Part shown: piece after piece, positions 1 to 33,729 of the stretch
Position numbering within the stretch: the first letter of the stretch is position 1
Layout of the letters: each line of letters starts with the position of its first letter
Source of the DNA: Acidobacteriota bacterium
GTDB taxonomy: Bacteria > Acidobacteriota > Polarisedimenticolia > J045
NCBI GenBank assembly: GCA_024763475.1
Contig: JANTFM010000005.1
Coordinates: forward strand, 1-33,729
DNA: 33,729 bases
Direction of reading: 5' to 3'
The notes under the pieces: model-generated
Told to the model about the DNA's origin: nothing
Databases searched by the model: none
Seen by the model: the letters and a program-made list of their open reading frames with translations, nothing else
Program-made: the position numbers and the translations under genes

Positions 1-72
1 CGGCCACGCGCGGCTCCTCGGTCAGGGGTGGCGCGTATCTTGACAGAGCTCTCGTGCGGGGTCCACGTGGGG

Positions 73-534
73 TCAGGTCTGCAGGCCCTTGTCGATCGCC
101 AGAATGAGGTGAGCGTGCCCCTCATCGACGGCGAAGCTCATCTCGAAGTTGTGCGGGGCTTCAGCCGTGTCAGTCGGCGGCGTGTGTGGCGAATCGATCC
201 GGTAGACGTCCTCGCCCTCCTTGATACCGGGAAGGACGACGCCGCAGATGATGTTGATCATCTCTCCGAGCGCATCGATCTGGTCCTCCTCAGAGGGCGT
301 CTCATCTTCTCCCATGATGTTGGCGGCAAGCTCCGGGAGGAGTGAACGGCTGAGCCTGAGGGTCATTCTCCCTTTGAGCGGGCCAGAGAACTCGACGCAG
401 GATGAGGTCCAGGCGACGTCGTCGGGAGAAAGATCCTCACCAGGCACGGCGGTCATGAAGGCCGTGTCGGAGAAGGATCTCTCGACGGCCTCCGCGATCA
501 GGTCAGAAACTGAGGCTTGAGTCTGCTGTGTCAT
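73..534 (-). CDS. CheX/CheC-like chemotaxis phosphatase-domain protein
   Basis: ORF with the start trimmed to MTQQTQASVSDL. Sequence resembles CheX-like domains (DALGEMINIICGVVLPGI) and it lies in a che operon. It overlaps the cheY 3' end. Confidence 0.7.
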   Translation of the reverse strand: MTQQTQASVSDLIAEAVERSFSDTAFMTAVPGEDLSPDDVAWTSSCVEFSGPLKGRMTLRLSRSLLPELAANIMGEDETPSEEDQIDALGEMINIICGVVLPGIKEGEDVYRIDSPHTPPTDTAEAPHNFEMSFAVDEGHAHLILAIDKGLQT

Positions 535-928
535 GGACGGTCTCCACCTTGTCGCGGTCATCGATCAGGGAGTCGAGGATCTCGCGGAGCTGGCTCGGGT
601 TGAAAGGTTTCTTGATGAATGAGGCGTCGAGAACCTCGAGACGATGAACGCGGGCCGCGCTTCCTTCACTGGAGATGACGACGACGGCCGTATCCGCGAG
701 CTCGACGACCTTCCTCATTTCCGTGACGACCTCCTCGCCGTTCATCAGGGGCATGTTGATGTCGATCAGCAGCAGGTCGATCGCTTCGCGCCGCATGAGC
801 TCGAGTGCTTCAATGCCATTCTTGGCCTTGTGGATCTCTGCGATGTTCAAGCCACACATCTTGACGGCTTTCGTGACCATCGATCGCATGACACCGCTAT
901 CGTCGACTACCAGCACCTGGAGTGCCAT
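503..928 (-). CDS. cheY: CheY-like response regulator
   Basis: Receiver-domain motifs: VLVVDDSGVMRSM, LLLIDINMPLMNGEE, VVVISSEGS, FIKKPF. Confidence 0.9.
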   Translation of the reverse strand: MALQVLVVDDSGVMRSMVTKAVKMCGLNIAEIHKAKNGIEALELMRREAIDLLLIDINMPLMNGEEVVTEMRKVVELADTAVVVISSEGSAARVHRLEVLDASFIKKPFNPSQLREILDSLIDDRDKVETVHDTADSSLSF

Positions 929-945
929 GATCGCCTCCCGGGCCC

Positions 946-1446
946 CTAGAGGGGCACGTCCTTCCCGTGAATCAAGAGAGTGGTCTCTCCGGTTGCCAAG
1001 TACAGATACATCGTTCGGGACATGTCCCCTCCGACACTCTCAGCAGAGATGCTGATCCCGTTCTTCCAGAGGAGCTTCTTCAGCATCGTGATGTTTCGCT
1101 TGCCGATCTTGAACAAATCGTTTGCGCCCCGCGTACTCGCCCCGCCCGCAACCTTGACGACGATGCGCTCCTTCTTCGCGCCCGCGGCGTAGGCCTGGCG
1201 AAAGAGCTGCGGAATCCCCGTGTCGACGAAGATGTAAGGGTTCTTCTCGGCTTTGGCCGAATCCACGGAGGAGTTCGGGAGCATGGCATGCAGCATGCCT
1301 CCGACCTTGGTCACAGGGTCGTACACTGTCACGCCGAGGCAGCTGCCCAGTGCGTGGGTCACGATTTGCTCGACCCCGCCAGACGAGATCTTGAGATCGC
1401 TCACTCCGACGCTCAGCTTTCCGCTGACGGGTGTGACAAGATTCAC
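946..1446 (-). CDS. cheD: CheD chemoreceptor glutamine deamidase
   Basis: CheD-like HALGSCLGVTVYDPVTKVGGMLHAMLP; overlaps the upstream cheR stop by 4 bp. Confidence 0.9.
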   Translation of the reverse strand: MNLVTPVSGKLSVGVSDLKISSGGVEQIVTHALGSCLGVTVYDPVTKVGGMLHAMLPNSSVDSAKAEKNPYIFVDTGIPQLFRQAYAAGAKKERIVVKVAGGASTRGANDLFKIGKRNITMLKKLLWKNGISISAESVGGDMSRTMYLYLATGETTLLIHGKDVPL

Positions 1447-2279
1447 CGGAGCTTCCTGTAGGTGGCTGGCTGAATGTACTGGTAAGCGTGATCAAGACCA
1501 TTGATGGACTCCGAGTGGCCGATCAGGAGGTATCCGCCGGGTCCAAGCAGGTCATGGAAGCGATTGATGAGCTTCTCCTGGGTTGGCTTGTCGAAATAGA
1601 TCATCACGTTGCGGCAAAAGATCACGTCGAAGGGGCCGCTCATCGGCCAGTCCCCCATCAAGTTCAAGTGCGCAAAGGAGACCGGTGTTCGCAGCTCGGG
1701 CTTGACCTGCCATTCGTCGTACTGACTGTTCTTGATAGGAACGAAGTGTCTTCTCAGGAGTTCCTCGGAGACATCGCCAAGCGCCTTGCGTTCGTAGACA
1801 CCTTGCCGGGCCTGGTCGATCACCCGGTCCGAGAGATCGGTGGCGAGGAGGCGGAAGTCCCATGCCGCATACTGTTTCAGGGTCTCCCTGAGCACCATGA
1901 CGATCGTGTAGGCCTCCTGTCCCGTGGAGCAGCCGGCGCTCCAGATTCTCAGTGAGCGTCGACCCTGGTCCAGTTCGGGAACGATCGTCTCTCGCAGGAA
2001 CTGGAAGTGGATCTCCTCGCGGAAGAAGCTCGTCTTGTTCGTGGTCAGCACGTCGATCATTCGACGCAGTTCGTCTCCCGAGCGCTCTGCGGAGACAAAG
2101 TCGAGGTACTCCCCGAATTCGGGGAGCGAGCAGGCGCGCATTCGCTTGCGCAGACGCGCCGCGACCAGGGCTTGTTTACCGTCGTTCAGAGCGATGCCCG
2201 CATGCTTGTAGAGTAGATCGACAACCCGCCGAAACTGGGTCTCATCGAGATCTGGGCTCGCTAGCAGAGAGGATTCCAT
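1443..2279 (-). CDS. cheR: CheR protein-glutamate O-methyltransferase
   Basis: NKTSFFREEIHFQFL, RIWSAGCSTGQEAYTIVMVL, FDVIFCRNVMIYFDKPTQEKLI and LLIGHSESI are CheR signatures. Start taken at MESSLLASPDLDE. Confidence 0.92.
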   Translation of the reverse strand: MESSLLASPDLDETQFRRVVDLLYKHAGIALNDGKQALVAARLRKRMRACSLPEFGEYLDFVSAERSGDELRRMIDVLTTNKTSFFREEIHFQFLRETIVPELDQGRRSLRIWSAGCSTGQEAYTIVMVLRETLKQYAAWDFRLLATDLSDRVIDQARQGVYERKALGDVSEELLRRHFVPIKNSQYDEWQVKPELRTPVSFAHLNLMGDWPMSGPFDVIFCRNVMIYFDKPTQEKLINRFHDLLGPGGYLLIGHSESINGLDHAYQYIQPATYRKLR

Positions 2280-2588
2280 GCCCACACGACCTCCACATCC
2301 ACGAGAGTCGGCATCGCAGGACAGTCCCACGATTCCCTCTCCCGGTGTTCGTCGTATCGACCGCGGGCCGCGCGACTTAATTCAGAGTGTTGACGAAGAG
2401 ATCGCGTCGACGAAGCGATCCCCGAAGAAAAACGGCCGGGGTCTCTGGCCCGACCGTCAGTCTTGCAACCACTTTGGCTCCGCGCCACCAACAAGGTCTC
2501 TGTGCTATCGACAACACCACCGACACTGCCCCACAGGGGGCAGACTCTTGCTCAACCTATTGGTATGCGAGCTCTTCGATCCTCCGTG

Positions 2589-2864
2589 CTAACTGTTGAG
2601 GATTTCCTCGAGCTCTTTGCCCGCACGGAACTTGACCACATTCTTCGCCGGAATCGGAATCTCTGCGCCGGTCTGCGGATTGCGGCCCATGCGACCCTTG
2701 CGCAGGCTCATCGTGAAGGTGCCGAAACCGACGAGAGTCGTGCGCTCGCCCGCTTTCAGGGAATGTGCGATGCCATCCACCATCGCCTCGATGGTCTTGG
2801 CAGCGGCTGCCTTGGTGATCCCGGCATCAGCAGAGATTTTGTCGATCAGCTCAGACTTGTTCAT
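2589..2864 (-). CDS. HU family DNA-binding protein
   Basis: MNKSELIDKISADAGITKAAAAKTIEAMVDGI and GFGTFTMSLRKGRMGRNPQTGAEIPIPAKNVVKFRAGKEL are typical of HU. Confidence 0.95.
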   Translation of the reverse strand: MNKSELIDKISADAGITKAAAAKTIEAMVDGIAHSLKAGERTTLVGFGTFTMSLRKGRMGRNPQTGAEIPIPAKNVVKFRAGKELEEILNS

Positions 2865-3070
2865 AACCGCTCCTTGGCGTTTGGGACGACTGACGCGCGC
2901 AGTTCAGGCTCGCTGGCGTCGCGTTCGCACCGTCCTGTATCGGGTTTGTCTATCATGGGTTGCCCTAAGAGGTCAATGGTATCGCGTAAACGTTGACTGG
3001 CCCGGAGTCAGGGCCCGAGCCGCTATTGCAGGTCTGGGCCATGGTGAGCCAGGGCGAGTAGAATGCCTCC

Positions 3071-3835
3071 ATGGACAAGAAACGACTCGAGGCGCTACTC
3101 CGCCAGGTCAGCCAGGGATCCCTCTCCGTGCGATCCGCCGCCGAGCGTCTCGCGGCTCTCGAGACCGCGAAGCTCGAGACGGACAAGCTCGAGTATGCCC
3201 GCATCGATCATCATCGACCTCTTCGAAGGGGTATCCCGGAGGTCGTGCTTGGCGAGGGAAAGTCCCCAGGCCAGATTCAGGGGATCGTCGAGCATCTGAT
3301 CGAGAGAAGAGCCCCGGTTCTCGTCACACGCCTCGAGGCTTCCGTCGGCGAGACGCTCGCCGAACGGCATCCGATCGGCCGCTACGATCCGCTCTCCCGC
3401 ACCTACTTCGCTCGTTCGGCGAAAACAAGACGTAAGCCAAGGCCGGGCTTGGTGATCGTTTCCGCTGGAACCGCAGACCTCCCGGTGGCAGAAGAGGCGG
3501 CGGTGACGGCCGAGGCGTTCTCGCTGGTCCCCGATCGTATCTATGATGTGGGCGTGGCCGGCCTGCACCGGCTTCTCGAGCACCTCCCGCGCCTGCGTCA
3601 GGCGAAGGTCGTGATCGTCGTCGCGGGGATGGAGGGCGCGCTACCCTCTGTCGTTGCAGGGCTTGTGGAGGCTCCGGTGATCGGAGTGCCGACCAGCGTG
3701 GGCTACGGGGCTGCCCTGGCAGGGTTCACTGCGCTGATGGGTATGCTCAGCTCCTGTGCCGAGGGTTTGACCGTGGTCAATATCGACAATGGCTTCGGGG
3801 CGGCCTGCGCGGCGAGGGTCATCCTCCAGCGCTGA
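3071..3835 (+). CDS. larB: LarB-like nickel pincer cofactor biosynthesis protein (AIR-carboxylase family)
   Basis: ARIDHHRPLRRGIPEVVLGEGKSP N-terminus and VSAGTADLPVAEEAAVTAE / VVAGMEGALPSVVAGL motifs. Confidence 0.88.
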   Translation: MDKKRLEALLRQVSQGSLSVRSAAERLAALETAKLETDKLEYARIDHHRPLRRGIPEVVLGEGKSPGQIQGIVEHLIERRAPVLVTRLEASVGETLAERHPIGRYDPLSRTYFARSAKTRRKPRPGLVIVSAGTADLPVAEEAAVTAEAFSLVPDRIYDVGVAGLHRLLEHLPRLRQAKVVIVVAGMEGALPSVVAGLVEAPVIGVPTSVGYGAALAGFTALMGMLSSCAEGLTVVNIDNGFGAACAARVILQR

Positions 3836-4002
3836 AGCTAAGGCATGCAGGACCACACGAAAGCGGATCTTCGCGGAAGCTAAATCCCTAGACAAATTAG
3901 CCTTGCACGCTCGGTAACATCGAAGTAACATTCTGTCAACCGTGCTTTCGGCATCTGTCCGATCGGCGGGTTGGTATGGGTCCTTGGGGGGGCCTATGCA
4001 GG

Positions 4003-4212
4003 ATGATTATAGGGAACGATACGGTGAGGGGTCAGGGTATTTCCGCCCTGAAGAGGCAAATAGGTCGGGTACGAGGAGGGCTAGAGGCTCTGGCAGCAGC
4101 TTTCGGTGTGACGGGCGCCTCTGCGCTCTCGCGGGTGGACCTTGGAAGTCCCTCATTGGGGAATCCACAGGGTTTTGCGGACATCGGAGTCGCGCTTGAC
4201 CGCTTCGGCTAG
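4003..4212 (+). CDS. candidate small ORF (69 aa) immediately upstream of dnaG
   Basis: ATG-initiated ORF MIIGNDTVRGQGISALKRQ... ending 5 nt before the dnaG ATG. Codon usage is not clearly that of a coding gene. Confidence 0.25.
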   Translation: MIIGNDTVRGQGISALKRQIGRVRGGLEALAAAFGVTGASALSRVDLGSPSLGNPQGFADIGVALDRFG

Positions 4213-4217
4213 GACTT

Positions 4218-6011
4218 ATGCCGGGACGCTCTTTCAGGGATTACGTCGAGGAGGTACGCGCCGCCTCAGATATCACCGACGTCGTCGGTGAATCCGTCTC
4301 TCTGCGCAAGGGTGGCAAGGACATGGTCGGCCTGTGTCCGTTCCATCAGGAGAAAACACCGAGTTTCCGCGTCGATCCGGTCAAGGGCGTGTTCTTCTGC
4401 TTTGGGTGCAATGCTGCCGGTGACGTCTTCAGCTTCGTGAGTCAGCTCCACGGCATCAGCTTCAAGGACGCTGTCGAGATGCTCGGTGAGCGACACGGGA
4501 TCTCTCCTCCGACGCAGAGAGCTCCCGAGGCCCAAGCGGCGGAGCGCAAGCGCCGCCGGGTTCTCGAGGCCTTGGAAGCGGCCAACGCGTTCTTCCAGTC
4601 TCGTCTTGGATCGCCGGACGGCGCTCCGGCCAGGGACTATCTGGCGCGCCGGGGCATCGATGAGGACGTGGTGCGTCGCTTTGGCCTCGGTTTCGCCCCC
4701 GACGCCTGGGATGGGCTGCTTCGCCACCTGTGCGGCCGCGGTTACGAGGTTGAGACCCTGCTCGATGCGGGGCTGGTTATTCCCCGCAAGGGTGGTCGCG
4801 GCAATTACGATCGCTTTCGCTCGAGGATCACCTTTCCGATCCGCGACACGGCCGCTCGCACGGTCTCATTTGGTGGCCGCACGATCTCGGATTCGGAGCC
4901 GAAGTACCTCAATGGACCGGAGAGCCTGGTCTACAGCAAGAGCCGTGTTCTTTTCAGGTATTCCGAGGTTGCCCAAGAGATCCGCAAGGGTGGCCGCGCG
5001 GTCATTGTCGAAGGATATTTTGATGCGGTGGGCTTGGCGGCTCGAGGTGTGCCGGCCGTTGTTGCGGTGTGCGGTACCGCGCTGGGCTCGGCGCACGCGG
5101 GTCTTCTCCGCCGGCTGACGGAGGAGGTCGTCTTGTTCCTGGACGGGGACCGTGCTGGTCGCCGGGCCGCCAGACGTGCGATGCAGCCTCTGATCGAGGC
5201 GGGGCTCGGGGTCCGCGTTGCCCTCCCTCCGGAGGGAGAGGATCCTGACGACCTTGCCAGGAAGGGCGGTCTCGCCGCCGTGATGGAATGCCTGGATGGG
5301 GCGATGGACATGCCGGAGTTCCTGGTGGCAGAAGCCAAGCGCGAGTTTGATGTCGAGACCCTTCGAGGCAAGGTTTCGGCTTTGGAGATGATTCTTGGTC
5401 ACCTCGTGCTGCTCCCGAGTTCGCTGGCACGTGCGGAGGCGAGCGATCGGGTGGCGGATGGACTGGGTGTGAAAGACGACATCGTCCGTGAGGAGTTGCA
5501 GCGGGCGGCCCGGCAGCGGCGAGGCAAGCTCCAGCCATCCCTGGGGGCGCCGGATACGGCCAGGCCGGAGTTCGCGCGCAGCGAGGCGGTTCTTCTCCGG
5601 TATTTTGGTGGAGAGGCCTCCACTCACGACGGGGAAGCGGCCGTCGAGTTGGCAAAGCAGTTACCAATGGCGGCCTTGAGCCATCTTTGCAGGAAGGCCA
5701 TCGAGCGTTGGCTCGAGGCCCGTTCGGAGAACGAACCCTGGACGCTCCGGCAGATGGCCGATGCGATCAGTGGACCTGAGGCTCAGCAGGTGCTTGCCTT
5801 GGCCTTCGAATCCGCGGCGGAGCCGGGAATCGAAGAGGCCCGGGGGTGTTTGCTCACTCTCAGGGAGCAGGGACTCAAGGCTCGATTGCAAGCGGTGCAG
5901 GAAGAGATCGACAAGACCCCGGGCACGGATGCTCGGGATCGCCTGGTCCAGGAGATGTTCCGTCTGGGCCGCGCAATCCAGGAACTCCACGGGGCGCCCA
6001 GCACCGGATGA
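4218..6011 (+). CDS. dnaG: DNA primase DnaG
   Basis: Zinc-binding CPFHQEKTPSFRVDPVKGVFFCFGCNAAGD; TOPRIM VIVEGYFDAVGLAARG and LFLDGDRAGRRAA; adjacent to rpoD. Confidence 0.97.
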   Translation: MPGRSFRDYVEEVRAASDITDVVGESVSLRKGGKDMVGLCPFHQEKTPSFRVDPVKGVFFCFGCNAAGDVFSFVSQLHGISFKDAVEMLGERHGISPPTQRAPEAQAAERKRRRVLEALEAANAFFQSRLGSPDGAPARDYLARRGIDEDVVRRFGLGFAPDAWDGLLRHLCGRGYEVETLLDAGLVIPRKGGRGNYDRFRSRITFPIRDTAARTVSFGGRTISDSEPKYLNGPESLVYSKSRVLFRYSEVAQEIRKGGRAVIVEGYFDAVGLAARGVPAVVAVCGTALGSAHAGLLRRLTEEVVLFLDGDRAGRRAARRAMQPLIEAGLGVRVALPPEGEDPDDLARKGGLAAVMECLDGAMDMPEFLVAEAKREFDVETLRGKVSALEMILGHLVLLPSSLARAEASDRVADGLGVKDDIVREELQRAARQRRGKLQPSLGAPDTARPEFARSEAVLLRYFGGEASTHDGEAAVELAKQLPMAALSHLCRKAIERWLEARSENEPWTLRQMADAISGPEAQQVLALAFESAAEPGIEEARGCLLTLREQGLKARLQAVQEEIDKTPGTDARDRLVQEMFRLGRAIQELHGAPSTG

Positions 6012-6202
6012 GTTCCTCGGGACGGGTCGATTGGGCTTGCGACCAGCTGTGGCTGGGCGCGTGGTGGCCTCCAGGGCGGCGGATGGACCGCAAGTTCTGG
6101 AAGCAAAGGCAGTAGTTGCAGCTTTGGCAGGATAACAGTAGGGCTAGGCGATAGTGGGTACTTTCCGGCTCAGGAAATATCCGGGGCCCGGGAGATCGGA
6201 CA

Positions 6203-7942
<1,740 letters not shown>

Positions 7943-7977
7943 TCGGAACAGGCTGACAACGAACGAATCGTTGCATG

Positions 7978-8009
7978 AAAAAGGGCGGCCGCCTGGCCGC
8001 CCTTTTCTT
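7978..8009 (+). terminator. intrinsic terminator after rpoD
   Basis: AAAAAGGGCGGCC-GCCT-GGCCGCCCTTTTCTT: perfect GC-rich stem with flanking A and T tracts. Could serve both convergent genes. Confidence 0.85.
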
Positions 8010-8057
8010 GTGCGATTCCGAAGAGGAATCGGAGTGCCTGGTGCTGCAGGGATTCGG

Positions 8058-8291
8058 CTACTCGCCGTCGTCTCCGATGGCCTCGTCCGGGCAGGAGTCC
8101 ATGGCTTCTTCGCAGGCTTCCGTCTCGTCAGCGTTCTCGGGCTGCTTGAAGACGAGGGCGTGATCATCATCATCGTCCATCTTGAAGTTGTCGGGAGCGG
8201 TGCTCACGCAGACCTGGCAACCGCTGCAATTCTCATCCACATAGAACTTGCCGGGTACGTTATCGTCTTGCTTGGCAGACTTGTCAGCCAT
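8058..8291 (-). CDS. small acidic ferredoxin (single Fe-S cluster type)
   Basis: YVDENCSGCQVCVSTAPDNF...MDSCPDEAI: cysteine pattern of mono-cluster ferredoxins. Start taken at MADKSAKQDD. Confidence 0.85.
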   Translation of the reverse strand: MADKSAKQDDNVPGKFYVDENCSGCQVCVSTAPDNFKMDDDDDHALVFKQPENADETEACEEAMDSCPDEAIGDDGE

Positions 8292-8648
8292 GAGGTCGGC
8301 CTTTCTCGAGATCATCCTCGAATTTGACCCCGGTCTTCGCCCTGGGTCGGTAGATAAGGGTTGAACAATCCAGCGCTAAGTTAGCCCGATTCGTCCCAAA
8401 AAACCAGATCTAGTAGGCCGCTGTTGGCCAGAAAAACTTACGCGGAGAAAGCAGTAAAGCGGTCGCCATGGCAAGACTCCAGGGAAGGGCGACGAACACG
8501 AGTGCGGTGAGATAGAGATTCGTCACATTCTTCGCCGGTCGAGAGTGCCCTTGGCTGCGTTGGGCCTCCGCCACATACTCCCGGTTTCGCGTCGTCGGCC
8601 CGCCTTGTCAGAGACGCCGTTGGCTCGCCGAATCGTGCGACGGGTTTT

Positions 8649-10925
8649 CTAGGTTTCCGAGCCTTTTGGTGCAGGGAAGGAGGTTGGGGAGCCACCGACC
8701 TCGAACTCAACCCGTCCGGCCGTGATGCCTTCACTCATGAGCCGATCGAGGTCCGCGCGCGACTCCGCCTTCAACGAGCGCTCGAAGAGGGCCAAAGTGT
8801 ACTCTCCGGGAGGCAGCGTATTGGCCGGCACGACGGCTTCGTATTCTTGACAGGACCACTGGGCATGACGAATTGCGCTGCGACTCGAGGTCAGGACTTG
8901 GTACATCGCCCTTCTCTCAGGTGGGGAGGAGGATTCCGTTGGCCCCGGGCTCGCCGTCTCTGTCGCGGTCTTCTGGAAGAGAACGACACGGGGCGGGCCA
9001 TTCCGTCCGCAGCTCACGAAGCGCAGCGCGAGCTGGTCACTTCTCGCGAGACGCTCTCCGTCTCGGATCGGAATGAAGCCCCGCCGGGATGCGTCTCGGG
9101 GGATCTCGAGCTGCGGCTTGCCTTCGTCGCGGAACAGGAAATCGCGGCCGCTGTTCCTTCCGAGGCGCAGGGCTGACAGCTGGGCGATGCGGTCGGCAGG
9201 TGAGGGAATGCTCACAAGTGCGCTGGAGGCGCCGACGTCACCGGTGAGCAGGTCCTCGACAACCACGCGAATCTCGTAGTTCCCTGGTCCGGGCAGCTGG
9301 CAGTGGGACTCGAGCACCAGCATGGCGGGAGGATGCCGGGTGGGAGGACGGGGTGCTCGGATGATTCGTGCAACGCCGTCTCCGAGGCGACAGAGCTCGC
9401 GTTCCTTCTGGTCGGTCACAACACCTTCCCATGAGATGCGTGCCAGGTAGGAGTGCCCCTCTCCACCGGGCTGGAAGAGCAGGTCCGTCAGCAGCACGGA
9501 GACCTCGACGGGTGTGTCGAGTTTTCCCCCGTTCAGCGCCGGATAGGCTGCGGTGACCCTGACCTCGGGGAAGTTGTGAGAGCTGGGCTCGATCAGGGCG
9601 GCCAGGCGGTGTTGCTCTCGAGTTGCATTCTCGCCGAGCAGGGTAAAACCCGACGGTGTGCGGACGCGGTAGCGCCAGAACTCTGGATGGGTCTTCGTAT
9701 CGAGATCGACGAGCACCGTGTGCCTCTTGGAGCCCTTTCGGGGCGGGTCGACGGGCACGCTGAAGAGGTAGTAGCAGGAAAGCTGGGAGAGGGCCCTCTC
9801 GAAGCTGATGGCGAGTCGTCCGGCGGAGTGGATGGCCTCTCCTCCCGTATTCGAGGCCATGTAGCTCATCAGGCGAGAGTTTCTTGCGAGGGAGCGGTCC
9901 CCGGAAAGGCCCCGCGCATCCACCGGCCAGATCGTGAAGCCTTTCTGGGCCGCGTGGAGAGTCTCCGTGACCTGCGTCAGCCAGAGCTCCTCGCTGAGAT
10001 CAAACCACCCGCTGGTGAAAAGGACCAGCGCCTTGCGCCCGGGAATGGACGCGTGGGCGATCATCACGCTTTCGAGCGCAGCGATCGAGGGCCTGGGGTC
10101 GACATCGAGGCGGGCCAGCGACATTCCCGGTGCTGCTGGAAGAGCTTGACCCATCTCCACACGGTTCGAAAAAATGTCGATCGCAGAACTCTCGATCTTG
10201 ATCGCGGGCACACCCCTCACGAAATCCGGAGTGTCATCACTGGTGGCTCCTGAAAGCGCATCCGGAGACGTGAAGGCTTCTTCTGAATTCTGCTCCAGCT
10301 TGCCGGAAACAGACGAGTCGGTGATCCGAGAGGGCCCTACCGAAACCAACGTTTCGAGGGTGCGGGCGGCTTCTCGAATGGCCTCGGGTTGACTCGTGAA
10401 ACCCTCTGTTAGAGGAAGGAGTTTCCTCGAGTAGACCAGGATCTTCACTCGGAGCGATACCTGCTCGCTGCGCTGCGCGAGCTCGTCGAGCGCCTGAACC
10501 ACGGCATGCCGCATGTTGGGTGCGAGGAAGTTCAGGTCTATGAACACGATGAGCGTAGGTTGCTCGCTTGCCAGAAAGCCCTCGCGCTGAGCGGGCGCGC
10601 TGCCGCAAACCTCATCGAACTCCACCTTGTCGGCGGCCTCGCCTTCGAGCAACTTGCCGTCGAGGCGCAACTTGAACACCTCTCTCGAGAGTCCTTTCAC
10701 CGAAGCCCAATCGCTCCCCTTGGGGTCGATCACCGAGACGTCGATCTGGACGCGATTGACGCTCTCCCGCTCGATATGGGGGGTTGCAAAAGGCGGAGGG
10801 TCCTCGGCGCGAGAGTAGGGGCCCGAAGCCCATGGCGCGAGACCGGCCAGGACGAGCACTATGGGCGGAATGACAGTGGCGAAGAACCGCTTTACGTGTG
10901 ATAAACTGTGTGTTTTGGGGTCCAT
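8649..10925 (-). CDS. secreted VWFA-related domain protein
   Basis: N-terminal hydrophobic signal (FFATVIPPIVLVLAGLAPWASG); LIVFIDLNFLAPNMRHAV and RKALVLFTSGWFDLSEE resemble VWFA-related domains. Confidence 0.75.
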   Translation of the reverse strand: MDPKTHSLSHVKRFFATVIPPIVLVLAGLAPWASGPYSRAEDPPPFATPHIERESVNRVQIDVSVIDPKGSDWASVKGLSREVFKLRLDGKLLEGEAADKVEFDEVCGSAPAQREGFLASEQPTLIVFIDLNFLAPNMRHAVVQALDELAQRSEQVSLRVKILVYSRKLLPLTEGFTSQPEAIREAARTLETLVSVGPSRITDSSVSGKLEQNSEEAFTSPDALSGATSDDTPDFVRGVPAIKIESSAIDIFSNRVEMGQALPAAPGMSLARLDVDPRPSIAALESVMIAHASIPGRKALVLFTSGWFDLSEELWLTQVTETLHAAQKGFTIWPVDARGLSGDRSLARNSRLMSYMASNTGGEAIHSAGRLAISFERALSQLSCYYLFSVPVDPPRKGSKRHTVLVDLDTKTHPEFWRYRVRTPSGFTLLGENATREQHRLAALIEPSSHNFPEVRVTAAYPALNGGKLDTPVEVSVLLTDLLFQPGGEGHSYLARISWEGVVTDQKERELCRLGDGVARIIRAPRPPTRHPPAMLVLESHCQLPGPGNYEIRVVVEDLLTGDVGASSALVSIPSPADRIAQLSALRLGRNSGRDFLFRDEGKPQLEIPRDASRRGFIPIRDGERLARSDQLALRFVSCGRNGPPRVVLFQKTATETASPGPTESSSPPERRAMYQVLTSSRSAIRHAQWSCQEYEAVVPANTLPPGEYTLALFERSLKAESRADLDRLMSEGITAGRVEFEVGGSPTSFPAPKGSET

Positions 10926-10994
10926 AGCTCAGATGGTTAGAGCGGCTGACTCATAATCAGCTGGTCCCAGGTTCGAGCCCTGGTGGGCCCACCA
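10918..10994 (+). tRNA. tRNA with CAT anticodon (tRNA-Ile2-like or elongator Met)
   Basis: GGGTCCA...TGGGCCC-ACCA acceptor stem with encoded CCA; GCTGA-CTCATAA-TCAGC anticodon arm; GGTTCGAGCCC T-arm. Ile (lysidine-modified CAU) versus Met cannot be settled by eye. Confidence 0.95.
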
Positions 10995-11122
10995 AGCAAT
11001 AGGACCCGCCTCACGCTCGTGATGAGTACGACTCGGGACGATCTTTGGGACTCGCGCGCCGCGAACGACCGTGACGAGTTCAACTGTTCGGACCCGTAGA
11101 ATGCTCTTTCGGAGGATCGGCA

Positions 11123-11908
11123 TTGAGAGAGAATATTCGGAATCTTGTGCGCTTGCAGGAAATTGCTTTTGAGATGCGCGATCTCGAGGCGAGGCGTGCC
11201 CAGGCTCCCGCTGCTCTCGCGGAGCTGGAACTTAGCTTCCAACAGACGCGAGAAGAGATTGGTGCAGCTCGTTTGAAGCACGAGTCTCTGGTCGATCAGA
11301 GACATCAGTTGTCCGAAGAGCGACAAGAGGCCGCTGAAAGACGTGCCAAAGCCCAGAAGAAGCTCATGACGGTCAGCAATCAGCGCGAATACAGTGCGGT
11401 GCTGAACGAGATCGATGCTACCGAGGCCCTCCTCGCGAAGTTGGACGAAGACATCACGCAATGCAACGTGGAGATCGAGCAACTCGAGGGCCCGGCGACG
11501 GAGGCCGATACGCACATCGCTGTCGAGCAGGAGAAGCTCGAAGCGGCGAAGGCACGGATCGAGAAGGACTTGGGGGTTGCGGTCACGCGCCTCGACGAAC
11601 TCGTCAGTCAGCGCGAAACGCTGGTCATCGAGTTGCCGGTGGCTGAGGTTCGCCGCTTCGACGCGGTGTTCCGTGCCCGTGGTGGGATCGCCATGGCTGC
11701 GGTTGAGAAGGGTGCTTGCTCAGCCTGCCACGTTCGCCTCAGGCCTCAGATCATCTCCCTGGCTCGTCGCGGGACGGAGCTGGTGACCTGCGACAGCTGC
11801 CGCCGCTTCCTCTATGTAGCAGACAAGCCCAGCGGCGCGGACGAGATCGAAGAAGCACCTGCTGCTGAGAGCAGTGGGTCGGTCCGACAGCCCAACCAGG
11901 CTGGCTAG
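11123..11908 (+). CDS. coiled-coil protein with C-terminal C4 zinc ribbon
   Basis: Long coiled-coil followed by CSACHVRLRPQIISLARRGTELVTCDSCRRFLYV; TTG start. Confidence 0.85.
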   Translation: MRENIRNLVRLQEIAFEMRDLEARRAQAPAALAELELSFQQTREEIGAARLKHESLVDQRHQLSEERQEAAERRAKAQKKLMTVSNQREYSAVLNEIDATEALLAKLDEDITQCNVEIEQLEGPATEADTHIAVEQEKLEAAKARIEKDLGVAVTRLDELVSQRETLVIELPVAEVRRFDAVFRARGGIAMAAVEKGACSACHVRLRPQIISLARRGTELVTCDSCRRFLYVADKPSGADEIEEAPAAESSGSVRQPNQAG

Positions 11909-11990
11909 TGTCCTCACGCGGGCCCTTGGTCCGCGTTGTTCTGGTCGCGAAGACTCTGCCGTGCAGGCGCCTGAGGGATGGAGAGATCGC

Positions 11991-12413
11991 ATGAAGGTCA
12001 AGGCATGGGTTGATGGCGGCGCTCGCGGTAACCCGGGTCCAGCGGGCTGGGGGGCCTACCTCGTAGCGATGGATGGCTCGCCGCTCAGCCAATGCTGGGG
12101 CTTTCTCGGTAAGGCTACGAACAACGTGGCGGAGTACCAGGGGTTGATCGAGGCGCTGTCCCTGGCATTGGAGCTAGGTGCCAGCGAGATTGAAGTCCGG
12201 ACGGATAGCCAGCTAATCGAGCGTCAGGTCAAGGGTGTGTACCGGGTGAAACAGCCTCATCTGCGCAAGCTTTATGATGAGGTGAAAGTGCTCGCGCAGC
12301 GTTTCTCCTCTTTCGTGATCCTGCATGTGCCTCGGGAAGAGAACAAGGATGCCGATGCGTTGGCCAATCGTGCGATGGATGAGCGTGCCTCCGGGAAGGA
12401 GTCGTTGGTCTAA
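11991..12413 (+). CDS. ribonuclease HI-like protein
   Basis: VDGGARGNPGPAGWGAYL, NNVAEYQGLIEAL, VRTDSQLIERQVKG, EENKDADALANRAM. Confidence 0.92.
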   Translation: MKVKAWVDGGARGNPGPAGWGAYLVAMDGSPLSQCWGFLGKATNNVAEYQGLIEALSLALELGASEIEVRTDSQLIERQVKGVYRVKQPHLRKLYDEVKVLAQRFSSFVILHVPREENKDADALANRAMDERASGKESLV

Positions 12414-12508
12414 GAGTCGTCTCGATAGGGGAACATGAGGCGCTCCCGGCCTCTGCTCCGGTCGGCTTGCCCGCGAGTGTTCCGGCGCGCAGACTCAGTT
12501 GCCGAAGG

Positions 12509-13213
12509 ATGGAAGACATGGACGCGAAGGATCGTCTCCGGGTTGTCGAGGGCAGAATCGCAGCCGCTGCGGAGCGTGCGGGCCGGGATCCGGCCACCGT
12601 CCAGCTCGTTGCGGTGAGCAAGACCCATCCGGCGGGTTCTGTGCGGGAGCTTTCCGCAGCAGGAGCCGCTCTCTTCGGTGAGAGCCGTGTGCAGGAGGCC
12701 GCGGATAAGATCCCTGGAGCCCCTGGGCTGCGCTGGCACTTTATCGGCCGGCTTCAGCGCAACAAGGCCCGCAAGGCCGTACAACTCTTCGAGCTGATTC
12801 ATTCCGTGGATTCCCTGCGCCTCGCGAACACGCTCACGCGGCTGGGCGAGGAGAGGGCGGAAGCCGTTGAGGTCCTGGTTGAGGTCAAGATCGGCGGAGA
12901 GACGAGCAAGGGAGGCGTTCGTCCTGCGGATCTCGAGGCGTTTCTGCGGCAGCTTCAGGGACGGAGCGGGCTGCGTGTTTGCGGCTTGATGACGATTCCT
13001 CCTCCCGTACGTTCCGCAGAGGACCAGCGTCCGGCGTTTCGCCGCCTGGCAACCCTCGCGCAAGAGATGCGGAAACTGGAACTCGAAGGCGTATTGATCA
13101 ATGAGCTCTCCATGGGCATGTCGTCCGACTATGAGATCGCTGTCGAGGAAGGAGCGACTCTCGTCCGCGTCGGCACGGCACTCTTCGGCCCGCGTCGCCC
13201 CTGGCCCCGGTAA
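12509..13213 (+). CDS. YggS-family pyridoxal phosphate homeostasis protein
   Basis: VAVSKTHPAGSVRELSAAGAALFGESRVQEA, WHFIGRLQRNKARK, LSMGMSSDYEIAVEEGATLVRVGTALFGPR. Confidence 0.93.
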   Translation: MEDMDAKDRLRVVEGRIAAAAERAGRDPATVQLVAVSKTHPAGSVRELSAAGAALFGESRVQEAADKIPGAPGLRWHFIGRLQRNKARKAVQLFELIHSVDSLRLANTLTRLGEERAEAVEVLVEVKIGGETSKGGVRPADLEAFLRQLQGRSGLRVCGLMTIPPPVRSAEDQRPAFRRLATLAQEMRKLELEGVLINELSMGMSSDYEIAVEEGATLVRVGTALFGPRRPWPR

Positions 13214-13313
13214 GTGAAGAGCAGGTCGTCTACGGGCTCGTTCGCCGTTGCAAGTGTCTTTACACGCTCACGCTATGGTCTTATCGTGGGCGGGTTCACA
13301 GCGGAGTGACCCC

Positions 13314-13838
13314 ATGCCTTTGACACCTCTCGACATCGAGTCCCGTTCCTTCAAGAGAGAATTCGGCGGATATCGTCGTTCGGAAGTGGATGCGTTCCTC
13401 CGCTCCAGCGCGGACGCGCTGTCCCATGCCGTTCTCGAGCGGGATGATCTGGGACGGCAGCTACTTGCTGCTCGGGAGGAAGTCGACGGGTTCCGGCAAA
13501 GGGAACGTACACTGATGGAGGCGTTGTCCTCTGCGGAACGACTGGCCGAGGAGCGCAAAGCGATGGCCGAGACGGAGGCGGAGCGCATCGTGGCGGATGC
13601 CCGCCGTCATGCCGAGCAGATGGTCATGCGAACCCGTGGCGAGGTCACCCGCATCGAGCAGCAGATTCTCCGGCTGAAGGTCGAGCGCGAGACCTTCGAG
13701 AACAGGCTTCGCGGCCTGCTCGACGAGCATCGTCGCTTGCTCGAGGTCCGTAAGCAGGAGGTTGGCGTCGCAGAAAAGCTGCGTTCGCGGTCGACTCTTC
13801 CTCCGCCGTCCAGCAGTGCCGGCCCGGAAACGCTCTGA
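13314..13838 (+). CDS. DivIVA-domain protein
   Basis: MPLTPLDIESRSFKREFGGYRRSEVDAFL is a DivIVA N-terminal signature; coiled-coil follows. Confidence 0.88.
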   Translation: MPLTPLDIESRSFKREFGGYRRSEVDAFLRSSADALSHAVLERDDLGRQLLAAREEVDGFRQRERTLMEALSSAERLAEERKAMAETEAERIVADARRHAEQMVMRTRGEVTRIEQQILRLKVERETFENRLRGLLDEHRRLLEVRKQEVGVAEKLRSRSTLPPPSSSAGPETL

Positions 13839-13860
13839 CCCCGATCAGGAACAGGAGACC

Positions 13861-15132
13861 ATGACCAGCAAGCCCTCGGCAGACTTTCTCCTCGTGGGGG
13901 CCTCGGAACTCGTCACCTGTGCCGGAAACGCGCCGGCTGTCGGTGCGGAGCAGTCGCGTGTCGCGGTCATCGAGAACGGTGCGATCGCGGCACGCGATGG
14001 CATGATCGTCTGGGTGGGTAAGGAGAAGAACATCGACGCCGAGGTCGATGTGGCGGCGGAGGCGACACGTCTCGATGTGGGCTTCCGTGCGGTGCTGCCG
14101 GGCCTCGTGGATACCCACACGCACATGGTGTGGGCGGGTGATCGCGGCGATGAATTCGACAGGCGTCTTGAAGGGGCTACCTACTCGGAGATCCTGGCTG
14201 CTGGTGGCGGCATCCTGCGTACGGTCGACGCGACGCGCCAGGCGACCTTCGAGGCCCTGCTGAGTGCCGCAGGCGCCCGTCTTGAGAGAATGTCCCGCTG
14301 GGGAACCACTTCTGTTGAGGTGAAGAGCGGCTACGGTCTTGAGCCGGCGAGCGAGTACAAGATGCTCGAGACCGTGCTGGAACTTGGCAAGCGCCATCCC
14401 CAGGAACTCGTGCCGACCTTTCTTGGCGCCCACACGCTGCCCAGGGAGGCGCGCGGGTCGCAGCGGGCCAGGGAGCGATACGTGGATCTCGTCTGTGAGG
14501 AGATGATTCCCACGGTTGCCAAGCGGCACCTGGCGCGTTTCGTTGACGTGTTCATCGATGAGCATGCCTTCGGTCTCGCGGAGGCTCGGCGGGTGTTGGA
14601 GTCTGGGCGCCGGGCAGGACTCGGGTTGAAGATTCACGCGGACCAGCTCAGTTCGGATGGTGGTGCGGAACTCGCGGGAGAGCTCGGAGCGGTGAGTGCG
14701 GACCATCTGGAGCATCTCTCCCCCGAAGGCATGTCGGCCCTGGCCCAGTCCGGTACGGTCGCGGTGATGCTCCCGGGCGCGACGCTCTTCCTTAGGTCCC
14801 ACGCGTACGCGAACGGGCGGGCCCTGATCGAGGCCGGTGTCCCCGTGGCGGTCGCGACGGATGTCAACCCGGGCAGTTGCCCGAGCGAATCCATGCCGCT
14901 GATGATGCAGCTCGCGTGTTTGTACTGTGGGCTCTCGGTCGATGAGGCGATCGTCGCGGGGACGGCGAATGCGGCTGCGGCATCCGGCCTCGAGGATCGC
15001 TGTGGGAGCCTCGAGCCTGGGAAGCGCTGTGACCTGCTCGTACTCGATGCCCCGGAGCGTCGGCAGCTGATCTACAAGCTCGGTTCTCCGCAGATCCACA
15101 TGGTCGTGGCCCGCGGTCTCGTGCTTAGCTAG
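13861..15132 (+). CDS. hutI: imidazolonepropionase
   Basis: GLVDTHTHMVWAGDRGDEFDRRLEGATYSEI, GGGILRTVDATR, SGYGLEPASEYKML, ATDVNPGSCPSESMPLMMQLACL. Confidence 0.93.
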   Translation: MTSKPSADFLLVGASELVTCAGNAPAVGAEQSRVAVIENGAIAARDGMIVWVGKEKNIDAEVDVAAEATRLDVGFRAVLPGLVDTHTHMVWAGDRGDEFDRRLEGATYSEILAAGGGILRTVDATRQATFEALLSAAGARLERMSRWGTTSVEVKSGYGLEPASEYKMLETVLELGKRHPQELVPTFLGAHTLPREARGSQRARERYVDLVCEEMIPTVAKRHLARFVDVFIDEHAFGLAEARRVLESGRRAGLGLKIHADQLSSDGGAELAGELGAVSADHLEHLSPEGMSALAQSGTVAVMLPGATLFLRSHAYANGRALIEAGVPVAVATDVNPGSCPSESMPLMMQLACLYCGLSVDEAIVAGTANAAAASGLEDRCGSLEPGKRCDLLVLDAPERRQLIYKLGSPQIHMVVARGLVLS

Positions 15133-15141
15133 AAAAGACGA

Positions 15142-15159
15142 GCGGCCCCGAAGGGCCGC
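15142..15159. terminator. possible hairpin terminator between convergent genes
   Basis: GCGGCCC-CGAA-GGGCCGC stem-loop between hutI and the minus-strand ORF; no strong U tract. Confidence 0.4.
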
Positions 15160-15193
15160 CCGATGTCCGCGTCATCCCGCCACGAAATGAGCG

Positions 15194-15559
15194 CTACATG
15201 CGGAAACTCTGGAAGGTCTCATCGTAGGCCCAGACCCACTGGTAGACAGCGAGATCGACCTCGACCTTGTGCTTGACTTTCAAGACCACGGCGTTTTTTG
15301 TGCGATCCACCTTGATCTGCTTCTTGCTGACCGGGATACCGATTTCAATGCTCTTGTCGTAGATCTCCTTCGCGAGTGCGTCGGCGCTGAAGCGCCCTCC
15401 ACGGGTTGCTGCAAAGCGCGTTCGCTGTTCGCAGAAGTCGTGGAACTCGTAAACGGAAATCTTTACCGGAATAATACGAACGGCTGAGAACACCGATGCT
15501 GCCATGATGGCGAGCCAAATGATGACGCCTACTCGGCCGTTGCCGCTTTGGTTGCGCAC
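15194..15559 (-). CDS. small membrane-anchored protein of unknown function (DUF4845-like)
   Basis: N-terminal TM segment VGVIIWLAIMAASVFSAVRIIPV with a soluble C-terminal domain. Family resemblance is tentative. Confidence 0.6.
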   Translation of the reverse strand: MRNQSGNGRVGVIIWLAIMAASVFSAVRIIPVKISVYEFHDFCEQRTRFAATRGGRFSADALAKEIYDKSIEIGIPVSKKQIKVDRTKNAVVLKVKHKVEVDLAVYQWVWAYDETFQSFRM

Positions 15560-15680
15560 AGAAACCTCCCATCTCGATCTCCAGGCAATCTAGGAACCAG
15601 GATCCTCCCGCGCCACCCGCCTTTTTCCAGAGCGTGCTGCCGGCCAAGGATCTTCGCTCGGCATCCGTGTATTCCGGAAA

Positions 15681-15839
15681 GGGCTGCATGCCCCGTGGAG
15701 CGAAGAATCTTGCACGCCACTTCTGGCGATGAAATCGTTCCATTGAGTGCCGTATTTGTTCGATACATGGCGCGTAGCGGCATGAATCCTCCGAGTCGGC
15801 GAGGTGCAACATTCTTCGCTCCACGGTGGGCTGCGTGCC
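15681..15839. repeat. MITE-like inverted-repeat structure with flanking direct repeats
   Basis: 23-bp inverted repeats (15693-15715 CCGTGGAGCGAAGAATCTTGCAC; 15804-15826 reverse complement with 1 mismatch), flanked by GGGCTGCATGCC (15681-15692) and GGGCTGCGTGCC (15828-15839). Confidence 0.6.
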
Positions 15840-15901
15840 AAGGGAGGGTCGCCACCCATCGAGCTATGCCCATCTTCCTCGACGAGGGATAATGCCTCGC
15901 G

Positions 15902-16975
15902 ATGAATGTGCCCCCGCCAGGGACTGTCTCGGATCGTGAGATCCTCCGCCGGACCTCCCGGAGCTTCGCGCTGTCCATCCAGGTCCTCCCACGGGGCCTG
16001 CGCGCGCCTGTCGAGATCGCTTACCTGCTCGCCAGGGCAGCGGACACGGTTGCAGATACGGAGCTGGCGGCGCGGGAGACTCGGATCGGCCTCCTCTCGG
16101 AACTGCAGTCCTCCCTCGGGGCCGGGGCGTCGGATGTCACCCCGCGCCTGGAGCAGCTGGGTGAGCGCGGGCTGTCCGGTGCGGGAGCGGAGGATCCTAC
16201 GATTCGCGCCGAGGCCGCCCTGTTGGGGCAGATCGCGCCGCTACTGCAACGCTTTCGTGAGCTCTCGCCCGCGGATCGCGAGGATGTGGCTGCGGTGGTG
16301 GAAGGTCTGGTGGAAACGATGCAGGGTGAGCTCGCGTTCTTTGGTGGCCGCGGGATCGTTGCGTTGCCTGAGGCTTCCGCGCTTGTGGCCTATACGGAGG
16401 GCATCGCCGGTTGTGTCGGCGCATTCTGGACCCGTTTGGCCGTTCGGCATTGCCGAGGACTGCGTGAAAGCATCGCGACCTCCCTGGAGATCGAGGGCCG
16501 GCGTTATGGCCGAGGCTTGCAGCTGGTCAACATCCTCCGCGATCTGCCTCGTGATCTGCGTCGCGGCATCTGCTTTCTACCCGCCAGCGAGCTTGCGGAG
16601 CTCGGACTCGAGCCGGCGGATCTGCTCGATGCCAGCGTGGCAACCCCTCTCGTGCCGCTCCTGGGCCGTTGGGAGCGCCGTGCTCATCGCGGCCTCCTGG
16701 CTGGTCTGGTCTACACCGCGCGTTTGCCTCGGAACGCCTGGTCTCTGCGCTTTGCTTCCGCCCTTCCCGCCGCAATCGGTCTGGCAACTCTGCGCCACCT
16801 GAGAGAGAGCCCCCATCGGCTCGACCCCAGCGTCAAGATTCGAGTTGGCCGTGCTGAGCTCAAGTGGATCCTGCTGCAGACCGCAGCGCTGGCGGCTTCC
16901 GGCCGTGGCGTCCTTCGCCTGGCGAGGCTGGGGAAACGAGCTCCTCGAGACGAGGGGCCCCGGAAGCGGGTATGA
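15902..16975 (+). CDS. squalene/phytoene synthase family protein
   Basis: SRSFALSIQVLPRGLRAPVEIAYLLARAADTVADT, GRRYGRGLQLVNILRDLPRDLRRGICFLP. Confidence 0.88.
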   Translation: MNVPPPGTVSDREILRRTSRSFALSIQVLPRGLRAPVEIAYLLARAADTVADTELAARETRIGLLSELQSSLGAGASDVTPRLEQLGERGLSGAGAEDPTIRAEAALLGQIAPLLQRFRELSPADREDVAAVVEGLVETMQGELAFFGGRGIVALPEASALVAYTEGIAGCVGAFWTRLAVRHCRGLRESIATSLEIEGRRYGRGLQLVNILRDLPRDLRRGICFLPASELAELGLEPADLLDASVATPLVPLLGRWERRAHRGLLAGLVYTARLPRNAWSLRFASALPAAIGLATLRHLRESPHRLDPSVKIRVGRAELKWILLQTAALAASGRGVLRLARLGKRAPRDEGPRKRV

Positions 16976-17057
16976 TCCGGCCGCGGACTGGCAAGTTTTG
17001 GTCCCAAGGAACGTAGAAAGACTGTGCAGCCACGAGACTGCTTAAAAGGAGAAGGTC

Positions 17058-18089
17058 ATGTCCAACGGTCCCAGCTGGCCGAATTCCCCCCCCGAGATTC
17101 GACTTCCCAAGCTTCCCAAGCTGCCGGGCCAAGCAATCGTCTTGGGTGTCATCGTCGTTTTCCTACTCCTCCTTTCCTGGAATTCCATCTACCAGGTTGG
17201 TGCCGAGGAGGAAGCCCTGATTCTTCGCCTGGGACGCTACACCGGGCAGACATACGGGCCGGGGCTTCACGGGATGATTCCCTTCGTAGACCAGGTGATC
17301 AACGTCCCGGTCCGCCGCCAGCTCAAGCAGGAGTTCGGCTATCGAACGCTGGAGGCGGGACGCAGGACGCAGTACGACACCCGAGACTACGCCCAGGAGT
17401 CCCTGATGCTCACTGGAGATCTCAACGTCGCAGACGTGGAATGGATCGTGCAGTACAAGATTGACGATCCCTACAAGTTCCTGTTCAAGGTCCATGACGT
17501 GGAGAGCACCTTCCGGGATCTCTCGGAAGCGGTGATGCGTACAGTGATCGGTGATCACAGCGTCGACGAGGTCTTGACCATTGGCCGCAGCAAGATCGCG
17601 GCCGAGGCGCAGCTCATGCTTCAGAAACTCTGCGACAGGTACGACACGGGCATCAGTGTCGAGCAGCTCGTGCTCCAGGATGTCAACCCCCCGGACAAGG
17701 TCAAGCCGTCTTTCAACGAGGTGAACCAGGCCATACAGGAGAAGGAGCAGCTGATCAACGTTGCGCGGGCCGAGTACAACAAGGCCGTTCCCCGGGCCGA
17801 GGGAGAAGCCCAGGAGCAGATTCGCCGGGCAGAAGGATACGCGCTCGAGCGTGTAAACAACGCCGAAGGAGACGCCGCACGCTTCCTCGCACTCTACGAG
17901 GAGTATCGCAAGTCCCCCGTCGTGACCCGGCGCCGCCTCTATCTCGAGACAGTTGCCAAAGTTCTCCCGCGCCTGGGGGAAAAGATTATCGTCGATGAGC
18001 GGCTCAAGAACATGTTGCCGGTGATGAACCTTTCGGGAGCCGGGTTCAAGCCGCCGGTTGCCGCATCCCGGAAGGGAGGTGCGAAATGA
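17058..18089 (+). CDS. hflK: HflK, FtsH protease modulator
   Basis: SPFH/band-7 domain (VGAEEEALILRLGRYTGQTYGPGLHGMIPFVDQV); paired with hflC. Confidence 0.92.
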   Translation: MSNGPSWPNSPPEIRLPKLPKLPGQAIVLGVIVVFLLLLSWNSIYQVGAEEEALILRLGRYTGQTYGPGLHGMIPFVDQVINVPVRRQLKQEFGYRTLEAGRRTQYDTRDYAQESLMLTGDLNVADVEWIVQYKIDDPYKFLFKVHDVESTFRDLSEAVMRTVIGDHSVDEVLTIGRSKIAAEAQLMLQKLCDRYDTGISVEQLVLQDVNPPDKVKPSFNEVNQAIQEKEQLINVARAEYNKAVPRAEGEAQEQIRRAEGYALERVNNAEGDAARFLALYEEYRKSPVVTRRRLYLETVAKVLPRLGEKIIVDERLKNMLPVMNLSGAGFKPPVAASRKGGAK

Positions 18090-19015
18090 AAGCCCTCGTC
18101 GCCCTCATCTTCATCGCGATCCTGCTGCTGATCGTTGCGCCCTCGTTCATGTATGTCGTCGATGAGCCCACGCAGGTGATCATCACCCAGTTCGGCAGAC
18201 CAATCGGCGGAGTCGTCAATACTCCCGGTCTCAAGTTCAAGCTGCCGGTCATGCACACTGTCAACCGCTTCGACAAGCGCTGGCTTGCCTGGGACGGGGA
18301 TCGGAACCAGGTCCCGACACGGGACAAGAAGTACATCGAGATCGACTCCTTCGCTCGCTGGCGTATCGCGGATCCCCTCAAGTACTTCCAGGTGGCCAAG
18401 AACGAGCGCCGGGCGCAGACCCTGCTTGACGATGTCATCGACGGCAAGACCCGCGACGTCATTGCCTCCTACGACCTGCTGGAGGTCGTCCGCTCCACGA
18501 ACCGGCCCTTCGAGATAAGCGACGATCTCAAGGAAATCGCGGTCACCGAGATGCCGAAGATCACTGCGGGCAGGACCGGAATCGAGACGGAGGTGCTGCA
18601 GCTGGCCGCAGACAAGGCCACGGAATACGGGATCGCACTGGTCGATGTTCGTTTCAAGCGCCTCGACTACATCGAGTCGGTCCGCCAGAAGGTCTATTCC
18701 CGCATGATCTCCGAGCGGCAGAGAATCGCCGAACGCTATCGCTCGGAAGGGGCGGGTCATAGCGCCGAGATCCGCGGCCAGATGGAGCGGGAGCTGCGCA
18801 AGATTCGGTCCGAGGCGTACAAGATCGCCCAGACCCTCGAGGGCGAAGCAGACGCCAAGGCCACGACGATCTACGCCAAGGCGTACAACCGCGATCCGGA
18901 GTTCTACACGTTTATGAAGACGATGGAGACGTGGGAGAACTCCCTCCGCAGCGACAGCAAGCTCCTGCTGACGACGGAGAGCGAGTTCCTGAAGTTCATG
19001 AAGAAGGCTCGTTAG
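18086..19015 (+). CDS. hflC: HflC, FtsH protease modulator
   Basis: VVDEPTQVIITQFGRPIGGVVNTPGLKFKLP, DVRFKRLDY..., SERQRIAERYRSEG.AEIRGQMERE; 4-bp overlap with hflK. Confidence 0.92.
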   Translation: MKALVALIFIAILLLIVAPSFMYVVDEPTQVIITQFGRPIGGVVNTPGLKFKLPVMHTVNRFDKRWLAWDGDRNQVPTRDKKYIEIDSFARWRIADPLKYFQVAKNERRAQTLLDDVIDGKTRDVIASYDLLEVVRSTNRPFEISDDLKEIAVTEMPKITAGRTGIETEVLQLAADKATEYGIALVDVRFKRLDYIESVRQKVYSRMISERQRIAERYRSEGAGHSAEIRGQMERELRKIRSEAYKIAQTLEGEADAKATTIYAKAYNRDPEFYTFMKTMETWENSLRSDSKLLLTTESEFLKFMKKAR

Positions 19016-19149
19016 TGTCCCGCCGGAGCTGTCGTCGCCTTGCCGAAGACTGTGGCAACGCTAGCTGATGGGACGTTCGACATGGCGCGGGGCGCGGCAA
19101 TCCGTGTCCCCGCCACGATTTTGGGCCCCGCCTGGGGGTAGAGGAATCC

Positions 19150-20058
19150 ATGATGGGGCCCGAAGTTTTCGTTTCGACAGCGTCCGCTCGCAATCCGCGC
19201 GATCTTCCCAGAGTTCTCGACCGATTCCTGCGCGCGGGAATCTCAGCGATCGAGCTGTCCGCTCCCCACCCGTATCTGGGAATCACAGAGATCGAATCGC
19301 TGTTGAAGGCTTCCCAGGACAGGGGAGCTAAGTTTATTCTTCATAACTACTTTCCTGCTCCGAAGGAGCCAATCGTCCTCAACCTTGCTGCAGTGCGCGA
19401 TGACGACCATGAAGCGACTCTATCGCTTGTGCGGGAGGCTCTGACCCTCGCAGAAGAGACGAAATCAACACTCTATACCTGTCACGCAGGCTATCGAGCC
19501 CACGCGATCTGCCCAGCAGGCGGACAATTCAAGTTTGAACGATTAGATGTAGATGCAAAATTACGAGCGAATCACCGCCAGCGGCAGAGCCTAGCCTCGA
19601 TCCTCGAGACTCCGGCCCTCCGCTCCGGCGCGCTTCGCTTCGGCATCGAGAACCTCTTCCCCTGCGAGTCCGGCGGCGAGAACGTCAGCTACTGCTGCAC
19701 TCCGCCCGAAATTCTGGAGCTTCTGGACCACTTCGCGGATCAGCATCTCGGGCTGCTCCTTGACCTCGGCCATCTCTCCATCACGGCCACCCTGCTCGAC
19801 TGCGACCCCGATCAGCTCCTCGACGAGGTGATCAGACTCTGCGGCGATCGTATCCTCGAGGTTCATCTCTCTGGCAACGACGGCATGCGGGATCTCCACC
19901 ACCCCCTTGAGCCCACGGCGTGGCAACTCCAGGTTCTCCCGCGTCTTGCTCACCTCCCCGGCACCGGTGACGGCCTCTTCTTCACCCTCGAGGCCAGAGG
20001 CCTAAGTGAAGACGAATGTCTCACCCAGGTTGATTTGATCCGAAGTGCTCTCCGTTGA
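19150..20058 (+). CDS. sugar phosphate isomerase/epimerase-like TIM-barrel protein
   Basis: IENLFPCESGG..., LLLDLGHLSITA, ILEVHLSGNDG resemble the xylose-isomerase-like TIM barrel family. Confidence 0.75.
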   Translation: MMGPEVFVSTASARNPRDLPRVLDRFLRAGISAIELSAPHPYLGITEIESLLKASQDRGAKFILHNYFPAPKEPIVLNLAAVRDDDHEATLSLVREALTLAEETKSTLYTCHAGYRAHAICPAGGQFKFERLDVDAKLRANHRQRQSLASILETPALRSGALRFGIENLFPCESGGENVSYCCTPPEILELLDHFADQHLGLLLDLGHLSITATLLDCDPDQLLDEVIRLCGDRILEVHLSGNDGMRDLHHPLEPTAWQLQVLPRLAHLPGTGDGLFFTLEARGLSEDECLTQVDLIRSALR

Positions 20059-20413
20059 GACTCCTGCGATGAGAAACACTAAGTCCCTTTATAGCAACGT
20101 GCTAACCGAAGTCGACAACGGCACCCCGGGTGATTCCTTTCTCACCCAGGTTGATTCGAAGGGGGCTGCAGAGCGTCCTGCGACGAGAATCACCGAGGCG
20201 ACTCGCAGCACCGCAATCACCAGGGACGGCCACCGCACCCGGGTTGATCTGCGTCTCACCCAGGTTGATTCGGGGCGGCGATGAAAAGCGCTGGATCGGG
20301 TCCTCTTGAGGAGAAAACCAAGAGTGACAACCCCACCCAGGTTGATTCGCGTCGGGTCGTAGCTTCGGACGGAGAGGGGCAACGTGTCGTTGACAACCCC
20401 ACCCAGGTTGATT
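20024..20413 (+). repeat. left CCCAGGTTGATT repeat cluster (5 exact and 2 degenerate copies)
   Basis: Exact copies at 20024-20035, 20145-20156, 20259-20270, 20336-20347 and 20402-20413; variants CCCGGGTTGATC at 20238-20249 and CCCCGGGTGATT at 20124-20135. Confidence 0.92.
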
Positions 20414-21753
20414 CGCGTCGGGTCGTAGCTTCGGACGGAGAGGGGCAACGTGTCGTCGTGGTCGGCCTCGGTTTTGTTGGGCTTACCTTGGCGCTCGCGC
20501 TCGCGCGCAGGGGTCTTGACGTGCGAGGTGTCGACACGAATCCCGAGACCCTGCGTTTGCTCAGGCAGCGGAAAGCTCCGTTTCATGAGAATGGGATACA
20601 GGAGTGCATCGAGGATCTGGTGGGGCGACGTTTGATCGTTTGCGACTCGCTTGAAGAGGCACAGGGGGATGCCTATATCGTGGCGGTTGGCACACCGCTC
20701 GAGGAGGACGGCCGCACGCCCGCGCTAGGAGGGTTGAGAGCAGTCTGTTCCCAGGTCGGCCACGTGCTTCAGGAGGGGAACCTCGTGGTGCTGCGTTCGA
20801 CGGTGCCGGTCGGAACAAGCCGTGAGGTCGCGCTTCCGGTGATCGAGGAGGCGTCCGGTCTTCGCTGTGGCAGGGGCTTTCGTCTAGCCTTTGCGCCTGA
20901 GCGCACCGCCGAGGGGCGCGCACTCCACGAGCTGGCGACGAATCCGCAGATCGTTGGTGGACACACGAAGCCGGCCACCGAGTCCGCGATGCGCCTATTC
21001 GAGAATCTGAGCGAGGCCGTGATTGATGTGGGCTCCCTCGAAGCCGCCGAGTTGAGTAAGCTGATCGATAACTCCTACCGTGACCACGTCTTCGCCTACG
21101 CGAACATGCTGGCGCCCCTGACGGAGAGATTGGGCCTTGATCTCCACCGGATCGTCGATGCGGTGAACTTCTCATACGAGCGCAACCGCGTTCCGCGCCC
21201 GTCTCCCGGAGTGGGAGGCCCTTGCTTGTCGAAGGATCCGCTGCTTCTCGCAAGCGTCTACGAGCGTCACGGTCTCTCCACCCAGATGATCGAGGAGGTC
21301 CGGAGGATCAATACCCGCGGACCAGGGCTCGTTTGCGACAAGCTGCTCCGCTTACTCGATGCTGCGGGAAAGCAAGCCTCGATGGCTCGTGTCAGCCTGG
21401 TGGGCCTTGCTTTCAAGGGCGAGCCGGAGACCTCCGATCTGCGGGGTTCGACCTCGCTCGCGCTTCTCGCGCAACTGCCGGAGATCGGGCAACTGCGCGG
21501 CTACGATCCCGTCGTTCCCGCAGAAGCGATCGCAGGCCTTGGGCTGCTGCCCGTCTCGCTGGAGGAGGCGTTCGAGGACGCGGATGCGCTTCTCGTGCTC
21601 AACAATCACGCGAGCTACAGGGAGTGGAAGCTGCCGACTTTGCTCGATAGGATGCGCAAGCCGGCGGTTTTCATCGACTGCTGGCACCTCTTCGAACCCA
21701 CGGTGATCAAAGGCGTGGAGAGAATCCTCTACGGTGGAGTTGGCAATGACTGA
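20281..21753 (+). CDS. UDP-glucose/UDP-ManNAc/GDP-mannose dehydrogenase family protein
   Basis: VVVVGLGFVGLTLALALARRG, STVPVGTSREV, FAPERTAEGRAL, GVGGPCLSKDPLLL. The true start may be GTG 20458, downstream of the 66-bp repeats. Confidence 0.9.
   Translation: MKSAGSGPLEEKTKSDNPTQVDSRRVVASDGEGQRVVDNPTQVDSRRVVASDGEGQRVVVVGLGFVGLTLALALARRGLDVRGVDTNPETLRLLRQRKAPFHENGIQECIEDLVGRRLIVCDSLEEAQGDAYIVAVGTPLEEDGRTPALGGLRAVCSQVGHVLQEGNLVVLRSTVPVGTSREVALPVIEEASGLRCGRGFRLAFAPERTAEGRALHELATNPQIVGGHTKPATESAMRLFENLSEAVIDVGSLEAAELSKLIDNSYRDHVFAYANMLAPLTERLGLDLHRIVDAVNFSYERNRVPRPSPGVGGPCLSKDPLLLASVYERHGLSTQMIEEVRRINTRGPGLVCDKLLRLLDAAGKQASMARVSLVGLAFKGEPETSDLRGSTSLALLAQLPEIGQLRGYDPVVPAEAIAGLGLLPVSLEEAFEDADALLVLNNHASYREWKLPTLLDRMRKPAVFIDCWHLFEPTVIKGVERILYGGVGND
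20325..20456 (+). repeat. perfect 66-bp tandem duplication (2 copies)
   Basis: TGACAACCCCACCCAGGTTGATTCGCGTCGGGTCGTAGCTTCGGACGGAGAGGGGCAACGTGTCGT at 20325-20390 and 20391-20456. Confidence 0.97.
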
Positions 21754-22741
21754 GATCCTGGTCACGGGGGGGTCCGGGTTCATCGGCTCCGCAATCGTTG
21801 AGCGCCTTCTTCAAGGGGGCCACAGCGTGCGGGTCCTCGACGATCATTCCCGTGGAACACCCAGGGCGCTCGAGCGTTTTGGTTCGCGGATCGAAGTCGT
21901 CTGCGGGGACGTTCGTCGCTACGAGGATGTGGCTCGCGCGATGGACGGCGTGCGTACGGTCTACCACTTGGCATACGTCAACGGGACGCAGTTCTTCTAT
22001 ACGAAACCCGAACTGGTGCTGGACGTGGGTGTACGTGGCCAGCTCAACGTGCTCGACGCGATCGAGAGCAGCCGCAGCGTCGAGACCTTCCTCTATGCGA
22101 GTAGCTCCGAGGTCTACCAGACCCCAAGCGAGATTCCCACCGGAGAAGACGTGCCAGCCGTTGTCCCGGATCTCGCGAATCCCCGCTATTCCTACGGTTG
22201 CGGCAAGATCGTCAGCGAGATGATGACGCTGCACTACCTGCGTCGCCCCGGCGTCCGGAGGGTCATCGTTCGTCCCCACAACGTGTATGGGCCGCGCATG
22301 GGCTACGAGCACGTGATTCCCGAAGTGATGCGCATGATCGGAGACGAGAGCCGGGGTTTTTCGGCGAAGCAGGTGACGATCCGGCTGCAGGGAAGCGGCG
22401 AGGAGACGCGGGCCTTCTGCTTCATCGACGATGCGGTCTCCGGCTTCATCCGGGCTGCCGAGAGGGGGGAGGACGGGCAAATCTTTCACTTGGGAAACGA
22501 GGACGAGATCACGATTCGCGAACTGGTCGGCGAGATGGCCCGGATCCTGGGCATCGAGGTCACCGCCGAGCCTGGTGCACCCGCGCCGGGAGCGACGCCC
22601 CGCCGCTGTCCCGATATCCGCAAGCTGCGGGCCTTGGGCTATGCGCCGGGAGACAGCCTGGGAGAGGGCCTGAGGTGCACGGTCGAGTGGTACCGCGAGG
22701 ATTACCTCCGGCGCACCCAGTGCAAGCCCGGAGTCTGCTGA
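21746..22741 (+). CDS. NAD-dependent epimerase/dehydratase (extended SDR)
   Basis: ILVTGGSGFIGSAIVERLL, YASSSEVYQ, YSYGCGK (YxxxK), RPHNVYGPRMG. Confidence 0.92.
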   Translation: MTEILVTGGSGFIGSAIVERLLQGGHSVRVLDDHSRGTPRALERFGSRIEVVCGDVRRYEDVARAMDGVRTVYHLAYVNGTQFFYTKPELVLDVGVRGQLNVLDAIESSRSVETFLYASSSEVYQTPSEIPTGEDVPAVVPDLANPRYSYGCGKIVSEMMTLHYLRRPGVRRVIVRPHNVYGPRMGYEHVIPEVMRMIGDESRGFSAKQVTIRLQGSGEETRAFCFIDDAVSGFIRAAERGEDGQIFHLGNEDEITIRELVGEMARILGIEVTAEPGAPAPGATPRRCPDIRKLRALGYAPGDSLGEGLRCTVEWYREDYLRRTQCKPGVC

Positions 22742-22756
22742 GGAGATCTCTTGTTC

Positions 22757-23857
22757 ATGGAGCGCATTCCGATTTCCAACGCCACGCTCGGCCGGGCTGA
22801 GGCGGAGGCCGCCAGTCGACAGATTCTTTCCGGTTGGGTTTCGATGGGTGCCCGTGTGCGGGAGTTCGAGGCGCGCTGCGCGGACTACCTCGGCGCGCGC
22901 CACGCGATCGCCTTCTCGAATGGTACGGCGTCCCTGCACGCCGCTCTCCTCGCGCTCGGAGTGGGGGAAGGCGACGAGGTCATCGTGCCGAGCCTGTCCT
23001 ACATCTCTTCGGGCAACGCGGTGCTCTACTGCGGGGCCAGGCCCGTCTTTGCGGAGGAGGACGAGCGGACCTTCAACGTCGATGCCGAGGAGATCGCACG
23101 GAAGATCACGGATAAGACCCGCGCGATCATGACCGTCGACCTCAAGGGCATGCCGGTCGACTACGACGCGATCAATGAGCTGGCCGCGGCGCGTGGAATC
23201 CCGGTGCTCGCGGATTCGGCGGAGTCCTTTGGCGCACGATACGGAGGCGAGCTCGTCGGGAGCCAGTGCGACGCGCACTCCTTTTCTTTCTTCGCGAACA
23301 AGAACATCACGATGGGCGAGGGGGGGCTCGTCACGACCGCCAGCGACGAGATCGCGGAGGCTTGTCGCTGCGTGCGCAACCAGGGCCAGAGCGAGCGATA
23401 CCGCCACGTGATCTTGGGTCACAATTACCGGCTGACGGACATTGCCGCGGCGATTGGTATCGAGCAGCTCGGGCGCCTCGAGGCGGTTCTGGACGCCAAG
23501 GAGCGGATCGCCCGCATCTACACTGAGCACTTTTCGGAGATGGGTCGTGTCGAGCCGCCCTATCTGCCGCCCTATGTCGGGCGTCATTCCTGGTACATGT
23601 ACTCGATTCGTTTCGATCAGAGCGTCTGTCGTGACGATCTGCGCCAGCGCCTCGATGTGGATGGGATCGACACGCGACTCTCCTTTCCGCCGATCCCGCT
23701 CCAACCCTACTACCGGGAGCGCTTCGGCTATCGAGAGGGTGATTTTCCCCGGGCGGAGCGGATCTTCCGTTCCTTCCTGGACATTCCCTGCTGGGCAGGT
23801 ATGAATGACGGTCAGATCGAGCGGGTGATATCGGCCGTGGAGCGAGGTATTTCATGA
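22757..23857 (+). CDS. DegT/DnrJ/EryC1/StrS family aminotransferase
   Basis: AFSNGTASLHAALLALGVGEGDEVIVPSLSYISSGNAV, DSAESFGARYGG, FANKNITMGEGGLVTT. Confidence 0.93.
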   Translation: MERIPISNATLGRAEAEAASRQILSGWVSMGARVREFEARCADYLGARHAIAFSNGTASLHAALLALGVGEGDEVIVPSLSYISSGNAVLYCGARPVFAEEDERTFNVDAEEIARKITDKTRAIMTVDLKGMPVDYDAINELAAARGIPVLADSAESFGARYGGELVGSQCDAHSFSFFANKNITMGEGGLVTTASDEIAEACRCVRNQGQSERYRHVILGHNYRLTDIAAAIGIEQLGRLEAVLDAKERIARIYTEHFSEMGRVEPPYLPPYVGRHSWYMYSIRFDQSVCRDDLRQRLDVDGIDTRLSFPPIPLQPYYRERFGYREGDFPRAERIFRSFLDIPCWAGMNDGQIERVISAVERGIS

Positions 23858-24855
23858 AGATCGTCGTCGTCGGGTCGGGATCCATCGGAAAGCGTCACAT
23901 GGGAAACCTGATCGCCAAGGGCTTCGCCCCAGGCGAGATTCACGCGGTGGACCCGCGGCCGGATCGCCGGGCGGAGGTCGCGAGCCGTCTCGGAATCACC
24001 CAGACCCATTCGTCCTTCGAGGAACTGATCGGCCTCGGCGCGGAGATCGTCGTGATCGCCTCCCCGACGTCGATGCATCTCGAGCACGCCGCCCGCTTCG
24101 CCGAGACGGGGGCCACCCTGCTGATCGAGAAGCCGTTGGATGCGAGCCTGGAGGGTCTCGACGAGCTTCAGGGAGCGATCGCGCGAGGTGGCAGCAAGGT
24201 GCTGGTTGCCTATCCCTTCCGTTTCTCACCTGCGGGTCGCAAGCTCAAGGAGCTCAGCGACGGGAATGCTGCGGGGCGGCCGCTCTATCTCCGGGGTGAG
24301 TTCTCCGAGTACCTGCCGGACTGGCATCCCTGGGAGGACTACCGGGAGTTCTACATGGCCAAGGTCGCACTCGGAGGCGGTTCTCTCCTCGATCAGAGCC
24401 ACATCATGGATCTCGCCCACTGGCTCCTTGGAGAGGTCGAGGGGGTTTTTGGATACAGCGGTCGTGTCTCGGATCTCGAGGTCGAGACCGATGACTTGGC
24501 GGAGATCCAGGTGCGTTTCCGCTCCGGGGTCATCGCCACGATTCACCAGGACATGTTCGGCCGCCGCCACCAGAAACTGCTCGAGATCAAGGGGACCCTG
24601 GGGAACATCACCTGGAACGCCTACGACTTCTCCGTGGAACTCTTCCTCCGGGCGGCGGGTGAGACCCGGCGATGGGAGTTCGCCAAGGACCATCAGGTCA
24701 TGTATCACGCGCTGATCGATCACCTGCTCCAGGTGCACCAGGGAGAGCAGGCGCCGGGATGCACTCTCGACGAGGCGATTCACGGCATGCGCATCATCGA
24801 GGCCGTGCGCCGCTCGGCCGTTTCTCTTCGTCAGGAGACCCTCGAAGCTTCATGA
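23854..24855 (+). CDS. Gfo/Idh/MocA family oxidoreductase
   Basis: VVVGSGSIGKRHMGNLIAKG, IASPTSMHLEHAARFAETGATLLIEKPLD, GGSLLDQSHIMDLAHWLLG. Confidence 0.93.
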   Translation: MKIVVVGSGSIGKRHMGNLIAKGFAPGEIHAVDPRPDRRAEVASRLGITQTHSSFEELIGLGAEIVVIASPTSMHLEHAARFAETGATLLIEKPLDASLEGLDELQGAIARGGSKVLVAYPFRFSPAGRKLKELSDGNAAGRPLYLRGEFSEYLPDWHPWEDYREFYMAKVALGGGSLLDQSHIMDLAHWLLGEVEGVFGYSGRVSDLEVETDDLAEIQVRFRSGVIATIHQDMFGRRHQKLLEIKGTLGNITWNAYDFSVELFLRAAGETRRWEFAKDHQVMYHALIDHLLQVHQGEQAPGCTLDEAIHGMRIIEAVRRSAVSLRQETLEAS

Positions 24856-25032
24856 ATCCTCCGGGATCTCGCCCGCCAGCTCGCACCCGATAGACGCCTG
24901 CTCATTGACGATCCCGCTCGCGGAACCCACATTTCGTGCAGGATCTTTCGAAGCCGCTCGCAAGTGTTCAGCGGCGGACGGAGACCTGTCCCCGGCATAG
25001 CTGGATCTCAACAGCGGGGTGAGGGAACGCGC

Positions 25033-27963
25033 ATGGATTCTGCTCTGCGAACCGGGTTTGCGGCGAGTGCCTGGCCAGATCATCACTTCGGACTGAGCGA
25101 GGAGCGCTGGAGTCTCCTGCGCGGCAAGGCGGTCTGGCTCACGGGCGCCGGCACGGGTTATGGCCGTGCGATCGCCTGCATCCTCGGCGCGGCGGGATGT
25201 CGCGTCTTCCTGACGGGGCGGCGCAGAGCCAAACTGGAGCAGACCATCGAGGCGGCCCGAGCGTTGGGTGCTTCCAAGGAACGTTTCGTGCTGGTCCCTG
25301 CGGATCTCGCTGATCCCGCAGAGATCAACCGCGCCGCCGCGAGGATCCGGGAGGAGGCGACCGAGCTCTTCGCCCTGATCGCCAATGCGGCGCTTCCAAG
25401 CTCCGGGCGACTCCCCCTGCTCGAAGGAGACCTATCCCGCTGGGACGACATGATGGCGGTCAATCTGCGAGCACCCTGGCTGCTGACCCGAGCTGTTGCG
25501 GGATCGCTCGCTGCGGCAGGTTCCGCGCGTGTCCTGTTCATCAGCTCGGAAGCCGGTTGGGCGGACACTGCTGGATTCGGGGCCTACAACGTCTCCAAGG
25601 CGGGTCTCAACAGCCTCTGCCACTCCTTCGCACGGGAGTTCGCTACGGCTCATCCTGGAGCAGACATCCAGGTGAACGGGATTCTGCCCGGTGAGGCCGA
25701 GACCGAGATGAACCCGGAGTCCAAGGCGAGCCCCTTCCGCATCGTTGCCACGCTTCTCGAGCTGCTGACCCAGGACTGGGGTGGGCCGAGCGGCCGTTTC
25801 TTTCACGCCGACGGCCGCTCTCTTGCGTTTGGCCACAGTCAGGCCTGGCAGCCCGCTCTGGACGCGAGGCCCGCGCACGTTGCGCAGACCCTTCTGCACC
25901 AGATGACTGAGGCTGGAAAGCAGTTCTTCCTTCCGCGCAGTATCTGCTTCGACCACGGTCCGCGGGATCTGAGGATTCTCAGCCTCGTTGCCAACCGTCT
26001 CGTGGAGAAGAAACGATCTCTTGCGTTCTACGGCGCGGGCAAGCTGTGTCGCTATATGCTCGAGCGGGTTCCCCGGCTCTGTGAGCATATTCGCTGCATC
26101 GTTGATGACCACCCGTCGAGCCAGGGTCAGGCGGTGTGCGGAATCCCCGTACTCCCCGCCAGCGAGCTACCCGGGGAGATCGAGACCGTCTTCTTCTGCA
26201 CGACCGACTTGTCCACGATGGTTCGTATGCTCTTCCGTGCGGCGACGCGGAAATGGAAGATAGAACGCGTCAGCCTCGATGTGATCCAGGAACTCGACCC
26301 TCGTTTGATTCCCGAGGAGGGGTGGCAGAAGCCCATCGCCTCGATCTACCCCAAGCAGATACCGGAAATCGTGTTCGAGAAGGGGCAGGACATGATCCTG
26401 CTCGAGCTCCCCCCCCGGTACCAGCCGCTCGTTCCGAACGGAATCGGCTACGTCAACAACATCCTTCGCACGACGGGGATTCGTTTCCAAACGATGGATC
26501 TCAACATCATCTTGTACCATCGCTTCCACCAGCGGCGAATCCTCAATCGTCTGGATTCGACGGCCGGCCCAGAGGGCCAGCGAATCCCGGAAGATCCGTG
26601 GGCGATCGTCGAGTGCCGCGGATGGGAACAGCCCGAGGTTCTCAAGTACTTCGCGCGCGACATCGAGGAGATTGTGAGCGGCCTCATCAAGGCCAAGCCC
26701 AGGATACTGGGCATCTCCCTAAGTGGGTTTAACCGCGAGCTCGCCAAGACGATCGTTCGCCGGGTAAAGGAACAACTCCCTGAACTGATCGTGATCGTCG
26801 GGGGATACGACTGCATCCGTCCGCTTCCGGGAAAACGTCACTTTGCCGATTTCGACTACATGGTCATCGGAGAGGCCGAGGAGACTCTCGGTCCGTTGAT
26901 CGCCGCGCTAATGCGCGGAGAGCGACCGATGGACCAGCCGGGAATCCTTTCCCGCCACGACTCCGCGCAGCGCGTCTTCGAGTACGGTCCCAAGCCAACG
27001 GATCTCGACAAGTACGGCTACCCCCAGTACGAGTGGGCGGACTTGAAGCTCTACCAGGCCCACGGGGGGCAGTACTTGATTCCCGTTGCGGCATCCCGTG
27101 GATGCGAGTGGTCCCGCTGCCGCTTCTGCTCGGAGTGCTTCACGTTCCGCGCGCGCGATCCCCAAAAAGTCGTCGACGAGATCGAGTTCATGACGGGGCA
27201 AGGTTTTCGAGCGATTCATTTCAATGACAGTGACATGAACGGAGATCCAGCGATCCTGCAGCAGATCTGCGAAGGCGTCATCGCGCGGGGCATCAAGACG
27301 GCACTCGTCGGTCAACTTCGCATCGACCGCCGGAACACGCCTGAGTTCCTGGACAAGCTGAAGCGGGCGGGATGCGCGCATTTGCGCTATGGCGTGGATG
27401 GCTGGAACGACCGCGTGCTGCGCCTCCAGGCCAAGGGTTACAGCATGAAAGTCGTAGAGCAGGTGCTGAGGGACAGCCACGCTGCCGGTTTCTACATTGG
27501 TGTGAACGTCGTGCTAGGACTTCCGGGAGAGACCGAGCAAGATGTCGATGAGATGATCGAGAACTTGATTCGACTCTCACCCTACTACGACATGGTCGAG
27601 AATATTCATACGTTGATCCTCGGTGTCGGCAACCAGTACTACGCGAACCCGGAGAAGTACAAGATCCGCTTCCGCTCGGATCAGCGTGAACTCTATCTAT
27701 CACATGTTGACTCCATCCCAACAGACCAGTGGTACAGCGAAGACCCGTACATCGACCAACAGGTACGTGTCGAGCGGCTCGAGCGGGTGGCAAAGGCGCT
27801 AAGCGGCGCTGCGATCGAGCTTGGAGGTTATGCAAAGCATACGGTCGAAAGGCTGGCGCGACAGGCACAGGACGTCACGCTCGCGTCACAGGGGAGAAAG
27901 GGTGAAGCTCGACTCACCCTCCCGCCCGCCATGCCGAAACCCGTGGCGAACACGGCCCTATAA
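25033..27963 (+). CDS. SDR + Rossmann-like (PglD/CoA-binding-like) + B12-binding-type radical SAM fusion protein
   Basis: SDR: VWLTGAGTGYGRAIACILGAAGCRVFLTGRR, YNVSK. Middle domain: RSLAFYGAGKLCRYMLERVPRLCEHIRCIVDDHPSSQGQAVCGIPVLPASEL. Radical SAM: SRGCEWSRCRFCSECF, FNDSDMNGDP, YGVDGWNDRVLRLQAKGY, VLGLPGETEQDVDEM. Confidence 0.85.
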   Translation: MDSALRTGFAASAWPDHHFGLSEERWSLLRGKAVWLTGAGTGYGRAIACILGAAGCRVFLTGRRRAKLEQTIEAARALGASKERFVLVPADLADPAEINRAAARIREEATELFALIANAALPSSGRLPLLEGDLSRWDDMMAVNLRAPWLLTRAVAGSLAAAGSARVLFISSEAGWADTAGFGAYNVSKAGLNSLCHSFAREFATAHPGADIQVNGILPGEAETEMNPESKASPFRIVATLLELLTQDWGGPSGRFFHADGRSLAFGHSQAWQPALDARPAHVAQTLLHQMTEAGKQFFLPRSICFDHGPRDLRILSLVANRLVEKKRSLAFYGAGKLCRYMLERVPRLCEHIRCIVDDHPSSQGQAVCGIPVLPASELPGEIETVFFCTTDLSTMVRMLFRAATRKWKIERVSLDVIQELDPRLIPEEGWQKPIASIYPKQIPEIVFEKGQDMILLELPPRYQPLVPNGIGYVNNILRTTGIRFQTMDLNIILYHRFHQRRILNRLDSTAGPEGQRIPEDPWAIVECRGWEQPEVLKYFARDIEEIVSGLIKAKPRILGISLSGFNRELAKTIVRRVKEQLPELIVIVGGYDCIRPLPGKRHFADFDYMVIGEAEETLGPLIAALMRGERPMDQPGILSRHDSAQRVFEYGPKPTDLDKYGYPQYEWADLKLYQAHGGQYLIPVAASRGCEWSRCRFCSECFTFRARDPQKVVDEIEFMTGQGFRAIHFNDSDMNGDPAILQQICEGVIARGIKTALVGQLRIDRRNTPEFLDKLKRAGCAHLRYGVDGWNDRVLRLQAKGYSMKVVEQVLRDSHAAGFYIGVNVVLGLPGETEQDVDEMIENLIRLSPYYDMVENIHTLILGVGNQYYANPEKYKIRFRSDQRELYLSHVDSIPTDQWYSEDPYIDQQVRVERLERVAKALSGAAIELGGYAKHTVERLARQAQDVTLASQGRKGEARLTLPPAMPKPVANTAL

Positions 27964-27965
27964 TG

Positions 27966-28001
27966 ATCCTCCCCAGCGCAGAGGGCGCGGGTGAGGAGGA
28001 T
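27966..28001 (+). promoter_or_regulatory. predicted RNA hairpin covering the neuB-like ribosome binding site
   Basis: ATCCTCC-CCAGCGC-AGAGG-GCGCGGG-TGA-GGAGGAT. The SD AGGAGG (27994-27999) lies in the 3' arm, 9 nt before ATG 28009. Confidence 0.5.
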
Positions 28002-28008
28002 TGCTGAG

Positions 28009-29079
28009 ATGCCCAGGACTTTCCAGATTGGCGACGCGAGCATCGGTTCGGGAGAAAAGACATTCATCATCGCCGAGGCCGGGGTGAACCACAACGGTGA
28101 CCTCGCCATGGCCAAGGAACTGATTCGCCAGGCCAAGGTGGTCGGGGCCGACTGCGTGAAGTTCCAGACCTTCATTGCCGAGCGGCTTGTGACCAGGAGC
28201 GCCCCTAAGGCCGATTATCAACTCAAGACCACCGATCCGGGCGAATCGCAACTCGCGATGCTCAAGGCACTTGAGATGAGCTATGACGCGTACGAGGAGT
28301 TGATCGCACTGGCACGCGAGCTAGGTATCGTATTCCTGTCTACTCCCTACAATCCCGAGGACTGCGACTTTCTCGAGGCGTTCGGTCTTCCCGCATTGAA
28401 ACTGGCGTCAATCCACTGCGTCGAGCCCCCGATGCTCGAGCACGCGGCACTCAAGGGCAAGCCGCTGATCCTCTCCACAGGTATGGCGGATCTTGGCGAT
28501 GTGGAGCAGGCCGTAGGGGTGATCCGTGATGCTGGGTGCGAGGACTTTGTTGTCCTCCAGTGTACAACAGACTATCCGTCTCGGATCGAGAATACGAACC
28601 TCCGGGCGATGGGGACCATGAGAGAGGCGCTGGATGTCCACGTGGGCTACTCGGATCACACGCAGGGCGCGAGTGCTTGCATTGCTGCGGTTGCTCTGGG
28701 CGCGCGAGTCATCGAAAAGCATTTCACTCTCGACAAGTCCCTACCTGGGCCCGATCAGTCGAGTTCGTCCGACGTGGACGAGTTTCGTGCCCTAGTTCAA
28801 GCGATCCGTCAGACCGAGGCTGCGCTCGGGGATGGCATCAAGCGTCCTGCGGCCATCGAAGTGGAGAACGCCCGGGGCATGCGGCGCAGCCTCGTGGCCC
28901 GACGGAATATCTTGGCGGGAGAGATTCTGGAGCAGGGGATGGTGGGTTTCATGCGGCCGTCGACAGGTGTGCTTCCGCGGGACTGGTCCCGGGTGGCAGG
29001 GGTGAAATTCGCAAGAGATGTTGCGGCTGGCGAGGTGATCGTCTGGCCGGACCTGGGGCTCGAACGTGAAGAACGCTAA
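28009..29079 (+). CDS. NeuB-family N-acylneuraminate/nonulosonate synthase with C-terminal SAF domain
   Basis: FIIAEAGVNHNGDLAMAKELIRQAKVVGADCVKFQTF, LSTPYNPEDCDFLE, HVGYSDHTQGASACIAAVALGARVIEKHFTLD, RRSLVARRNILAGEIL. Confidence 0.94.
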   Translation: MPRTFQIGDASIGSGEKTFIIAEAGVNHNGDLAMAKELIRQAKVVGADCVKFQTFIAERLVTRSAPKADYQLKTTDPGESQLAMLKALEMSYDAYEELIALARELGIVFLSTPYNPEDCDFLEAFGLPALKLASIHCVEPPMLEHAALKGKPLILSTGMADLGDVEQAVGVIRDAGCEDFVVLQCTTDYPSRIENTNLRAMGTMREALDVHVGYSDHTQGASACIAAVALGARVIEKHFTLDKSLPGPDQSSSSDVDEFRALVQAIRQTEAALGDGIKRPAAIEVENARGMRRSLVARRNILAGEILEQGMVGFMRPSTGVLPRDWSRVAGVKFARDVAAGEVIVWPDLGLEREER

Positions 29080-29863
29080 GTATGTCTACTGTGGCTATGG
29101 CTACGCGGGCCGGATGGGCCTGTGGCGCATGATGACAGAGTGCGCGATTCCGGCGAGGAATATCCTCGCCTACACCTACGACTCGGAAGAAAACCGCTCA
29201 CTCTTGGACCTCCTGGAGCAGAGCGGCATTTCCTATCACCTGAACCGTATCGCCGGAGAAGGCGCCAGAGACGAGGTGCAGGCCTTCGGGGCCGACTTGC
29301 TCGTTTCCGTCTACTATCGTCACCGCGTGCCCAATTCGGTGCTCTCCCTCGTTCGCCGGGGGGGCATCAACCTGCATCCCTCCCTTCTTCCTGAGTACCG
29401 GGGGACCTTCTCCGGTCCGTGGGCGATCATCAACCGTGAGGAAGAGACCGGAATCAGCTGGCACGTCATGACGGAGGCCTTCGACGAGGGTGCATTGCTC
29501 TTGCAGGAGCGCTTTCCACTGGCCGAGCGAGAGGATGGCTACACGCTCTATCAGAAGCTCGTGGCCACAGGGACTCACTGGATCGGCGAGGCAATCAGCC
29601 GTGCGCTGGACGAGAGCTTCGTGCCCCAGGACCAGAAGGGTCAGGGCAGCTACTACCCGCGGGAGCTGCCATGCGGGGGAAAAATCGATCCGTCCTGGCC
29701 TCGGCAGCGGGTCGATGCGTTTATTCGCGCGCTTCGTTTCCCGGGAAAGCCCTGCGCGCATCTCACGCTCGAGGGGATGGAGTTCGAGGTGGAGAGTATC
29801 GAACAATACGATCTCATTCTTGAGCAGGTCCTTGCGGCGGATGAAGAGGGCGTCAATCCATGA
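29066..29863 (+). CDS. formyltransferase family protein (methionyl-tRNA/sugar N-formyltransferase fold)
   Basis: GGINLHPSLLPEYRGTFSGPWAIINREEETGISWHVMTEAFDEGALLLQERF; GTG start overlapping the synthase gene. Confidence 0.88.
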   Translation: MKNAKYVYCGYGYAGRMGLWRMMTECAIPARNILAYTYDSEENRSLLDLLEQSGISYHLNRIAGEGARDEVQAFGADLLVSVYYRHRVPNSVLSLVRRGGINLHPSLLPEYRGTFSGPWAIINREEETGISWHVMTEAFDEGALLLQERFPLAEREDGYTLYQKLVATGTHWIGEAISRALDESFVPQDQKGQGSYYPRELPCGGKIDPSWPRQRVDAFIRALRFPGKPCAHLTLEGMEFEVESIEQYDLILEQVLAADEEGVNP

Positions 29864-31947
29864 TTCCCGTCAACGAAACTCTTCCAGGGAAGCTGAACGC
29901 TCTCGCCCGCTGGCCCGATCTCGGCCAGGTTCATGACAAGCGGGTCCTCGTCTTCGGGTTCTCGCCGCACTGGATCAACTACTTCGCGTTGATCAGCATG
30001 GTTCTCGTCCATCGGGGCTGCCGGGTGGACTTCGTCTGGACACCCGTCTACGAGCACGACAACGCCGATGTCGTGGCGCATGCGGAGAGCGTGCGGGAGA
30101 TCTTTGAGCCTGCATTCGCCTCCGTGTCTCACGATCGATTTCGCGCGTTCAACTTGCGCGACCTGCCGATGGCTCAGCTCAGCGACGAGATGCTGGACGA
30201 GGTCCGCGCGCAGAGTCGCGAAGATGTCACGCACTTCACTAGGGAGGTCAAGACGGATCCCGAGCGGGATGCCCCGCGGCTCTTCGGACGACGCCAGCAC
30301 TACAATCACGAATGCATGGCGTCGCTGTTGAGCCTGTTCCAGAAAAACGAGTACGACCTCGTTTTGGAGCCGAACGGCAAGGTCTACGAGTGGGGCATCG
30401 TCTACCGGCTCGCGAGCATTCTCGGCGTCGCGGTGAGTTCGGTTGAGAGCTTCCGCTGCGGCTTCGACCAGGCCTTCGTGCACTCTTTCGAGCATCCCGC
30501 GATCCTCTGGAACGAGGAGACGATCGCAGCCGCCTGGAAGGCGAACGAGCCTCATATCGCGAGTGACCTGACGCGGGAGCGCGTGCGCAAGCTCCAGGAG
30601 CGCTTCGACGCACCGGACAAGGATCTCTCGCTGCAGTTCTGCGAGGGAGGCCAGGCGGACACCTTGCGTGAGCGTCTCGGTCTCGATCAGGATCGACCGA
30701 TCGTGCTGCTTCTCCCTAGCCTGGGCTACGAGAAGTTCTACCGCTTGGAGCACTACTGCTTTCGGGACGGTGTGGACTGGTATCTCGAGAGCCTGAACTA
30801 CCTTGCGGGGCGGGATGACTGCTATCTCGTGATCCGCTCCCATCCCTTCCCCTACGGTGACGGCCGGGAAGACCCGATGAACCACCGGTCCTCCGGAGAG
30901 ATCCCGGAGCGGCTGATGGAGGAGCACTTTGCCAAGTTACCCGAGAACCTACGCTTCATCTCCGCCACCGAGGAGATCAACACCTACGACTTGATGGCGA
31001 TCGGCGACTGGGCCCTGTGCTACAGCTCGGTCACGGGTCTCGAGATGGCGCTTGCAGGAAAGTCTGCCGTCGTTCCGACATCGATTCACTACAACGGCAA
31101 GGGGTTCACGCGAGCACCCCGTACGCACGAGGAGTACTTCGCCGCGATCGACACGCTCTTGGCCGATCCCTCCCGCGGCCGGCTCAACCCGCGGCAGATC
31201 GAGTTGGCGCAATGCTACGTGGAGGTCTTCTACTACCTCTACCCCAGCCCCTTCCCCTGGAATATCAGCATCGGCGGCTTCCTCTACGAGGAGTGGCCGC
31301 TCGAGCGTGTTTTGTCTCTTGAGGGCCTGCTCTCACCCTTCATGGACACCTTCGATGCACTGGTGGAGCGCCGGCCGCACACGGATGCACAGAAGCTGGC
31401 AGAGTTGAGAAGCTATCTCGCGGCGATCGCGGGGAGCGCAGGGTCGGGCGACTTCGCCTCGACCACGCGCCTGCTCGGGCACCTTGAGGAGGTCGACTTT
31501 AGCGCGCTGGCGGCTCGTTACCCGGAGAGTTCTGCGCATCTGGTGCAGCGCTGGACGGCGCTGGCGGAACTCGTTCGCGGTTGCCGGGGCGCGGAGGACT
31601 TCGCGCGGCTTGCCGAGGCGACGGCGCAGGCGACCGGCACGGAGGAATGGTTCGCCCAGGAGCTGCTCAAACTGCGCCCCCTGCGTGTCGAACAACGTCT
31701 CGTCAAGGGCACGGCGCTCTACCGGGAGCGTGACGTCGATGGCGCGATGGTGCTCTTTCGCGAGGCTCTCGATCTCGACCAGAACTGTGCACAGGCCTGG
31801 AATAACATCGGCGTCATCCTGCATGGCAGCCATCAGCAGGACGCGGCGCTCAAGGCCTTCGAGACCGGTCTCGCAGCGGATCCGGGGAATGTAGACTGTC
31901 AGCGGAACTATGCGGCGTTGAGGATGGAACTTCAGCCGACGAGCTGA
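29860..31947 (+). CDS. glycosyltransferase-like / capsule-biosynthesis-like protein with C-terminal TPR repeats
   Basis: GT-B-like C-terminal half (CYSSVTGLEMALAGKSAVVPTSIHYNGKGFTRAPRTHEEYF); C-terminal TPR (GTALYRERDVDGAMVLFREALDLDQNCAQAWNNIGVILHGSHQQDAALKAFETGLAADPGN). Confidence 0.7.
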   Translation: MIPVNETLPGKLNALARWPDLGQVHDKRVLVFGFSPHWINYFALISMVLVHRGCRVDFVWTPVYEHDNADVVAHAESVREIFEPAFASVSHDRFRAFNLRDLPMAQLSDEMLDEVRAQSREDVTHFTREVKTDPERDAPRLFGRRQHYNHECMASLLSLFQKNEYDLVLEPNGKVYEWGIVYRLASILGVAVSSVESFRCGFDQAFVHSFEHPAILWNEETIAAAWKANEPHIASDLTRERVRKLQERFDAPDKDLSLQFCEGGQADTLRERLGLDQDRPIVLLLPSLGYEKFYRLEHYCFRDGVDWYLESLNYLAGRDDCYLVIRSHPFPYGDGREDPMNHRSSGEIPERLMEEHFAKLPENLRFISATEEINTYDLMAIGDWALCYSSVTGLEMALAGKSAVVPTSIHYNGKGFTRAPRTHEEYFAAIDTLLADPSRGRLNPRQIELAQCYVEVFYYLYPSPFPWNISIGGFLYEEWPLERVLSLEGLLSPFMDTFDALVERRPHTDAQKLAELRSYLAAIAGSAGSGDFASTTRLLGHLEEVDFSALAARYPESSAHLVQRWTALAELVRGCRGAEDFARLAEATAQATGTEEWFAQELLKLRPLRVEQRLVKGTALYRERDVDGAMVLFREALDLDQNCAQAWNNIGVILHGSHQQDAALKAFETGLAADPGNVDCQRNYAALRMELQPTS

Positions 31948-32022
31948 GTGCCGGAATTCCGCGTCACCGAGTGAGTGAAGTCGCCAGGCCACCAGCCTGT
32001 ATCGGAAATCACCGTGCAGCGG

Positions 32023-33204
32023 TCAGTGCAAGGGGATCCGGCCGGTAAAAACGGCCTTGTGGCCGCTCCAGTACATGTAGGGAAGACTCGACGCGTCGGC
32101 GTTGAGCTTCCAGACGGTGTTGGCGATCGAAGCGTCGCCTGTGTCGGTGACTTGCTGAAGTGGGCTCCAGGCGGAGGTGGCTGGGTCCCAGCGTGCATAC
32201 CAGATGTTACTGTGGCCTGCTTCGGCTTCGTCGAGGGTGACGAGCAGGTGGACCTCGTCGCCCCGCGTCGTGATCATGGGGGTGAAGTCGTACTCGCGTT
32301 GGGTCTTGTGCTTGACGAGATCCTGGTACTTCCAGTGGCGCTTCTGGCCCAGGCGCTTGTAAGCATGCTCGACCTGCGTGTGCGTGCAGGTCCAGACGAC
32401 GTGAAGCGTGTTGTTGTCGGTGACGGCGAAGGAGAACTCCCGGGTTCGCTCGCCGCGGTCGCAGCGGCGACCATCCGCGAGGTCCCAGATCAACGAGTCC
32501 TTGGGCTTCTCGAAGGAGCTGCCGTTCCAGCGGAAGTAACGCAGGCTTGTGTCGTTGGCGCTTCCCGACCACACCATGACGAGAGGCTTGCCGTCCGCAT
32601 CCAGCGTTGCGCCGATGCGGATGTTCTCCTTGTCCATGTTCTCCACGAAGCCGGACTCGAGCAGCTCACCCTCGTGGGTGTAGCGGAAAAAGCGCAGGTT
32701 GCCCGCCTTGTCGCGCGAGGTGCGGGTGAAGACGAAGAGCTCCTTGTCCGTGGCGACGAGGCTGGAACGCTTCCCGATGCCGGGATCGGTCTCGATCTCC
32801 CAGCCTGGTCCAATGTTTTCGGTCGACGTCGCGGGACTCACGATCGTCTTGACGAAGACCCTGCGGGCATGGGGGTAGGTGACCCAGAGCTGGTCCCCGC
32901 TACCACTCAGCGCGGCGTGGTTGTCGAGCCATGCACTGACCTCGCCGCCCTTGTTGCTGTCGTAGATCTTCCGCGCGTTGTCGCGAAAGCCGGCATAGCT
33001 CTCGCCACCGTCTTCCGAGAGGAAGAGTTGGTCCCGATTGTCAGCGATCAGGAGCCAGACGCGGGAGCTGTCCGCCGGATCCATGTACATCTTCCAGCGC
33101 GGAATGCCCCGGGTGGGGTGTTGCTGCTCGGTCTTGACGAGCCGTCCATCGCCGAAAGCGGGCAGGGTGATGAGAAGTGTCAGCAGGATCGCTGGCCAAC
33201 GCAT
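32023..33204 (-). CDS. secreted beta-propeller / BNR-Asp-box-like protein
   Basis: Signal peptide MRWPAILLTLLITLPAFGDG; LSEDGGESY Asp-box-like motif; repeated WYARWDPATSAWSPLQQVT / RYFRWNGSSFEK blades. Confidence 0.65.
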   Translation of the reverse strand: MRWPAILLTLLITLPAFGDGRLVKTEQQHPTRGIPRWKMYMDPADSSRVWLLIADNRDQLFLSEDGGESYAGFRDNARKIYDSNKGGEVSAWLDNHAALSGSGDQLWVTYPHARRVFVKTIVSPATSTENIGPGWEIETDPGIGKRSSLVATDKELFVFTRTSRDKAGNLRFFRYTHEGELLESGFVENMDKENIRIGATLDADGKPLVMVWSGSANDTSLRYFRWNGSSFEKPKDSLIWDLADGRRCDRGERTREFSFAVTDNNTLHVVWTCTHTQVEHAYKRLGQKRHWKYQDLVKHKTQREYDFTPMITTRGDEVHLLVTLDEAEAGHSNIWYARWDPATSAWSPLQQVTDTGDASIANTVWKLNADASSLPYMYWSGHKAVFTGRIPLH

Positions 33205-33446
33205 GGTCTGTCTCCGATTTCCCGCCGGAGTTTCCGGCGAAAACTGCGGGGGAAGAGCCTCCCGCCTGCTTCTACTAGTCGCATCCCACCGGGCCCAGCG
33301 CAAGCCCCGAGGCCGCTCCATCGCAGATCAGATTGGCCCCAGTATCAGTATTCGCTACATTGCTGGGAGCGAGAGCAGCTTGGGTGGAGCCGAATCGCCC
33401 CGTTCCCAGAGGAGATAGCGGGGGATCCGCGTCTCGTGCAGCCTGC

Positions 33447-33475
33447 TTGCAGTGGAGGAAATATGCATATATACA
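33447..33475 (+). promoter_or_regulatory. possible sigma70-type promoter upstream of the 24-bp array
   Basis: TTGCAG-17 nt-TATACA in a locally AT-rich segment. Mutually exclusive with use of the ATG at 33463. Confidence 0.35.
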
Positions 33476-33696
33476 CGCAAATACAGACAATATTGGACAC
33501 AACGGAATCAACCTGGGACCCCGTCTCAGCATCAACCTGGGACCTTTTCTCAGAATCAACCTGGGACCTTTTCTCAGAATCAACCTGGGACCTATTCTCA
33601 GCATCAACCTGGGACCTTTTCTCAGAATCAACCCGGGACCTTTTCCCGGACTCTGTCGAGGAGTGGTGCGTGGCCGCCAGAGGAGGCAACGGGTGA
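33463..33696 (+). CDS. candidate 77-aa repeat protein with octapeptide repeats (E/A)STWDLFS
   Basis: SD-like GGAGG at 33454-33458, ATG 33463, in-frame 24-bp repeats. Stop TGA overlaps the next GTG start (GTGA at 33693-33696). Confidence 0.35.
   Translation: MHIYTQIQTILDTTESTWDPVSASTWDLFSESTWDLFSESTWDLFSASTWDLFSESTRDLFPDSVEEWCVAARGGNG
33507..33650 (+). repeat. right tandem array, 24 bp x 6, carrying AATCAACCTGGG
   Basis: Unit ATCAACCTGGGACCTTTTCTCAGA, with copies starting at 33507, 33531, 33555, 33579, 33603 and 33627; few substitutions. Confidence 0.97.
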
Positions 33697-33729
33697 TACG
33701 GTTTTCGAGATGGATGGTCCTGCTGCTAG
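33693..33729 (+). CDS. 5' end of a CDS running off the window (putative secreted/membrane protein)
   Basis: AGGAGG at 33681-33686, GTG at 33693, then IRFSRWMVLLL (basic then hydrophobic N-terminus). Only 12 codons are visible. Confidence 0.45.
   Translation, partial: MIRFSRWMVLLL

Follow-up and report, generated by a model that had tools for sequence, protein, structure and literature searches.

Two arrays of the same 12-bp word, CCCAGGTTGATT, face each other across ~13 kb of surface-glycan genes, which raises the question of whether they act on that locus or belong to something else. A preliminary description suggested a binding site for an unknown protein, a recombination or inversion site serving the glycan locus, or a lineage-specific repeat family, with the caveat that the word might be common genome-wide. 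The window, that is, the whole 33,729-nucleotide stretch analysed, makes up all of contig C5; the draft genome from which it comes (G000) has 4.05 Mb in 484 contigs.

Results

Two facing arrays in the window

The window contains 13 matches to CCCAGGTTGATT with at most two mismatches, as compared with 1.86 expected; none of 100 shuffled sequences reached 13. The left array, on the plus strand, has exact copies at 20024, 20145, 20259, 20336 and 20402, confirming the five first described between 20024 and 20413, and copies with two mismatches at 20124 and 20238. The copies of the right array are on the minus strand, as described, with exact copies at 33506 (one base earlier than given before), 33554 and 33578, and copies with one mismatch at 33530, 33602 and 33626.

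Copy 1 of the left array (20024..20035, +; CA-CCCAGGTTGATT without its two leading bases) falls within the ORF at 19150-20058, close to its C-terminal end, where it is translated in frame to LTQVD. Copies 2 (20145..20156, +) and 3 (20259..20270, +) are intergenic, and copies 4 and 5 belong to a perfect 66-bp tandem duplication (20325..20456, +). The latter two are also in frame (NPTQVD): the UDP-sugar dehydrogenase ORF 20281-21753 has an N-terminal extension in which both are translated; residues 56-487 of the 490 in this protein align to solved enzymes, and both copies lie outside the aligned part. In the right array (33505..33645, minus strand) a 24-bp unit is repeated 5.9 times in tandem, giving six word copies, three exact and three with one mismatch. 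The array lies upstream of the minus-strand ORF 32023-33321 and points the same way, and the contig ends 84 bp past the array. No known RNA family matched at either array; the sole confident RNA family match in the window was a tRNA gene at 10918-10991 (+).

A larger duplicated segment around the word was rejected, as only about 18-24 bp are common to the arrays. The word itself is the shared unit, as had been proposed.

The word is dispersed throughout the genome

A genome-wide count gave 73 exact 12-mers in G000 and 0 for the reversed word used as a control, so that the earlier caveat was well founded. The extended 14-mer motif, SWCCCAGGTTGATK, was present in 138 copies. Flanks of 108 copies yielded the consensus M-B-S-W-CCCAGGTTGAT-K, in which position -1 is always A or T and position -2 is C or G in 97% of copies. 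Arrays are direct, each with its own spacer and period (24, 29/30, 35, 46, 56, 66 and others); apart from the word, they have almost no sequence in common. Near exact words in G000 we counted 113 exact, 19 one-off and 15 two-off copies, the last against a background of 6; the scarcity of one-mismatch copies indicates that the word itself is constrained. Alignable consecutive spacers differ at 40% of positions and the word at 4%, a comparison biased by the choice of copies through their core.

Arrays are mostly intergenic and sometimes in frame within genes. Among the loci read, 17 of the 46 word clusters lay in coding sequence as compared with 78% of random points (with a rough gene caller), showing that clusters prefer intergenic DNA. 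They occur in both orientations, near unrelated genes of mixed orientation, and are not special to the glycan locus. Neighbouring clusters elsewhere face each other (C1, C96, C354), oppose each other (C61, C219) or run parallel (C3, C31), and the reading of the arrays as borders or inversion sites of the glycan locus is therefore unsupported. The two arrays are best explained as ordinary members of a genome-wide word population. No association of arrays with tRNA was found, and a search of the open literature for the word returned unrelated strings only. In G000 the ends of many contigs (e.g. C3, C60, C122, C170, C213, C354) lie about 50 bp or less from a word or array, which would fit copy-number variation between strains.

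Word spacings in G000 were multiples of three in 35 of 63 cases, above expectation, and several genes read the word as (T/S)QVD. One example is a cinA-like gene of a Planctomycetota MAG (L130:1712-3613; Zod_Metabat.340), in which an in-frame word array of about 150 amino acids precedes the last segment, and the C-terminal segment of CinA resumes afterwards. In such in-frame arrays the word is identical at the DNA level, without synonymous change, pointing to a constraint on DNA rather than on protein. For the in-frame array L033, an empty-site comparison turned up no close homologue. As for ordinary coding background, the single copies present in conserved genes (DEAD helicase, LarE) align without gaps and may be chance.

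A RAYT-like transposase adjoins the word

A search for protein families recurring near arrays, as proposed in the preliminary description, was productive: PF01797 (RAYT/IS200 family) ranked top, with matches directly adjoining words, and RAYT was the only recombinase gene that recurred beside arrays. The partner protein, a RAYT-like transposase of the HUH/Y1 type, has about 300 amino acids, an SNHYH motif, a catalytic tyrosine and a long C-terminal extension. G000 carries two full-length genes of this subfamily (C122, C60) and a third that is cut off (C78). An alignment of nine full-length members spans about 300 residues and shows N59-H60-x-H62, Y120 and N124-P125 to be invariant; the Y1 (IS200-like) core thus has the HUH motif and single catalytic tyrosine of a RAYT. 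PF01797 was found in eight of the nine, with weak Pfam scores; NCBIfam REP_Tyr_transpos scored 31-64 bits (E down to 1e-17), below its 80-bit cut-off, and the best PDB match of the subfamily profile was E. coli TnpA-REP (4ER8, E 1.6e-4). In the C-terminal extension the only Pfam HTH match was a chance-level one to CecR_C (E 0.22), and the predicted model was poor (pLDDT 48). An upstream extension of the RAYT ORF passes through a tRNA gene.

Nine subfamily loci have over 36 bp of 5' flank, and in every one the word lies on the same strand, 52-562 bp upstream of the start codon. An upstream word in the wrong orientation occurs in none of the nine; the chance per locus is about 0.3-1% at the genome's word density. 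Three contigs of G033, from another family of the same class, hold only the N-terminal end of the RAYT (C53, C54, C157), and in each a word precedes it by about 95 bp. Inverted words, CCCAGGTT, follow about 210-310 bp past the stop codon in six loci (L231, L233, L234, L246, L257, L259), and the RAYT gene is flanked by inverted copies of a repeat dispersed through the genome. Seven more distant RAYTs (below 100 bits) have no word nearby. A link to sigma-28/sigma-54 promoters, raised by the flanks of L105, L097 and L131, was dropped, the sigma-28-like stretch being the shared leader of the RAYT gene.

Distribution of the word and of the transposase

Close relatives lack the word. The 14-mer SWCCCAGGTTGATK has 62 copies in G033 and 0-3 in the other 39 genomes of the class, and of 396 genomes sampled from the phylum, two have paired words. 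Across 85,488 species genomes, a scan gave paired words in 40 stretches, chiefly from MAGs labelled Myxococcota, Deltaproteobacteria and Planctomycetota, and the word is identical in these other phyla though absent from close relatives. Word counts were 89 in G122, 41 in G120, 21 in G121 and 14 in G123. Some single hits of the scan (e.g. L109, L116, L119, L126) resemble ordinary coding repeats. The earlier suggestion of a lineage-specific repeat family thus came close: the family is a dispersed repeat, shared with a few genomes of other classes and phyla. The viral contigs scanned held no paired words; carriage by phage or plasmid was rejected, the RAYT having no viral relative and plasmid matches being only distant.

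Word abundance broadly tracks presence of the RAYT subfamily, which passes 1e-30 in four of 297 sampled genomes of the phylum; tested relatives without the word also lack the subfamily. No full-length cognate RAYT was found in G120 (41 copies) or G122 (89 copies), an absence that is weak evidence because these genomes are incomplete MAGs. G033 has inverted word pairs 25-80 bp apart that resemble REPINs or BIMEs (L194, L201, L202, L203).

Sister transposases have their own words

Sister RAYTs have repeated words of their own just upstream: CATCCGAGGGTAC, CCACCCTTTTCG, GTAGGTGTCTGG, CCACCCGAATTC, CCTAGGTTGAG, CCAGGTTGCTG and ACCCTTTTCG. Together with their nearest sisters, the word-type RAYTs make up a clade of 16 sequences, supported (95/90) as a whole rather than in its inner order; a few of its members have a different word. 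The sister word CCACCCTTTTCG occurs 24 times in G265, in same-strand clusters, 8 times in G272 and 4 times in G054, as compared with 0-2 in nine genomes without its RAYT clade. In G265 its arrays lie on both sides of a related RAYT (C6:143014-166660; RAYT in L261), and its dispersal there repeats the word-RAYT finding with a second word. CATCCGAGGGTAC is hardly dispersed, with only five copies in G124. In L238 (G123) a repeated ACTTCAACGTCGGTGAGGTTCCATC lies downstream of a degenerate RAYT and is probably a further lineage-specific word.

Discussion

It is very likely that the arrays are REP/TIR-like recognition sequences of a RAYT-type (REPtron/TIRtron-type) element, which would cleave and mobilize the word. 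The transposase would recognize the word in single-stranded DNA and nick and rejoin at it, and could in this way have spread it in trans to intergenic sites and to in-frame positions within genes. Where words came to lie close together, local duplication between them would generate arrays with locus-specific units and one constant word; known RAYT chemistry does not account for the array units. The initial suggestion of a binding site for an unknown protein was near the mark, in that the word has an identifiable partner protein, the RAYT, which would recognize it.

Part of the arrangement could also be expected if the word were the operator of a global regulator, the arrays being multi-site control regions and the RAYT one target among others: most arrays lie between genes, constraint on the word is tight whereas its flanks vary, and both arrays of the window precede same-strand genes. 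An operator would not, however, be expected to sit in frame inside genes, to be missing in close relatives yet identical in other phyla, or to differ at each sister RAYT, and the downstream genes in G000 are of mixed orientation; we regard this as improbable. Shared-core minisatellites, in which a recombinogenic word seeds local tandem duplication and the RAYT is a passenger, would account for array-specific unit lengths and for spacers unrelated between arrays. This leaves unexplained why every RAYT with flank has the word, why inverted copies follow the RAYT gene and why word and RAYT are paired in a second clade, and is very improbable.

A DNA uptake sequence (DUS/USS-like) enriched through biased transformation would likewise be a short constrained word on both strands, also in coding sequence, and the inverted pairs of G033 lie near gene ends. 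Known uptake sequences number a thousand or more copies, however, as compared with only about 20-140 here, and neither tandem arrays, strict placement at RAYT genes nor a patchy distribution across phyla is in keeping with this origin, which we consider highly unlikely. Recombination or inversion at the surface-glycan locus has in its favour that the two arrays face each other across it. Dozens of other clusters lie by unrelated genes in all relative orientations, the word alone is common to the arrays, and the sole recombinase gene recurring beside them is the RAYT, making this reading the hardest of all to credit.

Recognition by a RAYT-type element finds its closest parallel in REP/RAYT systems (REPtrons) such as E. 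coli TnpA-REP (PMC2817692), with which it shares an HUH Y1 gene bracketed by inverted copies of a short dispersed repeat, clusters, some inverted pairs and a patchy distribution. REPs are palindromic and have a GTAG-like foot (PMC2817692, PMC3733652), whereas the word is non-palindromic and, in the motif over 108 copies, has no GTAG or GGAG foot; no conserved hairpin was found at the word, no 4-bp stem position occurring in more than 9 of 97 G000 copies. Direct-repeat arrays dominate here, unlike in REP/RAYT systems, and the protein has about 300 amino acids as compared with about 165. The position of the GTAG-reading Q95 of E. coli is A, S or G in the subfamily (residue roles from PMC6006769).

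The long C-terminal extension instead recalls TIRYTs, RAYT-like proteins with terminal inverted repeats, mostly GGGGWSAS (PMC3733652). These largely coincide with TnpA-Y1 subclass 2.1, whose proteins are long, carry HTH-like tails and lack REPs (PMC3733652, PMC6006769). Like the TIRYTs (TIRtrons), the group studied here has terminal inverted repeats instead of REPs; TIR repeats may reach moderate abundance and occur as dimers or clusters. The group differs in its direct arrays with locus-specific units; no clear HTH match was found in the extension. No GGGGWSAS inverted repeats were found at seven CCCAGGTTGAT-type and six sister loci; they are present at distant RAYTs such as L251. L251 and L252 (G031 and G014, same class) are ordinary TIRYT-like genes with GGGGACAG-type inverted repeats. 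By analogy, the group is best read as working like a REPtron or TIRtron, and we file it as neither.

Automatic and manual searches found no REP-like repeats near the genes of a large long-tailed RAYT group (PMC6006769). The long-tailed group described here, unlike that of the literature, has a clear repeat, which palindrome searches would miss because the word is linear. More speculatively, and with less than even confidence, we suggest that a C-terminally extended RAYT-like group may read a linear, hairpin-free word of 11-14 nt, specific to each lineage, instead of a hairpin and GTAG guide, and that the enzyme may actively build direct arrays, even in frame as in cinA. The several word-RAYT pairs offer a ready panel for studying DNA reading by this class of enzyme and the growth of arrays. 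The findings also caution that a gene cluster and the repeats on its flanks may be unrelated.

In neisserial dRS3/NIME elements a short constant repeat alternates with variable material, and Rickettsia RPE are inserted in frame in coding genes. The word arrays resemble the former in their constant repeat and variable spacers and the latter in their in-frame insertion; both differ in being palindromic or inverted and in having no RAYT of the word-subfamily type next to them.

G122 contains dispersed mosaic elements of about 310 bp that begin at the word and end in a partly inverted copy, GAAAATCAACCACGG (L165-L184, L100, L101, L108, L121, L127). A MITE with the word as terminal inverted repeat was considered and rejected as a general explanation, since such elements, about 310 bp long and with a partly inverted end, occur in G122 only. 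One perfect inverted word pair, 276 bp apart, was found there (L168). Some of the mosaic-element loci also match Acido-Lenti-1 RNA (RF01687), an 'RNA' that may belong to a mobile repeat.
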